Origin: a virus
Length of the DNA stretch: 64,000 nucleotides
IMG/VR virus record: IMGVR_UViG_3300037193_002967
Coordinates: 1 to 64,000 of that record
Reading direction: 5' to 3' (one strand)
The notes under the pieces are model-generated. The model had not been told where the DNA came from. It made no database searches and saw only the letters and a program-made list of their open reading frames with translations. Both the position numbers and the translations under genes were made by a program. This document shows positions 1-64,000 of the stretch, in pieces (the first letter of the stretch is position 1; each line of letters opens with the position of its first letter).

Positions 1-672
1 CGAGCCGCTAAATTGGCACTTAAGCTAAAGGAATTGGAAGCTAAAAAATCCGCTTCTAATAGCAAGGGCGACACCCAGAAATTGAACGAACAAATAGTTG
101 AGTTAAATAATCAGCTACGTGCAGAAAAAGATGCAAAAGCAGCATTAGAGACTCAGCACAAAACCAATCTTAAAAATTTTAAGATAGATGTGGCTTTGAG
201 GCAGTTGCTTGGTACTTATAAAACCACCCAAGATAATCTTAGCCCAGAAACCAAGTCTTTAATATTGTCGAGCATCATTTCTAACCATTTGAAGACTAAA
301 AATGCAGCTTGGGAAATGGATGACAATGACAATTTGATCCTGGCGGGTGCGAATGGTACCAATTTATTTACTGATGATAACCGTCCACTCACTCCTAAAA
401 CTTTTATAGATAAAGTTTTAACCGATGAAAAGCTGTTAGTGGTTACCGATAACAGTAATAATAATAACGGTAACAATAATAACAATTCCTACCGGCCAAC
501 CAATAACAATGGTGGGCAATACAATTCCAATAGGGCCAACGGCCAATACAATGACAATGGCAACCATAATAATGGTGGTCAACGTCGAGCAAATCCCGTA
601 CTTCAGGAACTTATTCAAAAATCCCAAAAGGATATTGAAAAGTCCGAGAATGGCGGTATTAAGGTGATGTAA
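1..672 (+). CDS. Scaffold-like protein upstream of the capsid gene (5' partial)
   Basis: The frame is open from base 1, so the true start lies upstream and the N-terminus is missing. The visible part has a charged, Lys/Glu-rich coiled-coil region (first 60 residues), a mixed central domain, and an Asn/Gly-rich low-complexity stretch from about residue 145 to 195 with runs of Asn. It ends 39 bp before the major capsid gene. A coiled-coil protein at this position is usually a scaffold or a GP20-like minor capsid component (family and position knowledge). The role is inferred from position and composition; no catalytic motif for a protease is visible in this part. Confidence 0.6.
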   Translation, partial: RAAKLALKLKELEAKKSASNSKGDTQKLNEQIVELNNQLRAEKDAKAALETQHKTNLKNFKIDVALRQLLGTYKTTQDNLSPETKSLILSSIISNHLKTKNAAWEMDDNDNLILAGANGTNLFTDDNRPLTPKTFIDKVLTDEKLLVVTDNSNNNNGNNNNNSYRPTNNNGGQYNSNRANGQYNDNGNHNNGGQRRANPVLQELIQKSQKDIEKSENGGIKVM

Positions 673-711
673 GATCGAATTCTTTTACTTTTTACTTAAA
701 AAATATTTTTT

Positions 712-1842
712 ATGGCGAATGGCTTTTGCCCTAGCCTGCTATATCACATCAATGAAATAGCAGGTGAAAACGCACCCGGCCGTAAAATGCATGTAGCTGG
801 TTTTTTGGCTATGCTTTTATGTTGCCAAAACAGTAGTGTATCTCCTATTAATGACGCTTTTCAAAATGGCCATCAACGTGGTTTGAATATTAAATACCGC
901 CGCCGTCCTGTACTTACGGATGTGCAGACAGAGGACAATTGCGATATTAATACCCAACCTGGCTACTTAGAGTGGTCTATCCCGCAGCTTTTACATCGAC
1001 AAGTAAGTTTTCATATTGCGGATGATCTTATCCGTCAATATTGTGAAGATGCCAGCCGTATGCGTACTACTGGGCAACCTCCTACACCAGTTATGAATGA
1101 AGTGTTTGATCTCATTGTAGAACATGCAAATATTCTTATGAGATCAATTAATGTAGCCTTGGTTACTGCTCAGGCTACTGAATTTGGTGCCAATACTACC
1201 ACTGGAAGCAGTACCGGCAAGTTCATTAATATCAACCGAAATGGGGATCAATTCATTTTGGATGATGGCATTGTTGAAATGATGCAGGATATTTCCGAGA
1301 ATGAAATTTGTGGTGATCCTTGTTTGGTTGGTGGTGGCTTATTCGCAGCTTATGATAAGGCACGTGCATTGGCTTGCTGTAATGCTGCAGGTATGAATTT
1401 GGGTGCGGCAGGTATCCCATCTTTCTTTTTTGATAAAGACACGCAGACAATTTGGGGGCAAGATAGTGTTGGTCTTTTTGCTCCTGGCAGCGTGAAATTT
1501 ATTAGCCGTAATAAATTTGTTGGTTCATTTGCTGGTCAACGTGGTCAAAGCTTCTTTACCACACTTCCTCTGCCGGTCAGTGAATTTGGTTGCGCAGATG
1601 ATTGTTTGCGTGATCTAGTACTAGATATGCAGATCAAATATTTCGATTGTCCTACAGAAATTGAAGGAGGCGAAACAATAGATCGTGGATTCCAAGTTAT
1701 CCTCGGTAAGGATTTCCATTTGTGGACTCAACCAGATAATGCATTCCAAGCAACCGATCCCTTAGCAAATACTAATGGTACATTAAAGTACTTCATTAGT
1801 AATAATACTTATGGTGGAGGCTCCTACGCTTATCCTGGTTAA
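712..1842 (+). CDS. Major capsid protein
   Basis: A 376-residue protein directly after the scaffold-like gene. The length, the alternation of helical and beta-rich stretches and the Gly/Phe-rich segments fit an HK97-fold capsid subunit, and it is followed by a chain of small overlapping head-tail genes, as is usual for this position. The start is ATG after a very AT-rich leader. A hairpin after the stop may set a high transcript ratio for this gene. I assign the role from position and general character; I do not recognise a specific subfamily. It is unusually rich in Cys for a capsid protein, including a Cys pair near residue 220. Confidence 0.75.
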   Translation: MANGFCPSLLYHINEIAGENAPGRKMHVAGFLAMLLCCQNSSVSPINDAFQNGHQRGLNIKYRRRPVLTDVQTEDNCDINTQPGYLEWSIPQLLHRQVSFHIADDLIRQYCEDASRMRTTGQPPTPVMNEVFDLIVEHANILMRSINVALVTAQATEFGANTTTGSSTGKFININRNGDQFILDDGIVEMMQDISENEICGDPCLVGGGLFAAYDKARALACCNAAGMNLGAAGIPSFFFDKDTQTIWGQDSVGLFAPGSVKFISRNKFVGSFAGQRGQSFFTTLPLPVSEFGCADDCLRDLVLDMQIKYFDCPTEIEGGETIDRGFQVILGKDFHLWTQPDNAFQATDPLANTNGTLKYFISNNTYGGGSYAYPG

Positions 1843-1851
1843 TAAATAAAT

Positions 1852-1874
1852 GCCGCGCATACTTTGTGTGCGCG
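1852..1874 (+). terminator. Hairpin after the capsid gene
   Basis: A 10-bp stem (CCGCGCATAC with GTGTGCGCGG, one G-T pair) and a 3-base loop stand between the capsid stop and the next start, followed by a T-rich stretch. It could be a partial terminator or an RNA stabiliser. It also argues that the next gene starts at the ATG at 1885 and not at the TTG inside the stem. Confidence 0.6.
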
Positions 1875-1884
1875 GTTCCTTTAT

Positions 1885-2397
1885 ATGGAGAATTGTCTTA
1901 TTGATTATATAGGATTTCAGGTTTGTGCTGGTGAAGAGCCACCTGCAAGTAACTTATATATTAATACTCTTCCGGGTATAAGTTTAGAAAGTATTGACAA
2001 AATAGCAGATGCCGAACAGGTAACCTATTGGGGAGTATGGCAGGATGCCCAAATTGCCGCGTGGCCCAGATTTAAGCAAGGATTTATTTCTGAATTGTTG
2101 AAGTGCTATACAATCACTCGTAGTTGTGATTATGAGGATTTGATATGCGATAATAAGGAATATCTTGCCACAGCATGGATGTATTTGTTAGGCAATCAAT
2201 TGATGATCTACCGACTATACACTAGTAGGTTAAATAGGTATACTACTATTGATTATAAATTAGCTGAACAGCTTAAAGATTTTTATCAGGTAGAATACGA
2301 AAAGGAATTAACCATAGCTATAAAACTTGTAGATGTTACTGGTTGCTGTAAAATGGAAGAGTCAAATAATCCACAAAGGGTAATATGGCTGCCATAG
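1885..2397 (+). CDS. Head-tail connector candidate
   Basis: A 170-residue protein following the capsid gene, mostly helical with a few Cys and Trp. The position and size fit a connector of the gp15/gp6 type that joins the portal to the tail. The start at 1885 is preferred because an upstream TTG in the same frame lies inside the hairpin stem. Its end overlaps the next gene by 13 bp, which suggests coupled translation. No motif is recognisable, so the function is inferred from context only. Confidence 0.5.
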   Translation: MENCLIDYIGFQVCAGEEPPASNLYINTLPGISLESIDKIADAEQVTYWGVWQDAQIAAWPRFKQGFISELLKCYTITRSCDYEDLICDNKEYLATAWMYLLGNQLMIYRLYTSRLNRYTTIDYKLAEQLKDFYQVEYEKELTIAIKLVDVTGCCKMEESNNPQRVIWLP

Positions 2398-2849
2398 CAA
2401 TAAAAACAAATCTTCCAGAAGTGGCAAATAGGCTTAAAACAAAACTTGCCAAACTTAGAGACAGGGAATATTTGCTGCGCCCAGTATGTACCGATTTGAT
2501 CGATCTAATGACCCAACGCATTCACATGCGCGGGGAGGCTTCGGACAGTAGTCAGATCGGGACCTATTCAAAACGATATCTTTTATTGCGACAAAAGAAA
2601 TATAAGCGCAGTAGTGATACAAAAGTGATAGTGAGCTTAACGAGGCAATTGGAAAATGATTGGGCAGTAATCGCTACAAAAGATGGATATGGCATAGGCT
2701 TTAAGAACAGATTTAATCTTCAAAAGGCAAGATGGGTAGAAGCTATTAAAGACAGGATTATTTTCAAGCTTACTGATAAGGAACTTGAATACGCGAAGCT
2801 TAGACTTGAAGAATTAGTTTCGCAAGCTTTAAACAATAATGGTATATAA
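2385..2849 (+). CDS. HK97 gp10-like / virion morphogenesis protein candidate
   Basis: A basic 154-residue protein. The N-terminal helix, followed by a segment around MTQRIHMRGEASDSSQIGTY and later SLTRQLENDW, resembles phage virion morphogenesis or gp10-like neck proteins, which carry a 'G..W..L...T..L..S' type core (family knowledge). It overlaps both neighbours by 11-13 bp in a head-completion cassette. The assignment is by gene order plus this loose resemblance. Confidence 0.5.
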   Translation: MAAIAIKTNLPEVANRLKTKLAKLRDREYLLRPVCTDLIDLMTQRIHMRGEASDSSQIGTYSKRYLLLRQKKYKRSSDTKVIVSLTRQLENDWAVIATKDGYGIGFKNRFNLQKARWVEAIKDRIIFKLTDKELEYAKLRLEELVSQALNNNGI

Positions 2850-3411
2850 GATTTTAGATATAATCAATGAGGGCATTGCGGGTATTCATGTTGATGAAAG
2901 GATTTATGGTTTAGCTGAAAACGTAACCAGGGAAACGAGCAGTGGATATATTAGCATGCCTGGGGTGGTAGATATTAATAATGAAGTTAAATATCTCGGT
3001 GTAGATGATATTTATTCCTTTATTGTTTACCACAAAATAACCAATGCGACTATTGTTTATAACAGTACCGGGTATGGCGAAAATTATGGAGATGCTGTAA
3101 ATACTTATCTATCTAGTCTTTACGTGTATTGGGATCGAAAAAAAATAATGCTTTACCCGCCAGATATGCTTTTATTATTGCAGGCCAGAATGCCGGTAGC
3201 TATAAAAGGGCTAAAGGATATAAAGCAAGCGGTGGTCTTAATTGGGAATGCTAATACTAATACTCAACAGATATATCAACAGGAATACAGTTCCAATGAG
3301 CCCTTAACACGTTTACCAGAAGGCAAATATATTATGCAGATCAACTATAACATTCGAATAACTTTTAACCCATCATGCTTTACTAATTGTGTAGAGTGTG
3401 ATGCAAAATAA
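2839..3411 (+). CDS. Tail terminator / tail completion candidate
   Basis: A 190-residue alpha/beta protein between the neck candidate and the tail tube candidate, the usual place of the tail terminator. The C-terminus ends in a short Cys cluster (CFTNCVECD). It overlaps the gene before it by 11 bp and the next gene starts 8 bp after its stop. No family signature is visible; the role is inferred from order. Confidence 0.45.
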   Translation: MVYKILDIINEGIAGIHVDERIYGLAENVTRETSSGYISMPGVVDINNEVKYLGVDDIYSFIVYHKITNATIVYNSTGYGENYGDAVNTYLSSLYVYWDRKKIMLYPPDMLLLLQARMPVAIKGLKDIKQAVVLIGNANTNTQQIYQQEYSSNEPLTRLPEGKYIMQINYNIRITFNPSCFTNCVECDAK

Positions 3412-3419
3412 AAAAGATT

Positions 3420-3980
3420 ATGGCATACGGAATTTATTATCCGGCCGGTTGTGCGGCAGCGATACCGGATCACTATTGCAATCCTTGCGAAACTCCTGAA
3501 CATGGAAGGTTGCGATCTGCCGCCTTTATTGCAAACGATTTCGAATTTACCGATCCTAGCAATCCGGATGAATGGGAAAATGGTATTGCTAATAAGAAGA
3601 TCATTATTATTCCTGAAGTAAATGGCAGTTTTGATGGCGGCAGTGAGGTAGAAGTTCCGGGCTATGGCGATCAGCAGACCAAGCTTACGGGCTATAACTT
3701 TCAGGCTACTTTTAACGACCCGAACTATAAACTGAATGCTGATTTTTATAACGCCATCAAAAATAGTAGGAATTACAGGTTTGCGTATAGAACTGAAACG
3801 CAGATTCATCTAACGCAAAACACTGTACAGGTTATCCCTAAAAATCCTGTTACAGAAGATTTGACCAGTGAGGTAGTATGGAATGTTATTGTAAAATGGT
3901 CTGAGGGGGATGTGCCTACGCCTTATGATATGCCGCAAGGAATATTTACATGTTTTGATTATAGTGGTGTAATTGTATAA
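3420..3980 (+). CDS. Tail tube (major tail) protein candidate
   Basis: A 186-residue, beta-rich protein. It begins with a Cys-rich segment (CNPCETPEHGR near residue 22) and has evenly spaced beta-strand patterns typical of the tube fold. It sits after the tail completion gene and is followed by a strong terminator-like hairpin, so it closes the head/neck operon. The assignment to the tube is by order and predicted fold and is not certain. An alternative is another virion decoration protein. Confidence 0.45.
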   Translation: MAYGIYYPAGCAAAIPDHYCNPCETPEHGRLRSAAFIANDFEFTDPSNPDEWENGIANKKIIIIPEVNGSFDGGSEVEVPGYGDQQTKLTGYNFQATFNDPNYKLNADFYNAIKNSRNYRFAYRTETQIHLTQNTVQVIPKNPVTEDLTSEVVWNVIVKWSEGDVPTPYDMPQGIFTCFDYSGVIV

Positions 3981-4011
3981 TTTTTGCGTCTGTCTATTTT
4001 CCTTTTACAGG

Positions 4012-4046
4012 TGGCGGGTTACAACAAGTGCCCGCCATAATTTTTT
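4012..4046 (+). terminator. Terminator before the tail spike genes
   Basis: A 7-bp stem TGGCGGG/CCCGCCA with a 12-base loop, followed by TAATTTTTT. It separates the head/neck operon from the spike genes. Because it lies between the upstream in-frame codons and the ATG at 4051, it supports the ATG as the start of the spike gene. Confidence 0.75.
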
Positions 4047-4050
4047 AAGT

Positions 4051-7000
4051 ATGAAAATATTATTAATTTTTATCTTATCACTTGTTAGTATATGCGCTTT
4101 TTCTCAAAGCACATTACCATTACGTGCAGATACAGTCGTAGTTGAAAAAGTAGCTGGGAGTGGTGAATTTAAATTGAAAAATAGTACAAGAGATACTACT
4201 GGCATACTAACTAATATAGGTGGTGGTAGAACACAGTTTAGAAAACCAAGAAAAATTAACGATACCTGTATAGTTATAGGGTTAGATACAATTTGTGGCA
4301 TTGGAGGGGATGATTTACCTGCTCAAGCAGGTAATCCATACAAAACATTAAGAACTGATGGAACAACAGCTACATGGGAGAACACGTTAGATTGGGTGGA
4401 TGCGAGAACGTTTGGGGCCGATCCCACAGGTGTGTTAAATTCTACAACCGCAATCCAAAATGCAATCAATTCCCTTCCAAGTACAGGAGGAGTATTATAT
4501 TTTGGACCTGGTACTTTTAAAACTGATGGAAATATTCATGTAACGCGAACTTGTAGAATAATTGGCGCATCTGGCACTAATGCTATGGGATGGAATGGGC
4601 CTCAAGGAAATAGGCAACATCAGTATGATTTAACTAAAATCACCTGTACATCTGATACTGCCAACTTGTTTATCTTCGACAGCTCTGGAACCATTATTGA
4701 ATACTGTTCGTTAATAAACACTTCTCCAACTACACCCACGCAAGGCTCAGGTATTAAATCCATGCGCCCTTCTACAAAAATAATGCATTGTGCAATTGCC
4801 GGATTTTACGATAACGTGTATATAAATGTCTCACCAGAATATTATATAGAGGATGTTTTTTTCTCAAAGTATGTACGATATGGTTTATATCATAGAACAG
4901 ACCTGGAGCCAGACGCAGGTGATCAGGTTTTAACCAGTTGTTGGTTTTATCCCCGTAACCATAATGCTGCATCAGCTATTTATGTAGAAAGTGGCGGTGG
5001 TTTAAAGATTTCTGATTGTAAATTCAATGCTAATTCAGTAGATACGCTTCAGAATAATTGCATAACGGTGTTATTGAACGCGCAAACTACGGTTGACTTA
5101 TTGATCAGTAATTGTTCATTTGAAAATTATTTGGATGATGCTATTAATATAAGAGCCATTAATGCTGGCCAGTTTCACGAAATACTGATTACCGGGAACC
5201 AGTTTGCCCCTAACAGCGCCAACGCTGATGGCATTGTTATCAATGGAGCAAGCGGTACAATCGCTTCAGTAGCGATTACTGGCAACGTTATGAAATTTAC
5301 GGGTGATACAGCGGTATCACTAACGAGTATTGCCAAAGTGTCGTTCTCAGGGAATAATATAGATAATTTTACTACTGCCTATAGTAGAGTGGATGTACCA
5401 GATTTCTCGTCTGGTAACATGATAGCTGATAATTTTTATCCTGCGGAACATTCGGACCGTTTTGTCAATGGCGAAGCATTTACCATGTTAAGAAATTCCA
5501 ATACAGGAAGTTCGGCATTTGCAAGAACGCGCATATTAAATGATGTGGGTCAAGGTATTTCAGTTGGCATTGGTAGTGTTGCAAGGGATAATGGGCTTGG
5601 CTTAATAGAAAGCACTGGACCTGGTGGAATTCGAATACATTCAACACTTACTGCCTCGCCAATAGACAATTACATAGATAATACCTTAATTACCAGACTG
5701 AAAAAAGATTCCATTAGCTTCTACAAGCCAGTCTCAAGAACAATGGAATTAGTAGACGGCTCATTCAATGTACGAGCATCAATACAGAATGTTGTAGGAT
5801 CATTTCAAATTAGTGCAAATGCTAAATGGGATGGTGATTCTTGGGAACGGTATTCGATAGGTGATCCAAGCTGGAATCTTAGTTTAGCTTCCGATGCCAA
5901 TCTTTTTTCTATTAGAAGAGCTGCATCTGGTGCAGGTTCTATAACATGGACAAACACTTTAACTGCGAATGGATCAGGGGAAATAAACATAGGCAATTTC
6001 ACGGATCAAGGTGCTTATACTTTACAGAATACAGGTGGCTTATATCAAAACGGCCTAGTATCATTAAATTTAGGTAGTGACGCAACGGGAGATACCTATT
6101 ATAGAAATTCAGGAAGTTTATTAACAAGGCTTCCGATAGGGACAACAGGACAAGTGCTAACTGTTAGTGGTGGAGTACCTGCATGGTCAAACAGCGTTAA
6201 TATAGCTACAGCGTCGCTTACTGCCAATAACGATTACATTCAAAATTGGAACAATAAAGATTTGCGTTTTGATTCTATAAAACTGGGCCGCTTATTCAGT
6301 TACGGGGTACCAAGTTTATTCACAGGAGGTAGACCAGCGAGTACACTGATACAATTAAATGCTACTAACACAACATACCCTTTATACATATCTCGGGATA
6401 TCAAAGACGGGTTAGGTAATGATAGTGCGTTTAGCAGACTTGTAGTAGATGCAGGAGCGAAAGCTATGCAAATAATAACATACAGAGAGAATTTACGTGG
6501 TCTCATAGGTGTGGGGGAAGGCGGCATATCTCTGGTCTCGGATACCAATACTTCAGATGTTTTGGATAACAGCCGAATATCAATTACCCATAGCACCGTT
6601 CAGGTTCTTGGTGACGATTCATTGGTATTGAGCGGTGTTATTCGCCCTGCGCAATACGGGGATAGTGTTTTGTCTTTAGTGAACATAACACATAGTAACC
6701 CGGTAGGAAACCGCAGCAATTACAAAGTATCGTATGTCCCTACTGTTAATACGCAGATAACGAAAGATTCTGCATCGGGAGTATCTTCAGTAGATATTAA
6801 CCTGTCGGCATACAGTAGTTATGATAGGGTGGTTATTTACTTAGATAAGGTAGAGGTATCGAATAATGGAGTTGAACTTCGTACCAGGTTCAGTAATAAT
6901 GGCGGTTCAAGTTTTGCGTCCGGCGCTTCTGATTACGAATGGTTGATCAATTGGAGAATAACCCCGAACGGTGCAGGGGTGAACGGTGACGATGCCGATG

Positions 7001-7266
7001 ACCATATCACATTGGTACAGGACATAAGCAACGTGGCCGGGCATTCTGCTTCAGGAGAGATCGAACTTTTACATTGCAATGATGCCAGCTACCAACCTAT
7101 GTATAAAGGCGAGTTTATCAGCAGTTTCACGACAACGGGTGCTATTATACGGGAAAGTGTTGGCGGAAGACAAACCTCAAGCACGTATGTGAATGCGATT
7201 AGCTTCTTTCCAAGCGCTGGCACATTTGATAAATTTAAGTATAGAATTATTGGCTATAAAAATTAA
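4051..7266 (+). CDS. Tail spike with pectate-lyase-like beta-helix and a signal peptide
   Basis: A protein of 1071 residues. The start at 4051 gives a typical Sec signal peptide (Lys, then a hydrophobic run ending ...ICAFSQS). From about residue 115 the sequence WVDARTFGADPTG, followed by a Ser/Gly-rich segment with AIQNAIN, matches the N-terminal part of the Pectate_lyase_3 family, and repeating short beta-strand turns follow to about residue 480. The middle and C-terminal parts are beta-rich and repetitive and end in a compact domain. Such proteins bind or cut surface glycans as phage receptor-binding spikes. A cleavable signal peptide is unusual for a virion protein that assembles in the cytoplasm; it may instead be exported. 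It is followed after 3 bp by a second beta-helix gene. Confidence 0.75.
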   Translation: MKILLIFILSLVSICAFSQSTLPLRADTVVVEKVAGSGEFKLKNSTRDTTGILTNIGGGRTQFRKPRKINDTCIVIGLDTICGIGGDDLPAQAGNPYKTLRTDGTTATWENTLDWVDARTFGADPTGVLNSTTAIQNAINSLPSTGGVLYFGPGTFKTDGNIHVTRTCRIIGASGTNAMGWNGPQGNRQHQYDLTKITCTSDTANLFIFDSSGTIIEYCSLINTSPTTPTQGSGIKSMRPSTKIMHCAIAGFYDNVYINVSPEYYIEDVFFSKYVRYGLYHRTDLEPDAGDQVLTSCWFYPRNHNAASAIYVESGGGLKISDCKFNANSVDTLQNNCITVLLNAQTTVDLLISNCSFENYLDDAINIRAINAGQFHEILITGNQFAPNSANADGIVINGASGTIASVAITGNVMKFTGDTAVSLTSIAKVSFSGNNIDNFTTAYSRVDVPDFSSGNMIADNFYPAEHSDRFVNGEAFTMLRNSNTGSSAFARTRILNDVGQGISVGIGSVARDNGLGLIESTGPGGIRIHSTLTASPIDNYIDNTLITRLKKDSISFYKPVSRTMELVDGSFNVRASIQNVVGSFQISANAKWDGDSWERYSIGDPSWNLSLASDANLFSIRRAASGAGSITWTNTLTANGSGEINIGNFTDQGAYTLQNTGGLYQNGLVSLNLGSDATGDTYYRNSGSLLTRLPIGTTGQVLTVSGGVPAWSNSVNIATASLTANNDYIQNWNNKDLRFDSIKLGRLFSYGVPSLFTGGRPASTLIQLNATNTTYPLYISRDIKDGLGNDSAFSRLVVDAGAKAMQIITYRENLRGLIGVGEGGISLVSDTNTSDVLDNSRISITHSTVQVLGDDSLVLSGVIRPAQYGDSVLSLVNITHSNPVGNRSNYKVSYVPTVNTQITKDSASGVSSVDINLSAYSSYDRVVIYLDKVEVSNNGVELRTRFSNNGGSSFASGASDYEWLINWRITPNGAGVNGDDADDHITLVQDISNVAGHSASGEIELLHCNDASYQPMYKGEFISSFTTTGAIIRESVGGRQTSSTYVNAISFFPSAGTFDKFKYRIIGYKN

Positions 7267-7269
7267 TTT

Positions 7270-8670
7270 ATGAATTATACACTTAAACCAGATTCGGGCG
7301 GCCATATAATTGTAGATGGGAAAAATTATAAACCTGGGGATGTGATTTTTATCACCGGGAATCCAAAGGATGTTCTTCTTTCTAATGTAAATGGTGATCC
7401 AATTAATAACGTACACATAACTAATGTACCAGGAGAAAAACTTTCAATAGGGGATGAGAAATGGAGCGGCGGATCATATAGCTATGGATTAGTGTTTAAG
7501 AGGTCCAAATATGTTAATATTTTTCCTTCTTACAAGGGAGCATTCACTTTAAGCGGAAGCACATCTACGGCCCTTGATACAAATGGCTTTGGTGTGCGCG
7601 GGGCATATTTTAATCTGCGCATAGATGACCTTTCTGATAATTTTACTGTTCGTGATCTTGTTATAAAAAATGGTGGTACCGGATTATGGGCAAAGACTGA
7701 GGTATCTCCTACTGATTCGAGAACATGGGCAGGCAATTTTCTTGAAAATTTCAAGTTCTATAATTTAGAAATTAGCAATACTTATGTAGAAGGTATGTAT
7801 ATCGGTCATACTGCTACGTTATGGAATATTAAGACCAATCAGCCGATGTATACCAGACCCACTACAGATTTGGCTAATTATAAAGAGCCCGCTAAATTAA
7901 GAAATGTAGTTATAGAGAATTGCAAAGTATATAATACTGGCTTTGATGCCATTCAGACAGCTGCCATAGATAACCTAGACGTGGTTGGAAATGAAATATA
8001 TGGATGGGCTGCTAATAAAAACTGGGGACATAATGCGGGAATTTTAATTGGCGGGAGGGTTAAAAATTTTAGAGTTTTTAATAATTATATACATGAGGGT
8101 TATGGAGATGGAATTCAGGTATATGCTGAAGGTGGCGCCGATGCTATTATAAAAAATAACCTTGTAGTTAAAGCCGGTATGGAAGGTGTGAGTTTAAGGG
8201 GAACAAATGCATTGGCAGTTTTATTCGAAAGGAATACTGTGATCATGCCTGGTAGTACTACTTTTAGAGTTAATGGTGCAATGGGCGGCACTGGTCAAAA
8301 TATTGTTAGAAAAAATATTTTTATCCAACCGGCTGCAACGGGCGGCGTGGTTTATCCTAATAGATATATTTATTTGGAAAACGGTGGAAAGGTTACGGAT
8401 GAAGATAATATTAAGATTCCAGCTCTTGCAGATGTAGCATTAGGTGTTGATAATTATTATGAACCTCGTGCTGGTAGTCCATTTGTAGGGTATGGATATG
8501 AAATTCCAAAAGTAATTGAAGACCCAGACGTTGATCCACATCCCACTATGCAGGCTCAAATAGAAGGAGGCATTGTTAACCTTTTAAAATTACTACCGGC
8601 GGGTAATAATGAATTTACTATAAGACTTGGTGAGGCAATAATTAAAATTGGTATCAATATAATTAAGTAG
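7270..8670 (+). CDS. Right-handed parallel beta-helix protein (second spike or depolymerase)
   Basis: A 466-residue protein. From about residue 60 to 400 it shows repeated coils with N and V ladders (for example VVIENCKVYNTGFDAIQ and AIIKNNLVVKAGMEGVSLRG), the pattern of right-handed parallel beta-helix polysaccharide lyases or hydrolases (Beta_helix family). The N-terminal 60 residues (DGKNYKPGDVIFITG) resemble the cap before the helix. It has no signal peptide. It starts 3 bp after the first spike and is likely a co-transcribed partner that degrades or binds surface polysaccharide. Confidence 0.75.
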   Translation: MNYTLKPDSGGHIIVDGKNYKPGDVIFITGNPKDVLLSNVNGDPINNVHITNVPGEKLSIGDEKWSGGSYSYGLVFKRSKYVNIFPSYKGAFTLSGSTSTALDTNGFGVRGAYFNLRIDDLSDNFTVRDLVIKNGGTGLWAKTEVSPTDSRTWAGNFLENFKFYNLEISNTYVEGMYIGHTATLWNIKTNQPMYTRPTTDLANYKEPAKLRNVVIENCKVYNTGFDAIQTAAIDNLDVVGNEIYGWAANKNWGHNAGILIGGRVKNFRVFNNYIHEGYGDGIQVYAEGGADAIIKNNLVVKAGMEGVSLRGTNALAVLFERNTVIMPGSTTFRVNGAMGGTGQNIVRKNIFIQPAATGGVVYPNRYIYLENGGKVTDEDNIKIPALADVALGVDNYYEPRAGSPFVGYGYEIPKVIEDPDVDPHPTMQAQIEGGIVNLLKLLPAGNNEFTIRLGEAIIKIGINIIK

Positions 8671-8692
8671 CGGGCAACAAAATTGCATTCTC

Positions 8693-8980
8693 ATGATGAT
8701 AAAATCTGATAAAATGAAGGTTTCGCCCGACATGAACTATAACATAGACTCCAATATGCTAACAGTTATAACCGTATTCTTCTATGTCTTATTTGTTATA
8801 ACCTCCCAGGGAGCCGCCGCTATTGCTACTATATTAGCTGCGTTCAGTACGCTTTTATGGAATGTATACAAATATATCATGGATAGGAAAGACCGAAAAA
8901 AAGCCAATATTCAAAACATGAATGGTTCCAATGGTAAAAAACAAATTGATCACCCTATAAATGAACAATCCAATGAGTAA
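8693..8980 (+). CDS. Small membrane protein, holin candidate
   Basis: A 95-residue protein with two hydrophobic segments (about residues 22-37 and 40-60) followed by a charged hydrophilic tail. Its size and topology fit a class II holin. It overlaps the next membrane protein by 20 bp and both lie a few kb upstream of the endolysin in the same direction. The start could also be the second ATG, one codon later. No sequence family is recognised. Confidence 0.5.
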   Translation: MMIKSDKMKVSPDMNYNIDSNMLTVITVFFYVLFVITSQGAAAIATILAAFSTLLWNVYKYIMDRKDRKKANIQNMNGSNGKKQIDHPINEQSNE

Positions 8981-9371
8981 CCTTCAGATTATTATTGTCG
9001 GGTGGCTTGTGGGTCAATTTGGATACGCAGCCGTCAGTATCCATGTATTGCAACGACATAAGCCAAATATTAATTACTGGGAAGCCGCTGGCGCTTATTT
9101 CAGAAAGGAATTTAGCAATTTCGTAATGGCCTTTGCTGGCTTATTGATATTGATTTTTATATTTCCGGATTTTTGGGATGCTGATATCAATAAAATGGAT
9201 TTAAAGATCAAATCAACTAAGACATGGAAAGAATGGATCATGATCTATCAGCGCGTAACTACTGTAGTGATCGGTGGTCTTAGCCAGCACTTACTTTATA
9301 TAGCTTTTAAACGAGGCAAGAAGGAAATAGAAAAATTGGATGAGCAAAAGGCAAATGAAAATATAGAATAA
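8961..9371 (+). CDS. Membrane protein of the lysis region
   Basis: A 136-residue protein with hydrophobic segments near residues 8-27, 50-68 and 95-112 and a charged Lys/Glu-rich C-terminus. It overlaps the holin candidate and is closed by a terminator. A holin or antiholin partner role is possible, but only the topology and position support this. Confidence 0.45.
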   Translation: MNNPMSNLQIIIVGWLVGQFGYAAVSIHVLQRHKPNINYWEAAGAYFRKEFSNFVMAFAGLLILIFIFPDFWDADINKMDLKIKSTKTWKEWIMIYQRVTTVVIGGLSQHLLYIAFKRGKKEIEKLDEQKANENIE

Positions 9372-9375
9372 AACT

Positions 9376-9404
9376 AAACCCCTGATATAGATCAGGGGTT
9401 TTTA
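9376..9404 (+). terminator. Rho-independent terminator
   Basis: An 11-bp perfect stem AAACCCCTGAT / ATCAGGGGTTT with a 4-base loop, followed by a T-run. It ends the spike-holin transcript. Confidence 0.9.
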
Positions 9405-9485
9405 GATATATGTCATTATCATATAAAAGATAAGTATAAAAATAAAATATTTCTTCAAGAATAGAAAATATTTTATTTTGCAGGT

Positions 9486-9794
9486 ATGAATATTGGAGCA
9501 TCTATTAAAAAACTGAGAGGATATGCTGGTATTTCCCAAGTGGAATTAAGTAAAAAGGCCAAATTAGCCCAAGGTTATTTAAGTAATATAGAGAGGGGGA
9601 TGCAGAATCCTAGTTCTCAAGTTATCAAAAGGATTTCCAAGGTCCTTGATATACCACCAGGTTTGATTGTGGTTATGTCTATTGAAGACGAAGATGTGAA
9701 AATTGGAAAGAAAAGGCTCTTTAAAAAGTTAAAACCTGTGATGGAAGAAATAATTGCAGAAGCATTAATCCTACAATATGGCCGTAAAAATTAA
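9486..9794 (+). CDS. XRE-family transcription regulator
   Basis: A 102-residue protein. Residues 5-60 carry a helix-turn-helix of the Cro/cI (HTH_3) type, with the pattern GISQVELSKKAKLAQGYLS and IERGMQNPSS, followed by a short helical tail. The ATG lies only 6 bp after an ATATTTTATTTTG sequence that resembles a Bacteroidota -7 box, so the transcript may have a very short leader. It overlaps the next gene by 17 bp. It probably controls the lysis genes or a lysogeny decision; no target site is obvious. Confidence 0.85.
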   Translation: MNIGASIKKLRGYAGISQVELSKKAKLAQGYLSNIERGMQNPSSQVIKRISKVLDIPPGLIVVMSIEDEDVKIGKKRLFKKLKPVMEEIIAEALILQYGRKN

Positions 9795-10536
9795 AACAAT
9801 ACCGCCATGGGTATTGATCCTTTTAGGGGCAATTGCTGTCTTATTATTTCTTAAATTCTGTTTTAAAAATGAAAGCATTCCCCCTCCAAATTTGGATGCC
9901 ATTAAAAAGCAACATAACCTTGACAGTATTGAATTTGAAGAAACAAAAAAGAAATGGCAATCAGAAAGGAATGATTTAACTGCCCAAGTACAGGAACTTA
10001 ATATTAAAAATGAATCTACAACTAACCACCTTAACAAAATCCTTTCTGATAATAAGCGGTTGATTGATAAATTTTATTCTAAACCGATCCCAGGTAAAGA
10101 TTCAAGTGGCCAGACAATAGTCCCCAATGAATTTATTGATGATTGCAAGGATTGCTTTACTCAAATAGCTGCTACGAGTGATACAGTTGAAAAATATAAA
10201 TCTGAAGCCGAAGGGTTACGTGTTCTTTATGTAAGCGCTGCTAGTATTGATAGTGCCAGAATTGCAGAATTAGAAAAAGAAAAGCTAAAGCTGAACAAGG
10301 ATTATAATGATATACGTATTGCTGCTGAAGTAAATGCAAAATATTTAGAACCACGTAGAAAATTAAAAGTAGGAATTGCCGGGATGCTTAATAATAAATT
10401 TTTACCTAATGGGATCGGTCCATCTTTTATGTACCAGGATAAAAAAGATAGAAATATTGGATACCGGCCATTATTTGGAAATGGTGAGCCTATGCATATA
10501 ATTGATATATTAGTTCCTTTCAAATGGAGCAAATAA
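9778..10536 (+). CDS. Membrane-anchored coiled-coil protein, spanin candidate
   Basis: A 252-residue protein. One N-terminal membrane segment (about residues 10-27) is followed by a long charged coiled coil (35-100 and 135-185) and a C-terminal beta-rich part of about 60 residues (KLKVGIAGM ... DILVPFKWSK). An inner-membrane anchor plus a periplasmic coiled coil just upstream of an endolysin is the layout of an i-spanin. The beta-rich end is unusual and might contact the outer membrane. The function is inferred from layout only. Confidence 0.45.
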   Translation: MAVKIKTIPPWVLILLGAIAVLLFLKFCFKNESIPPPNLDAIKKQHNLDSIEFEETKKKWQSERNDLTAQVQELNIKNESTTNHLNKILSDNKRLIDKFYSKPIPGKDSSGQTIVPNEFIDDCKDCFTQIAATSDTVEKYKSEAEGLRVLYVSAASIDSARIAELEKEKLKLNKDYNDIRIAAEVNAKYLEPRRKLKVGIAGMLNNKFLPNGIGPSFMYQDKKDRNIGYRPLFGNGEPMHIIDILVPFKWSK

Positions 10537-10552
10537 TTATAAAATTACATTC

Positions 10553-10858
10553 ATGAATAAGCCCAGAAAAGATAACGAGTTAATTAGCGTAATATTAATA
10601 ATTGGCATTTTTACAGCCGTCTTGTTGGCCGTTTATTTTACTTACAGCAATCTTGCTGCCATCCTTGAAGGCTCTTTTTGGTTAGCCGGAATTTGGCTGA
10701 TATTAAATGCAGCAATTATAGCGGGCTGGTATATTGTTATTAAATACTGGCAGGACCCTAATAAGAATCTTTTTAGAGTATTACTTGTAATTGTTCATAT
10801 CCTAACTATTGCACTTACGATGGGCCACCGGGCGGGTTGGCTAGAGCAAGTTAAATAA
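10553..10858 (+). CDS. Small membrane protein, lysis region
   Basis: A 101-residue protein with three hydrophobic segments (residues about 11-30, 35-60 and 75-92). It is the first of two membrane proteins directly before the endolysin and could be a holin or pinholin. Nothing beyond topology and position supports a role. Confidence 0.5.
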   Translation: MNKPRKDNELISVILIIGIFTAVLLAVYFTYSNLAAILEGSFWLAGIWLILNAAIIAGWYIVIKYWQDPNKNLFRVLLVIVHILTIALTMGHRAGWLEQVK

Positions 10859-10862
10859 GTTT

Positions 10863-11318
10863 ATGAATTCGTTTGATATCATTTGTGTCACAATAATTTT
10901 TTGGGGAGCTTGTTTTGGACAAGCAGCCTACCATTCTTTCTTATTGAAGAAAGATATAACCGCCGATCGAAAATGGCATTTGGGTCACGGGTTTGTCTAT
11001 TTTATTTTTTGTGCTATTGTTAGCTATATATACTTTACAGAATTTGGTTGGATCGTTGGCTTGTTGATAATGATCCATGGTATTTTAACCAGGCTGGCGT
11101 TTTTCGACGTTCTTTTAAACGCAATACGAGGCAAATCCTTGTGGTATAATGGACCAATTGATAGAGAACCAGGAAGTCTTATAGACTGGTGGGAGAACGA
11201 TATTTTAAGGGTTGGAGAACCTGGTGGAATAAAAAGAGTCATCAAATTAAAAATTGCTTATTTGGTATTATGGATTCTTTATTTAACTTTTTTATTTATA
11301 AAATATGCAATTAACTGA
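10863..11318 (+). CDS. Membrane protein, lysis region
   Basis: A 151-residue protein with an N-terminal hydrophobic helix, hydrophobic segments near residues 40-60 and 65-80, and a C-terminal helix (about 128-148). The soluble middle carries WYNGPIDREPGSLIDWW. It starts 4 bp after its neighbour's stop and overlaps the endolysin start by 14 bp, which suggests translational coupling to lysis. Its family is not recognised. Confidence 0.5.
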   Translation: MNSFDIICVTIIFWGACFGQAAYHSFLLKKDITADRKWHLGHGFVYFIFCAIVSYIYFTEFGWIVGLLIMIHGILTRLAFFDVLLNAIRGKSLWYNGPIDREPGSLIDWWENDILRVGEPGGIKRVIKLKIAYLVLWILYLTFLFIKYAIN

Positions 11319-11676
11319 AAACTTCGATCTCGAAGAATTTGCTTGCAAAGACGGGACGCCAGTACCTACACACTTAATGGCGAATGTGAGATTATTGGCC
11401 TATAATCTACAAGTATTGCGTGATTATTTAGGGGAACCTGTTCATGTGAATAGCGGATATCGCACACCACCATATAACGCCAAAGTGGGTGGCAAAAAAA
11501 AGAGTCAGCATTTGTTGGCTAAAGCCGCAGATATTACAGTAAAATCAAAAACTCCAAAACAACTATACGCTATCATAGAAAAGCTTATTAGTCAGGGCAA
11601 AATGAAGCAGGGCGGACTAGGTTTATACCCTGGGTTTGTACATTACGACGTAAGACCAGTTAAGGCTCGTTGGTAG
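11305..11676 (+). CDS. Endolysin, M15 D,D-carboxypeptidase/endopeptidase type
   Basis: A 123-residue protein matching the Peptidase_M15_3 family. Motifs are VNSGYRTPPYN (residues 48-58), SQHLLAKAADI (67-77) and HYDVRP (113-118); the expected zinc ligands are H69, D76 and H113. The enzyme would cut peptide cross-links of peptidoglycan. There is no signal peptide, so it depends on a holin for access to the wall. It lies last in a run of membrane proteins, as expected for a lysis cassette. Confidence 0.9.
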   Translation: MQLTENFDLEEFACKDGTPVPTHLMANVRLLAYNLQVLRDYLGEPVHVNSGYRTPPYNAKVGGKKKSQHLLAKAADITVKSKTPKQLYAIIEKLISQGKMKQGGLGLYPGFVHYDVRPVKARW

Positions 11677-11711
11677 TAAAGATATTTGCTTTTTCTTCAT
11701 TTTTAATAGGC

Positions 11712-11739
11712 GTCCATGTATTTCTATACATGGACTTTT
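11712..11739. terminator. Terminator between converging transcripts
   Basis: A perfect 9-bp stem GTCCATGTA / TACATGGAC with a 6-base loop and a short T-run on the plus side. It lies between the endolysin stop and the stop of the converging sigma factor gene and probably serves mainly the plus-strand transcript. Confidence 0.75.
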
Positions 11740-12235
11740 AATTATAAATAAAAACTCGGGCATATTTAAATTGCAATCTCTTTTTGATCCGGTGTACGCG
11801 AACCCGTAGATTATTTTCGTCAATATTTAATAGTGATTGTATCTTTTTAAAACTATATCCATTTAGATATAAGAAAAATATTTCTCGATCTTCATCTGGC
11901 AATTCTGCAATTACAGTATTATATCTAATGGCTTGCTCTAATTTTTCCGCCTCTTCCATACGGTACTCTAAATTATCAAGGAACTCTTCACTAAATGGGA
12001 TATAACGCTTTTGTACCTTCTGTCTTCGAACATGATCTATGCAGGTTCGTTTGCATACGGAAAAGAACCATTGGCTAAATAAGCCCCTACCATTGAACGT
12101 TGGGAAAGAGTGCCACGCCCTTAATAAAATTTCCTGAATGATATCCTCACGGCTCAATTTGTTGGCATAACGATAGCAAGCGTAATGCATGATCTCTTTA
12201 TTGGCCTCAATTCCCGCTATAAATTCAGCTTCCAT
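11738..12235 (-). CDS. Sigma-70 family (ECF-like) RNA polymerase sigma factor
   Basis: A 165-residue protein with region 2 (about residues 20-85, including LSREDIIQEILLRAWHSF and FSQWFFSVCKRTCIDHVRR) and region 4 (about 105-155, LPDEDREIFFLYLNGYSFKKIQSLLNI with a helix-turn-helix). This two-region layout is that of ECF sigma factors. It would redirect host RNA polymerase core to phage promoters, most likely late or middle genes (inference). No anti-sigma gene is recognised nearby. It is the last gene of a minus-strand unit that starts at the promoter near 13250. Confidence 0.85.
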   Translation of the reverse strand: MEAEFIAGIEANKEIMHYACYRYANKLSREDIIQEILLRAWHSFPTFNGRGLFSQWFFSVCKRTCIDHVRRQKVQKRYIPFSEEFLDNLEYRMEEAEKLEQAIRYNTVIAELPDEDREIFFLYLNGYSFKKIQSLLNIDENNLRVRVHRIKKRLQFKYARVFIYN

Positions 12236-12244
12236 ATAATTTAA

Positions 12245-12529
12245 TTAAAAATCGCCAGAGGCCCCTCCTCCACCGGTATCACCACCATCAAAGCCGCCAA
12301 AATCAGAGCTACTTGAATCGTTCGATTCAGGGGAAGATAGAAAATCAATCGAAGAATTTATATACTCTTGTTGAAAAGTAGGTGGCTCAAGGTCAGACGT
12401 TGTATTCTTAGTAAAATTTGTTCTTTCATGTGGCGGCAAACCATAATAAATATGGTCAGAAATAGTTTGCCCGAAATAAAAGCGTATATTTTTTGTTTGG
12501 CTATAAAAAGGGATAATGCACCTATACAT
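12245..12529 (-). CDS. Hypothetical protein with Ser/Gly-rich acidic tail
   Basis: A 94-residue protein placed 9 bp upstream of the sigma factor gene. The first half is mixed and aromatic. The C-terminal 30 residues are Ser/Asp and then Gly-rich (SSSSDFGGFDGGDTGGGGASG), a flexible tail with no known fold. The gene pair order makes a link to sigma activity possible, but nothing in the sequence proves it. Confidence 0.6.
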   Translation of the reverse strand: MYRCIIPFYSQTKNIRFYFGQTISDHIYYGLPPHERTNFTKNTTSDLEPPTFQQEYINSSIDFLSSPESNDSSSSDFGGFDGGDTGGGGASGDF

Positions 12530-12539
12530 GATAGTAATT

Positions 12540-12788
12540 TTATAATTCGTTATTGATTGCAGCCATGAAAAGTATAATGTTTTGTCTTAAAGGACCAAAA
12601 CCGTATAATTTCTGCTTATCAAATTCCCATATATAAGCATCGGATGCCCACCAACCAACAGACTTATGCATATTTTTCAATTCATCTAATTCCTGCTCTG
12701 ATGGCATGAATAAATCTAATAAATCATAACTTATTAAATTATGCGCGGCACACCGACATAGCCCGCTTTCAGGCATCTTACCCGTCAA
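12540..12788 (-). CDS. Hypothetical protein
   Basis: An 82-residue, mostly helical soluble protein with a Trp pair (VGWWASD). It lies in the sigma factor operon between the membrane peptides and the Ser/Gly-rich protein. No family is recognised. Confidence 0.55.
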   Translation of the reverse strand: MTGKMPESGLCRCAAHNLISYDLLDLFMPSEQELDELKNMHKSVGWWASDAYIWEFDKQKLYGFGPLRQNIILFMAAINNEL

Positions 12789-12824
12789 TAAACATGATTC
12801 ATAAAAATCTAAATGCCTACCATT

Positions 12825-12944
12825 TTATCGAATTGTTTCATTAATATAATATGCGTAAGCACCGCCTAGTACTGCCAAGATAACTCCTATAACAATAATT
12901 GTATTAATAATAGTGTTTAAATTTTTTTGTACAAAATGTTTCAT
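12825..12944 (-). CDS. Small single-pass membrane peptide (39 aa)
   Basis: It starts MKHFVQKNLN and has one hydrophobic segment (about residues 11-33, rich in Ile and Val). It is one of three tiny membrane peptides in tandem upstream of the sigma factor. Spacing, direction and shared topology support that it is translated. Confidence 0.5.
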   Translation of the reverse strand: MKHFVQKNLNTIINTIIVIGVILAVLGGAYAYYINETIR

Positions 12945-12962
12945 GATAAACAGTATTTTATT

Positions 12963-13064
12963 TTAAAGTGATAAAGTTGAAAAAAGCCATAAGAAAAACC
13001 AGATCAATAGTACTACAAATGCAAGAAGTACTATAATCACAAATATATTCAGCAGGTTTCTCAT
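12963..13064 (-). CDS. Small single-pass membrane peptide (33 aa)
   Basis: It starts MRNLLNIF; nearly the whole peptide is hydrophobic with two Trp/Phe-rich turns, so it should lie in the inner membrane. It is the middle member of the three tandem peptides. There is no family match from memory. Confidence 0.45.
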   Translation of the reverse strand: MRNLLNIFVIIVLLAFVVLLIWFFLWLFSTLSL

Positions 13065-13127
13065 ATAAAAAATATGCGTTTATACCATGCGCATCCCGGT
13101 ATTAAGAGAGCCCCTATAGTGAACCGT

Positions 13128-13223
13128 TCAGGTGTTAAATGGAAAAGTCAAATAGTCAAGCATAAATACGAATGCAAGAAATAAAATTGCTACAGCGGCG
13201 TGTAAGTACTTTTCGTGTTTCAT
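13128..13223 (-). CDS. Small single-pass membrane peptide (31 aa)
   Basis: It starts MKHEKYLHAA and has one hydrophobic stretch (residues about 10-22). It is the first gene downstream of the promoter at 13245-13274, so it heads the sigma factor transcript. Confidence 0.5.
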   Translation of the reverse strand: MKHEKYLHAAVAILFLAFVFMLDYLTFPFNT

Positions 13224-13244
13224 TGTTTAATTGCTTTTGTGATA

Positions 13245-13274
13245 CAAATATACATCTGTTTAATAATTAAACAA
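13245..13274 (-). promoter_or_regulatory. Promoter with embedded palindromic operator
   Basis: On the minus strand there is TTG (13274-13272), 19 bp, then TATATTTG (13252-13245), an exact fit to the Bacteroidota -33/-7 consensus. The spacer holds a perfect 15-bp palindrome GTTTAAT-A-ATTAAAC (13258-13272), which is well placed for a repressor. An FNR-like sequence TTGAT-CGAA-GTCAA lies upstream at 13312-13325, inside the end of the next gene. It should drive the small membrane peptides and the sigma factor. Confidence 0.7.
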
Positions 13275-13280
13275 GAATTT

Positions 13281-13490
13281 TTATAGCTTTTTTTTCCGCT
13301 CTTTCAATTCCTTGATCGAAGTCAAGTTTTTAACCAAGGTCATGCGTAATTCTGGTACATACCAAGAGTCAATTTGGCCTCGATTGATCCAGTTCCTTAC
13401 CGCTCCTGGCGTTACTTCCAGTTTATTAGCTAAATGCATCTGGCTAACCCACTCAGTAATATCAACTTGTTGTTTCAATTTTTTTGACAT
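13281..13490 (-). CDS. Helix-turn-helix DNA-binding protein
   Basis: A 69-residue basic protein. The ATG at 13490 is preferred over an upstream in-frame start because it begins MSKKLKQQVD and has a short overlap (29 bp) with the upstream gene. Residues 13-40 (WVSQMHLANKLEVTPGAVRN, then WINRGQID) form a helix-turn-helix like those of excisionase or MerR-type proteins that read a helper domain binding site. It sits just upstream of the palindromic promoter at 13245-13274 and is a natural candidate to bind it (inference). Confidence 0.7.
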   Translation of the reverse strand: MSKKLKQQVDITEWVSQMHLANKLEVTPGAVRNWINRGQIDSWYVPELRMTLVKNLTSIKELKERKKKL

Positions 13491-13746
13491 AAGGGTTATC
13501 TTCAAAAGGCATTTTATAGCGAAGAGCCATATATTCAAAATAGAAAGAACAAAAAAGCATTGCTTCTTCTGTACTTTTGCATAAAGCGGCTATTAAAGCG
13601 AATACATCTATTTTTGGGATAGAGGGAATTGACCTTTGGATAACTTCCAGGTCACCAGCAAAAGACTTTAAAGCGGCCACTCTATCTGGTGGGATGCCTA
13701 ATTGGGCTGCAACATCTTTCCCTTCTTTAATTATCGTTATTTTCAT
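13462..13746 (-). CDS. Hypothetical protein
   Basis: A 94-residue protein with a basic N-terminus and a helical core containing Cys and Phe (MLFCSFYFEYMAL). It overlaps the genes on both sides. It belongs to the early minus-strand transcript; its function is unknown. Confidence 0.6.
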   Translation of the reverse strand: MKITIIKEGKDVAAQLGIPPDRVAALKSFAGDLEVIQRSIPSIPKIDVFALIAALCKSTEEAMLFCSFYFEYMALRYKMPFEDNPYVKKIETTS

Positions 13747-14554
13747 TATTTGGTTGATTTAAGACTTTTGCCTGTCTGGTATAGCCTTCTTTTTCAAAGG
13801 CGTCGATCCAGATCAATTTTCGTAATGAATTATTTGGACCATATGGCTGAAATCTAAAGTGTCCCCGAACACCAAAACCCTCGCTTTTAACTAACGTGGT
13901 AAACCATGTGCTATCCAAGATTTCGATATTGCGTTTAGTTTCATTGACATATTTAATACCGATGTGGTGATCTTTTCTGTTGGCCTTAATTAACTTTGTA
14001 TCCAACTCACAATATTTCATGAAAAGGATCATTGTAAATATATCTCCAAATATACTTATTGGCTCTAATCCGGCATCGATAGCCTTTTTACTAGCATAAA
14101 AGCGGGCCCCACTAGCGGGCATTCCGGGCCGTCGCTGTGCGACTAATCCCAATGCCGTTTTATCCTTTTTTGTGTGATTATTGAAAAATAAAATGGTCGC
14201 ATCCATTTCAAATTCATTCTTCTGGCCCCACGTTTCTATACTATAGAAAATCGTATTTGTCTCATGTATATCTGGCTTAAAAATAAAAGTACCAGATTCG
14301 TTTATTGGTTCTGCATCTAAAACTGCACCAAGCTTATGACAACTTTTATCGTAGGCTTCATAAAATGGATGACTGATGTATTGTATTTTTTTACTGAAAC
14401 GAGGCTGAAGGTTAGGCCATTTTGTTATAATAGAATGGGCCAGCATCATTTTTTGATCAGCCGTAGTCTCTCCACCATCATCAATTATCCTAAATGATAA
14501 GTGGTCAATATGATCTAATAAATGTAAAGCGGTATTTTTATAATTGATCTTCAC
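13727..14554 (-). CDS. Hypothetical protein
   Basis: A 275-residue soluble alpha/beta protein. Residues 140-160 read GLVAQRRPGMPASGARFYAS. It overlaps its downstream neighbour by 20 bp and its upstream one by 4 bp, so translation is likely coupled. I do not recognise the family; given its neighbours (DnaA-like protein, recombination genes) a role in DNA metabolism is possible but unproven. Confidence 0.65.
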   Translation of the reverse strand: MKINYKNTALHLLDHIDHLSFRIIDDGGETTADQKMMLAHSIITKWPNLQPRFSKKIQYISHPFYEAYDKSCHKLGAVLDAEPINESGTFIFKPDIHETNTIFYSIETWGQKNEFEMDATILFFNNHTKKDKTALGLVAQRRPGMPASGARFYASKKAIDAGLEPISIFGDIFTMILFMKYCELDTKLIKANRKDHHIGIKYVNETKRNIEILDSTWFTTLVKSEGFGVRGHFRFQPYGPNNSLRKLIWIDAFEKEGYTRQAKVLNQPNNENNDN

Positions 14555-14808
14555 ACTTTCGGCTTAAAATATTTTGATTTATCATATGGAGCATTTTTGA
14601 AATCATTCTCCAAGGTAGCAGCATTTATTTTATCCAGCGCGCTTTGAGTACATTGAATAAAAAGTTCACTTTCTTTTATGCCTTCTTCCGTTAACCTGTC
14701 GGCAGCAATAGCTAAAGCATGGCCTTCTTTACAAAGCTCTAATTGGCCTTGTAGTGCTACCTTGATTGCTGATACTTCTAAGCCTGTTAATGGTTCACTT
14801 TGTTTCAT
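14551..14808 (-). CDS. Hypothetical helical protein
   Basis: An 85-residue helical protein with two Cys residues, overlapping the genes on both sides by 4 bp. No family is recognised. Confidence 0.6.
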   Translation of the reverse strand: MKQSEPLTGLEVSAIKVALQGQLELCKEGHALAIAADRLTEEGIKESELFIQCTQSALDKINAATLENDFKNAPYDKSKYFKPKV

Positions 14809-14999
14809 TTTTTTCTATTTAACTTATAAACATTAAAATATGCGGCCTTGGCTTCATCTTCATTTCCTCCATCGGCAAAGACTTTGAAATATGCATCCAA
14901 AGCCTTGTCTTCAAGGGCTTGATTGCCACCACGATCAGTTTTCTTAAATTTATCCCAATCCGATAATTGATCGGGATGTTCTTTTTCGTCTACTCTCAT
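14805..14999 (-). CDS. Small hypothetical protein
   Basis: A 64-residue charged protein. The start at 14999 (MRVDEKEHPDQ) gives a normal acidic start; an upstream in-frame start would add a stretch that looks out of frame with the DnaA-like gene. It overlaps the DnaA-like gene's 3' end by 50 bp. Confidence 0.55.
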   Translation of the reverse strand: MRVDEKEHPDQLSDWDKFKKTDRGGNQALEDKALDAYFKVFADGGNEDEAKAAYFNVYKLNRKK

Positions 15000-15354
15000 C
15001 TGTATTATTCTTTTTATGTATTTGTTTGGTAGCGGATATCGTCTTGTAGTATTGAGAATTAAGCAGATATTTTTCCCAGAACGGGTAAAATTTTGCATCC
15101 TTATTTAAGATTAAATTTTCTGCAACGTCTCGCGCCACTAAAACTGTAGAATGATCCCGGTTTCCTATAGACTTCCCGATCTCTTTCAATGAATAATTGG
15201 TGAAATAAAAAGCGATATAGGAAAAAATAAAACGGGCAGTTTTAAATTTAAACTTGCGGCTGCTGCTGATAACATTTTCAATAGATAGTTCCAAGGAATT
15301 ACAAACATCATCCAATAATTGAGGAAGAGTAGGAGCTAAGGTGTTCGGTATCAT
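14950..15354 (-). CDS. Stand-alone DnaA domain IV protein
   Basis: A 134-residue protein. Residues about 35-76 carry the DnaA-box binding domain: helix (KTARFIFSYIAFYFTNYS), then LKEIGKSIGNRDHSTVLVA, where the GxRDHSTVL signature is the known DNA-binding motif of DnaA domain IV (family knowledge). The AAA+ and N-terminal domains of DnaA are absent. It may bind DnaA boxes on the phage or host chromosome to direct or block initiation. It is early in the minus-strand operon next to recombination genes. Confidence 0.8.
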   Translation of the reverse strand: MIPNTLAPTLPQLLDDVCNSLELSIENVISSSRKFKFKTARFIFSYIAFYFTNYSLKEIGKSIGNRDHSTVLVARDVAENLILNKDAKFYPFWEKYLLNSQYYKTISATKQIHKKNNTDESRRKRTSRSIIGLG

Positions 15355-15357
15355 AAT

Positions 15358-15489
15358 TTATATTTTTGAGAGTGTAAGAATTCTCAAGGGGATATCCTGA
15401 AAATTAAGATTCTTTGCGGCACTCAAGTCTGCATTAAACATGAATTCGTTGTACTCGCTAAATGAAAATGTGCAATTATCAATAACCAA
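15358..15489 (-). CDS. Possible small protein, start uncertain
   Basis: Between the DnaA-like and nuclease genes lies an open frame ending at 15358. With the TTG at 15489 it encodes 43 residues; with the ATG at 15441 only 27. The frame stays open to about 15517 and reads like real protein (IADSDCN...). A second frame in the same stretch, opened by a TTG, gives a hydrophobic peptide (RILIVIWLLIIAHFH). Only one of these, or neither, is used. Confidence 0.3.
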   Translation of the reverse strand: MVIDNCTFSFSEYNEFMFNADLSAAKNLNFQDIPLRILTLSKI

Positions 15490-15543
15490 ATTACAATCAG
15501 AATCCGCAATGATATTTCGTTTTTACTTTTATGATATTCGTAG

Positions 15544-16134
15544 TTAATCCTCGCATACGCTGCCAAATTTTAAAATTTTTTCAGCCCAGAATTCATTATG
15601 ATCACTCACGGGGATAGAATAAATATGGGCTTTTTTAAGCGGCTTAGAGTAGGCTAAAATATATGCCTCTGTATGTTGCCCAAGCTTTGCATATCCAAAA
15701 AGTTGATCATCATATTTCATGAACTTGATAAGTTCTGGAATGTTCTTTGAGTCCGTGATCTTTAGATCAACTACAATTCGTTTTGGTATCTCCATATCTA
15801 AGCGACCTTTAGCAGGAAGACAAAAGCCATGGTAATGAAATATGCCGCTATAGCTTATCTGAGAATGCATATAAGGTAATATTCCTGAAAAATTAGCCCT
15901 TAAATAAGCTGCAATAGCTTTGGCGGCTGGATATAAGCGATGTGTCATATCAACCCGCTCATTAGATATAATCCCATCTACCAGACTTCCCAGGATAATT
16001 TTATCAGTTACTTCGACATTTTTAGATAACCCAAATGCTTCACTTTTCAAAAAACTAAAACTATATTGAGAAAAGCTCCTGTATTCATTAAAGTCAAGCG
16101 AAGTGAACCGCTGTTGATCAGTACAGGTTATCAT
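15544..16134 (-). CDS. PD-(D/E)XK exonuclease, RecB-like
   Basis: A 196-residue protein with a PD-(D/E)XK core: GRLDM (D113), RIVVDLKIT (D123 and K125), and the later YDDQLFGYAKL with the Q-xxx-Y motif (Q144, Y148) typical of RecB and Cas4-like nucleases. Such phage exonucleases trim DNA ends to give single strands for annealing by RecT. RecT is encoded 2 kb upstream in the same operon (18104-18931), which supports a two-part recombination system. Confidence 0.8.
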   Translation of the reverse strand: MITCTDQQRFTSLDFNEYRSFSQYSFSFLKSEAFGLSKNVEVTDKIILGSLVDGIISNERVDMTHRLYPAAKAIAAYLRANFSGILPYMHSQISYSGIFHYHGFCLPAKGRLDMEIPKRIVVDLKITDSKNIPELIKFMKYDDQLFGYAKLGQHTEAYILAYSKPLKKAHIYSIPVSDHNEFWAEKILKFGSVCED

Positions 16135-16396
16135 CTTCTTTTAAACGGTTCTCCACCTCGTAAAATATGAGACTGGTGGCCATTATTAAATAAGCTTCTT
16201 CTAGTGAATTTTCGGCAAAATCCAATACTTCTATGATAAGATCACCTTTATTAAAGACGCCCCCCAAGGGTGGATTATTAAGAGTGGTGTCAATTTTTTT
16301 TTCAACCAGATCAAGCAATTCCTGTTCGCGTTCCTCAGAAATTCCAAACGCATCTGATAACGAAGAAGAATCTTTTTTAAGTAAGTTTCGTATCAT
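16118..16396 (-). CDS. Small paralogous protein A of the recombination operon
   Basis: A 92-residue acidic, helical protein. It contains LSDAFGISEEREQELLDL, a motif shared with two other proteins encoded nearby (16407-16736 and 17844-18107). It overlaps the nuclease gene by 17 bp. Function unknown; the shared motif and gene order suggest a common role with RecT and the nuclease. Confidence 0.6.
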   Translation of the reverse strand: MIRNLLKKDSSSLSDAFGISEEREQELLDLVEKKIDTTLNNPPLGGVFNKGDLIIEVLDFAENSLEEAYLIMATSLIFYEVENRLKEDDNLY

Positions 16397-16406
16397 ATAG
16401 TACTAT

Positions 16407-16736
16407 TTATGGCAGATTAATGGCAACACCTTGATTTGCTAAGTTTATTAATTTTGATTCTAACTCGAAAATCCGTTTTCCTAAATGAAACAAGACATAT
16501 GCTTCTTCCTGTATCGACTTGCAAATAGAAAGAACCATAGTAATGCATTTAGTTTGAGAAAAATTAAAATCGGTGATACCATTATTAAGTGTAGTAAAAC
16601 AAGATTCAATATAATCTCCCGCTGTCGATATAGCATTAGTGAGCAATTCCTGCCCTCTTTCAGAGGTTAAACCAAAAAATGAAGGAAGATTTGGGGCGCT
16701 TAAAACAAACAATGATTGTAAAGAAATATTTTCCAT
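16407..16736 (-). CDS. Small paralogous protein B of the recombination operon
   Basis: A 109-residue helical protein with LPSFFGLTSERGQELLTNA, the same motif as in proteins A and C. It is longer and has a hydrophobic, Cys-containing middle. It lies 3 bp from the coiled-coil gene. Function unknown. Confidence 0.6.
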   Translation of the reverse strand: MENISLQSLFVLSAPNLPSFFGLTSERGQELLTNAISTAGDYIESCFTTLNNGITDFNFSQTKCITMVLSICKSIQEEAYVLFHLGKRIFELESKLINLANQGVAINLP

Positions 16737-16739
16737 TTT

Positions 16740-17831
16740 TTATAATTTGCTTTTAGTAGTCCAAATTAAGCCGCTAAAGTTAAAATTGTTGTCTTCATTT
16801 TTTATCTTCTCAAGAGCATCTGACATTTGTTGTATACCAAATCCAGTTAGCCATTTAGTAACACGCAATTTAGTTCGGCATTTTGCTGAATTAGCAAGGT
16901 AAGCCATAACTATTATGTTAGCAGCTTCAAATGTTTCTGGCATATTCAAAACAAATACCTCATTCAACTCTTTGCTATCAGTGGTCACCAAGACAGAAGT
17001 GGCCATTGACTGAATATTAGCTGCAACTACATCTTCGGTTTTGGCTTGCTCAATTGCAGAATGATTCTGCGCAGTTTCCTGGGTATTGAGATAGAGAGCC
17101 TGATCCTTATTGTCCCAAGCCTGGGTGTAATCAGCATATTTTACATTCAGATCATGTACGAAACCGGAAACATAATATTGAGCCGGTTGAGGTTGAAATG
17201 CTTTATCAATTTCTGCATTTACTTCCTCCTGAGTGGCGTTTATTGCCCCAAAAGAAGGCTTTTGCATGGTACGGTTGCCAATAGTAATGCGGGCACGGAT
17301 TTTGGCTAAATAAGGCTCCAATTGCTCTGGGGGGACCTTTTCTAAGGCGTAAATGTAACTCTTGCTGATAAGATCAGCATGCTCTTTTAAATAAGCAGCA
17401 TTTTGATTTGCGATGTAAAGCCGAACGTTTTCAGCTATTTTTTTCAATTCATCTAATTTGATCTGGGCAGCATCATCTTCGTCTTTCTTTTTCTTTTTAA
17501 GCTTAATTAACCCGTCTATATATTCGGCAATTTTATCATTTACAGACTTTTCGGGCTGCATTAGTCGTGCCTTAACATCATCCAGCTTGTTCGTAGTTTC
17601 AAGCCTTTTTTTATAGAGGGCATCTTTGTCTCGTTTCGCCTGAGCTAATATTTCTTCTGCCTGTGGAATCCTTGCGGTTTCGGTGGGTAACAAAAGGCGA
17701 TTAATTATGCCCTGACCTTGAACTTGCAAAGACAAATGAAGGTTATGAATCTCTACACCTAAATTTCCCCAAGCGATTCGTTTCTTATTTATTACTTCAA
17801 TTTGGTCTGTAATTGGTTGTATATCGGACAT
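16740..17831 (-). CDS. Coiled-coil protein of the recombination operon
   Basis: A 363-residue protein with long helices: residues 1-150 are coiled coil with a Lys-run near 111-116 (KLKKKKKDEDD), and a mixed domain follows. Gene order (RecT, paralogue C, this gene, paralogues B and A, nuclease) is similar to phage cassettes that hold a DUF1351-type protein beside RecT, but I cannot confirm membership of that family. It may organise or load the nuclease and RecT. Confidence is limited to a real coding gene with an unknown role. Confidence 0.6.
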   Translation of the reverse strand: MSDIQPITDQIEVINKKRIAWGNLGVEIHNLHLSLQVQGQGIINRLLLPTETARIPQAEEILAQAKRDKDALYKKRLETTNKLDDVKARLMQPEKSVNDKIAEYIDGLIKLKKKKKDEDDAAQIKLDELKKIAENVRLYIANQNAAYLKEHADLISKSYIYALEKVPPEQLEPYLAKIRARITIGNRTMQKPSFGAINATQEEVNAEIDKAFQPQPAQYYVSGFVHDLNVKYADYTQAWDNKDQALYLNTQETAQNHSAIEQAKTEDVVAANIQSMATSVLVTTDSKELNEVFVLNMPETFEAANIIVMAYLANSAKCRTKLRVTKWLTGFGIQQMSDALEKIKNEDNNFNFSGLIWTTKSKL

Positions 17832-17843
17832 AGAAAGTTTTAA

Positions 17844-18107
17844 TTAAAATGGATTAACTGCGCGGCCTGTACGATAAAGCCATTGTATGTGGTTTGAAAA
17901 AGCATAAATAAATTCGTTATCGTTATTGGTAAACGATTGAATTTTTTCCAATAAATCTGCCATATGAACCAAGCGAATGCCAGAGGGTGGGCTGAAGTCG
18001 CGCACCATACTGTCTAAATTATTGGCAATCTCGGCTTGTCTCTCACTCGAAATACCAAATGCATCTCCAAGATTGCCAGCTGTTCGGTCATTGAAAATTA
18101 AATTCAT
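17844..18107 (-). CDS. Small paralogous protein C of the recombination operon
   Basis: An 87-residue protein with NLGDAFGISSERQAEIANN, matching proteins A and B over about 20 residues. It overlaps the RecT stop by 4 bp. Function unknown. Confidence 0.6.
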   Translation of the reverse strand: MNLIFNDRTAGNLGDAFGISSERQAEIANNLDSMVRDFSPPSGIRLVHMADLLEKIQSFTNNDNEFIYAFSNHIQWLYRTGRAVNPF

Positions 18108-18931
18108 AATTCATCTGACGTTGGAGAATTTGAAGAAGTGCTTGGGGATACAGTGCTATTTATTTCTACATGCGAAATAAAATCTTCATCGGGTACGAAC
18201 TGCGCTTCCTCGTCGAAGGTAGGATCAACAACTTGAGTTTTGGGTACATCATAAACACGGGCCGCAGTTTCATTAGGGTTACGCCCAAGCTTCTTTAAGC
18301 TATGGCGTATACATTTTGCCCGTGCAAATTCCGGATCAATACCACCATTAAAACTGGTATAATTTGCGTTGGCAAAATTAAGCGACGTATTATCTACGTT
18401 CTGCTGATTGCGGGAATTGTCTTTATGGGAAGCTTTGCGCCATCTCATAAAATCGCCTTCGTCAAAAGAATAATCTTCCCACCGGGGACTTCCATATGAG
18501 GGCAAAAGTAACCGCATGCTCACCTTTATTACTTTCCCACTCGAATCTTTTTCAACCTGCGGATTAGTATAGTCTAAAATCCGTCCTTCCTGCCTCATAA
18601 TACTAATTAGTCCATTACAGGTGGGAGTGATTTCTAAAACCGACTTCCAATTTGGAGCTTGCTTGGTGCCGGTATTAACTGACCTGGTTTTCACATATAC
18701 TAGACCGGCATATGGATCAAGACTAAGATTTGATTTTATCACACTTCGCATCGCTAAAACGATGCTTTGAGGTTCGCACTTTAAAATATCTGGTTTCGAA
18801 AAAGCTAACGCTTCAAGGTACATTATTTCCTGAGAAACTATAGCAGACAGATCAGCACCAGGGCGAGCATTTATTTTCAATAAATGCTCAAGAGTTGATT
18901 GTTCTTTGCGGACTATTTCAAGTTGTTGCAT
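18104..18931 (-). CDS. recT: RecT-type single-strand annealing protein
   Basis: A 275-residue protein of the RecT family. The body contains EALAFSKPDILKCEPQS and SVIKSNLSLDPYAGLVYV, a pattern seen in RecT proteins, plus the later ISIMRQEGRILDY and CIRHSLKKLGRNP. It anneals complementary single strands and would act with the nuclease encoded in the same operon. The C-terminus is Ser/Thr-rich and likely disordered. It lies just downstream of an 80-residue DNA-binding protein. Confidence 0.9.
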   Translation of the reverse strand: MQQLEIVRKEQSTLEHLLKINARPGADLSAIVSQEIMYLEALAFSKPDILKCEPQSIVLAMRSVIKSNLSLDPYAGLVYVKTRSVNTGTKQAPNWKSVLEITPTCNGLISIMRQEGRILDYTNPQVEKDSSGKVIKVSMRLLLPSYGSPRWEDYSFDEGDFMRWRKASHKDNSRNQQNVDNTSLNFANANYTSFNGGIDPEFARAKCIRHSLKKLGRNPNETAARVYDVPKTQVVDPTFDEEAQFVPDEDFISHVEINSTVSPSTSSNSPTSDEL

Positions 18932-18944
18932 TGGATTTGTTTAA

Positions 18945-19187
18945 TTATTTTACAGCCGCTAATTTAGAAGGTTTACGAACATCAACCAAATTTTTTTTGA
19001 TTTCATTCAAATTAACCAATAAAATATAATTATTGCCAATTAAATCAAAAGCATAAACACCTGGCAAAGTTCCATTTCTATAATAGCGCTGAAATACTGC
19101 CTGTTTTGTGCATCCCATTCGTTTGGCATACTCCCTCACAGTCATCGATTGAAGATCGTTAACTTTTGACTTTATTTTCTTCGTCAT
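18945..19187 (-). CDS. Helix-turn-helix DNA-binding protein
   Basis: An 80-residue basic protein. Residues 15-48 (TVREYAKRMGCTKQAVFQRY) form an HTH like excisionase or MerR-type domains. It is the first gene of the minus-strand early transcript, divergent from the plus-strand early genes across a 53-bp control region, so it is a good candidate for a regulator of both. Confidence 0.75.
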   Translation of the reverse strand: MTKKIKSKVNDLQSMTVREYAKRMGCTKQAVFQRYYRNGTLPGVYAFDLIGNNYILLVNLNEIKKNLVDVRKPSKLAAVK

Positions 19188-19240
19188 TAAAAATATTTTT
19201 GGTAAATTTAGTTGATGGTTGTAAACTTGCCAAATAATTT
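19188..19240. promoter_or_regulatory. Divergent early promoters
   Basis: In the 53-bp space between the HTH gene (-) and the plus-strand operon, the minus strand shows TTTG (19234-19231), 20 bp, TAAATTTA (19210-19203). The plus strand shows TATTTTTG at 19194-19201, an exact TAnnTTTG box, with a less well-spaced TTTTG at 19164-19168 inside the HTH gene. The two promoters overlap, so they probably compete. Confidence 0.65.
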
Positions 19241-19561
19241 ATGCGCGTCACCCAAAAATATCTTCTTAATTGGCTTAAAGCTAAGTTCGAACAACTAGAA
19301 ATCGAATATGTGCCATATGATATCCAAAAGACAAGATTTCATCCAAGTCAATACGAAGCAGGGGCGGCTAATTTCTTAATTAGGGCCAGACATAAAACGT
19401 GTAAATCCGATTACTTTGCTGATGCGATAATCTTAGTCCCATTTCCCTTGTGGGATTACCAAGGGGCATTAAATAACGGTTATGAATTATTTTGGGAGCC
19501 AAGGACAGAAAGATGTGGTTACTTTATTAATGATTCAAATTTAATTTATAGAAAAAAATGA
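19241..19561 (+). CDS. Hypothetical protein
   Basis: A 106-residue soluble protein with aromatic clusters. It is the first gene of the plus-strand early operon and overlaps the next gene by 4 bp. Not recognised. Confidence 0.6.
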   Translation: MRVTQKYLLNWLKAKFEQLEIEYVPYDIQKTRFHPSQYEAGAANFLIRARHKTCKSDYFADAIILVPFPLWDYQGALNNGYELFWEPRTERCGYFINDSNLIYRKK

Positions 19562-19821
19562 CAACGATAATTCTTCTTTTAATTTTAAGTCTCATACAAC
19601 TATATAGCCTATATATAAATAGGCGCATTGAGAAAGTTTTCAGTTTTAGAAGCTATATTCTTAAATTGGTTAAAGATGCGTCAATTAAAAGCGGGAGAAA
19701 CCGGTTTGTAGATTTATACGTAAAACTGCCCCACCCTAAAGAGATGATCTACTCGTTTAAACCTTTGAAACTAGAATCTTTTTATACCGAAAAAGAAATA
19801 AATGAATTATTGGGATTATGA
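19558..19821 (+). CDS. Small protein with N-terminal membrane segment
   Basis: An 87-residue protein. Residues 3-20 are a hydrophobic helix, followed by a basic and then mixed soluble part. It overlaps both neighbours by 4 bp. Its role is not known. Confidence 0.6.
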   Translation: MTTIILLLILSLIQLYSLYINRRIEKVFSFRSYILKLVKDASIKSGRNRFVDLYVKLPHPKEMIYSFKPLKLESFYTEKEINELLGL

Positions 19822-20300
19822 TCTCACAGGTAGACCCATATTTCAAGTTAGAAAAATTACGAGTTTATATAAATAATTGGATAGATAAATATCCAAAATG
19901 GTGTAACTCTTATAATTTCGAACAGTTTTTTTATAGAAAATATCCGGAATCCATACCTGGGACACCAGAATTTTATAAGGTAATAGCGACCCATTGTTAT
20001 TACTGTAACAGATCATTTGAGCGCGATACAAAAAATTTTTGTGCAACGATCGACCACTTTGAGCCAAAATCACTGGGACAAACAACAAAATATGTAATTG
20101 CCTGTATTGATTGCAATACGCGAAAAGGCAACATGTCACCAGAAATATTATTATCAAGGTTCGGTTATGCGCATTTGAGAGGTTTGCCTTTGTGGGGATA
20201 TCAGGGTAAAAAATTGAAATTCATTTATACCCAAATACAAAAGATAAACAACGATCGATTATATAACATGGGGCCATCGGTTTATTATATTAAGCGTTGA
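19818..20300 (+). CDS. HNH endonuclease
   Basis: A 160-residue protein. The zinc-binding HNH core is visible: CYYC (C60, C63), TIDHFEPKS (D79, H80), CIDC (C96, C99) and CNTRKGNMSP (N100, N105). Such phage proteins cut DNA, in packaging or as homing or mobile nucleases. Here it is in an early gene operon before a helicase, so a processing role in DNA metabolism is as likely as a selfish one. Confidence 0.8.
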   Translation: MISQVDPYFKLEKLRVYINNWIDKYPKWCNSYNFEQFFYRKYPESIPGTPEFYKVIATHCYYCNRSFERDTKNFCATIDHFEPKSLGQTTKYVIACIDCNTRKGNMSPEILLSRFGYAHLRGLPLWGYQGKKLKFIYTQIQKINNDRLYNMGPSVYYIKR

Positions 20301-20305
20301 ACAAT

Positions 20306-21484
20306 ATGGAGGACAAATATACAAAGACACAACAGGAATTCTTAAATAAGGTAATTGAAGGAAAAAATATTTTCTTGACTGGGAATGCTGGGGCGGGTAA
20401 ATCATTCATACTAAAAGAAGCAAGAGATATTTTAACTGGTCTAAGACGTCCTGTAATCGTAGTGGCTCCTACGGGAATCGCTGCGACTAATGTCGATGGC
20501 GCAACTATTCATAGTATATTTCGAATAAATCCATACGGAATTCAAGATGAAACCACCGCAAATTGGGTGAGCCCAGCACGGCGCGAAGTTCTTCGCAAAG
20601 CAAGCGTAATAATATTTGATGAAGTGAGCATGTTGCGGCCGGATGTGCTAGATGCTACTCATTGGACATTAAAGAAAAATGGACTGGGTGGCCTTTGTAG
20701 ATACCAGATTATATTAGTCGGGGATATGATGCAACTCCCGCCTATTTTAAATGATAATGAACGTAGCATTTTGTATCGAAGCTATGATGGCGATACTTTT
20801 GAGTATGCTCATATTTACCCCGCGCTGAATATAGAACGCGTGGAATTGCTAGAAATAAAACGCCAAACTGATCCGGAATTCATTGCTGCTTTGAATGTAA
20901 TCAGAAATGGAGGTAAGCATAAGTACTTCAGGCAATTTATTCATACGGAGCCAGCAGGGATTATTTTAGCGCCACATATATCTACTGTTCAAAAATATAA
21001 TGAAGCGGGTCTAAATGATCAAAAAGGGGAACTTTTTACATTTAAAGCTACTATTGAAGGAAATGCAGAAGAAAAAGATTTTCATTTGGAGCCCGAGATA
21101 CGTGTTAAAAATGGATGCAAAATTATGTACCTGGCAAACAGCGAGGATAACCCGTTGCGAAATGGTACATTAGGAATTTTTGTAAGCCACGCAGGGTGCC
21201 ATTACATTCGTGTAGGCAATACGGATTTTGCCCTTGAGCCTGTAACTATTTCAAAAAAAGACTACGTATATGATAAGGAAAAAGATGATATCATTTTGAA
21301 AGACATAGGTAGCATTACTCAATATCCAATTAAGCTCGCATATGCTTTAACGATACATAAAAGCCAGGGATTAACATTTGATGAAGCGACAATTGACCTA
21401 CGAAGGCCAACTTTTGCAAAAGGCCAAATGTATGTTGCACTTAGTCGATTAAGCAAGCCCGAAGGATTAAGAATAATTATTTAA
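20306..21484 (+). CDS. Pif1-like SF1 DNA helicase
   Basis: A 392-residue protein. Walker A GNAGAGKS (residues 26-33), PTGIAATNVDGATIHS (motif Ia, about 55-70), Walker B FDEVSML (104-110), and the C-terminal IHKSQGLTFD and YVALSRL motifs are all in order, as in Pif1/Dda/RecD family helicases. The ATG at 20306 is chosen since an earlier in-frame TTG overlaps the HNH gene's end. It would unwind DNA at phage forks or during recombination. Its gene is followed with a 1-base overlap by a small basic protein. Confidence 0.9.
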   Translation: MEDKYTKTQQEFLNKVIEGKNIFLTGNAGAGKSFILKEARDILTGLRRPVIVVAPTGIAATNVDGATIHSIFRINPYGIQDETTANWVSPARREVLRKASVIIFDEVSMLRPDVLDATHWTLKKNGLGGLCRYQIILVGDMMQLPPILNDNERSILYRSYDGDTFEYAHIYPALNIERVELLEIKRQTDPEFIAALNVIRNGGKHKYFRQFIHTEPAGIILAPHISTVQKYNEAGLNDQKGELFTFKATIEGNAEEKDFHLEPEIRVKNGCKIMYLANSEDNPLRNGTLGIFVSHAGCHYIRVGNTDFALEPVTISKKDYVYDKEKDDIILKDIGSITQYPIKLAYALTIHKSQGLTFDEATIDLRRPTFAKGQMYVALSRLSKPEGLRIII

Positions 21485-21750
21485 TGGGCTGTAAAGGAAC
21501 CATACAGTTGATAAGAAGAGATGATGATTCTATTGTTAGAAGACAGGTTTATCATTCCTTTACCAAAAAGGAAGCTATTATTGAAACATGGAAAAAATTG
21601 TATGGTAAAAAATTTTATGAAATATTGAAGATAGTAGAAGTGCCTGAGCAGCGGCTTCGCAAGCAAAAGTCGGAAAAGAAAAATAAAGTTGCCAACTATG
21701 GCAAGCTTCATCGCAATCATAACACTTCAGGATTTAAAAAGAAATATTAA
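21484..21750 (+). CDS. Small basic protein
   Basis: An 88-residue, very basic protein (many Lys and Arg in the C-terminal 40 residues). Its first base overlaps the helicase stop codon, so it is translationally coupled. It could bind nucleic acid by charge; no family is recognised. Confidence 0.6.
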   Translation: MGCKGTIQLIRRDDDSIVRRQVYHSFTKKEAIIETWKKLYGKKFYEILKIVEVPEQRLRKQKSEKKNKVANYGKLHRNHNTSGFKKKY

Positions 21751-21772
21751 TTAAGTAATAAAAAGCAATCAC

Positions 21773-22252
21773 ATGTTTAACACTAAAGCGCAACAACAAC
21801 GAAAAATTCAACAAACCCACCACGAAATTGATACGAACCCCATGACACCTGAAGAATTAATGAAGCCACGGTATAAGGTAATCGCTGATTATCCACTAAG
21901 TAGATTTATAATAGGGTCTATTGTAGAAGGACAAAAAGGCAGATTTGATGAATGGTTTTTTGAAATAAATGGTAAAGAACTTCCATTCGACATAACACAA
22001 TACCCGCATCTCTTCAAAAAGCTGGAATGGTGGGAAGAAAGAAAGCTGGAAGAAATGCCGCAGTATGTGAAGGAATTCAATTCATTATATAAGATTGGGG
22101 AAGTCATAAAAGTTGCCGAATGGAACATGGGAGATGAAGAGCCCAATATACCTTGTTTTAGAGATGAGACGGATAATTCTTTTACATGGGTTCGTGGCTT
22201 TCATCCTGCCACCGAGGAAGAATATAATGCATACATAACTCAAATAACATGA
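21773..22252 (+). CDS. Hypothetical protein
   Basis: A 159-residue protein, Gln-rich at the N-terminus, with acidic and aromatic-rich middle. It overlaps the lyase gene by 4 bp. No motif is visible. Confidence 0.55.
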   Translation: MFNTKAQQQRKIQQTHHEIDTNPMTPEELMKPRYKVIADYPLSRFIIGSIVEGQKGRFDEWFFEINGKELPFDITQYPHLFKKLEWWEERKLEEMPQYVKEFNSLYKIGEVIKVAEWNMGDEEPNIPCFRDETDNSFTWVRGFHPATEEEYNAYITQIT

Positions 22253-23457
22253 AAAAACAATTGTTACTATTCATTCTTTTCTTAGTGGCCTTTATAGCGA
22301 ATGCGCAGACTTTTCCGATAAAGATCGACGCTATTCGATATGATGCGATGTTAGGAGTTGCTGTAGAAGAAAGTCTTGAGGGCGGAATGCATGTAACAAA
22401 TGTTAACGCCGGTGATTACATTGATTTCAAGATCAACATCCAAACCGACGCAGTGTATTTCTTCAAGGTGCGAACCGCTGGCCATGGTGGCATGCACGGT
22501 GGGATATTACAAATCCGTGATTCCGCCAATAGAATTTTGGGTACGATTAAAACGCCACCCACCCAAAATAAGCAAGCGTTTGCTATAGGAGCAGGCCGGA
22601 TTCGAATGCTTCCTGGATATAGAACCTACCGAATATACGCGATAACTGAAATCTTAAATTTCAAATCGATTGAAATTGATACGTCCAACTACCGGCACTA
22701 CATGACCTTCACGCCGCTGGTGGCCGGCAACAGCACCTGGGAGAATACCCATGATGTTAATGGTTGGATCAAAGAGATCAATAACGCCCGCCCTGCTGCC
22801 GCTACGATCGTCGAGAACCCCTTTGGGAAACCCGGCTGGGCGATGAAGTTCGAGCAGCGGAAGACTGATACCCCTGCGGCTGTGAGGGCTGAAATGAGGT
22901 TAACGAGTCTTTCTAATGAGCCGAGGGAGGGGTGGTGGAGTTGGAGTGAATACTTGCCATCTGAAGATTGGGCGGCGTCCGACCCGCATCAGGACGTTTC
23001 GGGGCAATGGCATGAGCGGCCAGATTTTCATTTAGGTGAAACATGGCGAAGCCCGCCAATTATGAAAAAAATTCAGAATGGAAAATATTGGGTGAATATT
23101 ATTTGGGCATCCGCTGCCGTCAACAGCAATCCATTCAGCTATGATGGACAGGCAACTATTGATTGTGGCCCTGTGTTGACTGATCAATGGGTTGATTGGG
23201 TATTTCACATTAAGTACGCTTACGACAATACCGGTATTCTGGAAGTCTGGAAGAATGGAGTTAAAGTGGTAGAAAGGATCAACATGCCGAACAGTTTCAA
23301 CGATGTTGATGTGCCGTATTTTAAGATCGGTGTATATAAAGGCGCATGGTGCTGCGCGGAATATCACGCCACATCCCCGGGCACGAAAAGAACTATATAT
23401 ATCCGCAACGTGAAAATAGGCAAACCGAATAGTTTTTATAATGAAATGAAACAGTAA
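22249..23457 (+). CDS. Secreted polysaccharide lyase-like protein
   Basis: A 402-residue protein. A Sec signal peptide (residues 1-19, MKKQLLLFILF...ANAQ) is followed by a carbohydrate-binding-like domain (about 20-140) and a beta-sandwich domain (about 150-400) with WWSWSEYLPSEDW, SGQWHERPDF, VDWVFHIKY and the closing FKIGVYKGAW. This pattern fits the heparin lyase I-like Polysacc_lyase family (PF14099). It should act outside the cell on glycans. GC content in 22.7-23.45 kb looks higher than in the rest, and it is isolated among early genes, so it may be a recently acquired cargo gene. Confidence 0.75.
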   Translation: MKKQLLLFILFLVAFIANAQTFPIKIDAIRYDAMLGVAVEESLEGGMHVTNVNAGDYIDFKINIQTDAVYFFKVRTAGHGGMHGGILQIRDSANRILGTIKTPPTQNKQAFAIGAGRIRMLPGYRTYRIYAITEILNFKSIEIDTSNYRHYMTFTPLVAGNSTWENTHDVNGWIKEINNARPAAATIVENPFGKPGWAMKFEQRKTDTPAAVRAEMRLTSLSNEPREGWWSWSEYLPSEDWAASDPHQDVSGQWHERPDFHLGETWRSPPIMKKIQNGKYWVNIIWASAAVNSNPFSYDGQATIDCGPVLTDQWVDWVFHIKYAYDNTGILEVWKNGVKVVERINMPNSFNDVDVPYFKIGVYKGAWCCAEYHATSPGTKRTIYIRNVKIGKPNSFYNEMKQ

Positions 23458-23464
23458 ACCAACA

Positions 23465-23737
23465 ATGACACTACCGAAGGAAACAATTGAAAGGATCAAT
23501 AAGGATGCAAATAAAATGTGGACTACTGATACGCCCCATATTGGATACCAATTTGGCCCCAAACAAAGAGCGTACATTTTTGGCCGCTGCCAGGAAGCTG
23601 AACGCGCCAGGGTATTGGTAGAGGCGTTGGAGAAGATCGGTACTTTCTTCCCGAACGTCGATAATGCCAAAGACATGAAACGTATTGCAATCGAAGCCCT
23701 TTCATCATACAATAAAACGCAGGAAGATGGGATATGA
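23465..23737 (+). CDS. Small hypothetical protein
   Basis: A 90-residue helical protein with a central ...FGRCQEAERARVLVEALEKIG... and a C-terminal ...AKDMKRIAIEALSS. The C-terminal pattern also appears in a 218-residue protein encoded at 25663 (TGANRMRDIAAEALAS), which suggests a shared helical module. Function unknown. Confidence 0.55.
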   Translation: MTLPKETIERINKDANKMWTTDTPHIGYQFGPKQRAYIFGRCQEAERARVLVEALEKIGTFFPNVDNAKDMKRIAIEALSSYNKTQEDGI

Positions 23738-24140
23738 TTTAATACCAAAAAACAAAAAGCTAGACTCGTTTTCTGTAGGATGGCTTACATGGCCAATGTT
23801 TCTTCAAGAAACAGGTATGGGGTATATATTAGGCTATGGAACAGGGATGAAGCCCGGCAGCTATGTTTATCAGGGTGGTAACAATGGATCACCATCATCA
23901 AATGATGGATATAAGGTTTCATCAAAAGAAGCGAAGATGATGGCGGCCGTTGCTCGTGGATATGTGTCAGTACAAAGGTATGTCAATAAAGAATGGGAAG
24001 CTATACCAGCCGAACAGTTACCTAGCTACGAAAATGCACAAGCAGGGATATATCGGGCCAAGATTCACGAAGATCATTTAGTGAAACTTGAAAAATTTGC
24101 TGACTTCGCAGAAGAATCGGGTGGCTTTTCAATTAATTAA
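23727..24140 (+). CDS. Hypothetical protein
   Basis: A 137-residue protein. The ATG at 23727 follows a good AGGAAG ribosome site and overlaps the previous gene by 11 bp. It is a soluble protein with a Gly-rich segment. No family is recognised. Confidence 0.55.
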   Translation: MGYDLIPKNKKLDSFSVGWLTWPMFLQETGMGYILGYGTGMKPGSYVYQGGNNGSPSSNDGYKVSSKEAKMMAAVARGYVSVQRYVNKEWEAIPAEQLPSYENAQAGIYRAKIHEDHLVKLEKFADFAEESGGFSIN

Positions 24141-24152
24141 ACACCATCAACA

Positions 24153-24500
24153 ATGCAAAAGGAAACAATATTTGAAATGAATGAAGTGATTGCCCGGTTT
24201 ATGGCGCTTGAAGAACGACATGACGAGTGGCGAGCACCGCATCCAACCCTTGTATTTCTTTATGATAATGCGTGGACGCCAGTACCTCGACTAAAATACC
24301 ATTCATCATGGGATTGGATCATACCAGTTTGGATCAAGTTCAGAAAATTAGAGTTAGATAATAAATATTTTTCCGAATGGTGTAATAGTTTAAGCTGGTA
24401 TTTATATAGTTCGGACGAACCTTCTCGCTTTGCAGAAAGACTATATTATGCTATTCAATGGTATAATAAATACAGTAACTCGTACTCAAATTTGTGTTGA
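24153..24500 (+). CDS. Hypothetical protein
   Basis: A 115-residue protein rich in Trp, Tyr and Arg. Its stop codon lies in the first pentamer of the first GYNNN array (24496-24500). Function unknown. Confidence 0.55.
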   Translation: MQKETIFEMNEVIARFMALEERHDEWRAPHPTLVFLYDNAWTPVPRLKYHSSWDWIIPVWIKFRKLELDNKYFSEWCNSLSWYLYSSDEPSRFAERLYYAIQWYNKYSNSYSNLC

Positions 24501-24580
24501 GTAAAGTGGAGTATAGTACTGCTATGTAATGTCGGGTGCCGTTCAGTGATGCGCCGTTATGTCTAGTATTGTAAAGTTTT
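24496..24580 (+). repeat. GYNNN pentanucleotide array 1 (17 units)
   Basis: Seventeen consecutive in-phase 5-mers, each starting G then C or T, the other three positions free; no unit departs from the pattern. The first (GTTGA) covers the stop of the upstream gene. It is followed by TAAAACAATAAAG and then the ATG of the 188-residue protein gene at 24597. There is no GATTTT tail here. Visible directly in the sequence. Confidence 0.9.
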
Positions 24581-24596
24581 TAAAACAATAAAGTAT

Positions 24597-25163
24597 ATGA
24601 TCTACACAGTAAAAATCGAAGGCGTTACGCCTTATATGCAACATCGCATGGACGATGTTAAATTAGCCGACTGGGAAAAGAACCGCAAACAGATCATCGA
24701 ACGTCCGGATGTGGCCCTCGAAGATGCAAAGCGGGCGGAATATCATTGTTACAGAAATAAAGATGGGCATTGCTATATCCCATCAGAACAGCTTAGAATA
24801 GCTATGATCAATGGAGGCACTTACTTAAAAAGTAAAGTTGGTACTAAAACCAAAAGTATGAAAGGCATTATTGCCGCTGTTCTTCAAATCACCCCTGAGC
24901 AAATATTGCTGCCAGATTATGATGAAATTGATAAAAGGTCAGCCGTAAATAAAAATGTTAAAGCCAGGGTAATGGTGATCCGCCCAAAATGGTCCCAGTG
25001 GGAAACCCAGTTTGATATGATCTTGGATAATGGGACTCTTACAAAAGAAATGCTTACAGAACTTGTAAATGTTACTGGTAATTATGTAGGCATCGGAAGT
25101 TATCGGCCTACTAACAATGGGTATTTTGGTAGATTCAAATTAAATGATATTTGCATAAAGTAG
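24597..25163 (+). CDS. Conserved phage protein between pentamer arrays
   Basis: A 188-residue protein. It starts IYTVKIEGVTPYMQHRMDD, has YIPSEQLRIAMINGG in the middle, and ends NYVGIGSYRPTNNGYFGRF near the C-terminus. I recognise this pattern from a widespread phage and prophage family of unknown function whose members end with a GIGxxRPxxxGxFGRF-like motif. The glycine-rich end is reminiscent of RAMP/Cas7-like loops, but this is weak resemblance. It lies exactly between GYNNN arrays 1 and 2, with array 2 starting 4 bp before its stop codon ends, which makes it the best candidate to bind them or their transcripts. Confidence 0.65.
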   Translation: MIYTVKIEGVTPYMQHRMDDVKLADWEKNRKQIIERPDVALEDAKRAEYHCYRNKDGHCYIPSEQLRIAMINGGTYLKSKVGTKTKSMKGIIAAVLQITPEQILLPDYDEIDKRSAVNKNVKARVMVIRPKWSQWETQFDMILDNGTLTKEMLTELVNVTGNYVGIGSYRPTNNGYFGRFKLNDICIK

Positions 25164-25244
25164 AGTGATGCGATGTTTTGCGGAGTAACGCAATGTTATG
25201 CTAAGTCACGTCAAGCGCAATGAAGTAACGTCCTGTACCGTATA
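25160..25244 (+). repeat. GYNNN pentanucleotide array 2 (17 units)
   Basis: Seventeen in-phase 5-mers; only ATGAA (25220-25224) lacks the GY start. The array starts inside the stop codon region of the 188-residue gene and ends with GTATA, then GATTTTTTT and AAATAATAAA. It has the same 85-nt length as array 1. Confidence 0.9.
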
Positions 25245-25263
25245 GATTTTTTTAAATAATAAA

Positions 25264-25344
25264 GTAGCGTCGCGTTACGTTGGGCTAAGTTAGGTGGCTG
25301 TGATGTAGGGCAAGGTGTTGTGGGGCGAAGCGCAGTTTAGTATA
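25264..25344 (+). repeat. GYNNN pentanucleotide array 3 (16 units)
   Basis: Sixteen 5-mers that all start GY, with one extra T (25299) that shifts the phase once in the middle. It ends GTTTA, GTATA, then GATTTTTT and AAA. Confidence 0.9.
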
Positions 25345-25384
25345 GATTTTTTAAATTTACTTAATTAAGATATTTTATTTTGTT

Positions 25385-25484
25385 GCGATGCAATGTTATG
25401 TCATGTAAAGAAATGTACGGTGGAGCAAAGTAATGTCAAGCCACGTGTAGTATCGTCAAGTCAAGAATAGTAAAGTTTAGTATT
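25385..25484 (+). repeat. GYNNN pentanucleotide array 4 (20 units)
   Basis: Twenty in-phase 5-mers; GAAAT and GAATA deviate (GA instead of GY). It is preceded by ATATTTTATTTTG, the same 13 bases as upstream of the XRE gene at 9486, a possible promoter. It ends GTTTA, GTATT, then GATTTTAT. Confidence 0.9.
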
Positions 25485-25519
25485 GATTTTATAGCCACTA
25501 AAAATATTTTTATTATACT

Positions 25520-25639
25520 GCTGTGCGTAGTTATGCGTGGCGGCGTAATGTTAAGTTGTGTAAAGTGGAGTTTAGTAAAATAAGGTGGAGTAAAGTAATG
25601 TCAGGCCACGTGTTGTATGGTAAGGTCAAGTTTAGTATA
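25520..25639 (+). repeat. GYNNN pentanucleotide array 5 (24 units)
   Basis: Twenty-four in-phase 5-mers; only ATAAG deviates. A stretch of about 35 bases (GTGGAGTAAAGTAATGTCAG and on) is nearly the same as in array 4. It ends GTTTA, GTATA, then GATTTTTTT and the leader of the next gene (ATG at 25663). Confidence 0.9.
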
Positions 25640-25662
25640 GATTTTTTTCAAATAAAAGAACA

Positions 25663-26319
25663 ATGGAGAATAGCAAACTACCAGGTGAGGTAAAGAAAAA
25701 AATAAGGCATTCAGCACATCGAGCAACTGATGCCGAAGAAGCCCGCTTGAAACAGAAGAATATTGACTATGGCCGCATGATTAGCCATTTGGGTGGTTTT
25801 ACCGTTGGCCACATTGCTGGCGCTATTGAATGGGCAGAAAAATGGTGGGAGGTGTACGAGGAAAACGGAAGAATGGCAATGAAGGTTACTGAGCTGTGGG
25901 AAGAGAACGAGAATCTGAAGAAACAACTTAATCACTATGAACTTTTTGAAATAAATATCAAAGCTGGGATGCCTGAAAATGAGGCTTCATTCCAGTCTGG
26001 ATATACTTGTGGTCACGATGTCGCAGAGGATAAGTTAAAGAAGGAGAGCGAGAGGCTGAAGGCGGCACTGAATAAAATCATTAACGTATATCCATCGGTA
26101 ACTGGCGCTAACAGAATGCGTGATATAGCGGCCGAGGCACTGGCATCAAAGGGAAAGGAGGGAGAGAAAAAGATAGTGATAGGCGAAGCACCGGACCTGG
26201 GCGATTGCAAAGAGTGCAAGACAGCGAAAGCTGAACACGATTATAACGGCCATCAGTATTACGTCTGCAATACGTGCTTTGATCGGCTGTCCCGAGAATT
26301 CGAAGACGAATATCAGTAA
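25663..26319 (+). CDS. Helical protein with C-terminal zinc-ribbon
   Basis: A 218-residue protein. Residues about 60-150 are coiled coil with many Glu/Lys; the C-terminal 40 residues carry CKECKTAKAEHDYNGHQYYVCNTC, split into CxxC pairs, a likely zinc-binding ribbon. The module TGANRMRDIAAEALAS resembles one in the protein at 23465. It is the first gene after GYNNN array 5. Function unknown. Confidence 0.6.
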   Translation: MENSKLPGEVKKKIRHSAHRATDAEEARLKQKNIDYGRMISHLGGFTVGHIAGAIEWAEKWWEVYEENGRMAMKVTELWEENENLKKQLNHYELFEINIKAGMPENEASFQSGYTCGHDVAEDKLKKESERLKAALNKIINVYPSVTGANRMRDIAAEALASKGKEGEKKIVIGEAPDLGDCKECKTAKAEHDYNGHQYYVCNTCFDRLSREFEDEYQ

Positions 26320-26341
26320 GCACTAAACAATCAAAACAATA

Positions 26342-26596
26342 ATGGATAAGCAACAATGCCCTGAGTTCCCGCATTTCGGCGCACGTTACCCAGATGCGCG
26401 GTGTATTGATGGGTATCTATGGGATCTGGATTCAGATAATGATGGCATGTTTACTCGTGGTGGTGATGATCCGTGCCCGTTCTGTAATACCGAACAGTAC
26501 ATTGAATTTCTTTTGGATGAGCATAACGGTGTAACTAGGTCACAGATTGAGCAGCACATCCAACAACTTAGAAACCGTTACCAGCACCCAGACTAA
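26342..26596 (+). CDS. Small Cys-containing protein
   Basis: An 84-residue protein with CPFCNTEQ and two more Cys upstream. It may bind zinc, but the spacing is not a clear ribbon. It belongs to the early small-gene operon. Confidence 0.55.
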   Translation: MDKQQCPEFPHFGARYPDARCIDGYLWDLDSDNDGMFTRGGDDPCPFCNTEQYIEFLLDEHNGVTRSQIEQHIQQLRNRYQHPD

Positions 26597-26615
26597 CCCC
26601 TCAAAAAGATAAATA

Positions 26616-26717
26616 ATGGAAAAGTTTTGGACCGCAGCGGGCATTGGAGTTGTCATCCTCTGCTTTCTTTTAGGTATGGCATTGATCATTTACATCACAA
26701 ACAAATATGATAAATAA
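26616..26717 (+). CDS. Small single-pass membrane peptide (33 aa)
   Basis: MEKFWTAAG followed by a hydrophobic helix and a short charged end (YITNKYDK). Its stop overlaps the start of the next gene (TAATG), which supports translation. Confidence 0.55.
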   Translation: MEKFWTAAGIGVVILCFLLGMALIIYITNKYDK

Positions 26718-27826
26718 TGGAACAATACCCAGGCTCATATTATCAACCACTTTTCGACTATATACATGACCAGCATGGCACTCTGCTATTAGAAAGTGAG
26801 TGTCAAGAAATTATTGAAATTGTCAATAAGATGCAAGCCACCCAGCCGCCATCCAATACAGCGGTAGAGGAAGAAACAGTACCCGATCTTTCTGCGGCAA
26901 CAGACCAGGAAAAGGCCGATTTTATTAATGGTCTTATCAAAATTGCGTCCCGGGAGATTTTAAAGGTCTTTGTTATGCTGGGATTAAAGAGCCATATCGA
27001 AACTACAGTTGTTAATGAAGCTACCGGAGACGCATTTCTATTTAGCTTTCGGAAGAAGGGAGCCGCATCCACCCCACAAGGTGCAGCAGACCCCGAAGCA
27101 CTAACCATTGCCGATTACGAAGAAGTCTTAGCCGATCACCGCCGCCTGGTTCGAGAATTGGATACCATCATCAACGGCGAGAATGCAGCCAAACAAGCCA
27201 GTTTATGCGATATGGTGAAACAGTTAGAGAATGAATGGCCGAAGAGGCGAGGGGCGGTATGGGTGAATGGTGTTAAATGGCCGGAGGGGAGGCATAATGA
27301 GGTACACTGGCGTACCGTTCGCGATAAACACCCGGTACTTGTGGTTGGCAGAAATCATGTTGATAACATCGTAGCTCAATTCGGGAAGGTTTATCTGCCG
27401 TCAGACCTCGAATACCTCGACGAAAGCGGACTCCAATTTACTCAGGGTGATGCGGTATGGGTGAAGGGTGATTATGAGCGGTTGTATCATCAGATAAAAA
27501 GTGGGAAGCGCACGGTGTGTTTTATAGATTATACCCCATTCGGGCAAGATAAAACCTTCCGGGATATATGCACCATCAGAGCCGAAACAATGGAATTCAC
27601 CTCACGCGGCCACGGGTATGGCGGCGGCAAGTACCAGGATGCGGTTTATGAGAAAAAAGAATTTTTGGAGGAATGTAAGAAATTGAACGTCGAATGGCTC
27701 GACGAATCCCCATCAAACCAAAGCGATGCGGTGGAGTTCTTAGATTATCTACAGAAACATGGTTTTTATCTTTCCCTCATTTATAGTAATGAACAACTAT
27801 ACGATCAATTCAAAAACCAACCATAA
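26717..27826 (+). CDS. Large hypothetical protein
   Basis: A 369-residue protein. Residues 1-150 are helical and acidic; from about 185 there is a mixed domain with RRGAVWVNGVKWPEG, VLVVGRNHVDNIV and GHGYGGGKYQD. It is coupled to both neighbours by TAATG overlaps. GC is higher than average. Not recognised. Confidence 0.6.
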   Translation: MEQYPGSYYQPLFDYIHDQHGTLLLESECQEIIEIVNKMQATQPPSNTAVEEETVPDLSAATDQEKADFINGLIKIASREILKVFVMLGLKSHIETTVVNEATGDAFLFSFRKKGAASTPQGAADPEALTIADYEEVLADHRRLVRELDTIINGENAAKQASLCDMVKQLENEWPKRRGAVWVNGVKWPEGRHNEVHWRTVRDKHPVLVVGRNHVDNIVAQFGKVYLPSDLEYLDESGLQFTQGDAVWVKGDYERLYHQIKSGKRTVCFIDYTPFGQDKTFRDICTIRAETMEFTSRGHGYGGGKYQDAVYEKKEFLEECKKLNVEWLDESPSNQSDAVEFLDYLQKHGFYLSLIYSNEQLYDQFKNQP

Positions 27827-28017
27827 TGGCTAAACAAAAATTGACACCAGCGTATTGGCATGAAGCGTGTGATAGAACATTTTGTGTTCAACAAATAATT
27901 GATAATTTATTATCTCAGCATCCTGCTATTTCCCAAACCCCTCACTTAAAAATTAAGATTGAACAGTTACAAGAAATATTAAGTGAAATATACCAGGAAA
28001 CAGGAGCTAAAATGTGA
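27826..28017 (+). CDS. Small hypothetical protein
   Basis: A 63-residue helical protein in the early operon, overlapping the next gene by 4 bp. Unknown. Confidence 0.5.
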   Translation: MAKQKLTPAYWHEACDRTFCVQQIIDNLLSQHPAISQTPHLKIKIEQLQEILSEIYQETGAKM

Positions 28018-28274
28018 TGGAACTACGATGCAAATATAAAGTTGCTTTTAGCAATAGCATTAAGGCATTAGCGGCACTGCAAAAACATAACTCTAAAAAT
28101 AAAGAGTTTAAATTTACAGGTTATTATTGTTGTCAATATTGCAAATTATGGCATTTAACATCGTTGCCCGCTCATAAATGGGCGTCACAGAAAAAATTTC
28201 ATGAAGATCGTATTAAAAATAATCAACTTGGTGATCCAGATAAAAGTAGACTTGGTAGAATGAAGAAAAAATGA
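28014..28274 (+). CDS. Zinc-finger-like small protein
   Basis: An 86-residue basic protein. YYCCQYCKLWHLTS (residues 38-51) has Cys and His in a possible zinc knuckle. Such small Cys-Lys-His proteins are common in phage early operons. The start may also be the second Met (28017). Confidence 0.55.
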   Translation: MMELRCKYKVAFSNSIKALAALQKHNSKNKEFKFTGYYCCQYCKLWHLTSLPAHKWASQKKFHEDRIKNNQLGDPDKSRLGRMKKK

Positions 28275-28456
28275 GTTCTGAAAATCTTAATATTGATTAT
28301 CATAAGCAACAGCTGCTTTTAAAATCCTTAAATAAGTATCGGACTAAAGTTCAAGCCCGCGCTGCATTAGGTATCTCGGAAAAACAAATGTATACGTACA
28401 TAGAGAAATATAAAATTATTAAAAATAAAGAAGGCGAATATGTTCAACTTAAATAA
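28271..28456 (+). CDS. Helix-turn-helix protein (Fis-like)
   Basis: A 61-residue protein. KVQARAALGISEKQMYTYIEKY (positions 31-52) has the shape of a Fis/NtrC C-terminal helix-turn-helix. It likely binds DNA as a small regulator. It overlaps the next gene by 17 bp. Confidence 0.6.
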   Translation: MSSENLNIDYHKQQLLLKSLNKYRTKVQARAALGISEKQMYTYIEKYKIIKNKEGEYVQLK

Positions 28457-28796
28457 AGAGAATTTTTTCGACGATATAAAAGCGAAATATCCGCAAGCGT
28501 TCGAACACTTTATGAATTGGCTGGATGATTATAAAAAAGAAATACGATGGGATGAATTGTTTGCAAAAAATGCGAGGCTATCTGTTAAAAGTTCTGATGA
28601 TATTTACCCTGATACCATTAAATTTCATGATCTCCCATTCGATATGCAAAACGGTATACTTGCCAGGTTTGATATAGAAAAATTCAGTGGGAAGCTTGGA
28701 TATGAAAGTATGCTTAAAACTGAACCACGTCGAATGGAAAATCTTTTTGCTGCCGTTCAAACAGCTATTGAAAACAAAAATATTAAATTGAACTAA
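28440..28796 (+). CDS. Hypothetical protein
   Basis: A 118-residue soluble protein ending the run of small early genes before a terminator. No motif. Confidence 0.5.
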   Translation: MFNLNKENFFDDIKAKYPQAFEHFMNWLDDYKKEIRWDELFAKNARLSVKSSDDIYPDTIKFHDLPFDMQNGILARFDIEKFSGKLGYESMLKTEPRRMENLFAAVQTAIENKNIKLN

Positions 28797-28855
28797 ATAA
28801 AAATATTTCTTACCTTAGTACTGCTTCAATTTTTTTTGACTAAAAAATGCTACAC

Positions 28856-28884
28856 ACCCGCTTGTTTCTACTCGCGGGTTTTTT
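28856..28884 (+). terminator. Rho-independent terminator
   Basis: Stem ACCCGC/GCGGGT with a 12-base loop and a T6 run. It ends the small-gene operon. Confidence 0.75.
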
Positions 28885-28905
28885 GTCCCTTTAAATAATT
28901 ATCGT

Positions 28906-29103
28906 ATGAATAACGCAACCGAGATACTATACTACCAATGTTGGGTAATGTATGATAATGGTCGCCCTTCGCATTATGCCTTTGTTGATAGCAAATGCAT
29001 TCCGATAGAAGGACAGGCCCTGCATTTAAATGAAATTAAAAATTCTGGATTTTATTTATTACCACTTTTTGGATGGCGCGTTAAAAAGAAAATAATTAAA
29101 TGA
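28906..29103 (+). CDS. Small hypothetical protein
   Basis: A 65-residue protein with an amphipathic N-terminus and a basic C-terminus (WRVKKKIIK). Overlaps the next gene by 4 bp. Unknown. Confidence 0.5.
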   Translation: MNNATEILYYQCWVMYDNGRPSHYAFVDSKCIPIEGQALHLNEIKNSGFYLLPLFGWRVKKKIIK

Positions 29104-29288
29104 TCAAAAAATATTTTTTACTAATTCGTGGATTTATTCGCTGCCGAATTTTTAACTTTTGCCCGAAATGCAATAGTGATGCGCCGGAAAAGGATACATG
29201 TAGTATCTGTGATGACGCATATGGTTACCCGACACGTGCTGTATGTATGACATGGTGGCTTGACTACAAAGACGAACTAAATGATTAA
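29100..29288 (+). CDS. Small zinc-ribbon-like protein
   Basis: A 62-residue protein with CPKCNSDAPEKDTCSICDDA: two CxxC pairs, a zinc-ribbon candidate. It directly precedes the SF2 helicase, overlapping it by 8 bp. Confidence 0.55.
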   Translation: MIKKYFLLIRGFIRCRIFNFCPKCNSDAPEKDTCSICDDAYGYPTRAVCMTWWLDYKDELND

Positions 29289-30795
29289 AAAAAAATTCAC
29301 ATTACTAGATTACCAACTGGCATTCCAAAAAAACCTAGCTATTGCCGTTAGGGATCACCAGCAAGTTATTGCTTGTGCGGCTACTGGTTCAGGTAAGACC
29401 AAGACTTTTATAGACACTTCCGCTAAAGCACATGCGAAGGGCAAAACAATATTGATCATTTCTGAATCCCTAAAGATATTCGAACAAATAAAAGAAGAAA
29501 TAGAAGCCACTGAAATAGCAGACGGCAAGAATTACAAAACTATACAGCCGCATTTCGTTTATCTCGCCATGGCCCAGACCTTGCGAAATCGCCAGCATCT
29601 TATTGAACAATTTGCCGCACTTGGTCCTAACCTGCTAGTGATCTTCGATGAATGCCACATGGGGAACGGCGCCGCAATTCTTAAGTTATTTAAGTCGAAT
29701 GGCGTTCTTATCATAGGTTTTTCTGCCACACCAGAAGGTAAGCATTTGGTAGATATCTACAATCATTGTGTAGTGGGTCCACAGCCGCATGATCTGGTTC
29801 TAAGCGGCGATCTTACTCCATATAAGCATATAGCCAGACAACGCGCTGATATCGCTAATCTGCGCCTTAACAGCGCAGGCGATGAATACACCGAAGAAAG
29901 CCAGGAAGAAGTATTTGAATCAGATGAAGTATACGAAGGGCTCACAGAGGATTTGCGTGTTATACCATTTAGAAAATGTATAATTTATTGTGCAAGCATA
30001 AGAGATTGCGAACACACATATGAAACTTTAACCGCTGCCGGTTTTATATGTTCGCGTATCCATACTCGTATGACCAAGGATGAACAGAAGATCGAAATGG
30101 ATAAATTCATGGGCCTTACTCCTATAATGATCAATGTAGCCATCTTGACTAAGGGATATGATTATCAACCAATCGACCTGATCGTATTAAAATTCAAAAC
30201 AAAAAAGTTAACTAAGTATATTCAATGTATTGGGCGTGGCTCCCGTGTATTAGATGAAGATCGTGGTAAACCACTAGAGCAAAGAAAAAAGCAAGTATTC
30301 CGCGTGCTGGATTATGGGCAAAATCACGAAGCCCACAAGCAATGGGATTATGAACACGATTGGGCCAATAAGTGGCAAGGTAAGCCCACGCGTCCTGGTG
30401 TACCCCCTCATAAACTGTGCCCAAATTGTAACCATCTTATTCCAAATAGCATAAAAAAATGCCCAAATTGCGGGTACGAATTCGTAAGTTTGACGCTCGA
30501 CCCGGAGCCAGCGGAACAACCTGAAACAGTACTAATCGAAATTACCCAACCATACACCCAACTATCCGGCAAGAAACTAAGTGAACTTTCACCTGAAGAA
30601 CTAGCCATTTATGCAAAGACCAAGAATAAGCGCATGTATGCTATACGAGTTGCAAAAGCACGTGCCCAAAACAATGATGAGGATTTCCTACGTTCCTTCG
30701 GCGCCGCCATGGGTTATAAATGGGGATGGGCACAAAGACTACTCGAAAATATGCCCACCGATCCAATAGAGTATAATGATTTCATTCTGAGATAG
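29281..30795 (+). CDS. SF2 (DEAD/DEAH) helicase with C-terminal zinc ribbon
   Basis: A 504-residue protein. Walker A ATGSGKTK (residues 34-41), DECH box (123-126) and SAT (148-150), and later QCIGRGSRVLDEDRG (motif VI) are in order, so it is a full SF2 enzyme. A C-terminal zinc ribbon has CPNC and CPNC about 15 residues apart. Such phage helicases unwind DNA or RNA in replication. It directly precedes the primase-helicase gene (14 bp). Confidence 0.85.
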   Translation: MIKKKFTLLDYQLAFQKNLAIAVRDHQQVIACAATGSGKTKTFIDTSAKAHAKGKTILIISESLKIFEQIKEEIEATEIADGKNYKTIQPHFVYLAMAQTLRNRQHLIEQFAALGPNLLVIFDECHMGNGAAILKLFKSNGVLIIGFSATPEGKHLVDIYNHCVVGPQPHDLVLSGDLTPYKHIARQRADIANLRLNSAGDEYTEESQEEVFESDEVYEGLTEDLRVIPFRKCIIYCASIRDCEHTYETLTAAGFICSRIHTRMTKDEQKIEMDKFMGLTPIMINVAILTKGYDYQPIDLIVLKFKTKKLTKYIQCIGRGSRVLDEDRGKPLEQRKKQVFRVLDYGQNHEAHKQWDYEHDWANKWQGKPTRPGVPPHKLCPNCNHLIPNSIKKCPNCGYEFVSLTLDPEPAEQPETVLIEITQPYTQLSGKKLSELSPEELAIYAKTKNKRMYAIRVAKARAQNNDEDFLRSFGAAMGYKWGWAQRLLENMPTDPIEYNDFILR

Positions 30796-30811
30796 CCCGT
30801 AAATACATTTG

Positions 30812-33352
30812 ATGGATAATCAATTGCACCCAGTTTGGCAACAAGTGGAGCTATTGCTTAATGACGGCATCAATCTGGTGCCGGTGAGAGATAAAGAGGA
30901 AGAATATCACGGTAAAGTATATGCTAAAAAGACACCATACAGTGAATGGACTAAATTTCAAACTGAACGAGTAGGAAGACAAGACCTATTCCATGAAATG
31001 GAACGCCGCAATACTACCGCTGTTGCGATGGTTTGCGGGGGAATATCCGGAAATCTAGAAGGGATCGATATTGATGAAAAATACCTCCCTGGGATCAGTG
31101 CCCGGTTTTTTACCGACCTGCAAGCTATTTACCCGGACCTCTTCGAAAAATTGCGGGTCCACAAAACACCCTCCGGCGGTTGCCACATTCCTTACCGGAT
31201 CGAATTGCCAGAAGGACAGGCAATGCCACGAAGTCAGAAACTTGCCCAACGGGAAGCTATATCAGAAGAATTACAGGCAGATATCGACCGGGGCATCAAA
31301 AAGCCATCAAAGACCCGATGTTTTATTGAATCTCGTGGTGAAGGTGGCTTAATGACCTGCCCACCATCGATGGGGTATACAGTTCGCAAAGATGCTCCTA
31401 TACCATTACTTACTTGGATAGAACGCTGCCAGCTTATCGAATTCTGCCGGGCGTATAATACCTATATTAAAGAAGATAAGCCCTACAAACCCAACCGAGC
31501 GGAATTAAATTACTACGATGAGAATCCTTTTGAACACTATAACCGAACTGTTTCGGCGGTCGAACTTTTGGAAAGTCTGGGCTGGCAACTTGTTAGTAAG
31601 CGCGGCACTCATCTTTGGTTCACCCGACCCGGTGGCAGGCGTGGTGATGTTCACGCTTCGTTCCACGTGGAACATCGCTATTTTTACGTATTTACTGTCA
31701 GCACAGAGTTAGAGCCTGACCGTGCCTATAATCTATCAACCCTCCTGGCACATTACAGTTTCGGCGGGGATAAGCAGAAGACCTATCAATGGCTAGTAGA
31801 AGCAGGCTATGGAAGAATCAAGCCCGCTGTGGAACAACGTATCATCCGCACCAAAGCCATGACCGGCGACCCGCTTCCACAGAACATCAGTACCCAGGGG
31901 CGGGAAATGTACCAACAAACTGTAGAGCAGCTTAATACCCAGCATCCACACGGCATATTCTGGTCGCCCGACGATGAGGGTGTAATGCGTATAAGCCGCC
32001 TGCGCTTTCAGCAAGTTGCTCATGACCTGGGTTTTCGCCTGTATAAAAAGGAATTGGTACGTATACAAGGTATTTATATACACCATTGCGAGGATAGGCA
32101 GTTTTACGATGCTATGTCCGGTTATATTAATGAGGAAGATGGTGATCTGTATGAAGAGATTTTCAATGCCCATCATGCTTTTTTTCAAAAGAACGCCAAT
32201 TTCTGCATAACCTGTCTGACAACCATCAGTCAAGAAAAAATACTAGGTGATTCTCGTCAAGTATGCTATAAGTTTTTCCTTAATGGCTTCGTTGAGATAT
32301 CTGCAAGTGGCTGGTCTTTTAATAGTTATGAATTGATCACAGACCATTTAGTTTGGGCAACCAAAGTTCAACAGCGTGATTTTGTCGAGGATCAATCAGG
32401 CGGTCTTTATGTAGATTTCTTAAATAAGTCTGTTGAACTAGATAAGAATACAGATCATATAATGCGTTGTTTGGGGTATTTGTCCCACGAATGGAAGGAC
32501 GAAACCACCGGTTATTTTATCGTACTCACTGAGCGCTGCCCTGATCCTATGCAGGGTGGAGGGTCCGGCAAAAACCTTTTCTGTAACTTACTTAAGCTGA
32601 CAACTACTTACATGTCGATCCCTGGGAGTCAGGCCCAGGCTAATGAAAAGTTCCTTCAATCCTGGCGTGGCCAAAAGATATTTGCCATCAGCGATCTACC
32701 CAAAGATTTCAATTTCGGCTTCCTAAAGGAAATGACCACGGGAGAAGCCATTCTTAAGAAGTTATTTAAAAATGAAGAAGTACTTGGTCTGAACGATGTA
32801 CCCAAGTTCATTTTACAGACCAATTATGCTGGTGATGTGCAGGATGGAGGGATCAAGGGCCGTATGATCCAGATTGAATTTACCGGGTTTTTCAATCGTA
32901 AGCGTGGCGTGGATATGCATTACGGAAAACATTTTGCCAACGATTGGACCCCGGAAGACTTCCATGCCTATGACACTTTCATTATTAAATGTATCCAAAC
33001 TTGGATGCAATTCGGACTTAAATTAGATGATATCGAGCTTTCTGCTACCGGCTGGGAAAAAAGGTTCGTTGTATCGTACGGACAAGCCCTATTTGACTTC
33101 ATTACCGAAAATTGGGAGAACTGGAAAAACCGGTTTATTTCAAATGAACAGTTTAACCGGCAGCTTGACGAATTTATACGCGAGAATAATATCAATCAGA
33201 AGTATCGGCCCACCTCCTTCAAGATCAATAATGCCTTAAAAGAATGGTGTGATAAACGCGGATACATATTTAATAAAGCTGATATACAACGTGTAGACGC
33301 CATCAATACCGTACGTGGCCGATCTTTTACTGAAGAAAAGCTGCCTTTTTAA
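30812..33352 (+). CDS. Bifunctional primase-helicase (PrimPol-like N-terminus, D5-like C-terminus)
   Basis: An 846-residue protein. The N-terminal 300 residues contain AVAMVCGGISGNLEGIDIDE and GGCHIPYRI, typical of PrimPol-type primases. The C-terminal half has Walker A GGGSGKN at about residue 582-588 and the later FAISDLPKDF and KFILQTNYAG, fitting the D5-like/DUF5906 helicase of phage primases. It would make primers and unwind the fork. The ATG at 30812 is chosen over the in-frame TTG just before it. Confidence 0.85.
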   Translation: MDNQLHPVWQQVELLLNDGINLVPVRDKEEEYHGKVYAKKTPYSEWTKFQTERVGRQDLFHEMERRNTTAVAMVCGGISGNLEGIDIDEKYLPGISARFFTDLQAIYPDLFEKLRVHKTPSGGCHIPYRIELPEGQAMPRSQKLAQREAISEELQADIDRGIKKPSKTRCFIESRGEGGLMTCPPSMGYTVRKDAPIPLLTWIERCQLIEFCRAYNTYIKEDKPYKPNRAELNYYDENPFEHYNRTVSAVELLESLGWQLVSKRGTHLWFTRPGGRRGDVHASFHVEHRYFYVFTVSTELEPDRAYNLSTLLAHYSFGGDKQKTYQWLVEAGYGRIKPAVEQRIIRTKAMTGDPLPQNISTQGREMYQQTVEQLNTQHPHGIFWSPDDEGVMRISRLRFQQVAHDLGFRLYKKELVRIQGIYIHHCEDRQFYDAMSGYINEEDGDLYEEIFNAHHAFFQKNANFCITCLTTISQEKILGDSRQVCYKFFLNGFVEISASGWSFNSYELITDHLVWATKVQQRDFVEDQSGGLYVDFLNKSVELDKNTDHIMRCLGYLSHEWKDETTGYFIVLTERCPDPMQGGGSGKNLFCNLLKLTTTYMSIPGSQAQANEKFLQSWRGQKIFAISDLPKDFNFGFLKEMTTGEAILKKLFKNEEVLGLNDVPKFILQTNYAGDVQDGGIKGRMIQIEFTGFFNRKRGVDMHYGKHFANDWTPEDFHAYDTFIIKCIQTWMQFGLKLDDIELSATGWEKRFVVSYGQALFDFITENWENWKNRFISNEQFNRQLDEFIRENNINQKYRPTSFKINNALKEWCDKRGYIFNKADIQRVDAINTVRGRSFTEEKLPF

Positions 33353-33380
33353 TTTTAAAACAAACCAAAAATCAAGGATC

Positions 33381-33704
33381 ATGAACAGTATTGAACAATT
33401 AAAGATGCTCGGACTCACAGAGCCCGATTTTGACCTTTTAGTAGCTGGCCTGGATCAACTACCTCACAAAGGTGATGTGCAAGAACTTGTTACCCAAATG
33501 ATGCGGGGCATTGGTAAAACACCTGAAGAACACAGAGTACTCACAGATCAGTATCGAGCACAGCTTCAAAAAAAGGAAAAAGAAAAAGCTACATTGATCG
33601 AAGATATTCGCATTCTTCAGGGCAAGCTTTTGATGCTGAAACGATACATGAAAGATAACGAATTATTGCAGTCGGTAAACGAGATAATCAACCCAAAAAG
33701 TTGA
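33381..33704 (+). CDS. Small coiled-coil protein
   Basis: A 107-residue protein with a helical core (EEHRVLTDQYRAQLQKKEKE). The ATG at 33381 has a nearby AAGGATC ribosome site; the upstream in-frame extension is unlikely. It closes the replication operon. Function unknown; a helicase loader is a guess only. Confidence 0.5.
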   Translation: MNSIEQLKMLGLTEPDFDLLVAGLDQLPHKGDVQELVTQMMRGIGKTPEEHRVLTDQYRAQLQKKEKEKATLIEDIRILQGKLLMLKRYMKDNELLQSVNEIINPKS

Positions 33705-33735
33705 TCTCATAAAATACTAAATCATTCCCTTATTT

Positions 33736-33762
33736 AAGGCGGCTATTATGGCCGCCTTTTTT
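33736..33762 (+). terminator. Rho-independent terminator
   Basis: A perfect 8-bp stem AAGGCGGC/GCCGCCTT with a 7-base loop and a T-run. It ends the replication operon. Confidence 0.9.
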
Positions 33763-34079
33763 GTTACAAACTTTTTTTGTTACAAATCAAAATTTGTAAC
33801 AGTTTTTGTAACGTATTAACTTATTGATATTTAATATATTATACTACCTTGTTACAATGTTACAAAAAATATAGTATAATGGAAGGTATAGGTATAAAAT
33901 ATATAAGGGGTAATTATGTATCTACGAATATATCGTAGATACGCATTTCGCATAATTGTATTTCCCCGTATATATAAATAAGGGCGGTTTTTTTTTGTAA
34001 CTTTGTAACAGACACTTAAGTTAATGAAATTCAATTATTTATACTTTAGTTGCATAAACAACTATGTTACAAGTTACAA
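33763..34079. repeat. Iteron-like region, candidate replication origin
   Basis: Ten copies of GTTACAA or its complement TTGTAAC lie in five pairs: 33763/33779, 33794/33806, 33851/33859, 33995/34003 and 34066/34073. The region is extremely AT-rich and holds a long palindrome (33918-33942). It lies directly after the replication genes and before the nuclease-terminase operon, a natural place for an origin or a multi-site control region. No gene is visible. Confidence 0.6.
33918..33942. repeat. Perfect inverted repeat, cruciform candidate
   Basis: GTATCTACGA-ATATA-TCGTAGATAC, 10 bp arms, flanked by further complementary sequence (GGGGTAATTATG and CATAATT...TTTCCCC). It sits in the centre of the iteron-like region. 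Confidence 0.8.
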
Positions 34080-34182
34080 AATATTAGGGCCATTTTGGTG
34101 GTTTAGCCCCACTTGACGAAAAAAGTGAAAAAAGTGAATTTCGTGAAATCCGTACTTTTCGTGGTTTCCGTACCTTTGCCGG

Positions 34183-34590
34183 GTGACTCACGATCAACTC
34201 CAATCCCAATGCTTCCTCAAAGCCTGGAATCACTCCCAAGATGACGGATTCTTTCCCTGGATGCAATACCGGTTCTTTAGCGTACCAAATAGCGCTGTGG
34301 GCTTCCTGGGACCCAAAAAGGCAAAACAGTTACAATCTTGTGGTCTGGTGGCAGGCGTCTGGGATATGCCTATATTTGACTCCAATGGGGCCTGTCACTG
34401 GATCGAATTCAAAGTTGGTAAAGACACAGTGAGCCCCGCCCAAAAAAAATTCAGAACAGCCATGCTTCCACTCGGGAACCAATTTTTTTATGTGGTACAT
34501 GAAGACGTTAACCTTTTTTGGGAAATTTTCACTAACATTGCACATATGAATATTCAATCTTTATTGAAACTTCAATACAATGACGCCTAA
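34183..34590 (+). CDS. VRR-NUC nuclease
   Basis: A 135-residue protein starting at a GTG. The catalytic VRR-NUC core is visible as GLVAGVWDMPI and CHWIEFKVGKDTVSPAQKKF (D, E-x-K). Such phage nucleases are Holliday-junction resolvases. It overlaps the small terminase gene by 11 bp, which fits resolution of branched DNA before packaging. Confidence 0.8.
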   Translation: MTHDQLQSQCFLKAWNHSQDDGFFPWMQYRFFSVPNSAVGFLGPKKAKQLQSCGLVAGVWDMPIFDSNGACHWIEFKVGKDTVSPAQKKFRTAMLPLGNQFFYVVHEDVNLFWEIFTNIAHMNIQSLLKLQYNDA

Positions 34591-35158
34591 ACAACAAAGG
34601 TTTGTTGATGAATATGTGAAAGACCCAGATCGGAATCAAACACAGGCAGCAAGAAAGGCGGGATATAGTGAAAAAACAGCAGCACAGGCAGCGGCTCATC
34701 TGTTAAAAAACCCTAATATTCAGCTAGCTATAAGGGAAAAGCTAGAATTAGTTCGAGCAGAAACTGCATTAAAAATTCAACGAGAGGAAGAGGAAAACTG
34801 GCTCGATCCCGTCAATGTGGCAAAAGGCTTCAAAAAAATCTACGATAGATGTATGCAAGCCGAAGCCGTGATGCGTTATGATGCTCGTGAAAAACGTATG
34901 GTCCCTGTCCGTGATGAGCATGGTAACGCGATGTATGTATTTGATTCCAATGGTGCCAATCGTGCCTGGGAAAATATTGCCAAACATATTGGGTTCTACG
35001 AAATTGATAATGCCCAAAAAGCCCCGATCATCAATATTGAACTTAATAACACCAATAACATTGCAATTCTAAATGCAAGCGACGAAGAGGCCGGAGATAA
35101 AGATCAATTTATCGACGGAAATGTTCTTACCATGCTACCGCCATCTTCTGAAGAATGA
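34580..35158 (+). CDS. terS: Terminase small subunit
   Basis: A 192-residue protein. It begins MTPKQQRFVDEYVKDP, then NQTQAARKAGYSEKTAAQAAAHLL, the N-terminal DNA-binding domain of the Terminase_2 family. It recognises the packaging start on the phage DNA and loads the large subunit. It overlaps the large subunit gene by 86 bp. Confidence 0.85.
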   Translation: MTPKQQRFVDEYVKDPDRNQTQAARKAGYSEKTAAQAAAHLLKNPNIQLAIREKLELVRAETALKIQREEEENWLDPVNVAKGFKKIYDRCMQAEAVMRYDAREKRMVPVRDEHGNAMYVFDSNGANRAWENIAKHIGFYEIDNAQKAPIINIELNNTNNIAILNASDEEAGDKDQFIDGNVLTMLPPSSEE

Positions 35159-36497
35159 GGTAGAAGTAATTAGCCCTGTCGAAGAGTTAGCACCTGTTCC
35201 AATTGACATAGAGTTTTTATGGGGCGGCCGCGATAGCGGTAAGAGCCGTCATATTGTCCAACAATTGATTTATGATTGTCTAAGACTGCCTTATTTTAGA
35301 TGCGTCCTTGTGAGAAAGGTTTTCAACACTATCAAAGAAAGCCAATGGCAGTTAATTAAGGATGTTTGCGAAGAATGGGGCGTGGATCATCTATTCAGCT
35401 TCAAACAAAGCCCGCTTGAGATCATTTGTATCAATGGTAATAAGTTTATATGCCGCGGTATGGATGAGCCTGGCAAATTAAAATCTATTGCCAACCCTTC
35501 ACATTGCTGGTGCGAAGAAGGGAATCAATTGGAAAAAGATGATTTTGTTATCATCATGACTTCTTTACGCTATAACCAAGGCCGAGTTAAAGTGTGGTTT
35601 TCTTTCAACCCTGAATACGAGGGAGATTATAAAGAGTTTTGGTTATATGCTATCTTCTTTAAGAAATACGAACATCTCTTATATAAGCAAAGAATATTTG
35701 TTGGACAATGGCAAATAAAGCTGCCAATGTACCAATTTAAAGAACGTATAATCAATTTTACATACAGAAGCACATGGACAACGTACAAGGATAACCGATA
35801 CTGTAAGCATGAGCGTGCTGCTTTCTTAGAAGAGTTAAAAATCCTTGATCCATACTGGTATAAAGTATTTACGCAGGGGTATTGGGGGAATAGAATTGTT
35901 AGTGATCCATATTGCTATTGCTTTAATGAAGAAAAGCATGTTGGATCGACTTATTTAGACCAAAACAAGGAACTTTATTTAAGTTTTGACTTCAACGTGA
36001 ATCCTATTACCTGCGGCGTGTATCAGCATGACGAATATGATAATTGGATTAGAGTAATCGAGGCCATAAAGCTTGATAATAGTGATATATATAAACTTTG
36101 TGACCATATTAAGGCAAAGTATTGGGGATATGTAATGATCGTTACTGGCGATGCTACCGGACGAAATACGAGTGCCCTGGTACAGGATGGGATCAACTAT
36201 TATTCAATTATAAAAACCGAATTGGGTTTAGTGGATGGCCAGATGCGCCAACCAACTATTAACCCACCAGTCCGTGAGAACCGAGTATTAGTTAACGCTT
36301 GCTTATTTAAGTTGAATATACTTATGGACGAACAACATTGTGCCCCGTTGATCTTCGACTGTAAGAACGTAAGCGTGACTGACCTGGGAGATATTGATAA
36401 AGGAAGTAGGTCAAATCCAAAGAAACGCGCTGACCATCTTGACCATTTCAGATATTATTTAAATACTTTTTGGAAAAGAGTTCTTAAAATGCAGTAA
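35073..36497 (+). CDS. terL: Terminase large subunit
   Basis: A 474-residue protein. ATPase: Walker A GGRDSGKS (51-58) and Walker B CWCEEG (145-150). Nuclease: SFDFNVNP (D306), GDATGR (359-364) and HLDHFRYYL near the end supply the acidic metal-binding residues. It packages the genome and cuts it to length. The first ATG overlaps terS by 86 bp; an internal ATG at 35121 is an alternative start. Confidence 0.9.
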   Translation: MQATKRPEIKINLSTEMFLPCYRHLLKNEVEVISPVEELAPVPIDIEFLWGGRDSGKSRHIVQQLIYDCLRLPYFRCVLVRKVFNTIKESQWQLIKDVCEEWGVDHLFSFKQSPLEIICINGNKFICRGMDEPGKLKSIANPSHCWCEEGNQLEKDDFVIIMTSLRYNQGRVKVWFSFNPEYEGDYKEFWLYAIFFKKYEHLLYKQRIFVGQWQIKLPMYQFKERIINFTYRSTWTTYKDNRYCKHERAAFLEELKILDPYWYKVFTQGYWGNRIVSDPYCYCFNEEKHVGSTYLDQNKELYLSFDFNVNPITCGVYQHDEYDNWIRVIEAIKLDNSDIYKLCDHIKAKYWGYVMIVTGDATGRNTSALVQDGINYYSIIKTELGLVDGQMRQPTINPPVRENRVLVNACLFKLNILMDEQHCAPLIFDCKNVSVTDLGDIDKGSRSNPKKRADHLDHFRYYLNTFWKRVLKMQ

Positions 36498-36544
36498 ATT
36501 GGGATTGCTTCGAATATGAACCATTTCGTGAGTTTTTGCGTGCA

Positions 36545-36574
36545 GGGCTGTCCGGGGAGGGACAGCCCTTTTTT
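36545..36574 (+). terminator. Terminator after the terminase operon
   Basis: A 9-bp stem GGGCTGTCC/GGACAGCCC with a 6-base loop and a T6 run. The next promoter starts directly after it. Confidence 0.9.
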
Positions 36575-36575
36575 A

Positions 36576-36645
36576 TTGATCGTGGTCAATAACTTACGCA
36601 GTATGACAAAAAGATTTGTCATTGTCGTTTTTGTGCGTATCTTTG
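36576..36645 (+). promoter_or_regulatory. Two-part operator promoter A
   Basis: TTGATCGTGGTCAA (36576-36589), 14 bp, TGACAAA-AAGA-TTTGTCA (36604-36621). Its TTTG serves as the -33 box, followed by 19 bp and TATCTTTG (36638-36645), an exact -7 box. It would drive the 36665-36949 gene. Confidence 0.8.
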
Positions 36646-36664
36646 GGATATAAATAAAGATCAC

Positions 36665-36949
36665 ATGAAAAATAGAGCTAAAAAGGGTGGTGAAATAGGA
36701 ATGAACGGGGAATTTTATAAAGGCGGATTATTTTTACCATCAACCCAATTGCCAAAGCAATCACCTATCAAAATCCATAACACAACCACCAAAAAGCCTA
36801 TGGCAGATTGGCAAATTAAGAATCTTGAACGTGCCATTGAGGGTACTAAAAAGGCTCTTCATGCCGCAATTGAAAGAAATGATAAACTGGCTATTGAGGG
36901 CAATACTGCTCAATTAGAAAGATATATGAAAATGCTAAATCAACAATAA
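36665..36949 (+). CDS. Small protein under promoter A
   Basis: A 94-residue basic protein; the second half is a coiled-coil-like helix. Followed by a terminator. Function unknown; regulated by the two-part operator promoter. Confidence 0.55.
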   Translation: MKNRAKKGGEIGMNGEFYKGGLFLPSTQLPKQSPIKIHNTTTKKPMADWQIKNLERAIEGTKKALHAAIERNDKLAIEGNTAQLERYMKMLNQQ

Positions 36950-36975
36950 CAATATTTGTCCGAGATGTACACACC

Positions 36976-37004
36976 GGCCGCAGGTTTCGCCCTGTGGCCT
37001 TTTT
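36976..37004 (+). terminator. Terminator
   Basis: Stem GGCCGCAGG/CCTGTGGCC (one G-T pair), 6-base loop, T5 run. Confidence 0.8.
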
Positions 37005-37005
37005 G

Positions 37006-37076
37006 TTGACCTGAGTCAAGATATTCTATTTATTGACAAATATATTTGTCATTTCAAAAGCGCCTACCTATCTTTG
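37006..37076 (+). promoter_or_regulatory. Two-part operator promoter B
   Basis: TTGACCTGAGTCAA (37006-37019), 14 bp, TGACAAA-TATA-TTTGTCA (37034-37051), then 20 bp and TATCTTTG (37069-37076). The same architecture as promoter A, upstream of the gene at 37097. Confidence 0.8.
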
Positions 37077-37096
37077 AGTCATCAAAAGCAAATAAC

Positions 37097-37357
37097 ATGA
37101 AACACTTCATTTCTTACAGCGCGATCTCAAATTCAGGTACTACAATACCAGATGAATTTTTTTGGAATGGGAAAGAGTTCTGTGTAAACTACAAAGAGAC
37201 CTATCCGATAGTATTTTTTAGCGATGAAGAGGTGGAAGAGGAAGCTTCCAAGGCTATGCAACATTTGGAAGACGCGGGTTTGGAACACCTATATCAAGAA
37301 CCTCAATTCAGCTTCGGTATTAAGCTGGAAAGTGAATGGGCCGTTTGTGATAAATAG
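37097..37357 (+). CDS. Small protein under promoter B
   Basis: An 86-residue acidic protein starting MKHFISYSAISNSG. The start at 37097 places the promoter fully upstream. Unknown function. Confidence 0.55.
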   Translation: MKHFISYSAISNSGTTIPDEFFWNGKEFCVNYKETYPIVFFSDEEVEEEASKAMQHLEDAGLEHLYQEPQFSFGIKLESEWAVCDK

Positions 37358-37370
37358 TTAATTAACTTTT

Positions 37371-37395
37371 GGCTAGGGTAAAACCTGGCCTTTTT
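37371..37395 (+). terminator. Terminator
   Basis: Stem GGCTAGG/CCTGGCC (one G-T pair) with a T5 run. Confidence 0.7.
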
Positions 37396-37416
37396 ATATT
37401 TTAAAACTTATTGCAT

Positions 37417-37785
37417 ATGTACTCATCAACTTATTATTTTCTTCAAGTCAAGAGGAATGTGGGTCACAATCTAGTATGGTGGTCCAATGAACACGTTGAC
37501 ATAAACCACCTTCTTTGGTTATTTGGCAATTATGACATTGCTTGCATATGGAAGGTCAGACCTAAACTACCGTTAACTGACCCTAAACTATTAGGTAAAC
37601 ATAAATTAGAGCTTAGTTATATCGGCGATGGCCGCGTATTCCTTAATTTTTGGGATTGGGCTCACGGTAATGATGTATGTGTACAAATCATAGATGGGCA
37701 TCTTGTTGATGGAAATGAACAAGTAATTTCAATTAAAGAATTTATTTCTACTGTAGAAGCGTCTATTTGTAAACGGGAATTATAA
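37417..37785 (+). CDS. Hypothetical protein
   Basis: A 122-residue soluble protein. The start MYSSTYYF at 37417 is preferred over an upstream in-frame codon. Unknown. Confidence 0.5.
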   Translation: MYSSTYYFLQVKRNVGHNLVWWSNEHVDINHLLWLFGNYDIACIWKVRPKLPLTDPKLLGKHKLELSYIGDGRVFLNFWDWAHGNDVCVQIIDGHLVDGNEQVISIKEFISTVEASICKREL

Positions 37786-37807
37786 TTAATCATAAAAACT
37801 TTTCAAC

Positions 37808-39163
37808 ATGTCTCATTTTACAGTATTAGTTATCGGCGAGAATCCGGAAGGACAATTAGAGCCTTATCATGAGTTTGAATGTACAGGGCAGGATGATTAT
37901 TATGTCAAGGATATTGATATTACCGAACAGGTCCGAAAGGATTATGAAGACGCTACCGTTGTGCGTTATAGGGATGGGGATGGAAACCTGTATGAGCCTT
38001 ATAGTGATGAATTTTATCGTGATCCCACAGAAGCAGAACGCGAAATTATTGGGCCAATAGCCGGTTCCGGATGCGGTGGTGGTATACAATGGTCTTCAAG
38101 AGACTGGAAAGATGGGCGCGGGTATCGTACTAAAGTAAAATTTAAGCCAGATCACTTGGAAGAGGTGGAAATACCTCTTAAAGAAATTGAGTCCTTTTTG
38201 GAGTATTGTACTGAACATGAAGGTAAGCCCCGAATTACCGAAGCTGGATTAGGATTTGAGCGACGAGAGAATAAGGGTAAATTAAGTAAGGCATATAAAT
38301 ATGGATACACCGTCATTGATCCCGTTACGCGTGAGGTGATCCGCGTTATAAGACGTACTAATCCAAATGCAAAATGGGATTGGTATCAGTTAGGTGGGCG
38401 ATGGACCGGGCTTTTTAAATTAAAGCCATTAAATTTACTTGCTTATAATGAGGTGTTTGATTCTTTCCAAGGGTTTACTGCATCCGAAATGGAAGCCTTT
38501 GTAAAAATGAAGATTGAAAATCCTGCCAAATTTGAAAAGGTAATTTCAAAATATAATGGCAAATCTGCGGAATTGCGGGCTAAGGTAGAGCAGTTAGTTA
38601 TTGAAAAGAATCGCCGCTTATTTCCAGAATACAAAATCGGGAATCCGGGTCTAATGACCGAACCTGCTAAAGAAGGCTATGCCGATATGGCAAAAAAGCG
38701 GGATATCGATTTCGAAGGTATGCGCGATGAGGCTGTCAAAGAAGCAAAGGAAAGGTATGATTATGCAATGGAAATTCTGCATGAGTTACCGATCAATTAT
38801 ACTTGGGAGCAAATTAGGGAACGGATAAAAGACACGGATGAAGCTCGTAATGCCTATTGGAGCCAACCGCGTTGTAAAGCATGGCGAGAAAAAGAATTCG
38901 ACACTCGTGAATCTTGGCCATTTAGTTACCGTGCCTCGCCAGATGATTTTTTGATCACTGAACAGGAGTACATTCAGAAAGCCGCGAACCGGGCTATTAG
39001 CACACATGCCGTTATCAAAGATGGCAAATGGTACGAACGCGGTAAAATGGGTTGGTGGGCGTTTGTTTCTAACGAGAAAGCAGACTGGGATAAGGAATTT
39101 GCCGCATTGCTTGATAGTGTTGATGATGATACATTATTGTCGGTCTGGGATTGTCATATTTAA
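37808..39163 (+). CDS. Conserved phage protein
   Basis: A 451-residue protein starting MSHFTVLVIG, with YEDATVVRYRDGDGN and WDWYQLGGRWTG. This pattern (MSHFTVLVIG ... WDWYQLGGRWTG) occurs widely in phages and some plasmids; the function is unknown to me. The C-terminal half is helical and Arg/Lys-rich. Confidence 0.7.
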   Translation: MSHFTVLVIGENPEGQLEPYHEFECTGQDDYYVKDIDITEQVRKDYEDATVVRYRDGDGNLYEPYSDEFYRDPTEAEREIIGPIAGSGCGGGIQWSSRDWKDGRGYRTKVKFKPDHLEEVEIPLKEIESFLEYCTEHEGKPRITEAGLGFERRENKGKLSKAYKYGYTVIDPVTREVIRVIRRTNPNAKWDWYQLGGRWTGLFKLKPLNLLAYNEVFDSFQGFTASEMEAFVKMKIENPAKFEKVISKYNGKSAELRAKVEQLVIEKNRRLFPEYKIGNPGLMTEPAKEGYADMAKKRDIDFEGMRDEAVKEAKERYDYAMEILHELPINYTWEQIRERIKDTDEARNAYWSQPRCKAWREKEFDTRESWPFSYRASPDDFLITEQEYIQKAANRAISTHAVIKDGKWYERGKMGWWAFVSNEKADWDKEFAALLDSVDDDTLLSVWDCHI

Positions 39164-39179
39164 CTTTAAAATATTTTTT

Positions 39180-39482
39180 ATGGAATTTAAGCATACGCCT
39201 GGGCCGTGGGTCGTTTCCGATTCTCCGTTAGGGTATACCGAAAGTGCTATAAAGCATGGCACTGGCATGATGTACTTAAATGTCGTCGCAGGTCGGGCTA
39301 AGATAGTAACGAAGTGTTTACACAAAGACAGCATGACCTTAATTGCTAATGCAAAGCTAATTGCTGCCGCTCCTGAATTGTTGGATGCGTTGATTGCTGC
39401 ATACAATGAATTAAACCTTAAATATAACGATACCGAAGTTATTAATAAGGCAAAAGGTGCCATCAAAAAAGCCACCGAATAA
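39180..39482 (+). CDS. Ea22-like small phage protein
   Basis: A 100-residue protein starting MEFKHTPGPW and carrying NAKLIAAAPELLDALIAAY, a pattern common in phage early proteins of the Ea22 type. ATG at 39180 follows an AT-rich leader (TTTAAAATATTTTTT). Role unknown. Confidence 0.65.
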   Translation: MEFKHTPGPWVVSDSPLGYTESAIKHGTGMMYLNVVAGRAKIVTKCLHKDSMTLIANAKLIAAAPELLDALIAAYNELNLKYNDTEVINKAKGAIKKATE

Positions 39483-39508
39483 TTCACAATAAAAAAAAAA
39501 TTCAATCA

Positions 39509-40060
39509 ATGGGAACAAGAAATCTCACTATGGTCATTGACCAAAACGGAACAAAAAAAGTAGCCCAGTACGGCCAATGGGATGGCTACCCTTCAGGGGT
39601 TGGCGCTGGCATAGTTATCTTTTTGCAGAACAAGCCGTTGTTTGACTTATTTAAGTCAAAATTGCATCGTGTCAGGTTTTTGGAGCCGGAAGGAAGGGAC
39701 AAGGAATTTGTGGAAAGTTATGATAAAAATACTCCTGCATGGAGCCATGAGCTAGACAACAGAACAGAGGCACAAAGACGGTGGTATTCGACTTATATGC
39801 ATCGTGATTTGGCGGAAGAAGTATTAACGAATATAGCTAATTCTGAAGACGAAGAAATACTGTTAGACGATAGTGAAGAAACCGCAAGAGGGGGTGGCTG
39901 GGTCGAGTATTCTTATGTAATCAACTTGCAGGATAATACCTTGTCGTGTTATCATAAGTTAGATAAGCCGCCTTTCAAGGTTTATTCTATAGATGAACTT
40001 CCCGATTTCGAAAGATTTACAGCCGAATGTGAAGCTGCGGAAGACGCATTGAGAGGATAG
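39509..40060 (+). CDS. Conserved phage protein (MGTRNLT family)
   Basis: A 183-residue protein starting MGTRNLTMVIDQNGTKKVAQ with a QWDGYPSG segment, a pattern found in many phage and plasmid proteins. Function unknown. It ends with a long terminator hairpin. Confidence 0.7.
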   Translation: MGTRNLTMVIDQNGTKKVAQYGQWDGYPSGVGAGIVIFLQNKPLFDLFKSKLHRVRFLEPEGRDKEFVESYDKNTPAWSHELDNRTEAQRRWYSTYMHRDLAEEVLTNIANSEDEEILLDDSEETARGGGWVEYSYVINLQDNTLSCYHKLDKPPFKVYSIDELPDFERFTAECEAAEDALRG

Positions 40061-40086
40061 TTAGCGGTTTTGAAAAGTTCCGCTAT

Positions 40087-40123
40087 AAGCCTGGGTTACC
40101 TTTTTGGTGATCCGGGCTTTTTT
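40087..40123 (+). terminator. Terminator before the structural operon
   Basis: A 14-bp stem (AAGCCTGGGTTACC with GGTGATCCGGGCTT, three wobble pairs), 5-base T loop and a T-run. Confidence 0.85.
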
Positions 40124-40172
40124 ATTTTTTAAAATTTGGCCAGGAGTGGGAAAAAGTGTATAATTTAGGGGG

Positions 40173-40454
40173 ATGAATGCCTGTTCTATCACACCCTTAG
40201 ATATTGGAGAACAAACTGGTTATTGCAATGGTTATTATCAGCGAATAACAAAGGCTGAATTACATGTTTATGAAAATGGGGACCACAGAATAAAATTAGT
40301 ATTTGAAGATGGTACAGTATCCGAAGGAAAGATAATTAAGATTCAGCCAGTTAATAATCCGCCTCACTGTATAGTAACTGATGGGAATTTTTTAGAGTCA
40401 TTCGAGCCAATTCAAATTATTTGGAAAACTGATCAAAATACTTGCAATGAGTGA
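40173..40454 (+). CDS. Structural region protein
   Basis: A 93-residue beta-rich acidic protein at the start of the tail gene block, preceded by a GGGGG ribosome-like run. It overlaps the next gene by 8 bp. Unknown. Confidence 0.55.
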   Translation: MNACSITPLDIGEQTGYCNGYYQRITKAELHVYENGDHRIKLVFEDGTVSEGKIIKIQPVNNPPHCIVTDGNFLESFEPIQIIWKTDQNTCNE

Positions 40455-40803
40455 TAAATGCACATGTTGCTTTGAAGATTTCATAGTTCGCTGCACTGAT
40501 TACATTCAGGTATATGCGAAGTTGGAGCCTAACACTAATTACTTCTGGGTAATTACTGATAAGTTTGATAAACAATATGGAGGGTCATTTACTACTGATG
40601 CTGATGGCTTCTGGCGTATTCAGGTAGAAGATTTGCCCGAAGGGTTACTCACCGAATACAGTAGCTCATTTAATCTTCAGGTCTTTGAAGATGCTTATGG
40701 GTGCAGCCCAGTAAAATTTAAAGTTGCCCAGGATTATGATTGCATTCAATTCAATGTGCGCGGCGGCTTACGCAATAAAATAACTTTAGGATGCGAATTT
40801 TAG
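40447..40803 (+). CDS. Structural beta-rich protein
   Basis: A 118-residue beta-rich Cys-containing protein (MSDKCTCCFED). Position fits a minor tail or decoration protein; no family. Confidence 0.5.
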   Translation: MSDKCTCCFEDFIVRCTDYIQVYAKLEPNTNYFWVITDKFDKQYGGSFTTDADGFWRIQVEDLPEGLLTEYSSSFNLQVFEDAYGCSPVKFKVAQDYDCIQFNVRGGLRNKITLGCEF

Positions 40804-40967
40804 AAGAGTTATTTAGGTTTAGTTTTATTGATAAGTGCGTGTTATTGGTTGGAGTTGCCTCTATTTTTTTTAATTTCGCTTATATAGTACCATTCAGTGT
40901 AGGCTGGTGTTCTGGGAGTGTGTTATTTAATTTGATTGTTTATTGGATACCGAATGAGGAAAAATAA
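40791..40967 (+). CDS. Small membrane protein (58 aa)
   Basis: It starts MRILEELFRFSF and has two hydrophobic segments (about 16-34 and 38-52). It overlaps the previous gene by 13 bp, so coupled translation is likely. Unknown. Confidence 0.5.
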   Translation: MRILEELFRFSFIDKCVLLVGVASIFFNFAYIVPFSVGWCSGSVLFNLIVYWIPNEEK

Positions 40968-40969
40968 AA

Positions 40970-40995
40970 AACCCGAATATAGAAATATTCGGGTT
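40970..40995. terminator. Hairpin with T-run on the minus side
   Basis: A perfect 10-bp stem AACCCGAATA/TATTCGGGTT. The A-run lies before it on the plus strand and no T-run follows, so on the plus strand it is not a classical terminator; it would act as one on the minus strand. Confidence 0.5.
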
Positions 40996-40997
40996 AA

Positions 40998-41060
40998 ATG
41001 AAGTACAGTAAAATAAAGAAAGCATATGAAATACTACAAGGCGAATATACTAAAAATTAA
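40998..41060 (+). CDS. Tiny possible peptide (20 aa)
   Basis: An ORF MKYSKIKKAYEILQGEYTKN that starts just after the hairpin and ends 4 bp before the next gene. Length alone gives little support; included because the spacing and basic, DnaJ-like start look translated. Confidence 0.25.
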   Translation: MKYSKIKKAYEILQGEYTKN

Positions 41061-41064
41061 TTAG

Positions 41065-41298
41065 ATGGCTTGTTGCCCATCCACCATAGTTTCTTTTCAA
41101 AATGGAGTTACTGAAATACCATATACTGCACTGATGCAACAAACATATGGTCCTACACCACGTGTATATATCTGGTATTATGATGTGGTAACCGGAAAAT
41201 GGATGCAAAGTAGTTTCTTTACTTTAGTAAGTTTTAAGGATAATATTATTACCATTGACCATGGCGGGCCGCAGATCGGTGCGGCAGTGATAAGATAA
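41065..41298 (+). CDS. Stand-alone copy of a structural beta domain
   Basis: A 77-residue protein. The sequence from TEIPYTALM...YGPTPRVYIWYYD to IDHGGPQIGAAVIR matches the C-terminal domain of the 245-residue protein at 49289 (MTIPWTAYLRDRYGDFPSVEV...RLDFGGPSSGVIKI). It is probably a tail or baseplate domain that also exists alone. Confidence 0.6.
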   Translation: MACCPSTIVSFQNGVTEIPYTALMQQTYGPTPRVYIWYYDVVTGKWMQSSFFTLVSFKDNIITIDHGGPQIGAAVIR

Positions 41299-41305
41299 GC
41301 TAATC

Positions 41306-41521
41306 ATGAAAGAAGAGTTGACGCGCACCTTCACAGTAACGCGCGTAATACAGCCATACAATGATGAAAATGATTTGGTGGCTATTTCTGTTACTGATCT
41401 ACATGGCCGTTTTGAGCAGCAAAGTTTCTTTAAACGTAAAGGAACAAGATGGGATTTTGAATGTGAACGTAATGAGCGCATGGCAATTAAATTACTTGTA
41501 CATAATTTGTTGATGAAATGA
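41306..41521 (+). CDS. Small hypothetical protein
   Basis: A 71-residue protein with a KEELTRTFTVTRV start. Overlaps the next gene by 4 bp. Unknown. Confidence 0.5.
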   Translation: MKEELTRTFTVTRVIQPYNDENDLVAISVTDLHGRFEQQSFFKRKGTRWDFECERNERMAIKLLVHNLLMK

Positions 41522-41742
41522 GTTGCGAACACAAATTCGTCTTTATTAGAAATCATAGTTACTATACATGGATAAGCAGATACACGCTTAAATATGTTAG
41601 CGTCGATTATTTTTTTTGTGAAAAATGTCTTGAATATCATGAAATTAAAAAGGAGGCGCAGGTTAGCGATTCTCAGAAGGATATATTACCAGAATGGGCA
41701 CGCCTTATCACTTATAAATTACCTTCGGAATATTCTATATGA
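41518..41742 (+). CDS. Small Cys-containing protein
   Basis: A 74-residue protein with MSCEHKF and FFCEKCLEYHEI, a possible zinc-binding C-x2-C pair. Overlaps the next gene by 4 bp. Confidence 0.5.
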   Translation: MSCEHKFVFIRNHSYYTWISRYTLKYVSVDYFFCEKCLEYHEIKKEAQVSDSQKDILPEWARLITYKLPSEYSI

Positions 41743-41894
41743 AATCAATATTATTATTACTAATCCTCATCGCCTGCCGTGGACCCCGAGAGCGCATCAA
41801 AGATTGGCCACCTAAGTGGCTGGATACGGTGATCCATAGGCCAATGCCCGCATGTAATGACACAACAGCATTTAAAGAAAAATTAAATAAGTAA
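41739..41894 (+). CDS. Small lipoprotein (51 aa)
   Basis: MKSILLLLILIAC is a lipoprotein signal with a typical lipobox (LIAC); the mature part is RGPRERIKDWPPKWLDTVI, then a second half. Such small phage lipoproteins serve as o-spanins or superinfection-exclusion factors. Its stop overlaps the next ATG. Confidence 0.6.
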   Translation: MKSILLLLILIACRGPRERIKDWPPKWLDTVIHRPMPACNDTTAFKEKLNK

Positions 41895-42007
41895 TGTCAG
41901 AAGATATATTGGTTTTGATCCCGCTCATGGTACTTGCAGTTCTCTATTTAATAGAAATTTATAGGAACTCTAAGCGAGAGATTGAAAAAATATGTGATGA
42001 AAAAATA
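41894..42007 (+). CDS. Small membrane peptide (37 aa)
   Basis: MSEDILVLIPLMVLAVLYLI is a hydrophobic N-terminus, followed by a charged KREIEKICDEK tail. Coupled to the lipoprotein gene by overlapping stop and start. Confidence 0.45.
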
Positions 42008-42017
42008 AACCGTACGT

Positions 42018-42162
42018 AATGGGACCAGGATTTGGAGATATCGGCCCACCAGAATGGTTTTGGTACCTGCTATTTTTACTAGCAGCAATTGGGGGTATAG
42101 CCATGATATATTTCTTAATTAAGTTTATTATTTGGTGCATTCATCATATTAGTATTACATGA
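42018..42162 (+). pseudogene. Small membrane protein with a frame break at a T5 run
   Basis: From the ATG at 42018 the frame reads MGPGFGDIGPPEWF and then loses sense. The +1 frame after the T5 at 42057-42061 continues as WYLLFLLAAIGGIAMIYF, a clear membrane helix, to TGA at 42162. With one T fewer the two parts form one 47-residue membrane protein. It is a frameshift mutation, a sequencing error or a slip site. Confidence 0.55.
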
Positions 42163-42266
42163 AATGGAAATGTATCATCTCTAACGAATTCGAATTATGG
42201 ATTGATCCGTCTGTTTTATCTAAGAACAAAAGAACAATTTTGAGGCTATTTAAAGTTGGCAAATAA
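42159..42266 (+). CDS. Small basic peptide (35 aa)
   Basis: MKWKCIISNEFELWIDPSVL and then a basic end (NKRTILRLFKVGK). Overlaps the previous gene's stop (ATGA). Confidence 0.45.
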   Translation: MKWKCIISNEFELWIDPSVLSKNKRTILRLFKVGK

Positions 42267-42273
42267 CCACATT

Positions 42274-42732
42274 ATGATCTTAATTCAACTATTCATAATT
42301 TCTCTTTTGGTTTTCGCAATCCATTATACCATGTTGGAAGGCGAGATATTTGATTTTGTGCGCAAGTGGTGGAAGAAGAAGGAAGATAGGGAGATGTGTT
42401 TGGCAGAAGAGTGTGCAAAAGAAGCAGCGTATTTAGAGTCGCTGGATAAGCCTTCTAGGCAATCGCTTATTGAAAATAGGCGCGTATTAATTAAGTTTAA
42501 TGCCGATTGTGAAAACAAGCATTTAAAAAAGTTATTTCTACTCGAAAAATTATCACAACCTATTTTCGATTGCCCGGTGTGCATGGCTCCATGGCATGGT
42601 ACCTATCTTTATTGGCTGATCCCATGGCAAAGGATCGGATTACCCGCGCATGATTGGGTTGCATGGTTGGTTGTAATTATTGGTGCATTAGGTTTGAATA
42701 GTATTATTATAAGAACTTTTAAGGATGAATAA
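42274..42732 (+). CDS. Membrane protein with CxxC motif
   Basis: A 152-residue protein. N-terminal membrane helix (residues 1-21), a charged helical middle, then FDCPVCMAPWHG and a C-terminal hydrophobic helix. The ATG at 42274 is preferred over an in-frame TTG upstream. Similar proteins are common in phage tail regions of Bacteroidota phages (general impression), role unknown. Confidence 0.55.
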   Translation: MILIQLFIISLLVFAIHYTMLEGEIFDFVRKWWKKKEDREMCLAEECAKEAAYLESLDKPSRQSLIENRRVLIKFNADCENKHLKKLFLLEKLSQPIFDCPVCMAPWHGTYLYWLIPWQRIGLPAHDWVAWLVVIIGALGLNSIIIRTFKDE

Positions 42733-42919
42733 AATACACGTTTCAAAGAACCCGGATATTATATTATCTGAGGCCCAAAAACATATTTTTTGTGAAAATG
42801 GTGTGAGCAAATCGGGGAACGAACAAGTTATTTCCAATGAGCAGCTTTATGAAAAAATGGAAGAAATGATAGATAGCATGAAATTAAAATGCAAATGGAA
42901 GGATATACACAACTATTAA
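42725..42919 (+). CDS. Small hypothetical protein
   Basis: A 64-residue helical protein, overlapping the previous gene by 8 bp. Unknown. Confidence 0.5.
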   Translation: MNKIHVSKNPDIILSEAQKHIFCENGVSKSGNEQVISNEQLYEKMEEMIDSMKLKCKWKDIHNY

Positions 42920-43122
42920 TAAGGCACGGTTTTCGTGAATCTGGCACTTGCCGCTGTGATGGTTATTTCACAAAAAAATATCGGAAGAGGAATATTGAAA
43001 TAAAGATCAGAGTAAGTAAATATACCTTCAAAGTAAAAGAAGACAATTCGACTTTATACGGCTTTCAAGCCTTAATTAACTTAGAAAAAGTTTTGAATGA
43101 ATTGGATAAAAAGACTGTTTAA
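42889..43122 (+). CDS. Small hypothetical protein
   Basis: A 77-residue basic protein with a CRCDGYF segment. It overlaps both neighbours (31 and 26 bp). It could also start at the second ATG (42895). Confidence 0.5.
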   Translation: MQMEGYTQLLIRHGFRESGTCRCDGYFTKKYRKRNIEIKIRVSKYTFKVKEDNSTLYGFQALINLEKVLNELDKKTV

Positions 43123-43681
43123 GCGCAATCCCAGGGTGAAAGAATTCAATGGGGAATATGCTACAGAAGTATTTAGACATAATGGGAAGGTATACTTTGC
43201 CTTTACCGATACATTTCGCATCCCGGCAGGTCGCGCCCTGTGTGCCTTAGCTATTTACGAAGAATTACGTATGCGATGTGATCGGGAATATTTGGAAAAG
43301 CATATTAGAGCTACAGAACTTATTTTAAGCCCGGATCGGAAACGTATTGATCTGGCTGCATTAGCCTTAATTAACAACAATCTGAAGGAAAGACTTAATT
43401 TAGCCCCTTATCCTGATCATATTTATAAGCTGGCTAGTGTAATGTTCTTTGATCAAAGCGAGAGCCCCTATAAGTATGATTTTGTGTATAATCAAAAAAA
43501 GATCGACGAATGGAAAGCTGATCCCGGAATGTTGGATTTTTTTTTGCGAACACACTTCAAGGATTTGATGCCCTCTTTACCTTCGTCCGGCATAAATGCG
43601 GACACTTATTTTCAGGTAGCGGAAAAAGTAAACAAACTACACCGACAACAATTGTCGGACATCATATCCAGCAAGAATTAG
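43097..43681 (+). CDS. Tail assembly chaperone, short form (gpG-like)
   Basis: A 194-residue protein just before the tape measure, the standard place of the tail chaperone. Near its 3' end lies T9 (43537-43545) read as GAT TTT TTT TTG, a slippery sequence for -1 frameshifting. The -1 frame is open to 43851, so a longer product probably exists (see the fused feature). The short form likely coats the tape measure during assembly. Confidence 0.65.
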   Translation: MNWIKRLFKRNPRVKEFNGEYATEVFRHNGKVYFAFTDTFRIPAGRALCALAIYEELRMRCDREYLEKHIRATELILSPDRKRIDLAALALINNNLKERLNLAPYPDHIYKLASVMFFDQSESPYKYDFVYNQKKIDEWKADPGMLDFFLRTHFKDLMPSLPSSGINADTYFQVAEKVNKLHRQQLSDIISSKN

Positions 43682-43851
43682 ACGCATGGTTTAGCCAGAT
43701 GTATTGGCTTGGAGATAATGATCCAATAAAAATTAATGCAATAAATAACGGCCCTATCGTAGATTTTTTTATCTTGCTGGATGAACGGGTTAGACAAGCC
43801 AAACAACAGTTAAAGGGAATAGACAGACGCCTGCAAAAATCAAAGAAATAA
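43097..43851 (+). CDS. Tail assembly chaperone, frameshifted long form (gpGT-like)
   Basis: If ribosomes slip back one base at T TTT TTG (43540-43546), the product continues in the -1 frame through ...GHHIQQELDAWFSQMYWLGDN to ...LQKSKK and stops at 43851, 3 bp before the tape measure start. The extension of about 100 codons is clearly protein-like and has no good start of its own. A -1 frameshift of two overlapping chaperone frames before the tape measure is a conserved feature of long-tailed phages. Confidence 0.6.
43537..43546 (+). promoter_or_regulatory. Slippery site for -1 ribosomal frameshifting
   Basis: Nine T followed by G. In the zero frame the codons are TTT TTT TTG; slipping back gives TTT TTT TTT. 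A heptamer T TTT TTG is of the X-XXY-YYZ type known to slip. Confidence 0.6.
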
Positions 43852-43854
43852 TCC

Positions 43855-46800
43855 ATGGCAGGCGAACAAACTACCGAAGTTGTATTTATTGACTTTCAAA
43901 CGAATCTCTCGGAACTTGAATCCGCCACGGATATATTGGAGAAAACCGGTCAAATAGATAAAAAGACTGCGGATGCCTTCAAAAAGACGAATGCTGAAAT
44001 TGATAAGCGCAAAAAGGTTGTAAATGATGCTGCCAAGGCCACCCAGGCAGCTACACAAAAACAAATGATAAGCATTGAAGAATTGAATGCTTACATGGAA
44101 AAGTTTTTTTCGGATTTCGTGTCAGGGATGCAGGAAGGGGTAATTGATGCTCTCAAGGAAGCCGGATTTGAATTCGATGAATTCGGCAATATTATCAACA
44201 AAAATAAGGATAAGGTCAACAAGGATGTTGGGTCCATGAAAAAGGAACTCAGCGACATTAATAAAGAGTTGGCCGCAATGAAATTGCGTGGTGAAGAAAA
44301 TACACAACAATTCTTAGAACTTGCTCAACGTGGTGGCCAGCTTAAAGATGCTATTGGTGACGCTGCCAGGGAGGTGAACCGGTTTGCCAGTGATACCCGA
44401 AATATTGATGGTTTAATTGATCTTACAAACGGTCTTGCAGGAAGCTTTGCTGTTGCTCAGGGGGCAGCAGCCCTTTTTGGTTCGGAAGGCGAAGCATTGC
44501 AGGAAACTTTAGTTAAGGTGAATTCAGCCCTGGCCATTTTGCAGGGGTTACAATCTGCTACTAATTTACTTCAAAAGGATAGCGCTGCTATCACAACTCT
44601 TAATACTATTGCCCAACGTGGCTATACTTTTGCCGTGGGGGAAAGTATAGGTGCTTTGAAAGCGTTTCGTGTAGCCCTTGCGCTTACTGGGATTGGTGCT
44701 TTAATCCTGGGTTTAACCGCCTTGGTAATGTGGCTCAATAGGGCAAATGAGGAAATCGAAGCAAATACGAAGGCATTACGTTTATTGAATGCCGAATTGG
44801 ATCGGGATATTGAAAATTTAGACAGATATACTTCAGAGATACAGCAGGCAAGTGCAGTACGTATAGCAGCTTTAGAGGCGCAGGGAGCGGCTAATAAAAA
44901 AATACGCGATGAACAGCGAGAAGCCACAGCCGAAGAGCTAAGAGGCGTCTTTGAGCTTCAGCAGGCATATAGGGATCGTGCGAACGCTGCCGAAGAAACG
45001 CTTAGGCAGATTGCATTAGGGAACCGCAAGTTTACTGAAGAGGAAGTTGAAGAAGCTGAAAGAACAGTACAGACATTTGCAGAATTGACTGAGCGGCGTA
45101 AACAATTAGCTACTGATCTGCGTGTACAAGCCATTCAGGACGAAAGGGAAACGCAGCGTGAGCAGTTGCAGGCAATTGTAGATGGGTTAGAAGCTCAATT
45201 GGCTGCAACGAGACAAAATAGTGCAAAAGAACTTGAAGTAAATAAACAACTTGCGCGCGCGCGTGCGAATGTGGAATTAAATGAAGCTGGGCAAAACGCT
45301 GCCAAAAGAAAGCTTATTGAGGCAAATTTACGTAAGGAATTACGCGAATTAGATGCTGAATATGCCAGGGTCCGGCAGCAAGATCGTATTTCACAATTAG
45401 AAGCTGAACTAACTAAGGAACAAAGTGAACGTGAAAAGATCACTAGTCGTACGAGTCAACGAGAAATCGATCTGCAAGCTAATATTATTAAAGAACAGGC
45501 GCGTCTTGAATTAATGCAAACTGGATTAACTGAGGGCCAGAAAACCGCAATTGTTCAAAAATCACTTTCTGACAGATTAAAGCTTCAACGTGAATTTACT
45601 AAACAAAGCGCTCAGGAGTCGTTGGAGGATTTTATTAGTCGTAACAATCGAGAGCTTGAACAATTAAATATATCAAATGAGGAACGCTTGCGGCTTACAG
45701 AAGAAAATATCATTGTACAGTCTCAACTGGAAATAAATGCCGCTGAAGGTCTTTCAGACAAAATAAAAGAAATTGAAGCCAAAAGGGATGCCGACCTGCG
45801 TGCTGCAAGATTGGCATCAATTCAACAACGTGTGCAGTATGAGGAAGAATTGCAGACCGCTCAAACAGGAGTACTAAGGCGGGCTCAGGAACGAATACTA
45901 AATAGCGAAAGAGCCACTTTGCGACAGCGGATTACAGCTATTAATCAATTAGCCGCTTTGGATATTGAGGCGATCAATAGGCGCCAGGATGCATTAGAAG
46001 AAGCTCACAATAAGGGCCTCATCAGTGAAAAAGAATATATCCTTGAGTATGAAAAACTGAAAGATGAGGAATTAAGAGTAACAGAAGAAACTGAAAGAGC
46101 TAAAACAGAAGTGCGTCGCAAAGCAGCAATAGAACAGGCAAATATTGCTATTCAAATTACCAGCCAGGTTTTGGAGATTTTTCAATTAGAATCACAGCAG
46201 CGACTGGAAGCACAACAAAATGAATTGAATTACCAACGCCAACAAATAGCCGATCTTCGTGAAACTGGTGCTATTACGGAAAAAGAAGCTACTGCCAGAC
46301 AGAAAAAAATTGATGCCGAGGAAAAAAGATTACGCAGGCAGCAAGCTGAAAGAGAAAAACAATTCGCCATTTTTAAAGCCGTGTTAGCTATCCCACAGGC
46401 GTATCTTACAGGCTTAACACAAGGCGGTCCCATTTTAGGTGCAATTTATGCAGGGTTAGCTGCGGCCCAGGCTATAGTTATAGCAAGCCGACAAATTCCA
46501 AAGTTCGGAAGAGGTAAGCATAATGAATATGAAGGTCCGGCCGAGATCGGCGAAACCGGACCAGAGCTTTGGCAAACCGATATGGGCATGTATTATGTAC
46601 CTAAAAAAACCATTGTTTGGGTAGGGAAAAAAGACCAAGTTTTTAATCCAACCGAAACAAAGAAAATGCTGGAACGGCCCGCCATGAATATTGAAAATAG
46701 CTATCAGAATGTAAATAATACTGGCAGCGTTTTTAATATTGATTATGATAAGATGGGAGAATCTATTGCCAAACGGATGCCGCAGACCGGTTTTAATTTT

Positions 46801-46884
46801 GATAAAGATGGGTTTACTATGTGGGCGCTCGGTCAAAACAGCTTAAATAAGTATTTAGATAAACGGCGCAGCTATGGAGTATAG
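43855..46884 (+). CDS. Tape measure protein
   Basis: A 1009-residue protein dominated by helices and long coiled coils from about residue 300 to 870 (repeated Glu/Arg/Lys heptads), with a hydrophobic, TM-like segment near residues 271-293 and a second around 880-900. Its length fixes tail length in siphophages. It follows the chaperone directly and precedes the baseplate gene, with which it overlaps by 11 bp. Confidence 0.85.
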   Translation: MAGEQTTEVVFIDFQTNLSELESATDILEKTGQIDKKTADAFKKTNAEIDKRKKVVNDAAKATQAATQKQMISIEELNAYMEKFFSDFVSGMQEGVIDALKEAGFEFDEFGNIINKNKDKVNKDVGSMKKELSDINKELAAMKLRGEENTQQFLELAQRGGQLKDAIGDAAREVNRFASDTRNIDGLIDLTNGLAGSFAVAQGAAALFGSEGEALQETLVKVNSALAILQGLQSATNLLQKDSAAITTLNTIAQRGYTFAVGESIGALKAFRVALALTGIGALILGLTALVMWLNRANEEIEANTKALRLLNAELDRDIENLDRYTSEIQQASAVRIAALEAQGAANKKIRDEQREATAEELRGVFELQQAYRDRANAAEETLRQIALGNRKFTEEEVEEAERTVQTFAELTERRKQLATDLRVQAIQDERETQREQLQAIVDGLEAQLAATRQNSAKELEVNKQLARARANVELNEAGQNAAKRKLIEANLRKELRELDAEYARVRQQDRISQLEAELTKEQSEREKITSRTSQREIDLQANIIKEQARLELMQTGLTEGQKTAIVQKSLSDRLKLQREFTKQSAQESLEDFISRNNRELEQLNISNEERLRLTEENIIVQSQLEINAAEGLSDKIKEIEAKRDADLRAARLASIQQRVQYEEELQTAQTGVLRRAQERILNSERATLRQRITAINQLAALDIEAINRRQDALEEAHNKGLISEKEYILEYEKLKDEELRVTEETERAKTEVRRKAAIEQANIAIQITSQVLEIFQLESQQRLEAQQNELNYQRQQIADLRETGAITEKEATARQKKIDAEEKRLRRQQAEREKQFAIFKAVLAIPQAYLTGLTQGGPILGAIYAGLAAAQAIVIASRQIPKFGRGKHNEYEGPAEIGETGPELWQTDMGMYYVPKKTIVWVGKKDQVFNPTETKKMLERPAMNIENSYQNVNNTGSVFNIDYDKMGESIAKRMPQTGFNFDKDGFTMWALGQNSLNKYLDKRRSYGV

Positions 46885-49084
46885 ATTCTACTTGAATGGT
46901 GATCCATGTGAAGAGCCTATTGGATGGGCTGATTTCGAATTATCGATGCGCCGGGATGACAAAACCCATGGCATTCAGTTTGAGGTTAGTACTGGAACAT
47001 TACGTTTTTATGGACCTGATGCATTATATCTTAAAGAACAAAAAGAATTGCATGGAATTAAAGCTCACGTGGAATTTGTGGCTCAGGAATTTTGCGATGA
47101 CCCATATACTCCATTTGAAGAAATAAGAGGTCAATTGAATTTTGGTAAATACAAGGAATTATGCGGAAATCAATGTTTAGTTGAATTGCCAGTTGAGGAA
47201 GATAGTTGCAGGTTGATCTTTAAAAATAAATACGATCAAAAGGTTGATTTGGATTCTGCTCTTACTTTTAATGGCATCAATTCTTTACCGAATTATACAG
47301 GCTTAAGGATCGATATGGAATTACCGCCTAAAGCATTACAAGCGGCGGTTGATGGGAGTGTTGGCGAAGAAGATAATATTGTAGAATTTGACGAAACGAT
47401 TATTCAGGCCGCAAGATTTTTTATTAGGCCAACATATATAATTGAAAGGTACAATAATATTTTAACAGGCCAGTTAGTGCCGGTTAGCAATTGGGATACC
47501 ACAGACGGCGCTGATTTTCCAATAAGCCCGCAATTATTGTTTGAAGATATAATAGCATGTTTTGATGGAGATTTTGAATATAGCGGAAGACAAAAGGGGC
47601 TTCTTGAAATTACGGAAAATGGATCAAATGCAGGTGTGTATGCCTTAAAGCATAAAATAGTTAAATGGGATGGAAATGGCAGTATATTTAATGACTCCAC
47701 ATTAATTGCAGAACACGTGTTTTTTGATGATTTTGGTAATCCTGTAGAAATACCCTATAGCGTTAGTTTTGATAATACACTGAGCGGTATTTTAACTTTG
47801 GCCGAAGGAGATGGGTTATATAATGTTATAGAGGTTGGGGTGTTGACGGCGCTTTCTGCTTCTTTGCATTTTAAAGTTACTTATGATGATGATACATTTT
47901 TTACTTTATCAGCGAGAAAAGAATGCCCATCTACAAATGCAGAAGTTTATTTGATCCACGAAACATTGAGCCGAATTGCTGAAAGTATAACAGATATGTG
48001 TATACGAGTAAAAAGTTCTTATTATGGTCGAATAGACAGTCAGCCGTTTGCTTTTCCTAGTGATGGGTGTGGTGGTTTAAGACTATTAACTAGTGGACTT
48101 AAGATTAGACGCGCACCAGATGGAAAATTTTTCGCCAGTATGAAAGATGTAGTGGAGGGATTAAATTCGATTGATAATATTGGATTTGATATTGTGCCAG
48201 ACCCGGATTTGCCTAATAGGTTTTTAATGTATATCGAAGAAGTGGGATATTTTTATCAAGATGAAGAGGTGTTTATTATTGATCATATACCTGAAGGTAC
48301 AGTAGAGATGCAAGAGCAAATGCATTATGCCAAAGTGAATGTAGGGTATAAAAAATGGGAAGTAGAAGGGGTTAATGGCTTGGATGAATTCAATAGTACT
48401 AGGGAATATAGAACTAGCATTGATACAGTCAATAATACGCTGGATATTACTAGCAATCTAATTGCTGGCAGTTACCCTTTGGAAATAACAAGACAGCAAA
48501 ATTTTGCTGATAGTGGTGCGGCAGATACGAAGTTTGATAATGATATTTTTATTGTAACTTTAAAAAGAAATGCGTACGATTTTTCGGTAGAGCAGGACAA
48601 TGTATCAAGTGCCGAAAATTTCTTTGATCCTCCTAGCATTTACAACTTTAGACTAAGCCCCGTACGAAATTTGATGCGTTGGTATAAGACAATTGCTGCC
48701 GGATATAGAAATTTAACGGATGGGGAAAATAAATTGTTTTTTGGAGCCGGAACCGGTAATATCAATGCCAGGGGTGAGGTGATTGAGGGTGCCTATGATG
48801 CAGAATGCAAAATAGAATCGATGCCCATTTCTGAAAATCAGGATATTTTTATCACTCATTTCGCTAGGGCAGAAGACTACACGCCCTTATATAAGAACGA
48901 AACTTTTTCTTTTGAATACCCGTTAAGTATTTCTGAATATAAGGAGTTAAAAGCTTCTCCATATGGTTATATAAGTTATAGATGTGGGAGTAGCGGAGAT
49001 TTTGAAAAGGGATTTATTAAGGAAGTGAAATTCAGGCCAGCTAAAGGCATGGCCTCTTTTTCATTAATTAAAAAATGGTCATGA
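46874..49084 (+). CDS. Baseplate / distal tail protein
   Basis: A 736-residue, beta-rich protein directly after the tape measure. It has no clear enzyme motif; the position suggests a distal tail protein or baseplate hub that carries receptor-binding components. Overlaps its neighbours at both ends. Confidence 0.6.
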   Translation: MEYRFYLNGDPCEEPIGWADFELSMRRDDKTHGIQFEVSTGTLRFYGPDALYLKEQKELHGIKAHVEFVAQEFCDDPYTPFEEIRGQLNFGKYKELCGNQCLVELPVEEDSCRLIFKNKYDQKVDLDSALTFNGINSLPNYTGLRIDMELPPKALQAAVDGSVGEEDNIVEFDETIIQAARFFIRPTYIIERYNNILTGQLVPVSNWDTTDGADFPISPQLLFEDIIACFDGDFEYSGRQKGLLEITENGSNAGVYALKHKIVKWDGNGSIFNDSTLIAEHVFFDDFGNPVEIPYSVSFDNTLSGILTLAEGDGLYNVIEVGVLTALSASLHFKVTYDDDTFFTLSARKECPSTNAEVYLIHETLSRIAESITDMCIRVKSSYYGRIDSQPFAFPSDGCGGLRLLTSGLKIRRAPDGKFFASMKDVVEGLNSIDNIGFDIVPDPDLPNRFLMYIEEVGYFYQDEEVFIIDHIPEGTVEMQEQMHYAKVNVGYKKWEVEGVNGLDEFNSTREYRTSIDTVNNTLDITSNLIAGSYPLEITRQQNFADSGAADTKFDNDIFIVTLKRNAYDFSVEQDNVSSAENFFDPPSIYNFRLSPVRNLMRWYKTIAAGYRNLTDGENKLFFGAGTGNINARGEVIEGAYDAECKIESMPISENQDIFITHFARAEDYTPLYKNETFSFEYPLSISEYKELKASPYGYISYRCGSSGDFEKGFIKEVKFRPAKGMASFSLIKKWS

Positions 49085-49287
49085 ATTTAGAGAATATTTG
49101 GCATGTAGTTCCATTAAACGATCTATTTAAACATGATACAATTACTTTTAATAATGGGGAAAATATAGTTTGTGAATGTGATTGCGAACCATCCATTTCG
49201 ACAGAAGAAAACGGATTTGTTGTAATCCACCACAGCTTTGACGGCAGAGAGGGGATTGAAGCCGTAAACGAAATCTTAAATAAGTAA
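49081..49287 (+). CDS. Small acidic protein of the tail region
   Basis: A 68-residue protein with ECDCEPSISTEENG. It overlaps the previous gene by 4 bp. Unknown. Confidence 0.5.
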   Translation: MNLENIWHVVPLNDLFKHDTITFNNGENIVCECDCEPSISTEENGFVVIHHSFDGREGIEAVNEILNK

Positions 49288-49288
49288 C

Positions 49289-50026
49289 ATGCCTTACAGA
49301 ATCGAAACAAGCCAGTTTAGTTTTGTTCAATTTGCCGAAGGTGATTCAATTGAGGCATGTGGATGGTCTAGTGCGGATATGTGCTTGCCAGTATTTAATA
49401 CAGAGGATGTATGGTTTCAGTTTGTAGTAGCTTCAGACACAAAAGAGGAAGCAGATGATCTATGCGAAAATGAAGATTTGATAACACTAGGTCTTGTCGA
49501 GGCATGTACCGATGGTTTTTTATTGGAATTTAGTCAGAAGCCTAACCGATATCGAATTAGTGATACCCGAGTTAGATACGATTGGACGCATGGCTTCCCT
49601 GGTTTTCAAAATGTGCTAAGTGTTGGGGAATGCTTTCATATAAAAGTTTTGATCGTAAATCAGCAGTTTTGTAGTAATTGTTTTCAGCGTATTGTCGATG
49701 ATTGTCATACAAGCGTAATTCAATATGGAAACAATGATAATGCCTTCGGGTTTAATTATTGCGCAGGCGCTACAGATGAGCAACAGGATGAAAGCTGTGA
49801 GCCATTAGAAATACCTTTTGGGCCGAGTGTGGCAACCATGACCATACCATGGACAGCTTATTTAAGGGATAGGTATGGTGATTTCCCGAGTGTTGAGGTT
49901 TGGACCTACGAGCCAGGAGGCGAGTTAATTAAGCCTGGAATAGTTGCTGAATTAGATGGTTACCCACCTAATGAAATCAGGTTGGATTTTGGGGGTCCCA
50001 GTTCAGGGGTTATAAAAATAATGTGA
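49289..50026 (+). CDS. Baseplate/tail protein with a duplicated C-terminal domain
   Basis: A 245-residue protein starting MPYRIETSQFSFVQFAEG. The C-terminal 70 residues match the stand-alone protein at 41065-41298. The N-terminal part is beta-rich with Cys residues. It probably takes part in the baseplate. Confidence 0.55.
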   Translation: MPYRIETSQFSFVQFAEGDSIEACGWSSADMCLPVFNTEDVWFQFVVASDTKEEADDLCENEDLITLGLVEACTDGFLLEFSQKPNRYRISDTRVRYDWTHGFPGFQNVLSVGECFHIKVLIVNQQFCSNCFQRIVDDCHTSVIQYGNNDNAFGFNYCAGATDEQQDESCEPLEIPFGPSVATMTIPWTAYLRDRYGDFPSVEVWTYEPGGELIKPGIVAELDGYPPNEIRLDFGGPSSGVIKIM

Positions 50027-50041
50027 TTAAAACTCTTTACT

Positions 50042-50239
50042 ATGAAAGTAATAAAGGTTCCATTATTGGTAGCTGGTGTTCTGTTTTTCCCAATACATTT
50101 ACTTATAATGTTACCAATTGAATTGCCATTATGGAGGGAGTACCGTAAACAGAATTATAACGTGCCTGGGTTTTTGAAATTTTTCTGGGATCGATGTTGC
50201 TCCTTAAAAGAGGTTAATTACAAGAAATTTAAATCATGA
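50042..50239 (+). CDS. Small membrane protein (65 aa)
   Basis: Starts MKVIKVPLLVAGVLFF, with two hydrophobic segments and a charged C-terminus. Overlaps the next by 4 bp. Unknown. Confidence 0.5.
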   Translation: MKVIKVPLLVAGVLFFPIHLLIMLPIELPLWREYRKQNYNVPGFLKFFWDRCCSLKEVNYKKFKS

Positions 50240-50433
50240 ATTTGTATTTTATTATTTACTGGCTTGTGGGATTTATTATTTGTGCAAGATTATTATACTT
50301 GGAAGCCGAAAGATTGGATATGGGCATGGCGATTTTAAATCCGTGGTTTTGGTTAATTGCAATGGTAGAGGCTATTGTATGGCCTATAGTTGTAATATAT
50401 TTCTTAATTCGTAAATTTAAACGTCATGCCTGA
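50236..50433 (+). CDS. Small membrane protein (65 aa)
   Basis: MNLYFIIYWLVGFIICARLL and a second helix near 40-58, then a basic end. Overlaps the next by 8 bp. Unknown. Confidence 0.5.
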   Translation: MNLYFIIYWLVGFIICARLLYLEAERLDMGMAILNPWFWLIAMVEAIVWPIVVIYFLIRKFKRHA

Positions 50434-50824
50434 ATTAAATACCACGTTGGCGGTAAATTTTGATTTTGTAGTTAAGCAAAATCAAACGTTCAATCCGTTA
50501 CTTACTTTTTTGCATGATGATGATAGCCCAGTGGATTTTACTGGTACCACCATAAAATTGAGTGTTCGAGAAAAGGATGGTTGCGGTTGTAATCGCGGCT
50601 GTAGTCCACATGACACTAATTTTAACCAAGTTTATAAGCAGGATTTTGTTCCTAACATAACTGGATCAGGAGATAATGAGTTGCAATTTGATGATGTGAT
50701 TGAGTTGGCTCCTGGTAAATATGTTTATGACATGCTTGTTGTATGGCCAGATGGTGAGCAGCAATATTATTTAAAAGGGAAATTCAAGGTCGAAAAATCG
50801 TATACTGATGCAAATGACAATTGA
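50426..50824 (+). CDS. Baseplate upper protein (BppU-like) candidate
   Basis: A 132-residue beta-rich protein. FVVKQNQTFNPLLTFLHDDDSPVDFTGTTIKL resembles the N-terminal BppU/Siphovirus baseplate domain. CGCNRGC at about 52-58 may bind metal. Confidence 0.55.
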   Translation: MPELNTTLAVNFDFVVKQNQTFNPLLTFLHDDDSPVDFTGTTIKLSVREKDGCGCNRGCSPHDTNFNQVYKQDFVPNITGSGDNELQFDDVIELAPGKYVYDMLVVWPDGEQQYYLKGKFKVEKSYTDANDN

Positions 50825-50918
50825 ATTTAAAGGGGTTTCGGTTTCGTTTAATATTTTCACAACAACCGGTGGCAATATAGTTATTAAGTATATTAATCAA
50901 CCGATAATTAAAATATAA
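50814..50918 (+). CDS. Small protein (34 aa)
   Basis: MTIEFKGVSVSFNIFTTTGG; its stop overlaps the next start (TAATG). Overlap and size suggest a real short gene. Confidence 0.35.
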   Translation: MTIEFKGVSVSFNIFTTTGGNIVIKYINQPIIKI

Positions 50919-52096
50919 TGGCTTTTGTCAACAGAATTAGGTTGCCTTTTAAGATCACTCGACCTCAATATACAGAAGAAAGAGAGGTGTTTAGAAAGTC
51001 TAATGGGGTTACCATGGTTCTTAGTTCGGTTATAAGAAAACGTTATGAAGGTGAAACGGATTTTTGGCCTGATAAAATTCATGGCAGATTTAAGATTGCA
51101 CTTAGTCACGATAATGTTACTATTGAAGGAGAAAAATACGTTGGCGGGGTTGTTCAGGATGGAGATTACACAATCAATTGGCCAGATTTCTTGGACTACC
51201 CATTAGGAAAGGCAGAATTTTTTGTATTTGCAACTCCATTCGATGCCACAAATAGCAATTGTGGCGCATGTGAAGAATTCAGTCAAATTGTGGTTGAAGA
51301 TGATAATATAGGAGATGTTGAGGAATCAGAAAATCTTATAATTGACGTGTTAGCGAACGATAGCATTTGTTGCTCACCAGTTATAATTAGTATTGTTACA
51401 GCTAATAGTGAATATGTTGAAAGTATTTCCATAACAGAAGATAATGAAATACAAATCTTAATTAAAGATGAAGTTATAACTCAAAACAGTGTAATACTTG
51501 CCACTTATAGGGCGCAATGTGAAAATGGGATATATGATGAGGGGAATATTATTGCGAATGTAACAGGAAGCGGTGACGCTGGGTGTTTGGCACCATTGAA
51601 TGTTAATGCCGATTCAGTAAGTGATGATACAGCTTCAATAACTTGGACTGCGCCTGACCCGGCGCCTGCCTGCGGATATATATGGAATCTTTATTTAACT
51701 ACCGATCTCGGAACCCCTATTCAAAGCGGTACTACTACCGAAACAGAATTAGATTTAACTGGCCTTACGCAACGCAGGCAATATAGGATCGATATACAAA
51801 GCGATTGTTGTGATGGGAATGTAAGTAGCGTAGCCTTTGATACATTTACTACACTCCCAAGTGGTGGATTGGAGTCCTGCGGTAGTTATAGATTGTGTTA
51901 TGAGCAGGCGCTTCCGCCAGAAGACGAAGGTGTGGCGCGCGTAGAATATTTGAATTGTAATGGAGACTATGAAGTATTGGTGATCCCAAATCATCAATGC
52001 CGAGAAGTGTGTATGTTGCAAAGCGGACCAGGTATACCAGTATATGTTAATCCGGGTGATTATGTTGTTACCCCTCAATATTTAGGACTATGTTAA
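50918..52096 (+). CDS. Baseplate/tail protein with Ig-like and fibronectin III domains
   Basis: A 392-residue protein. Residues about 130-215 show an Ig-like/cadherin-like pattern (VEESENLIIDVLANDS), and about 225-315 a fibronectin type III domain (TASITWTAPDPAPACGY...YRIDIQSDC). Such add-on domains mediate weak carbohydrate contacts. It overlaps the glycosyltransferase gene by 7 bp. Confidence 0.65.
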   Translation: MAFVNRIRLPFKITRPQYTEEREVFRKSNGVTMVLSSVIRKRYEGETDFWPDKIHGRFKIALSHDNVTIEGEKYVGGVVQDGDYTINWPDFLDYPLGKAEFFVFATPFDATNSNCGACEEFSQIVVEDDNIGDVEESENLIIDVLANDSICCSPVIISIVTANSEYVESISITEDNEIQILIKDEVITQNSVILATYRAQCENGIYDEGNIIANVTGSGDAGCLAPLNVNADSVSDDTASITWTAPDPAPACGYIWNLYLTTDLGTPIQSGTTTETELDLTGLTQRRQYRIDIQSDCCDGNVSSVAFDTFTTLPSGGLESCGSYRLCYEQALPPEDEGVARVEYLNCNGDYEVLVIPNHQCREVCMLQSGPGIPVYVNPGDYVVTPQYLGLC

Positions 52097-52959
52097 AACA
52101 AGGTGTTCTTATAATCGCTATTGGCCATCCTTATTACGGCCGAATGGCCTTTAATTTGGCAAAAACTATCAAGGCAGTAGACAAAAATATGTCAATACAA
52201 GTGGTAGTAAATGAATCTTCATTGAACCACATTAGCCATAAAGATTTGTGGGTATTTGATTATATAACTTATACTGATATAATAAATGGGTTTGAATGCA
52301 AGCTACACGCTGATAATTTATCCAAGTTTGAAAATACTCTTTTAATAGATGCTGATTGCGCATGGGTAAACTTATTAAGCCCATCTAACCTTTTTAATAC
52401 ATTAAGTGGATGCACATTTACTGGAATTACAGAGGGTTACTTTGATCCCAAGGTACCCCAGGCAAGCGAAGTACATCCAAAATATTATTTTTGGGCCGAT
52501 ATCGATGAGATTATTTCAAAATATGGGTTGACAAATATTATTTTTCAATGGCGGAGTGAATTTATTTATTTCGAAAAATGTGACTGGGTAAAAGTTATGT
52601 TTGATGTAGCCAGGGAGGTTTATCAAGATGCACCACAAAGGCTGAAAAGTATAAAATTATTTGCTCATCATGTGCCGGATGAACTTGCGTTAAACATAGC
52701 TGCAAGTACTTGTAATATACGGCCTCATAAATACAAATGGCAACCTAGTTTTTGGCATAGAATTAATCCGGGGTATTCTACAGTCGAACAGTTAATGTCT
52801 AAATATTATGTTCTTAGTTGTGGTAGCAACGTAACCGAAATGAATATAAAAAAGATTTACGACAGAATTGTTAAGGCTGCTAGTTATAAGTTAGGTATGC
52901 AACATATTTTCCCACTTATTTCCAAAAGAGAAATGATGCCTGCGCGTCAACAAATGTAA
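52090..52959 (+). CDS. GT-A glycosyltransferase-like protein
   Basis: A 289-residue protein. It starts MLKQGVLIIAIGHPYYGRMAFNLA and has LLIDADCAWV at about 87-96, where DAD is the metal-binding DxD of GT-A glycosyltransferases (GT8-like). It lies between a baseplate protein and the portal in a structural operon, which is an unusual place for an enzyme of this type. It may glycosylate a virion protein or a host surface glycan (inference). Confidence 0.55.
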   Translation: MLKQGVLIIAIGHPYYGRMAFNLAKTIKAVDKNMSIQVVVNESSLNHISHKDLWVFDYITYTDIINGFECKLHADNLSKFENTLLIDADCAWVNLLSPSNLFNTLSGCTFTGITEGYFDPKVPQASEVHPKYYFWADIDEIISKYGLTNIIFQWRSEFIYFEKCDWVKVMFDVAREVYQDAPQRLKSIKLFAHHVPDELALNIAASTCNIRPHKYKWQPSFWHRINPGYSTVEQLMSKYYVLSCGSNVTEMNIKKIYDRIVKAASYKLGMQHIFPLISKREMMPARQQM

Positions 52960-52963
52960 ATGT

Positions 52964-54808
52964 ATGGCACAACAACCAATAGTATTGGATTATAGACAGT
53001 TGAAAGAATATTTTTTTGAGAATAAACATCACCTGTATTATTCTTTGTCAGTAGATAAGTACAAAGAATTTTTGCCGCATAGTGATGGTGAATACCCGAA
53101 GGATGTAATAGAGCGCCAGAGACCTAATGAACCAATGGCGGTAAAGGATTTCCGTAAAGAAATATGGGAACCAATTACTAAACCTAAGTTCACACAGATA
53201 GTAAGTAGCTTAGGAAAAATAAGGAGAAGTAGTGATTGGGCTATTAAATATCCAGAAGAGGCAAAAGAATTAACAAAGATATCAGAAGAAGAAACTTTAC
53301 AAAAATATTGTGAAGAAGAATTCCCTTATTTTAAATCTGTAACAAATTGGGTATTCAGTGTGTTGATGAAATTTTATCTTATTGATCCCAATGCGGTAAT
53401 GCTAGTAATGCCTTTAGAATCCAATGTTGATCCAACTGAATATATAAAACCATATCCGTATTTATTCAATTGCGAAGATGTATTTGATTTTGTTCCTGAG
53501 AAATACGCAGTTATTAGAAATCCATTAGGCAGCTCCTTATATAAGAATGGAAAAAGTTTTTATGTAGTAACGGAATCGGTTATTGAATTGTGGGAGCAGG
53601 TTAGTGCAAGAAATTTCGAAATCAGTGATCAATATTTTCATGGATTAGGGTTTATGCCAGCTTTTAAGCTGGGTGGAATAATAACAAAAAGTCATGGACA
53701 TAATTTTTTGTATGAAAGCCGGATCAGTGGAATATTGCCCAGCCTGAACGAAGCAATTGCAGAATATACAGATTTGCAAGCAGCAAAGCGATTACATATA
53801 TATCCTGAGCGATGGGAGTTTAGTCAAAACCAATGCACCACCTGTAAAGGCGCAGGCACTATTAGGAATTCATCTTATACAGCAGGCAGTGGTTTTGATC
53901 CTATTGTTCGTTGTAATGATTGTGGAGGATTGGGGGTAAATATTAATAGTGGCCCTTATAGTAAGGTTATCGTTAAACCTACTGACGCGGGCATGGCGGC
54001 AATACCTACACCACCGGCTGGTTTTATTGAAAAAGATGTAGAGATCGTAAAGATAATGGATGAAAGCTGGCGTAAACATATTTATGATGGTCTTGCCTCA
54101 ATTAATTTTCAATTCCTTGATAAATCACCTTTAAATCAAAGTGGATTAGCTAAAGAAGTAGACAAAGAAGAGTTAAATAACACTGTTCATTTGATTGCCG
54201 AGGATATTGTAGCAGTAATGGACAAGTTTTATAAATCAACCGCTCATTACCGTTATAAAGATTTATATTCTTCTGAGGAAATAGATACTATGCTACCGTC
54301 TATTCCTGTTCCTGATCATTTTGATTTATTAAGTAGTCAATTTATGCAAGAAGAAGTGGCGAAAGCTAAGACTTCTAAATTACATCCAACTATTGTAAGT
54401 GCAATGGAGATAGAATATACTGGGAAACGATTTATTAATGAACCGGAAGTTAAGGACAGGCTGGAACTAATTTTAAGACTTGATCCGTTACCAAATATTA
54501 CAGAAGAAGAAAAAATGACAAGATTGAGCAATAAGGGCATTACTCAACTTAATTATATCATTAGCAGCAATATTCAATCTTTTGTACAACGGGCTATCGA
54601 TGAAATACCTGATTTTGCTTCCAAATCATTACCAGAACAAATAAAGGTTATGGAAAAATATGCGCAAGCTCAAATTGATGCTGCTAAGGCAGAGGTGGAA
54701 GAAATGATGCAAAGACAGATTGAATTAATAGGCAATCAACCACCTGAAACTGGTGATCCTAGTGAAGAAGATGAAGAAGAGCCAGTATTAGAACCTGAAA
54801 ATGTATAA
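52964..54808 (+). CDS. Portal protein with a CxxCxGxG insert
   Basis: A 614-residue protein. Helical stretches and the size fit a phage portal, and the next gene is a MuF-like protein. At about residues 291-298 and 317-324 are CTTCKGAG and CNDCGGLG, two CxxCxGxG zinc motifs typical of DnaJ zinc ribbons; they form an unusual insert for a portal. The C-terminal 40 residues are acidic. Confidence 0.65.
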   Translation: MAQQPIVLDYRQLKEYFFENKHHLYYSLSVDKYKEFLPHSDGEYPKDVIERQRPNEPMAVKDFRKEIWEPITKPKFTQIVSSLGKIRRSSDWAIKYPEEAKELTKISEEETLQKYCEEEFPYFKSVTNWVFSVLMKFYLIDPNAVMLVMPLESNVDPTEYIKPYPYLFNCEDVFDFVPEKYAVIRNPLGSSLYKNGKSFYVVTESVIELWEQVSARNFEISDQYFHGLGFMPAFKLGGIITKSHGHNFLYESRISGILPSLNEAIAEYTDLQAAKRLHIYPERWEFSQNQCTTCKGAGTIRNSSYTAGSGFDPIVRCNDCGGLGVNINSGPYSKVIVKPTDAGMAAIPTPPAGFIEKDVEIVKIMDESWRKHIYDGLASINFQFLDKSPLNQSGLAKEVDKEELNNTVHLIAEDIVAVMDKFYKSTAHYRYKDLYSSEEIDTMLPSIPVPDHFDLLSSQFMQEEVAKAKTSKLHPTIVSAMEIEYTGKRFINEPEVKDRLELILRLDPLPNITEEEKMTRLSNKGITQLNYIISSNIQSFVQRAIDEIPDFASKSLPEQIKVMEKYAQAQIDAAKAEVEEMMQRQIELIGNQPPETGDPSEEDEEEPVLEPENV

Positions 54809-55773
54809 TGGCCAGTTTTAAAGCTATAATAGATCGTATTGATGATGCAATTGCTACGTTTGCAGAAAAAATTCCAGCTTCGCAGCGGGACATGTTATAT
54901 GCTATTGATGAAGAGTTGGCAAGGTTAGATTTGTTAAATGGGAAAATAAAACCTACGGTAGCAAATCTAAAGATTGTTAATAGTATAAAAAATAAGCTCC
55001 TTCGTGTGATCCTTACCGATGAGTATAAATCTCAGGTAAAAGATTTTATACAATCTTTTAGGGATATTACTACTCTTCATAATCAATACTGGCGAAGTAT
55101 TGAAAAAAAGTTCAAGCCTAGTAGCATTCTTAAAGAGGTAAAGAAAGTAGCTATTTCTGATACCATTGAAAAGCTTACTGAGAATGGAATAAATGTAAGT
55201 GTAGCAGGTCCTGTAGCAGATATCCTAAATCAAAATATCACACAGGGCGGCAGTATGAAAGACTTGAGGGATGGCTTAAGAACTATGTTAACCGATGCAG
55301 GCGATACCCCAGGACTATTAAAAAAATATGCCACGCAAATTACGACGGATAGTATCAATCAGTATAGTCGAAATTATACTCAAATCGTCACCAGTGATTT
55401 GGGTCTTGAATGGTTTGGATATAGGAATACCTTAATTAAGACAAGTAGGCCGTTTTGTATTGCTATGGTAGAGCGACGATATTTCCATGTCAGTGAAATA
55501 CCTGCCTTACTTAAAGCAACTGATCTAACTTACTTAAATCAAAAAACTGGCAAGAGGGAAAAGGTTAAATTAAATCCAAAGACAAAACTTCCGGATGGAA
55601 TGTATGCAACAACCAATGTAGCCAACTTTCTTACTCTTCTAGGTGGGTATAATTGTGGTCATCAGGCGGGGCCGGTAAGTGAAACCCTGGTAAAAATGCA
55701 GGACCCGGCTCTTTATAATAAGGTAATATCCAGTAATTCATATAAAGCGTGGAAAAGAGTTAACGCGGTATGA
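54808..55773 (+). CDS. MuF-like minor head protein
   Basis: A 321-residue protein. The C-terminal half has TTDSINQYSRNYTQIV, then SRPFCIAMVERRYFHVSEI and GGYNCGHQAGPVS, the RxFC ... NCxH pattern of SPP1 gp7/Mu gpF-like minor head proteins. These bind the portal inside the head and enter the host with DNA. It starts at the last base of the portal gene's stop codon. Confidence 0.75.
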   Translation: MASFKAIIDRIDDAIATFAEKIPASQRDMLYAIDEELARLDLLNGKIKPTVANLKIVNSIKNKLLRVILTDEYKSQVKDFIQSFRDITTLHNQYWRSIEKKFKPSSILKEVKKVAISDTIEKLTENGINVSVAGPVADILNQNITQGGSMKDLRDGLRTMLTDAGDTPGLLKKYATQITTDSINQYSRNYTQIVTSDLGLEWFGYRNTLIKTSRPFCIAMVERRYFHVSEIPALLKATDLTYLNQKTGKREKVKLNPKTKLPDGMYATTNVANFLTLLGGYNCGHQAGPVSETLVKMQDPALYNKVISSNSYKAWKRVNAV

Positions 55774-55801
55774 TTTTTATATCAAAAAATATAATAAATT
55801 T

Positions 55802-56317
55802 ATGGCTCTTCACAATGTTAACATAAACTTGTGCCCACCAGGGGCGCACGAAGGTTTCGAAACTCTTAACAAAAAAATTGATCAACTTATTATGAGCTTA
55901 CAAACTTTAGCTAAAGAAGTTACCGACCTGAGGGCGCAGGTAACTGATTTGCAGACGACAATTGACACAGAACAGGATCAGATCAGAACCACGATTGACA
56001 CCCTTAATACGAACATCGTAGCTTTGAATGGCACTATTCAGCAATTACAGGACCAGTTAGCTAATGGTGCCACTCCTGAGCAATTGGACGCACTGCAAGC
56101 TGATATTATTGATGTACGTAATAATCTCACTACAGCAAAAGAAGATTTGGCGGGCACCATTCCCGATGCTCCACAGGAGCCAGGTAATGGCGAAGGAACA
56201 AATGGCGGCGAGACTACTGGTGGGCAAACACCTACTACTGAACCTGCTACAGGCGAAGGTACTCCCGGTGGGGTAACTGGTAACCAAGGAACCAATACGC
56301 CATCAACTAATTTATAG
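55802..56317 (+). CDS. Coiled-coil protein with Gly/Thr-rich tail
   Basis: A 171-residue protein. Residues 25-120 form a coiled coil (LAKEVTDLRAQVTDLQ, then QLQDQL), and the last 50 residues are Thr/Gly/Pro-rich (GEGTNGGETTGGQTPTTEPA). The tail could be a flexible fibre tip or head decoration. It closes the structural operon. Confidence 0.55.
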   Translation: MALHNVNINLCPPGAHEGFETLNKKIDQLIMSLQTLAKEVTDLRAQVTDLQTTIDTEQDQIRTTIDTLNTNIVALNGTIQQLQDQLANGATPEQLDALQADIIDVRNNLTTAKEDLAGTIPDAPQEPGNGEGTNGGETTGGQTPTTEPATGEGTPGGVTGNQGTNTPSTNL

Positions 56318-56348
56318 TAGTTCTTTTGAGTCTAATCCCTTGATGCAA

Positions 56349-56375
56349 AAAAGGCTACCTTATTGGTAGCCTTTT
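56349..56375. terminator. Terminator between converging operons
   Basis: An 11-bp stem AAAAGGCTACC/GGTAGCCTTTT with a 5-base loop; T-runs on both sides, so it works in both directions. Confidence 0.9.
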
Positions 56376-56413
56376 GTTATAACTGCATATGAAACTAGAA
56401 AAGAGCCACACTG

Positions 56414-56719
56414 TCAATATTTTTTTAGTTCAATATTCAGGCTGTCTATTTTATATTGATAGCCCCAAATTTTGCTTTTGATCCGCATTCTTTCATTAAC
56501 ATTAATAGCCTGGGGGCTCATGATCTCACCAGTTTTGGCATAAGCGAATGTAGGAGCATGTTCCACCAATACCAGTGCGGCCTTTTGACGGCCAATGCTG
56601 TCTTTATAATTTTCAATCAATTGTGTGATTCTGGATTTTTTATTACCCCTATTTATATTAATAATAAAATACGTCAAAAGCAAACCAAGGAAAATAAAAA
56701 TAATTACAAAATATTTCAT
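56414..56719 (-). CDS. Small protein with N-terminal membrane helix
   Basis: A 101-residue protein. The start MKYFVIIF at 56719 is preferred; residues 2-22 are a membrane segment, then a helical periplasmic-type domain. Role unknown. Confidence 0.5.
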   Translation of the reverse strand: MKYFVIIFIFLGLLLTYFIININRGNKKSRITQLIENYKDSIGRQKAALVLVEHAPTFAYAKTGEIMSPQAINVNERMRIKSKIWGYQYKIDSLNIELKKY

Positions 56720-56743
56720 CTTAAATAAGTTTAGTTTTAAAAA

Positions 56744-56767
56744 GCCGCCCCGCATGACCAGGGCGGC
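56744..56767 (-). terminator. Terminator of the minus-strand gene upstream
   Basis: A 7-bp stem GCCGCCC/GGGCGGC, with T5 following on the minus strand. Confidence 0.75.
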
Positions 56768-56917
56768 AAAAGCAGAAAACATGACGAAACTTACATAGAA
56801 AATACACCAACTATGTAACAGAATTAATACTAAATGGTAACAATCAAAAAGCGTACGGGGTGATCTTACAAGAATCGAAGTAACGCCTCTCTACGACACA
56901 TTCAGTATTAAATATTA

Positions 56918-57280
56918 TTATAAAGAGCTTTGTTTTGATTCTTTTAGAAATTTAGTATAAAGTCTTCCCTTCTGCGTTAAATTGAATCTACAGGAAAATG
57001 GATCAGTTAAGATCATTCTTCCGTCTATTTCAATCCTGCCTAACATGAGACTTTCGTAAAGCTGCGTAAATACCAGAAATGTCTCAGCAATATCTGCTGC
57101 TTCGTCATCATTTTCTATATTCCAAAATGACTCACCAGTTTCCATTTGGTAGACAGTATCTACATAATTTATAATCAAATCCTCACTTATTGGGTTCCAG
57201 TTCTTTTTCCTAGAAATATTTACCAATCTACCAAATTCCTTGGTAGTCATATTTTCAAAGAAGTTTTGTAAATCTCCCAT
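56918..57280 (-). CDS. Hypothetical protein
   Basis: A 120-residue acidic helical protein starting MGDLQNFFEN at 57280 (the longer start would run into the hairpin at 57297-57323). Unknown. Confidence 0.55.
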   Translation of the reverse strand: MGDLQNFFENMTTKEFGRLVNISRKKNWNPISEDLIINYVDTVYQMETGESFWNIENDDEAADIAETFLVFTQLYESLMLGRIEIDGRMILTDPFSCRFNLTQKGRLYTKFLKESKQSSL

Positions 57281-57296
57281 ACCGTGAGCTTTTAAA

Positions 57297-57323
57297 GAAA
57301 GGCCCACCAACTAAGGGCCTTTC
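57297..57323 (-). terminator. Terminator after tRNA-Glu
   Basis: A perfect 9-bp stem GAAAGGCCC/GGGCCTTTC with a 9-base loop, followed on the minus strand by TTTAAAA. Confidence 0.8.
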
Positions 57324-57351
57324 TGATGAATAAAACCACTATATGAAACAG

Positions 57352-57422
57352 TACACAGTATGGGAATCGAACCCATTACATTGACGTGAAAGGCCAACCG
57401 CTCACCAATTGCGTTACTGTGC
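57352..57422 (-). tRNA. tRNA-Glu (TTC)
   Basis: A normal cloverleaf: acceptor GCACAGT/ACTGTGT, D-arm CGC...GCG with GG in the loop, anticodon loop CTTTCAC (TTC), T-arm ATGGG-TTCGATT-CCCAT. No CCA is encoded. Confidence 0.85.
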
Positions 57423-57479
57423 TTGTACCAGCATAGAAATGCCGGGTACGTTAAATTCCAAAATCCTATGAAAAACCAG

Positions 57480-57583
57480 TGACCGGCAGCGGATTCGAAC
57501 CACATAACTAACGCAGAAGCTGCGCTTTACCTGATACTGATATTGTAAATATACCGCTAAGTATATTACTCACAGCGCCGGTC
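57480..57583 (-). ncRNA. tRNA-like RNA with unusual arms (104 nt)
   Basis: Acceptor GACCGGC/GCCGGTC and a T-arm around GTGG-TTCGAAT-CCGC are clear. The 60-70 bases between do not form a normal D-arm and anticodon arm: there is no GG in a D-loop, one possible 5-bp stem has loop ATTTACA, and a second hairpin GCGCAG-CTT-CTGCGT lies before the T-arm. Isotype not assignable. A degenerate or expanded tRNA, or a tRNA with a very long variable arm. Confidence 0.55.
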
Positions 57584-57663
57584 ATTTGCCCGCCGTATCG
57601 TGCGGGCGCGTAACGCGATTATGAGATTTTACACTGTATAGATGGTCGGTAAAATTAATTTAC

Positions 57664-59088
57664 TTAAGCATGCACATTCTTGCCTTCTTCGGTTTCCCAT
57701 ACACCTTGCGCAATCCTTTGTCCGAGCAATTCGCCAAATAATTTCACAAATTGTTCAGCCTTATTGGGCTTATCAACCTGATCATTCATCAAAGCAATCT
57801 GGTAAGACATGCTGTGAATGCATGATTCAACGATATCATCTGTAATAGTGCCTTGTTTCTTTGCCAATTTAACAGCGCGCTGTGCAATTTCAGCTACTAC
57901 GGCACCCTGTACATCGGGTGTCTTTTTAGCAAGCGTGGCATAATCAAGCATCGCTTCGCCCTTCAGGCCCTTGAAATATACCTGGTAGATTTGTGAACGC
58001 ACTTCTTCGTCAGGGTTCTCAAATTTGATCATTACATCAATCCTTCCAGGGCGGCGCAAAGCAGTATTGATCTTTTCGGGGTGGTTTGTGGTGAAGATGA
58101 CAGTCAGGTCATTTCCTTTAGTTTGAACACCATCCAAGGTATTCAAAATTTTATTCATGCTGCTATCCCGCTGTTCACCAGAAGCAATTTCGTCCACATC
58201 TTCCAAGAAAATGATGCATGGCTGGTATTTTTTACACTGGTTCAACAGAATATCAAAAGCTTTTGCATCTTTCAGATAAAAGAATGACATGCCATGATTT
58301 TCAACAGCGGCGCGGCCAACGCGCATAGCGGTTTCGGTTTTACCAGTACCATAGCCACCTGCAAAGAGGTAGCAGCGTTTTCCAGATTCTCCCAGGCTGT
58401 CAATGATGAAAGTGTCAACCACCAATTGTTCCCGTTTGTTCAGAACAATTTTTTCGCTGCCTTTGTTTTCAATGATCTCAAAGGCAAGGTTATTACCATT
58501 TTTAGTAACAACAATACTTTTCCCCCGGTAAATACTGGCGGTTTCCAGTTGTTCGCGTATAAGGTTGAAATAGTTGGTAATGGGGTCGCTGAATTTCCGC
58601 TTTGCTTGGATTGAAATATGCACGGTACCATCATCTGCAATTCCAATTCTCGCTACGGCCTTTTCCCAACAGGTAATTTGGAAGTCACCATAAAAAGCAC
58701 GTTCGTTTACCTTCTTGCCTTTTTTGATATCTACCACGATATCAATTTCTCTCGGACTGCCAGTAAACCAGTTTTCTTTTCCATTCATCCATCCAAATTC
58801 ACGTTCTGTAACACGGCGAACGGCTACCAAAACATCCTGCCAGTTCCAGCCTTCAAAGGCGCTGGAAAAATTGTTTTCGGACTCTTCATTTTTCCACTGT
58901 GCCTCTAATTCCTTAGCAGCTACACGCTTGTCCATGCCTTTAGGGAGCAGGATTTTTTTCACCTCATCCGAATATTCGGTAGGTGTTGCGATTTCTTTTA
59001 CGTTATCCGGAAGGTCTACGCCCATGGCTTTTAAGAGAGCGGCTACAGGTCCTTCAATTTGTACTTCGCGTTGAAGCAATTTAGACAT
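57664..59088 (-). CDS. AAA+ ATPase
   Basis: A 474-residue protein. AAA+ core at about 235-370: Walker A GGYGTGKT (244-251), Walker B CIIFLEDVDE (291-300), sensor TTN (333-335) and arginine finger RRPGR (345-349), as in FtsH/Cdc48-type ATPases. The N-terminal half is a substrate domain of unknown type. It could remodel host or phage proteins. It lies between tRNA genes and is transcribed with them on the minus strand. Confidence 0.8.
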   Translation of the reverse strand: MSKLLQREVQIEGPVAALLKAMGVDLPDNVKEIATPTEYSDEVKKILLPKGMDKRVAAKELEAQWKNEESENNFSSAFEGWNWQDVLVAVRRVTEREFGWMNGKENWFTGSPREIDIVVDIKKGKKVNERAFYGDFQITCWEKAVARIGIADDGTVHISIQAKRKFSDPITNYFNLIREQLETASIYRGKSIVVTKNGNNLAFEIIENKGSEKIVLNKREQLVVDTFIIDSLGESGKRCYLFAGGYGTGKTETAMRVGRAAVENHGMSFFYLKDAKAFDILLNQCKKYQPCIIFLEDVDEIASGEQRDSSMNKILNTLDGVQTKGNDLTVIFTTNHPEKINTALRRPGRIDVMIKFENPDEEVRSQIYQVYFKGLKGEAMLDYATLAKKTPDVQGAVVAEIAQRAVKLAKKQGTITDDIVESCIHSMSYQIALMNDQVDKPNKAEQFVKLFGELLGQRIAQGVWETEEGKNVHA

Positions 59089-59125
59089 GCTTTTTTGTTT
59101 TTGAGTTATAAAATCCCTTAGTTAG

Positions 59126-59195
59126 TTGCGTGGGTTGGAGTCGAACCAAACTTCAGGGTTATGAGCCCCGTGTGCTACCGTTACACCACCCCGCC
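59126..59195 (-). tRNA. tRNA-Met (CAT), initiator-like
   Basis: Anticodon loop CTCATAA gives CAT. Acceptor GGCGGGG pairs with CCACGCA with mismatches at 1:72 (G-A) and 5:68. The anticodon stem has three G-C pairs (GGG/CCC) at 29-31/39-41, a hallmark of initiator tRNA. An elongator Met or a tRNA-Ile2 is not excluded. No CCA is encoded. Confidence 0.8.
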
Positions 59196-59308
59196 ATGAG
59201 CAACTTTTGAATAGAGTTGCCAACTATTAGCGTTGCATTTGTTTTGTTCGCTGCGACTTTTAGACCCCAGCAAACTGGTTGAACCACACAATCTACCCAA
59301 CCTCTTTA

Positions 59309-59509
59309 TTACCAAAAAGGATCACCCGGTACGTATGGAAAATCAACTCCCAAATTCCTGCCCGTGCGGTAAGCCTCTTCAGAATGGCCAGGATGCCTTT
59401 TTTTCATATCTTCTATTTCTTCATCATTATAGTAGCCGCCATCTCTAAGATCGTCACAATTACATTTATCGAGTGGCTGACCGCAGGAAGAGCAATAAGA
59501 TGGGGTCAT
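59309..59509 (-). CDS. Small protein with Cys pairs
   Basis: A 66-residue protein starting MTPSYCSSCGQPLDKCNCDD, a zinc-binding CxxC...CxC start, then an acidic stretch. Position between two RNA genes. Unknown. Confidence 0.55.
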   Translation of the reverse strand: MTPSYCSSCGQPLDKCNCDDLRDGGYYNDEEIEDMKKRHPGHSEEAYRTGRNLGVDFPYVPGDPFW

Positions 59510-59532
59510 AAAACGTAATTTAAAAAGTTTTT

Positions 59533-59562
59533 AAAAATGGGCCCAGCGTAAAAACGCCGGGC
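59533..59562 (-). terminator. Terminator between RNA genes
   Basis: Stem GCCCGGCG/CGCTGGGC on the minus strand with T5 following. One of three similar hairpins in the tRNA region. Confidence 0.7.
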
Positions 59563-59637
59563 GCGTTAAATGACTGATTGGCGTTTGTCAACGATTGAAC
59601 ACTAATCAATGTTAATTAACCATTAAACCTTATCCTG

Positions 59638-59788
59638 TGAAAGCGAATGGATTCGAACCATCAATACAAATGCGTGGAAGCCGCACTCATATTTTTAGGG
59701 AACTATCGTTGGGATTCCACCCCCTATTTTCGCTCCTTTTTTAGCCGACCCTAACGGTCGCTGCGTTTACCAATTCTGCTACACTTTC
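59638..59788 (-). ncRNA. tRNA-like RNA with expanded middle (151 nt)
   Basis: Acceptor GAAAGTG/CGCTTTC, a D-arm GCAG-AATTGGTAAA-CGC with GG, and a normal T-arm GATGG-TTCGAAT-CCATT are clear. In place of the anticodon arm and variable loop there are about 100 bases with several hairpins (GCGACC...GGTC; AGGGG...; GTGCGG...). No convincing anticodon is visible. An intron, a tmRNA-like or decoy RNA, or a degenerate gene. Confidence 0.55.
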
Positions 59789-59795
59789 GTTAAAC

Positions 59796-59890
59796 TTTAT
59801 TTAAGTTGCAGTTTCACAAGATTAGTGGGATTCTCGCCCGTTCCTGAATTTAATCATACCGATCTTGGCTTAAACGCAACTTAAATAAAT
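59796..59890. ncRNA. Long hairpin element
   Basis: TTTATTTAAGTTGC (59796-59809) pairs with GCAACTTAAATAAA (59877-59890) over 14 bp, followed by a bulge and GTTT/AAAC. An inner helix CAAGAT/ATCTTG and a D-loop-like GGTA are present. The loop holds no ORF. Confidence 0.55.
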
Positions 59891-59904
59891 TAAGTTATTT
59901 TAAA

Positions 59905-60027
59905 TTGACGGATGGCAGGATTGGTTAAAACACCGTTTACCTGCACGTGCTACAGTTACGACTTTCTGCTTGCACACCACCAAAAGTCGATAGTGCGTGG
60001 AGCGTCTAATTCCGCCACATCCGTCAA
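59905..60027. ncRNA. Cloverleaf-shaped RNA element (123 nt)
   Basis: Outer helix TTGACGGATG/CATCCGTCAA (10 bp). Inside lie three hairpins: GCAGG/CCTGC, CGACTTT/AAAGTCG with a GCAC/GTGC base, and GTGG/CCAC. This is a four-helix shape like a tRNA, but the loops lack the T-loop TTCGAAT on either strand. Either strand could be the transcript. Confidence 0.5.
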
Positions 60028-60497
60028 AGAGTTTATTGGCTGTCCATGTATCCAGCATGGAATGACTATCGAACACGTTAATTCGCTCTTAAATGCGCAC
60101 CCATAGTACTATGATATAATACCTGTCATGCACACATTCCTTTCACCCCTCCATCAAACAAACGCTACTGGTATAGCTGTAGTAATCGCCTTCCTTTCAC
60201 CTTGCGGGTTCACTCATAAGGCAGTGCGTTGTTGCATCTCGCAGGAATACTACTGTTTGACTTCAAGCAGCCAATAAGAAGTTATTGGCGTTAAGCAGGC
60301 CGTCAACGACGCGGCACTTTCATGCTATAAACTTGACCATACACAATGTGTTAAGCGGTCGGGCATCTATTGCCTGCTATTAGCCAATAATATCTTCAAT
60401 TACTTTTCAAAGAACTTTAAAAATGGGCACTGAGTAGAAACAAAGTGCCGGGCTAACGATTGCATGCCCGATGAAGGGCCCATATGAAAAAAATTCG
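60028..60497. other. Non-coding region with hairpins
   Basis: No convincing gene. Hairpins seen: TCCATG/CATGGA (60041-60062), GCCAATAA-GAAG-TTATTGGC (60269-60288), GACC...GGTC with ACACA/TGTGT (60337-60362), and on the minus strand a terminator GGCACT/AGTGCC followed by T5 (60419-60449). A direct repeat CCTTTCACC occurs twice. Confidence 0.4.
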
Positions 60498-60556
60498 AGG
60501 CGGGAACAGGATTCGAACCTGTGAAATTACGCGTTAAGCCACTCCGCAACCCCGCC
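60498..60556 (-). ncRNA. tRNA-like RNA without anticodon arm (59 nt)
   Basis: Acceptor GGCGGGG/TCCCGCC, D-arm GCGG-AGTGGCTTAA-CGC and T-arm ACAGG-TTCGAAT-CCTGT are well formed. Only 8 bases (GTAATTTC) join the D-arm and T-arm where the anticodon arm should be. It is too short for a tRNA and keeps the elements seen by processing enzymes and EF-Tu. It may be a decoy, a tRNA fragment or a deletion product. Confidence 0.65.
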
Positions 60557-60628
60557 ATATAAGGGCCCAGCTGGATAACCAGGCCCGTTTATTAAGAAAA
60601 AACCTTAATAATGGAAAAAAATATGAGT

Positions 60629-61501
60629 TTAATTAACCATTTCTAAAATGGTATTGAATATTTTTTTGTCGGCCCTCTCTTTTTCAAAGAATGGCTTGCT
60701 TTCAACACCGTGAATATACTCATTGAAAGCATTATAACCAAGCCATAAATTGGGGGTTGCGCCCAATTGGCCAGCTTCTTTTTGGATGGTATCAATGATC
60801 TGTTGGGCGATTTTAGAAGGCTCATCCGGGTTCTTTTCGCTTTTTTCGTACTTCGCCAGACCGGTCTTGCCTAGAACATATTTCACGAATTCATTGATAT
60901 CTGGTACTACGCCTTCTGCCAGCACATTGAACTTTTTTTGAATGGTGTAATACTCGTTATCCATGAATTGCGCAATAAGCTCTTCGATCTTCGGCATAAT
61001 GATTTCCATGGTGTTAGCGCCGCGTTTACGAAGGCTAAATCCAATTTTCATATGAGCCACATGTAGACCGTTCTCGCATATTTTGCGAAAGCCCGAGAAG
61101 CCGCCCACAGTACGAACGCTACCGTCATATGAATTAATAGCGGTTAGCATGGGTTTGATAGTATCAACACCCTTGGCGTTTTTGAACTTATCGCCAATGT
61201 TTACATGGTAGGCATCGTCTTCCAGGATGTAGTCTACCTTGAAGTTTTGATTGCGGTAGTTGCTGGCGCGCTTGCTGTATTGAATACCAGCATTATCCAG
61301 TAACGTCTCAAACTGACCGAAGAATTGCTCATTCGGAATGAGATTATAGCCATTGCTTACCAGGTTGACAATCTCGCCATCAGCAATAATAAATTTATCA
61401 AAACCGGGGCGCATTTTAAATCCGGTGATCATTGAAGCGTCCGCTTCTGTAACGGGGATGTAGATGTTGTCGTTTCTTTTGTAGGATTGTTGTGTGTTCA
61501 T
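60629..61501 (-). CDS. DUF932 family protein
   Basis: A 290-residue protein. VGGFSGFRKICENGLHVAH with the ICENG core and NLWLGYNAFNEYIHGV fit the DUF932 phage/plasmid-like family (function unknown). It lies under an operator of the TGACAAA-N4-TTTGTCA type. Confidence 0.75.
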   Translation of the reverse strand: MNTQQSYKRNDNIYIPVTEADASMITGFKMRPGFDKFIIADGEIVNLVSNGYNLIPNEQFFGQFETLLDNAGIQYSKRASNYRNQNFKVDYILEDDAYHVNIGDKFKNAKGVDTIKPMLTAINSYDGSVRTVGGFSGFRKICENGLHVAHMKIGFSLRKRGANTMEIIMPKIEELIAQFMDNEYYTIQKKFNVLAEGVVPDINEFVKYVLGKTGLAKYEKSEKNPDEPSKIAQQIIDTIQKEAGQLGATPNLWLGYNAFNEYIHGVESKPFFEKERADKKIFNTILEMVN

Positions 61502-61520
61502 GTTTTTTTGCTTTATGATG

Positions 61521-61562
61521 TGAAGTTAATTTGGTTTTTTGAATTGACAAAATATTTTGTCA
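61521..61562 (-). promoter_or_regulatory. Promoter D with single operator
   Basis: TGACAAA-ATAT-TTTGTCA (61545-61562). On the minus strand TTTG, 19 bp, TAACTTCA (61528-61521), a weak -7 box. The second palindrome is missing. Confidence 0.6.
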
Positions 61563-61778
61563 ATTATTTTTTTCTGGGACCAATTTATTTAATCTTTCTA
61601 GTAGGTCGGCCCTGATGCTGTTAGTAGCTATCCAAACCTCCCCATTAAAATAAACGGAATTACATGGTGAAAAATCCTTTTCTGCCCTTAGGCATTGCTC
61701 AGTAATATAGCCTTCAGTGCTGCCCATCAATTTACCCCAAGCATAAATGTAAGGGTATTTTAAAAATATTTGTTTCAT
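61560..61778 (-). CDS. Small protein from the divergent promoter
   Basis: A 72-residue protein; its end overlaps the operator of promoter D. Driven by the minus-strand arm of the 61811-61937 control region. Unknown. Confidence 0.5.
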   Translation of the reverse strand: MKQIFLKYPYIYAWGKLMGSTEGYITEQCLRAEKDFSPCNSVYFNGEVWIATNSIRADLLERLNKLVPEKNN

Positions 61779-61810
61779 GGTAATTATGTTTTTTGTTTTG
61801 ATTGATAGAG

Positions 61811-61937
61811 TAAAGATATTGGGTTTTATTTAATTGACAAATATATTTGTCTTATATTCGCCGATCTTGATCATGATCAATTAAGTCGGTAATTATGACA
61901 AAATAATTTGTCATTTCGAACCCTGATAGTATATTTG
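61811..61937. promoter_or_regulatory. Divergent two-part operator promoters C and C'
   Basis: A central TTGATCATGATCAA (61867-61880) serves both directions. Plus: 15 bp, TGACAAA-ATAA-TTTGTCA (61896-61913), 19 bp, TATATTTG (61930-61937). Minus: 14 bp, TGACAAATATATTTGTCt (61835-61852), 19 bp, TATCTTTA (61818-61811). Symmetric and the best example of the design. Confidence 0.85.
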
Positions 61938-61960
61938 TGTAAACAAAAGTAAAAACATAT

Positions 61961-62308
61961 ATGGAACTTAATATAAAACAGCTTAAAAAATGGATTGCCG
62001 CTTTAGATAGCGGGGAATATAAGCAATCAATTGGAAGATTGCAGGGGCCAAATGGGTATTGTTGTCTTGGGGTTGCTACCAAATGCTTAGTGCCATTAAG
62101 CCAGATTGAAATAGATCATGAGGGTTACCTTATAGGCACCGTTCCTTTTGATCAAAAATCGGCTCCAAAATGGTTAAAGGAAATAAGTCTTGATTTCAAT
62201 AAACAAACTGGGTATCATTTAACATCATTAAATGATGTATATGGATATAGTTTTACCGAAATCGCCACGCTATTGGAATTAATATACATCCATAAAATCC
62301 TTGATTAA
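61961..62308 (+). CDS. Conserved phage protein
   Basis: A 115-residue protein with CCLGVATKCLVPL, a pattern found in many phage proteins of unknown function. First gene of the plus-strand unit of promoter C. Confidence 0.6.
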   Translation: MELNIKQLKKWIAALDSGEYKQSIGRLQGPNGYCCLGVATKCLVPLSQIEIDHEGYLIGTVPFDQKSAPKWLKEISLDFNKQTGYHLTSLNDVYGYSFTEIATLLELIYIHKILD

Positions 62309-62323
62309 TAAAATCCCAATCCA

Positions 62324-62488
62324 ATGAATATTCTGATTTCTTTCAAACTTTACAATCTGCATGGCAAATTAACTGTTGCCGCTACGATTGTCTGCGATAT
62401 GAAAAAGATGGCATATTATATAGACGAATTCAATTCTTCTAGTGTCAATCCTCAAAAAGATCAATTATTAATTTGTAAAAAAGGCTAA
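62324..62488 (+). CDS. Small protein (54 aa)
   Basis: Starts MNILISFKLYNLHGK; good start and spacing in an operon. Unknown. Confidence 0.5.
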   Translation: MNILISFKLYNLHGKLTVAATIVCDMKKMAYYIDEFNSSSVNPQKDQLLICKKG

Positions 62489-62490
62489 CG

Positions 62491-62730
62491 ATGAAACAGC
62501 AAAATCAATCTACACAAGCCACTGAAACGGCAACTTCTTCTTTTGAAGATAAAATATTTTTCATGGGCAATGAAAGTATTAATGTTATTCAGGCGCTCAT
62601 CCCTCTTTTAAAACAAAGAGAGCAGGCTGCTAAATTTTTCAGAGATGAACAGCTTAGTGTTTATAAGGTGCAGTTGCAATCTGTTATAGAAGACCTGAAC
62701 GAAGAAATTAAAAAACTTTTATCATTATGA
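62491..62730 (+). CDS. Small helical protein
   Basis: A 79-residue protein with a long amphipathic helix. Overlaps the next gene by 4 bp. Unknown. Confidence 0.5.
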   Translation: MKQQNQSTQATETATSSFEDKIFFMGNESINVIQALIPLLKQREQAAKFFRDEQLSVYKVQLQSVIEDLNEEIKKLLSL

Positions 62731-62963
62731 GCTACCCCGAACGTCTATCCGAAATTATCCGATTGCTTTCTGAAGCCAGATATAAAATCGATGGGTTGGC
62801 AATAGATATGGAACGTGAGACTAATGAATTGAGTATTAAAGGATTAATATCACCAAATTACGTAGAAAATCGATCAGATAATATTGGTGACTTATATGAT
62901 GCAAGTGGTCAGATTGATAACAGTATTATTTTACTTACAAAGATAAAAAATGGACCAATTTAG
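62727..62963 (+). CDS. Small helical protein
   Basis: A 78-residue acidic helical protein. Unknown. Confidence 0.5.
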   Translation: MSYPERLSEIIRLLSEARYKIDGLAIDMERETNELSIKGLISPNYVENRSDNIGDLYDASGQIDNSIILLTKIKNGPI

Positions 62964-63010
62964 GTTTAATCCTGATCATGGTATTTCTTGAATCTCTTAA
63001 ATAATTATAT

Positions 63011-63391
63011 ATGCAACTAACAATTGAAAATGTACGAAAAATATTTTATGATTCTCTTCATCATGAGGGCGAAGAAGTTTCCGATCCAGTAATCTGTGAA
63101 GGCATTGTAAATTCGGTTGGCTTTCATCGCGCGAGGCTGGAAAGCCATAAGGATGAAATTGCTTCCATGTTGGTTCAATTGCCAAAAGAGTTTCACAAAT
63201 CTCATGGTGGCGGTCATAGTTTCTTAAATATGTGTATGTTGGATTCTGGGGAACAGTGGGCAGACGAACACATTGATGTAGAAAAACTTCTGTTATTGGG
63301 TCTTGGCATTGAAAAGGCTGCTTATAATTTGGGACCTCAATTTTGGCCACTTTTACCAGGTGGGGTGGCTTACGTTTATATCGATTTTTAA
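63011..63391 (+). CDS. Hypothetical protein
   Basis: A 126-residue soluble protein. KSHGGGHSFLNMC (residues about 65-77) has a His/Gly cluster that could be a metal site. Unknown. Confidence 0.5.
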   Translation: MQLTIENVRKIFYDSLHHEGEEVSDPVICEGIVNSVGFHRARLESHKDEIASMLVQLPKEFHKSHGGGHSFLNMCMLDSGEQWADEHIDVEKLLLLGLGIEKAAYNLGPQFWPLLPGGVAYVYIDF

Positions 63392-63409
63392 AACTTAAAT
63401 AATAAACTT

Positions 63410-63709
63410 ATGTGGGCGGAAAAACAGATTACTAAAGATGAGGCAATTGCTTGGTATTCAAGTGGCATATGGGAAAAATGGACAGCACAGGAAATCGTAA
63501 AAGCGCAATTGTTTCAAAAACGGCTATTCATGCCTTTTGATAAGTTTCATGAAGCCGTAGAAAAGGTTTTGGGCCGTGGAGTATTTACCCACGAATTCGC
63601 ATACGTGGAAGCATTGCAACATGAATACTTAGGAGAAAAGCCGCCTCCTACTTTTGAGGAAATCATTAACCTTATCCCAGAAGAAAAAAGAGTCATCATT
63701 AAAATTTAA
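63410..63709 (+). CDS. Hypothetical protein
   Basis: A 99-residue helical protein with many Trp. Unknown. Confidence 0.5.
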   Translation: MWAEKQITKDEAIAWYSSGIWEKWTAQEIVKAQLFQKRLFMPFDKFHEAVEKVLGRGVFTHEFAYVEALQHEYLGEKPPPTFEEIINLIPEEKRVIIKI

Positions 63710-63714
63710 ATGGT

Positions 63715-63915
63715 ATGCCTTTAGCAGAGGAAATAACTAAATTCTCACAAGTAGTTGGCAGCAATGCGCCAGAAGTGGGAGGGTTTACTATCGGATGGTA
63801 TAGGAAAGAAGCACAAATTAAAGCTATCGCTTTAAGGTTAGCTGAAATGGCCTCTTTTTTACCACACGATCAGCAACAGGAATATAATTCACTCATTCAA
63901 CAATTGATGAAGTAA
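63715..63915 (+). CDS. Small hypothetical protein
   Basis: A 66-residue helical protein. Its stop overlaps the next start (TAATG). Unknown. Confidence 0.5.
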   Translation: MPLAEEITKFSQVVGSNAPEVGGFTIGWYRKEAQIKAIALRLAEMASFLPHDQQQEYNSLIQQLMK

Positions 63916-64000
63916 TGTATAAGAAGCGAAGTGAACATTTAGTGAACTGGGTTAATAGTCACCCATTGATAAACGTAAAACTTTTGTGTGAAATGGCGGG
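63915..64000 (+). CDS. Partial protein at the window end, HTH-like start
   Basis: MYKKRSEHLVNWVNSHPLIN, then KLLCEMAG: the pattern of an HTH domain start; cut by the window end. Confidence 0.45.
   Translation, partial: MYKKRSEHLVNWVNSHPLINVKLLCEMA

Follow-up and report, generated by a model that had tools for sequence, protein, structure and literature searches.

GYNNN arrays around a Vipr-like gene in a phage: a probable VIPR locus with a relaxed guide repeat

What kind of element keeps a G and a pyrimidine (Y) at the head of every successive pentanucleotide, and leaves the other three letters nearly random? The question is raised by five arrays in the window, by which we mean the whole stretch of DNA analysed: 64,000 nucleotides, positions 1–64,000 of the 72,173-base IMG/VR record IMGVR_UViG_3300037193_002967. 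An initial annotation, made from the letters, had suggested a protein that contacts RNA or single-stranded DNA once every five nucleotides. We analyze the arrays themselves, the gene that they surround, the relatives of both, and finally how such a repeat might be read.

Five arrays in one register

The arrays, numbered by position (Table 1), all lie on the plus strand and comprise 94 pentanucleotides, of which 92 start with G and 90 with GY (70 GT and 20 GC); the four that do not are ATGAA, GAAAT, GAATA and ATAAG. Across all five the register is broken once, by the extra T in array 3. These coordinates and counts reproduce the initial annotation exactly, down to that single T. The entropies of unit positions 1 to 5 are 0.15, 0.89, 1.93, 1.75 and 1.83 bits, i.e., positions 3–5 are near random, and position 5 is G in only 13% of the units. 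Except that arrays 1 and 2 open on the stop codons of the preceding genes (24498–24500 and 25161–25163), the arrays are intergenic.

Table 1. Coordinates of the putative VIPR features in the window.
Feature	Position	Strand	Description
vrRNA array 1	24496..24584 (units 24496–24580)	+	17 GYNNN units, then a T-run; upstream of vipr; first unit contains the stop codon of the preceding gene
vipr gene	24597..25163	+	188-aa predicted RAMP protein (Vipr homologue); family HMM to SUSP1 Vipr, E 2.4e-42; predicted Csm3/Cas7-like fold; PHROG 4652, annotated as unknown function
vrRNA array 2	25160..25252 (units 25160–25244)	+	17 units, then tail GTATAGATTTTTTT; first unit contains the vipr stop codon
vrRNA array 3	25264..25352 (units 25264–25344)	+	16 units, extra T at 25299, then tail GTTTAGTATAGATTTTTT
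vrRNA array 4	25385..25494 (units 25385–25484)	+	20 units, then tail GTTTAGTATTGATTTTAT; partial duplicate in array 5
vrRNA array 5	25520..25648 (units 25520–25639)	+	24 units, then tail GTTTAGTATAGATTTTTTT

Chance can be ruled out, as the initial annotation had argued: similar runs in shuffled DNA, which it had named as refuting, did not appear. The longest unbroken in-phase GY run in the window is 17 units, and the longest in 20 first-order Markov copies of the window is at most 5. For the array-rich intergenic stretch 25164–25662, 2000 simulations of its own composition gave longest runs of 2–5 in nearly all cases and a maximum of 8, reached once, compared with an observed run of 12. The minus strand of the window has no comparable GY run, and no period from 3 to 12 is comparable to 5 in the window except the harmonic 10. 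The scan of the phage record and its relatives that the initial annotation had proposed gave 29 matches to the GYNNN pattern in the whole 72,173-base record, as against 0 to the reversed pattern, and arrays in the 14 nearest relatives (see below).

Some sequence is shared among the arrays. The tail GTTTA GTATA GATTTTTT stands at the ends of three or four of them, and within 25405–25624 arrays 4 and 5 have seven successive units that are identical at positions 3–4 (GG AA AA CA CA GT AT), with position 5 or Y differing in four places; the two arrays may be aimed at homologous sites. The string AA AA CA CA GT, again at positions 3–4, is also present in an array of the relative L130. The array RNAs fold no more strongly than shuffled sequences (z −1.1 to 1.3) and no structured 3′ tail is evident in the window; such a lack of secondary structure suits a protein-coated guide. 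Rfam gave no meaningful match to the arrays, and sigma-70 and terminator scans stayed within one standard deviation of shuffles.

A predicted RAMP and its linkage to the arrays

The gene between array 1, on its 5′ side, and arrays 2–5, on its 3′ side, was modelled with a pLDDT of 86.5 from an alignment of 49 sequences. Each of the top 50 listed PDB matches to the predicted fold is a chain or complex of CRISPR RAMPs (Csm3, Cas7-like, Cas7-11). The TM-scores to PDB RAMP chains are moderate, about 0.5, as is expected for a minimal RAMP. By homology and predicted structure the 188-residue protein is thus best identified as Vipr, a small RAMP. Its homologues occur in 126 phage records, mostly of Escherichia and Salmonella phages but also of Gordonia phages, and in the rows listed (H1–H40, e.g., NC_031082.1 57710–58297 and PQ184807.1 gene 78) they are hypothetical or unannotated.

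The initial annotation knew of no named repeat with this form; a name has since been supplied. A 2026 preprint (PMC13142463, doi 10.64898/2026.04.26.720920) describes VIPR, in which Vipr, an ancestral RAMP, works with vrRNAs made of GGY/NN repeats. As described there, the vrRNAs bind DNA through NN pairs with 1-nt skips, so that the variable dinucleotides are the guide, and the systems are mostly phage-borne and directed at competing phages. In the phage SUSP1 the guide function is reported as proven, the guides being directed to coding DNA and skipping the wobble base. The published arrays have 9–16 repeats of 5 nt and an invariant, structured 3′ tail, the motif is a conserved GGY or "a related consensus", and an accessory vap gene is "typically" present, a wording by which vap is not an absolute requirement (PMC13142463).

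How well does the window correspond? Our control was the reference phage SUSP1 (KT454805), whose 28474–29061 product of 196 residues is matched by the family HMM (E 2.4e-42). As published, its vipr gene is preceded by one GYNNG array and followed by three, all in the 5-nt register seen in the window. The stretches beside vipr in the window, and likewise in 14 relatives, are tandem 5-nt repeats with hypervariable dinucleotides, as in VIPR. GY itself is kept in 90 of the 94 units and the preceding G in 13%, a departure from GGY for which the "related consensus" of the preprint may leave room. No vap gene was recognised near vipr in the window, and no neighbour is conserved in the 14 loci. The carrier is a tailed phage, possibly one of Bacteroidota; its 72,173-base virus record encodes a terminase large subunit (Pfam Terminase_3, 1.5e-39). 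On the homology of Vipr and the layout of the locus we assign the window locus to VIPR with very high confidence; its pentanucleotide arrays are almost certain to encode guide RNAs of the VIPR type, with a looser repeat than the published one. The RAMP-like fixed step on RNA that had been proposed from the letters is thereby supported, the adjoining protein being a predicted RAMP and a Vipr homologue. Positions 3–5 vary freely, as had been noted with it, but should not be taken for idle spacers: the guide of VIPR consists of the variable dinucleotides (PMC13142463). For the suggested involvement of RecT we find no support.

The phage further encodes two proteins that possibly serve to degrade host surface polysaccharide: one with CBM6 and polysaccharide-lyase domains (Pfam PF14099, 3.2e-33) at 22249–23457, close to the VIPR locus, and one resembling pectate lyase within the first gene block (3973–7266).

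Gene and arrays also travel together. A search with the 188-aa protein sequence alone gave 19 viral loci, and its alignment gave one contig of a bacterial MAG, L149. In the 14 nearest, namely the 13 viral loci at 49–80% identity and L149, GYNNN arrays adjoin the gene in 14 of 14, in the orientation of vipr. Relatives in which the GY positions were not conserved had been named beforehand as counting against the proposal; we observe the opposite, since the GY phase is kept while all else has changed, positions 3–5 being unrelated between phages. In one locus (L140) vipr has an internal stop, and its arrays are short. Five distant relatives at 22–27% identity (L141–L145) have no arrays in the stretches fetched. 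Conversely, a scan by pattern alone, for 14 GY units in phase, found 120 viral loci, of which 87 encode the same protein family; among the remaining 33 there are probably simple repeats. No other neighbour gene is conserved among the 14 loci of the clade, where the test gave one or two pairs at chance level; its other clusters are opposite-strand frames over vipr itself. Linked to each other, with no other neighbour kept, the protein and the arrays thus form the conserved unit.

The relaxed repeat and its reading

In most loci of the family position 5 is G (GYNNG, i.e., GGY). The clade of the window forms 13 rows of the tree (support 100/97), and in 13 of 13 position 5 is free; since the clade was gathered by protein, the pattern search cannot have produced this. 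Mixed letters at position 5 are found in six further rows, scattered over the tree. The fixed repeat letter of VIPR also varies among lineages beyond the described GGY form: position 5 is C in five loci (L023, L040, L047, L082 and L085), A in three (L062, L095 and L113) and T in one (L015), and elsewhere position 3 is fixed instead, as C (L027, L081, L109) or A (L029, L121).

Two residues of Vipr tend to follow the letter at position 5. Residue 127 is R or K in 45 of the 50 G-type loci and V, T, A or S in the window clade; residue 168, in the G-loop (GxG-X-xRP), is D or E in 44 of the 50 and S in the window clade. The tracking has exceptions, among them SUSP1 itself (S127, D168, G-type). Pairs corrected for the tree point the same way, yet their number does not suffice for significance (residue 168: median p 0.125). 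Arg occupies position 168 in each of the five C-type loci. A simple reading of these alignments is that residues 127 and 168 contact base 5 and that the contact was lost in the window clade: position 5 would no longer be recognised by Vipr because two possible contacts have changed.

The tails in the clade differ as well. They are U-runs in the window, L129 and L130, hairpin-like with GGCC in L132–L134, and similar to a tRNA T-arm in L149. This Draconibacterium MAG contig has three GYNNN arrays at 6577–6953, each closed by a T-arm-like hairpin CCCTGGTTCGATTCC[A/G]GGGGTGGAAC; for the first copy, GTTCTA 5′ of the array pairs with TGGAAC on its 3′ side, which resembles an acceptor stem joined to a T-arm. 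Such a tail could mean that the guide RNA is trimmed by tRNA-processing enzymes of the host. In this stretch of L149 ARAGORN detected no tRNA.

Are two or three bases of each unit read? Positions 3–4 fit codon positions 1–2 on the sense strand best, with a log-likelihood of −1323.7 compared with −1370.3 for the next frame, and this frame comes first in 2000 of 2000 bootstraps. This is as expected of guides to coding DNA in which the wobble base is skipped. The pair at positions 4–5 also slightly prefers that frame, and base composition could be a partial cause of the signal. Because positions 3–5 are all free in this clade, the same VIPR system might instead use a triplet code, in which three bases per unit pair without gaps, three target bases for five guide bases. 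The 13 of 13 rows with an unconstrained position 5 agree with it, as do long stop-free strings, e.g., all 20 units of array 4 in the window, 17 units from the start of an L130 array and 26 units of an L139 array. However, stop triplets at positions 3–5 are not significantly depleted (22 compared with 25.9 in shuffles, p 0.16), and, with positions 3–4 given, position 5 is predicted less well by the third codon base than by the composition of position 5 itself. These two tests led us to reject the argument that the protein-like strings prove a triplet code. Between duplicated arrays, moreover, position 5 is the most variable: three related pairs (43 units), one of them formed by window arrays 4 and 5, show 2, 5 and 9 changes at positions 3, 4 and 5. 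We therefore regard a triplet code as improbable. Our best reading of these indirect signals is that the published code runs on a relaxed scaffold with position 5 unread. That the GYNNN clade is a distinct form of VIPR, in which Vipr ignores one base of the repeat and this base, once freed, serves as the third letter of an ungapped three-letter code, is likewise unlikely, if a little less so. A milder form of this idea, better supported here than the three-letter code, is that Vipr residues 127 and 168 set the repeat letter at position 5, which has changed in evolution, being G, C, A or T in some lineages and free in others.

Targets, proposed function and known systems

No genuine target was found in the viral, phage, plasmid or Bacteroidota sequences searched, and the guide function of the window arrays is therefore an inference. 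In IMG/VR, exact gapped patterns (NN plus one skip) for array 1, array 2, the part shared by arrays 4 and 5, array 5 and one L130 array matched 0, 1, 11, 1 and 0 loci; examined unit by unit, these matches hardly reach past the seed and resemble chance hits, so that we reject them as targets. The collected loci, including near-complete records of relatives, showed no excess over reversed controls for skips of 0–2 once the loci picked by pattern were excluded. Peptide-level searches with the arrays in phages, plasmids and the PDB found nothing, array 4 with up to 3 mismatches found no site in 395 genomes from the phylum to which the Draconibacterium MAG belongs, and two arrays of that MAG found none in its own genome.

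The missing target is what one would expect if the arrays were Vipr-binding RNAs with no guide role, which might act as a decoy, signal packaging or regulate Vipr. The hypervariable positions 3–4 with their codon-like make-up speak against this, as does the guide function proven in the homologous SUSP1 system (PMC13142463), and we consider it very unlikely. A DNA element can be practically dismissed: five base pairs are about half a helical turn, so that a role in DNA binding is conceivable a priori, but the clade arrays all follow the orientation of vipr and accompany it in unrelated gene neighbourhoods, bending or segregation (the alternative first offered) and iteron-like binding sites gain no support, and a decayed microsatellite, already dismissed by the initial annotation, should retain a common unit where positions 3–5 are near random.

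We thus consider it highly probable that the whole is a VIPR locus in which the 188-aa Vipr is served by five vrRNA guides of 16–24 units with U-rich tails, one upstream and four downstream. If it works as SUSP1 does, the arrays would be transcribed as vrRNAs, one Vipr would bind per GY step, and positions 3–4 would pair with two target bases and leave every third one unpaired, position 5 being unread and ignored by Vipr in this clade; the binding of DNA would then repress genes that belong to competing phages or to other mobile elements.

On this reading an RNA-guided system described only recently also occurs, with relaxed repeats, in a clade that is separate and well supported. In its guide scaffold the GY every 5 nt appears essential and the G before it dispensable, residues 127 and 168 lend themselves to a direct test of guide-scaffold recognition by a RAMP, and whether two or three bases are read per repeat becomes a testable question. 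As far as we can tell from the main text of the preprint (PMC13142463), the relaxed repeat of the clade and the correlation of residue to letter are new details.

How does the locus compare with known systems? The class 1 CRISPR RAMPs (Csm3, Cas7, Cas7-11) share with the window protein a predicted RRM core and glycine-rich loop, and a filament-like reading of RNA in a fixed step. In contrast, the step is 5 nt in the window and 6 nt in those systems, and the window RNA is built of the repeating units themselves. The window locus has degenerate repeats only, with no CRISPR repeats, and Pfam and PADLOC find no Cas proteins among its neighbours; a class 1 CRISPR-Cas system, which has a CRISPR array and cas genes, does not fit these findings. 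TRAP on its NAG-repeat RNA is alike in that a protein contacts short RNA motifs at about 5-nt spacing. TRAP is a ring protein, however, unrelated to RAMP, and the spacers between its NAG motifs carry no information. An identity with TRAP does not fit the predicted RAMP fold, nor a conserved dinucleotide, GY, in place of NAG triplets.

Within VIPR, the window differs from the published loci in arrays of 16–24 rather than 9–16 units, in a U-run tail with no evident fold and in having no recognisable vap gene. Its residues 127 and 168 differ from those of most GGY-type Viprs, SUSP1 itself having S127 and D168, and its repeat is GYNNN, the G before GY being lost, where SUSP1 has GYNNG. With SUSP1 it nevertheless has in common a homologous RAMP, carriage by a phage, 5-nt repeats that start with GY in the same register, hypervariable positions 3–4, and one array upstream and several downstream of vipr.

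Follow-up and report, generated by a model that had tools for sequence, protein, structure and literature searches.

A phage-encoded VIPR-type locus whose GYNNN guide arrays probably carry contiguous base triplets

Introduction

Viral Interference Programmable Repeat (VIPR) systems were described in 2026 (PMC13142463; bioRxiv 2026.04.26.720920, version 2), and a literature search found no paper on VIPR besides this preprint. According to its main text, the Vipr protein is a minimal RAMP that co-purifies with RNAs built of five-base units, the vrRNAs, which are about 100 nt long and consist of 9-16 YNNGG units and a 3' tail (PMC13142463). The NN of the GGY/NN pentamers pair with double-stranded DNA, and each unit skips one target base, which falls on codon wobble positions (PMC13142463). 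VIPR represses transcription and silences competing elements, and its natural targets are located in satellites and prophages (PMC13142463). There are seven VIPR types, the vrRNAs of which use GGY/NN 'or a related consensus (fig. S17)', and an accessory vap gene is 'typically' present (PMC13142463). RNP formation, binding of double-stranded DNA and silencing were shown for SUSP1 only (PMC13142463). Moreover, hammerhead-interspersed arrays are mentioned in the main text, tRNA-like ones are not, and the text contains none of the terms GYNNN, triplet, tRNA and Bacteroid- (PMC13142463).

Two further kinds of RNA-binding protein are relevant for comparison. In CRISPR effectors, Cas7 binds periodically along the guide RNA. 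The trp RNA-binding attenuation protein TRAP follows a five-nucleotide step in its bound RNA, and the spacer bases of TRAP sites carry no target information.

Here, we describe a vipr-like gene and its arrays in a stretch of 64,000 nucleotides (positions 1 to 64,000 of the IMG/VR virus record IMGVR_UViG_3300037193_002967), which is called the window in the following. This kind of system has already been described, and what is new is that the GYNNN clade, to which the window belongs, probably reads triplets. Novelty is measured against the main text of the preprint, the supplement of which may already draw a GYNNN consensus (PMC13142463).

The gene and its flanking arrays

The vipr-like gene of the window comprises 188 codons from ATG to TAG and is framed by arrays of GYNNN units on the same strand (Table 1). 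The minus strand of the window contains no GYNNN run of at least six units. When the window was simulated 50 times with a first-order Markov model, the longest GYNNN run comprised 4-6 units, whereas the real window has runs of up to 17 units, and these run lengths are far outside chance. The first unit of array 1 overlaps the stop codon of the upstream ORF 24153-24500, and the first unit of array 2 includes the vipr stop codon. The original prediction let array 1 end 17 bp before the start codon, which is right within a base (16 bases lie between 24580 and the ATG), and it let array 2 begin in the last codon; indeed, its start is the third base of the final sense codon. Array 1 is probably a guide RNA.

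Table 1 Coordinates of the vipr-like gene and its arrays in the window
Feature	Coordinates	Strand	Strict GYNNN runs (units)	Remarks
vipr-like gene, 188 aa, PHROG 4652	24597..25163	+		Predicted RAMP/Cas7 fold; homologue of SUSP1 Vipr (PDB 36pp)
Array 1 and T-rich end up to the ATG	24496..24596	+	24496-24580 (17)	Candidate guide RNA; 17 units, 24496-24580, also if single irregular units are allowed
Array 2, then T-run	25160..25263	+	25160-25219 (12)	17 units including one irregular, 25160-25244
Array 3, then T-run	25264..25384	+	25264-25298 (7), 25300-25344 (9)	7 + 9 units, a single array with a one-base slip at 25299
Array 4, then T-run	25385..25519	+	25415-25464 (10)	20 units including two irregular, 25385-25484
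Array 5, then T-run	25520..25662	+	25520-25579 (12), 25585-25639 (11)	24 units including one irregular, 25520-25639

Array 5 is in part a diverged copy of array 4, and the differences in the nine aligned units are mostly found at the third variable base. Moreover, the window arrays 4 and 5 and array 3 of a relative (L002) all contain K-N-Q-H-V triplets, with differing third bases. These shared triplets are compatible with synonymous variation in a target family or, alternatively, with a weaker constraint on the third base.

Elsewhere in the window, a 402-aa ORF (22249-23457) has polysaccharide lyase and CBM6 domains (Pfam) and, judged by these domains, probably encodes a depolymerase.

Identity and predicted fold of the protein

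The window protein belongs to PHROG 4652 (E 2.2e-20), which is thus the phage family of unknown function in which the original prediction had placed it. An AlphaFold2 model built with 26 family sequences reached a pLDDT of 78.8 and a pTM of 0.75, with low confidence in the G-loop. At the G-loop, the protein alignment shows four additional residues of the NNGY type in the window clade, which are absent from the GGYNN rows. All of the 50 Foldseek matches listed are chains of Csm, Cmr or type VII CRISPR effectors (best E 2.8e-6). VIA-align gave Z values of up to 11.9, for instance 11.7 for a type VII effector chain (rmsd 4.7, 162 residues), and covers only folds ranked by Foldseek, so that families absent there carry no conclusion. 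By its model, the window protein has a Cas7/Csm3-type RAMP fold; a RAMP/Cas7-like fold had been guessed from the glycine-rich end of the protein, and both Foldseek and VIA-align bear out this guess.

A sequence search of the PDB with the clade profile yielded one convincing relative, the entry 36pp 'SUSP1 Vipr protein' (E 2.8e-15). The window protein alone matches 36pp with E 2.1e-7, and the two proteins are 28% identical over 195 alignment columns. The SUSP1 gene agp039 sits at the coordinates of one of the loci collected here (L028), and the arrays of this locus, one upstream and three downstream, match the description in the main text of the preprint (PMC13142463). Homology to SUSP1 Vipr together with the predicted RAMP fold identifies the window locus as a VIPR-type system. 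The view that the protein is the reader of the arrays or is under their control is supported by the same homology and by the co-purification of Vipr with RNAs built of such units (PMC13142463). The example given for it, attachment of the protein to the two ends of its own mRNA, is not favoured because the array content is hypervariable and resembles stretches of target sequence, which is unneeded for autoregulation.

Relatives, array motifs and the protein tree

A single-sequence query found 19 IMG/VR loci, queries with Felix-like and Gordonia-phage proteins found 16 more, and one further relative is located in a Draconibacterium MAG. The close relatives are 14 loci (L001-L012, L018 and L039), that is 15 loci with the window. 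Period-5 arrays adjoin the gene in 14/14 close relatives. In the 15 loci, 50 runs of at least 7 GYNNN units were detected, all of them at most 1.5 kb from the gene and on its strand, and no such run occurs elsewhere in the same loci (386,475 strand-bases). All 18 further loci show a period-5 score of at least 38 near the gene; in six of the 18, the score is not clearly above the locus' own period-4/7 maximum, which is set by an unrelated repeat in L013 and L030, while the arrays are weak or irregular in L016, L017, L031 and L032. The combination of array-less homologues with a fold lacking a nucleic-acid surface was looked for and was not found.

The fixed letters differ among the relatives. 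GGYNN arrays are present in Felix O1-like phages and in the Gordonia phage MakoManhole, and motifs read by eye are CTCNN in L013-L015, RAYNN in L019 and GCANN in L037 and L038. In a maximum-likelihood tree of 28 proteins, a single branch (support 96/98) separates 14/14 GYNNN rows from the rest, and the CTC rows and the GCANN rows are likewise each separated by a branch; L012 has a stop in its ORF and is absent from the protein alignments and the tree, and its arrays are still counted. Five changes suffice for the six motif groups as compared to a mean of 13.0 after shuffling. Since the motif groups follow the protein tree, the array motif has evolved together with the protein.

In Felix O1-like phages, proteins that are 98-100% identical to the query are encoded beside arrays differing in variable bases and in number, and the variable part therefore turns over fast. 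In L020 and L023-L029, which belong to these phages, arrays are gained, lost or shared like cassettes beside near-identical Vipr proteins, and the first units often lack GG. The arrays of L037 (3565-3867) are almost pure GCAAG, which is hard to square with a specific guide, and are perhaps degenerate or newly formed. Thus, a target-like look is not universal among the arrays of the relatives.

The clade profile matched 2/395 genomes of the phylum, namely the centre genome itself and L054, the array of which is of the GGCNN type (by eye). A plasmid search gave one weak match. Two viral contigs carry tmRNA genes (L047, 5114-5517; L051, 390-737), and in L047 the distance from the vipr-like gene to the downstream tmRNA gene is about 560 bases.

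Neighbour statistics and codon phase of the guides

The three variable bases of a unit (N1, N2 and N3) were subjected to a neighbour test in 48 GYNNN guides with 438 units. A dinucleotide table of the surrounding phage DNA with masked arrays served as background, and the four units at the end of each guide as well as two homologous guides (window 25520 and L011 6759) were excluded from the counts. The position N3 is not G in the window clade, and an idle N3 should be independent both of N2 and of the N1 in the following unit. The pair N2N3 gave z 3.33, and the pair of N3 and the N1 of the next unit, which reaches across the fixed G and Y, gave z 4.23. By comparison, z was -0.22 for N2 and the next N1, at most 1.81 for ten non-adjacent pairings and at most 0.69 in reversed order. 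The link between N3 and the next N1 is best fitted by the distance-1 table (15.8 bits versus 0.0, 3.5 and 2.6 for distances 2, 3 and 4), and the small gain at distance 4 also has a high z of 3.90. This link survives the omission of any one locus (z 3.70-4.34) and is destroyed by shuffling the unit order within guides (p 0.0002). Moreover, it recurs in both parts when the loci are divided into disjoint halves and the table is taken from the other half (z 3.22 and 2.81). The N2N3 signal appears in one half only (z 3.28 and 1.24) and is not significant at the heaviest trim (z 1.47). The pair N1N2, which is adjacent under every reading, reached only z 1.28 at the main trim, and a stray pair of N1 and the next N3 had p 0.0085 in a first mutual-information screen.

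As a control, 46 GGYNN guides were used, which are not fully independent because some share stretches. These guides gave z 2.84 and 3.46 for N1N2 and, as the published rule predicts, no signal for N2N3 or for N3 and the next N1; z was 2.89 for N1 and the next N2 in the Felix control. The guides on which the neighbour test was refined are those that first showed the signal, a concern which the split halves and the GGYNN control lessen and do not remove. From the neighbour statistics of N3, we infer that the GYNNN triplets are consecutive stretches of the source sequence, and the GYNNN clade therefore probably reads contiguous triplets without a skip.

The base frequencies at N1, N2 and N3 fit the codon positions 1, 2 and 3 of the sense strand (+17.4 bits), while the other five phases score -33 to -131. 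Beyond base composition, the codon signal is weak: the total frame-0 codon score reached only p 0.026, the best-frame counts equal those of column shuffles (19 versus 18.3, p 0.47), and 20 in-frame stops were observed where 25.3 are expected (sd 4.0). A guide in sense direction cannot pair with mRNA; if the phase is real, it would point to the DNA template strand as the partner, which would agree with the recognition of double-stranded DNA in SUSP1.

Array ends and multi-guide layouts

At Rfam gathering scores, no ribozyme family was found in 28 related loci, and the window gave only chance-level rows. In two very distant VIPR lineages, the Draconibacterium MAG (L039) and a Gordonia phage (L021), the guide arrays are separated by tRNA-like hairpins that consist of a T-arm and an acceptor strand and have loops of the GGTTCGATTCC or GGTTCGACTCC type. 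They are located at 3654-3681, 3775-3802 and 3927-3954 in L039 and at about 1651-1693, 2984-3025 and 3102-3144 in L021, and ARAGORN detected no full tRNA at these hairpins. The hairpins may allow RNase P and RNase Z to free the guides.

A compact multi-guide design is present in L010 (5610-5974) and L018 (6570-7019), with six and nine or more consecutive short arrays, respectively, of about 8-14 units in register; the boundary between two arrays is a single TTNNN unit after a T-rich unit. Hairpins form the array ends in L004 (6638-6675), L005 (6610-6660) and L006 (5947-5990 and 6603-6645), where a GTGGGGTTA- or GGAGGTTA-like loop follows GGCCT or GCCTT, whereas the arrays of the window end in T-runs. 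These end hairpins are possibly a structured tail in a subclade.

Search for natural targets

No natural target was found in any search, and the collections are poor in likely hosts. A local scan of all loci with 47 guides and 0 to 3 skipped bases matched the arrays themselves only. Exact spaced patterns of L011 array 1, window array 1 and L010 guide 3 had 0 matches each in viral_contigs. With up to 3 mismatches, window array 1 did not match the 72-kb record, L039 guide 2 did not match the genome of L039 itself, and two guides matched 0/43 genomes of the family of L039 each. The guides gave no match or weak partial matches in INPHARED, and the translated guides gave nothing in Pfam and PHROGs. 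Two candidates were discarded. The exact spaced pattern of L039 guide 2 had a single match in viral_contigs, in a contig with levivirus-like ORFs (L055); it is regarded as chance, since the next unit mismatches and most third bases differ. L011 array 1 matched 45/393 genomes of the order of L039 with at most 39.2 bits, none of the matches covering most of the query, and these are regarded as noise.

Discussion

The locus resembles the type II VIPR of SUSP1 (PDB 36pp) in that a homologous, phage-encoded RAMP gene is flanked by same-strand arrays of five-base units, which mix fixed and variable letters and have hypervariable content beside near-identical proteins. However, the window clade fixes GY and SUSP1 fixes GGY, GY being covered only by the phrase 'a related consensus' in the main text of the preprint (PMC13142463). 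Furthermore, there are three variable letters per unit with the contiguity statistics of an unskipped triplet, and the arrays have T-rich ends, whereas a pseudoknot tail is reported for SUSP1 (PMC13142463). No ORF family is common to most of the 15 loci within 4.5 kb of the gene, some contigs being short, if vipr itself and frames on the opposite strand are excepted. Silencing by occupancy is therefore likelier than cleavage.

With the backbone RAMPs Cas7, Csm3 and Cmr4 of CRISPR systems, the protein shares the predicted fold, and a periodic binding along the guide RNA may be shared as well. In contrast to CRISPR systems, there is a single small protein, no cas genes were noticed, and neither a tandem repeat search nor reading of the flanks revealed a CRISPR repeat-spacer array. 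Moreover, the units combine a five-nucleotide step with base-specific fixed letters, whereas the CRISPR RAMPs have a six-nucleotide step (PMC13142463).

Taken as a whole, it is likely that the window encodes a VIPR-type guide system in which contiguous, codon-phased triplets direct the silencing of competitor DNA. The array transcripts would end, or be cut, at the T-rich 3' ends, and the 188-residue Vipr, a single RAMP, would polymerise along the array RNA with one protomer per pentamer. The fixed G and Y would be held by the protein and the variable bases presented for pairing with double-stranded DNA. All three variable bases would represent three neighbouring target bases, with the next unit continuing directly, so that the guide includes a counterpart of the wobble base, which the published GGY/NN systems skip, and N3 may pair as well. 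The bound DNA, probably the coding sequence of a competitor, either a phage or a mobile element, would be kept from transcription. The window system would act as SUSP1 VIPR does, and targets and processing in the clade are likewise presumed.

The evidence leans towards the GYNNN clade being a VIPR variant with a contiguous triplet code and no skip between units. It is rather unlikely that the published rule applies unchanged, with N1N2 pairing, the third position skipped and a functionless N3 at which Vipr is merely indifferent to G and which is perhaps a remnant of guide copying from targets. The one-base skip is established for SUSP1 (PMC13142463), homologous guides differ mostly at N3, as expected under weak constraint, and the target searches yielded none that proves pairing of N3. 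However, N3 is informative together with N2 and with the next N1, and a base that had long been idle would have lost this property. The same statistics bear on the idea that the protein is an RNA-binding autoregulator or coat that, comparable to TRAP with its spaced triplets, binds GYNNN tracts on its own transcript with neutral variable bases. Arrays abutting both ends of the gene on its strand and the nearly uniform GCAAG of L037 would suit such a protein, but neutral bases should not be linked like genomic neighbours across the fixed G and Y. Fast array turnover beside near-identical proteins, the many successive arrays of similar length in L010 and L018 and the DNA-targeting RNP formed by SUSP1 Vipr (PMC13142463) also speak against it. 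TRAP has the same five-nucleotide step, differs in its fold and recognises a (G/U)AG triplet per unit instead of a fixed GY followed by free bases, and the arrays described here vary in length from 7 to over 30 units. Regulation or coating of this kind is thus very improbable.

The arrays could also be DNA sites, such as a centromere, an origin or a packaging site, at which the protein binds duplex DNA. Tandem sites adjoining the gene of their binding protein are a common arrangement. Against such sites stand the strict strand bias (50/50 runs on the strand of the gene), a predicted RAMP fold of the kind that binds guide RNAs and the RNA nature shown for SUSP1 (PMC13142463), and we give this explanation hardly any credence.

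If the triplet code of the GYNNN clade is true, a 17-unit guide defines about 51 contiguous bp in codon phase and mostly in the sense strand, and one protein suffices, no conserved accessory gene having been seen. Between VIPR clades, protomers would have come to differ in how many bases they read, together with the fixed motif (GGY versus GY), while the five-nucleotide step remained constant. VIPR is the proposed forerunner of the CRISPR RAMP effectors, and the experiments concern only GGY/NN guides with a skipped base. The GYNNN clade would be evidence that evolution can alter how many bases a protomer reads, and it would offer a very small programmable RAMP with denser specificity. It would also provide a natural comparison (GGY versus GY, skip versus no skip) for the residues that set the code. 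Finally, the proteins of PHROG 4652 gain a likely function; most of the listed records of Felix O1-like phages annotate them as hypothetical.

Follow-up and report, generated by a model that had tools for sequence, protein, structure and literature searches.

What are the runs of short, evenly spaced units that surround a small gene in a virus record, and what would they do? The window analysed here, a stretch of 64,000 nucleotides, comes from a virus record of 72,173 bases. Between positions 24,496 and 25,639 on its + strand lie five runs (arrays) of non-identical five-base units, each of the form G-Y-N-N-N and in strict phase. These GYNNN arrays flank the gene of a 188-aa protein, with array 1 upstream and arrays 2-5 downstream (Table 1). 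The in-phase five-base unit of G and then a pyrimidine is the main regularity of the region; it is absent from an earlier note, in which the arrays were taken for a possible family of small unstructured RNAs.

VIPR, a phage-borne system of a RAMP protein (Vipr) and guide RNAs (vrRNAs), is known from a bioRxiv preprint of April 2026 (PMC13142463), and statements on it here refer to the main text of that preprint; a literature search on VIPR found no second paper. The vrRNAs consist of alternating GGY and NN units with an invariant tail; they use the NN bases to bind DNA, skipping one base, and repress the genes of competing elements (PMC13142463). Seven types are distinguished, all with GGY/NN “or a related consensus (fig. 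S17)”, and type II is represented by Escherichia phage SUSP1 and a Pseudomonas fulva prophage, with 9-16 repeats and a vap gene beside vipr (PMC13142463). Published Vipr is a RAMP of about 20 kDa with an RRM core, a glycine-rich loop and a thumb but no second RRM, and VIPR has been proposed to predate CRISPR (PMC13142463). The five arrays are very probably the vrRNAs of a phage VIPR with Vipr as its sole protein, the gene of which lies between arrays 1 and 2. They look like vrRNAs because the adjacent protein matches Vipr and has a predicted fold like that of Cas7 and Csm3.

Table 1. Coordinates of the gene, the arrays and their shared parts (positions in the window)
Feature	Position	Strand	Description
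vipr	24597..25163	+	gene of 188-aa RAMP-like protein, predicted to be RNA-guided; between arrays 1 and 2
Putative vrRNA 1 (array 1)	24496..24580	+	17 GYNNN units in phase; lies upstream of vipr; stop codon of gene 24153-24500 within first unit
Putative vrRNA 2 (array 2)	25160..25244	+	17 units, one irregular (ATGAA); starts within vipr stop codon
Putative vrRNA 3 (array 3)	25264..25344	+	16 units, one of 6 bases (25294-25299), giving a one-base phase slip
Putative vrRNA 4 (array 4)	25385..25484	+	20 units
Putative vrRNA 5 (array 5)	25520..25639	+	24 units; 35-base block in common with vrRNA 4
Duplicated guide block, array 4 copy	25419..25453	+	32/35 identical to 25584-25618
Duplicated guide block, array 5 copy	25584..25618	+	32/35 identical to 25419-25453
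3' tail, array 2	25240..25251	+	GTATA-GATTTT(TTT)
3' tail, array 3	25335..25351	+	GTTTA-GTATA-GATTTTTT
3' tail, array 4	25475..25490	+	GTTTA-GTATT-GATTTT
3' tail, array 5	25630..25647	+	GTTTA-GTATA-GATTTTTTT

Arrays and the protein encoded between them

A pattern of 13 units with GY every five bases, allowing up to three mismatches, has 44 overlapping matches in the window, all on the + strand and all within the arrays, and 0 matches in dinucleotide shuffles of the window (n=100). Across the whole 72,173-base record, a 10-unit GY pattern gives 17 forward matches, 0 reverse matches and 0 when the pattern is read backwards. The three bases after GY are highly variable, with 1.93, 1.76 and 1.76 bits at positions 3, 4 and 5 of the 83 GY units in the window. 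An Rfam scan gave no match to the arrays, its only hits being three tRNAs at 57-60 kb.

Comparison of the 188-aa protein with PDB entry 36pp, chain D (“SUSP1 Vipr protein”), gave an E-value of 2.1e-7 over residues 4-182, and by this sequence match the protein is a Vipr homologue. It also matches phrog_4652 (E 2.2e-20), which is annotated as of unknown function, and no Pfam family was found above threshold. The AlphaFold2 model, built with 19 sequences (pLDDT 79.7, pTM 0.76), predicts a fold like that of the Cas7/Csm3 RAMPs: all of the best 50 structure matches listed are Csm3/Cas7-type chains of type III, III-E and VII CRISPR complexes, the best with Z 11.3 over 155 aligned residues (rmsd 4.0). 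The best E-value with Foldseek was 1.2e-5. The model matches Csm3 over its whole length, and G161, G165, G167 and G178 are invariant in the alignment, which fits a G-loop.

The association of such arrays with Vipr extends to other phages. Viral contigs were searched for arrays with the pentamer pattern and no protein information, which gave at least 120 loci; among the 120 listed, a Vipr HMM matched 86 and left 34 without a match, against 0/120 control loci drawn by an unrelated pattern. Many of the 120 listed match the pattern on both strands, and such loci may be coding repeats, simple repeats or cut contigs. With a looser pattern, 18/117 further loci had a Vipr match. A pattern of eleven GT units on genome contigs gave loci of which 1/119 matched, and because of this single match GT-only runs in genomes appear to be mostly something else than VIPR. 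Same-strand arrays lie within 3.5 kb in 111/127 loci with a Vipr match, and Felixounavirus Alf5, a control of the published type, has four GGYNN arrays around its Vipr homologue. In four Vipr loci (L063, L256, L286 and L347) every array runs antisense to vipr, and in L063 the fixed part appears to be GTC. A further Vipr homologue with arrays (L216) is found on a Patescibacteria MAG contig (JAMCZT010000016.1).

Just upstream of the locus, the product of 22249-23457 matches a polysaccharide lyase (PF14099, E 3e-33) and CBM6 (E 5e-11) and has an apparent signal peptide, judged by eye; it is possibly a depolymerase or a cargo gene.

Scaffold and code of the clade

The window belongs to a clade with 13 relatives (L365-L376 and L382) at 49-80% identity, in all of which GYNNN arrays are present and confined to the vipr strand. 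The base before GY, a constant G in most other loci, is free throughout the clade. In the 83 units of the window it is A in 45%, T in 33%, C in 12% and G in 11%, and its entropy of 1.76 bits is as high as that of the two guide positions. The scaffold in the clade is thus reduced to GY, without a fixed base in place of the leading G of published GGY scaffolds; judged against the main text of PMC13142463, a scaffold with only GY fixed is new. A tree of Vipr proteins covers 96 of the 127 loci, leaving out proteins below 140 aa, loci with fewer than 14 units or no arrays, and identical rows. Here the clade (11 rows) forms one group with support of 100/98. The label “free base” changes 9 times on this tree against 20 in shuffles, and scaffold type therefore follows the protein tree. 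The AGY, TGY and CGY scaffold types are also clustered on it. Other Vipr-linked scaffolds include CGC units (L040, L085, L125, L047 and L023), AGY (L291, L344, L062 and L113) and TGY (L015 and L297).

From its sequence, the clade locus looks like a one-protein VIPR. No accessory vap gene was recognised, because vipr is the sole gene common to the 14 clade loci in a gene-sharing comparison within 3.5 kb; each locus may still have an accessory gene of its own kind. The vipr gene is open in 13/14 of these loci. The exception, L376, has a Vipr homologue with one in-frame TAA (L376:4001-4534), which would mean a broken gene, recoding or an error; for this TAA it does not figure in the alignments. 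L088 and L375 are one contig.

With the first G free, each unit offers three variable bases, and whether the third is read can be approached from the arrays themselves. In the codon tests each array was shortened by its final three units as tail (by two for fused arrays in the stop-triplet test). Across 233 GGY arrays, the codon phase of the variable dinucleotides plus one skip stays constant (period 3), with z 6.4 over other spacings and a summed log-likelihood gain of 127, mostly at codon positions 1-2 and on either strand. This target-free codon phase agrees with the published one-base-skip rule. The same codon-phase test on 37 clade arrays gave z 0.72, short of significance, with period 3 tied with period 2/5. 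The third base of the clade may be the published skip position, unread, with the guide read as in GGY VIPR. It would fit the duplicated guides, where the third base changes fastest: in two pairs, position 5 differs in 7/19 units against 3/38 at positions 3-4 (Fisher p 0.011). It would also fit a sense-only test (z 0.89) in which stop triplets were not below the shuffled expectation (22 in 478 units against 23.8). Three results favour a triplet reading instead. The third guide place varies as much as the other two do in each of the 14 clade loci. Three contiguous bases per unit came out as the best of nine models (z 2.46, reached by 2/200 nulls, uncorrected for the nine tests), and shuffling the third base alone lowered the codon-model score, the real score being reached by 19/400 nulls. 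Free-base loci outside the clade gave no such signal (z 0.46). A triplet code, in which a GY scaffold with three guide bases would let each subunit read three contiguous target bases with no skip, is doubtful.

The free first base could also be a sign of decay, the guides of a former VIPR being left unmaintained. The phase slip in array 3 and the irregular units of the window arrays (ATGAA, GAAAT, GAATA and ATAAG) speak for this. However, the 11 members of the clade that the tree covers all have the free position, GY is otherwise kept, and vipr is open in nearly all clade loci; a decayed system is very unlikely.

Natural targets of the guides were sought in several collections, and none was found. 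Local scans of 3.2 and 5.2 Mb with all clade guides under five to six spacing models gave no score above shuffled guides beyond seed-selected loci. Within the viral collection, 12 exact units of array 1 found 0 targets and the seed from array 1 of L375 also found 0. Seeds of eight units from array 1 (3 viral loci) and nine units from array 5 (1 locus) were rescored as chance, and the seed from array 1 of L366 gave at least 120 matches, mostly to one repeated protein motif, with 23/32 as the best full match listed. A tblastn search of guide-derived peptides against 50,697 phage records found none. A-rich start contexts are a trait of Bacteroidota, and on that ground, which is not a host test, Bacteroidota genomes were chosen. 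With up to three mismatches, arrays 2 and 4 each matched 0/395 of them, a sample that need not contain the host. In a set of 296 Bacteroidota genomes, Vipr was found in one (G238, 30% identity) and a primase-like protein in 18 (21-30% identity). Arrays 4 and 5 have five units in common with an array of the relative L366 (4806-4920), with variable bases AAA AAT CAR CAY GTN (Lys Asn Gln His Val), and this shared stretch perhaps points to the same target gene.

Tails, linkers and transcripts

The ends of the arrays bear out much of what the earlier note described. GTAT[AT]GATTTT is found at 4/5 array ends, those of arrays 2-5, as had been claimed, with GTATAGATTTT at 25240, 25340 and 25635, GTATTGATTTT at 25480 and no other copies on either strand of the window. 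GTTTA precedes the tail in arrays 3, 4 and 5, again as described (GTTTAGTAT at 25335, 25475 and 25630). Array 1 ends in GTTTTTAAAAC and not in the common tail. The nearly identical block of about 35 bases seen in arrays 4 and 5 is likewise present, and for these two arrays it supports the proposed growth by duplication. The arrays were also rightly called unstructured, since folding is not above shuffles (z -0.88, 1.26, 0.59, -0.53 and -0.34 for arrays 1-5). As to the linker motifs, ATATTTTATTTTG holds up, occurring only at 25370 and 9468, but AATAAAG is unspecific, with 17 places on the + strand and 15 on the - strand. The copy of ATATTTTATTTTG at 9468-9480, the motif of the linker between arrays 3 and 4, has an XRE gene downstream according to the earlier note. 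Of the view that these are a family of small RNAs, discrete RNAs and a common 3' tail stand; “unstructured RNAs” misses the probable guide function, the unit being that of the published VIPR guide.

The earlier note further proposed that each array could be an independent small RNA of unspecified action, with its own promoter in the AT-rich linker and its end at the T-run. Common tails, the duplicated block and weak folding are in line with this, as are the sigma-70-like sites, of which the region has 10 against 5.4 expected, including two in the linker immediately ahead of array 5. However, only 4/10 of these sites are on the + strand, 2 of those 4 lying within vipr. A Bacteroidetes-type promoter motif had no exact match near the arrays. 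The starts of arrays 1 and 2 within stop codons and the linker of only 19 bases before array 3 (25245-25263) also speak against a promoter for each array. No terminator-like hairpin was found on the + strand of the array region. In L365 hairpins with T-runs occur only after the last of four arrays, and in L368 and L376 such hairpins follow arrays that lie downstream of vipr. In L374 (3610-3974, 73 units) and L382 (4570-5019, 90 units) the arrays are fused in a single unbroken five-base phase, their guides separated only by units that begin with TT. Because of the stop-codon starts, the 19-base linker, the last-array terminators of L365 and these fusions, a single processed precursor is favoured over one promoter per array, and the claim of separate transcripts is not supported. 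Independent small RNAs would moreover leave the linkage to vipr unexplained, and they are highly improbable. Most likely, arrays 2-5 would be one precursor, an extension of the vipr message, with processing sites in or close to the T-rich tails.

Least probable of all is that the arrays, as DNA or as RNA, are bound by a protein that forms rings or filaments with a five-base pitch, and that the variable bases are no guides: pitch and core are fixed and the spacers variable, but the arrays co-occur with Vipr, the variable bases of GGY relatives hold codon-phase information unexpected for neutral spacers, and duplicated guides vary faster at position 5 than at 3-4. TRAP-like binding uses a triplet with a two-base spacer, and a TRAP-like ring was dropped as a candidate once the Vipr match was found.

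Relation to known systems and significance

Several general features of VIPR are found at this locus, with a pentamer pitch in which fixed scaffold bases and variable bases alternate, an invariant 3' tail common to 4/5 arrays, and a RAMP homologue of about 20 kDa (by its 188 aa, the 36pp chain D match and the predicted Cas7/Csm3 fold). As in type II VIPR, a small phage RAMP gene has one array upstream and several downstream on the same strand, and the arrays are tandem pentamers that combine a fixed scaffold with hypervariable bases and have a common 3' tail. Unlike type II VIPR as described in the main text of PMC13142463, with its literal GGY and 9-16 repeats, the scaffold here is GY with a free preceding base, the arrays have 16-24 units, no vap was found within 3.5 kb, and the T-rich tail is without a predicted hairpin. 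The protein resembles the RAMPs of class 1 CRISPR-Cas (Csm3 and Cas7) in its predicted fold (Z about 11) and would resemble them in lining up subunits on a guide RNA. In contrast to class 1 CRISPR-Cas, the protein is of 188 aa, the units are non-identical instead of repeats with spacers, and no other cas genes were found among ten proteins scanned. A phage-associated tandem guide array beside one protein is also found in TIGR-Tas (PMC12045711), whereas here, judged against the description of that system, the protein match is to Vipr and the guide has the five-base unit of VIPR.

Expression and function of the arrays and of Vipr are proposed by analogy. As in the VIPR of SUSP1 and P. fulva, array RNA would be made and then cut into guides of about 100 bases. 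One Vipr subunit would sit on each five-base unit, held by the fixed bases, as in published VIPR; the variable bases would pair with the double-stranded DNA of a target, and the complex would keep genes of rival phages or prophages from being transcribed.

The clade scaffold differs from published VIPR at one of three supposedly fixed bases. AGY, TGY, CGY and GY scaffolds can be compared with their proteins across the tree, which may reveal how each subunit recognises its unit. The target-free codon-phase test is a simple route to skip rules in uncultured phages, and the clade allows a test of whether the number of bases that each subunit reads has changed. If true, a triplet code would be a step between the gapped code of VIPR and the nearly continuous guide of CRISPR.

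Follow-up and report, generated by a model that had tools for sequence, protein, structure and literature searches.

The window analyzed here is a 64,000-nucleotide stretch of viral DNA (positions 1 to 64,000 of IMG/VR record IMGVR_UViG_3300037193_002967), which is part of a 72,173-bp virus record (hereafter G000). Two small genes lie between the large terminase gene and the tail genes, each behind a promoter-like sequence (promoters A and B, both on the plus strand). The terminase operon closes with an intrinsic-terminator-like hairpin (AGGGCTGTCC-N6-GGACAGCCCT and a T run, 36544–36575, the hairpin being at 36544–36569) immediately upstream of promoter A. It is followed by a first palindrome, pal1 (TTGATCGTGGTCAA, 36576–36589), then by a second, pal2 (TGACAAAAAGATTTGTCA, 36604–36621), which overlaps the –33 element of the promoter core (TTTG-N19-TATCTTTG, 36615–36645, with TATCTTTG at 36638–36645). 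The first gene downstream encodes a 94-aa protein of no confident family (36665–36949). At promoter B, also preceded by a terminator-like hairpin (GGCCGCAGG...CCTGTGGCC), we found pal1 (TTGACCTGAGTCAA) at 37006–37019, pal2 (TGACAAATATATTTGTCA) at 37034–37051, and the core (TTTG-N20-TATCTTTG) at 37045–37076, with TATCTTTG at 37069–37076. The gene after B encodes an 86-aa protein (37098–37357), the ATG of which falls within a 103-aa ORF listed from 37046. The succession of hairpin, promoter, and small gene at A and B resembles the terminator-promoter-gene layout of morons.

The initial annotation had proposed a strict two-palindrome design for A and B, and most of it held. Both palindromes are present at each promoter, separated by exactly 14 bp; pal2 includes the –33 TTTG; and this TTTG lies 19 bp (A) or 20 bp (B) from TATCTTTG. 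The proposed strict form of pal1, TTGAyC-N2-GrTCAA, has one mismatch at B (TTGACCTGAGTCAA). Since B carries AGTCAA, TTGAY-N4-RTCAA is the form that fits all copies. The center of pal1, which had been placed about 56 bp upstream of the –7 box and near –70, was measured at 59–60 bp, that is, at about –66 (A) and –67 (B), as a center-to-center distance with the –7 box assumed to be centered at –7 (PMC7366714).

G000 encodes small and large terminase subunits, a Prim-Pol protein, and helicases. A 141-bp repeat is common to both ends of the record, hence G000 probably represents the whole genome of a phage that closes into a circle. It further encodes an ECF-type sigma factor (Sigma70_r2 and Sigma70_r4_2; 11738–12235, minus strand) and a DUF932 protein (60629–61501, minus strand) with 44% identity to a Flavobacterium phage protein. 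Given its Bacteroidota-type promoters and a DUF932 gene whose nearest named relatives are found in Flavobacterium phages, G000 most likely infects a bacterium of the phylum Bacteroidota. No tyrosine integrase was detected in the phage by a search that was positive in 14 of 14 control genomes, and there is therefore no sign of lysogenic control. Queries with the terminase, the 94-aa protein, and the DUF932 protein returned no relatives in the viral contigs (viral_contigs); Pan5 has terminases in common with G000, and both motifs are absent from it. When we looked for a shared late-promoter motif that the phage sigma factor might recognize, A/T-rich words were the only result. We also noted phage genes for tRNA-Glu (57351–57422) and tRNA-Met (59125–59195), as well as ten copies of GTTACAA/TTGTAAC (17 genome-wide) at 33750–34090, between the replication genes and the small terminase gene, some of which pair into palindromes such as TGTTACAAATCAAAATTTGTAACA. 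This cluster is an iteron-like array that possibly marks an origin or a packaging site.

A search of the whole genome with both motifs, as the initial annotation had recommended, revealed sites beyond A and B. pal2 recurs at 61545 and 61896 (both exact) and at 61835 (one mismatch), and pal1 recurs at 61867 and 13312. The pal1 at 61867–61880 (TTGATCATGATCAA), a perfect FNR-type box, lies in a divergent intergenic region, is common to the divergent promoters C and D, and is flanked by a pal2 on either side. On the plus strand, the pal2 of C (TGACAAAATAATTTGTCA, 61896–61913) is 15 bp from pal1, and the core of C (TTTG-N19-TATATTTG, 61907–61937) leads to a run of small genes at 61961–64136. On the minus strand, the pal2 of D (AGACAAATATATTTGTCA, 61835–61852), which is the copy with one mismatch, is 14 bp from pal1, and the core of D (TTTG-N19-TATCTTTA, 61811–61841) leads to a 72-aa ORF (61778–61560). 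Promoter E, also on the minus strand, has pal2 (TGACAAAATATTTTGTCA, 61545–61562), no pal1, and a core with a weaker –7 box (TTTG-N19-TAACTTCA, 61521–61551); it stands before the DUF932 gene. Apart from the latter, the genes served by C, D, and E are small and without assigned function. The fourth pal1 (TTGACTTCGATCAA, 13312–13325, minus strand) falls within the ORF of a small HTH protein, 36 bp before the –33 element of promoter S (CTTG-N19-TATATTTG, 13245–13275, minus strand), which heads towards the sigma-factor gene (12235–11738). A different palindrome, TGTTTAATAATTAAACA, lies between the –33 and –7 elements of S (13257–13273). Separately, a divergent region at 19187–19241 contains a minus-strand promoter (TTTG-N20-TAAATTTA) before an HTH/RecT-like operon, with neither pal1 nor pal2.

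Bacteroidota sigma-A (sigma-ABfr) promoters consist of TTTG and TAnnTTTG about 19–21 bp apart (PMC7366714), and both boxes and their spacing are also present in the phage. A, B, and C are exact, D and E deviate from the –7 consensus by one or two bases, and S has CTTG. Outside genes, strict TTTG-N-TANNTTTG promoters are almost only the sites described here. Unlike ordinary members of this class, the phage promoters have their –33 TTTG embedded in an 18-bp palindrome. This pal1/pal2 pattern is certain, and its recurrence far exceeds chance expectation. The five copies of pal2 (TGACAAA-N4-TTTGTCA; four exact and one with a single mismatch) each lie over a –33 TTTG, with the center at –36/–37 in all five promoters if the –7 box is taken as centered at –7. 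Approximately zero exact copies are expected per genome, as judged from 400 sequences generated with a first-order Markov model of this genome, against four observed; no other gapped palindrome of the phage is as over-represented as GACAAA-N4-TTTGTC (five observed versus 0.008 expected). For pal1 (TTGAY-N4-RTCAA), 0.56 copies are expected per genome and four were observed, all of them in promoter position. The gap from pal1 to the –33 element is 25 bp at A, 25 bp at B, 25–26 bp at C/D, and 36 bp at S, and the centers of pal1 and pal2 are 30–31 bp apart.

E. coli class I activator sites are centered at –61.5, –71.5, and –82.5. The initial annotation read pal1 as an FNR/CRP-family box in such a position. 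Its upstream location agrees with that reading, but by –7-box numbering the centers fall at –66/–67 (A, B, C, D) and –77 (S) rather than near –70. The registers agree with one another and, being one helical turn apart (25/25/25–26 and 36 bp), place pal1 on one face of the helix, as expected for promoters regulated by the CRP/FNR family; relative to the E. coli scale they are displaced by about half a turn, provided that the –7 numbering holds exactly. The boxes themselves are alike in sequence, symmetry, and length (FNR, TTGAT-N4-ATCAA; HcpR, TTGAC-N4-GTCAA). Compared with the published boxes for FNR (TTGATnnnnATCAA) and HcpR (TTGACnnnnGTCAA), pal1 of C/D equals the former, pal1 of B equals the latter, and those of A and S are mixtures (PMC1274295). 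The symmetric 14-bp FNR/HcpR-type box, TTGA-N6-TCAA, takes the form TTGAY-N4-RTCAA in all four phage copies. The control for the HTH_Crp_2 domain was positive in 14 of 14 genomes, whereas no such domain was detected in the phage; any binder of the CRP/FNR type would therefore have to come from the host. In this respect the phage differs from the classical systems: the promoter is of the Bacteroidota sigma-A type, the box is in the phage, and the presumed activator would belong to the host. The pal1 sequence does not distinguish among sensors of oxygen, NO, cAMP, or energy, and low oxygen is only one of the options.

The same box was found before promoters of other viruses. Viral contigs scanned for pal1 lying 20–40 bp ahead of TTTG-N18-21-TANNTTTG yielded at least 119 stretches, many of which lie inside reading frames and reflect chance. 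Among the matches listed, 17 of the 22 non-redundant viral promoters outside long open frames have gaps of 24–27 or 35–38 bp, which make up 8 of the 21 possible gaps (p ~ 2e-4, or 4e-4 minus one homologous pair). These registers, which differ by one turn of the helix, are those of G000 (25–26 and 36 bp). In each of the unrelated viruses G404 and G412, two pal1 boxes stand before promoter-like sequences. The composite of pal1 and promoter had 19 matches in 395 Bacteroidota genomes, with no significant register preference (10 of 19, p = 0.16); the reversed pattern run alongside destroys the promoter too and hence is no fair control for this search. Two of the host matches precede genes that we take, from their sequences, to be pckA (PEP carboxykinase; L206) and sdhC (succinate dehydrogenase cytochrome b subunit; L208). 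Genes of this type are the kind controlled by CRP/FNR-type regulators.

These comparisons bear on an alternative in which pal1 serves a different HTH protein of the phage as a second operator, or in which phage proteins bind both palindromes cooperatively. The phage does encode several small HTH proteins, and a center-to-center distance of 30–31 bp would put the two sites on about the same helix face. Yet the same box occurs at the same registers in unrelated viruses that lack pal2, as well as in host promoters, and of the two palindromes only pal2 is private to G000; we thus regard this alternative as unlikely. A CRP/FNR-family box at pal1 is instead supported by the comparative evidence, namely the FNR/HcpR match, the lack of a phage CRP-type HTH, and the shared registers in unrelated viral promoters, with a position somewhat different from that first proposed.

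We further noted that the two pal1-associated promoters of G412, a 71.6-kb unrelated virus, have an 18-bp sequence, ATTTGGATACGTATATTT, adjoining the –33 element (L195, 212–229 and 1615–1632). This 18-bp sequence includes an 8-bp palindrome, ATACGTAT, and has no further copy in the G412 record. ATTTGGATACGTATATTT is possibly a private second operator, and G412 possibly a second case of a pal1-plus-operator design. More generally, it is conceivable, if rather doubtful, that unrelated Bacteroidota phages commonly wire host-type promoters to a host CRP/FNR regulator at two registers and add a private –33 operator, gating infection by the redox or energy state of the host.

The second palindrome had been read as a repressor or switch site. 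This remains the most plausible reading given its position over –33, and no binding protein was identified for it. A repressor operator is typically a palindrome repeated over core promoter elements, and all five pal2 copies lie over –33. Operators of the Cro/CI type in phage 434 and its relatives are likewise dimeric palindromes over a promoter, repeated at several promoters. The 434 operators have the form ACAA-N6-TTGT, which is also contained in pal2, although this is a lead only. G000 differs from these systems in that it gives no sign of lysogenic control, no tyrosine integrase having been detected.

Could pal2 instead be an activator site? Class II activators bind at –41.5, close to the pal2 center at about –36/–37, and the position of pal2 is constant at the five promoters; a regulator bound there, helped by pal1, would then switch the genes on. 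However, four of the five promoters combine TTTG with a –7 box within one base of TANNTTTG at a spacing of 19–20 bp, so a class II activator should be unneeded and repression is the simpler reading. Moreover, a bound dimer would cover the TTTG itself. We therefore consider activation through pal2 improbable.

An equally improbable alternative is that pal2 is a host repressor site, or a mere variant of strong Bacteroidota promoters. The composite TGACAAA-N4-TTTGTCA-N14-19-TANNTTTG does occur at 29 places in genome_contigs, several of them before tRNA and housekeeping genes, and TGACAAA is mildly commoner 4–5 bp before TTTG than at other distances. The host matches are nearly all single, however, and no common regulon is evident among them; five copies in 72 kb are far above the host rate; and pal2 is absent from two other phage promoters, S and the one at 19234. 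pal2 was also absent upstream of three DUF932 homologs in Bacteroidota genomes. Among viruses, the composite of pal2 and a –7 box was found in 11 stretches, two of them in the viral contig L007 (6358–6399 and 7611–7652), where two promoters have an identical pal2 (TGACAAAATATTTTGTCA) over –33 and no pal1. The strict composite of both palindromes had no relative in the viral contigs. A looser search with a CAAA-N4-TTTG core gave one match, which looks like a coding-frame coincidence. The literature searched contained no account of promoters of this kind in phages of Bacteroidota.

Judged by its position over –33, the likeliest role of pal2 is that of an operator bound by a phage repressor. The candidate regulators are an HTH_3/Xre protein of 102 aa (9486–9794, plus strand; nearest solved relative SinR), a YdaS/P22 Cro-like HTH protein of about 85 aa with sub-threshold Pfam matches (13281–13538, minus strand), and a weakly Cox-like HTH protein of 80 aa (18945–19187, minus strand). 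In no case is the first gene downstream of a pal2 promoter one of these three. The upstream region of the Xre gene contains no pal2, and a Flavobacterium phage with a 37% relative of the Xre protein has no enriched pal2-like palindrome. A long inverted repeat (AAAATAAAATATTT ... AAATATTTTATTTT, 9434–9480) lies directly upstream of the Xre gene. The ORF at 63915–64136, under promoter C, was considered as a Cro-like pal2 repressor and found unsupported (pLDDT 67, no significant Foldseek match). With three small HTH candidates and no tyrosine integrase, control of timing fits better than lysogeny.

Collectively, the sequence evidence points to a model, to which we would give about an even chance, in which a host CRP/FNR-family activator at pal1 and a phage repressor at pal2 jointly control host-type sigma-A promoters. 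The promoters would serve small accessory, and probably early, genes of the phage. At A, B, C, and D, the activator might aid RNA polymerase from about –66/–67; at S, towards the sigma-factor gene, it might act from –77, farther upstream by one turn of the helix. The occupant of pal2 would be a dimeric HTH repressor encoded by the phage, and because the –33 TTTG is part of a pal2 half-site, the bound dimer would exclude sigma and shut the promoter. In a plausible program, host sigma-A and the CRP/FNR-type activator would start these genes and the sigma-factor gene, and the pal2 repressor would subsequently limit A to E. The phage would in this manner sense the redox or energy state of its host through a host protein, and end or delay expression with a protein of its own. 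Protein binding, the identities of the proteins, the direction of the effect, and the timing are the parts of this model that we infer. Such promoters would work like known ones that have both an activator and a repressor; the individual parts are known, and their combination here is new.

To our knowledge, little is known about gene timing in Bacteroidota phages. In G000, the pal1/pal2 pair fronts several of the strongest host-type promoters of the phage. If the boxes work as proposed, a host metabolic or oxygen regulator would set the strength at which the first phage genes and the sigma factor are expressed; the outcome of infection would then depend on growth conditions, which is directly testable. 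The same pair would provide ready-made switch parts for use in Bacteroidota, a phylum for which genetic tools are scarce, and the register analysis offers a testable rule for the placement of CRP/FNR-type activators on Bacteroidota promoters. The physiological state of the host may help decide how viral genes are read.
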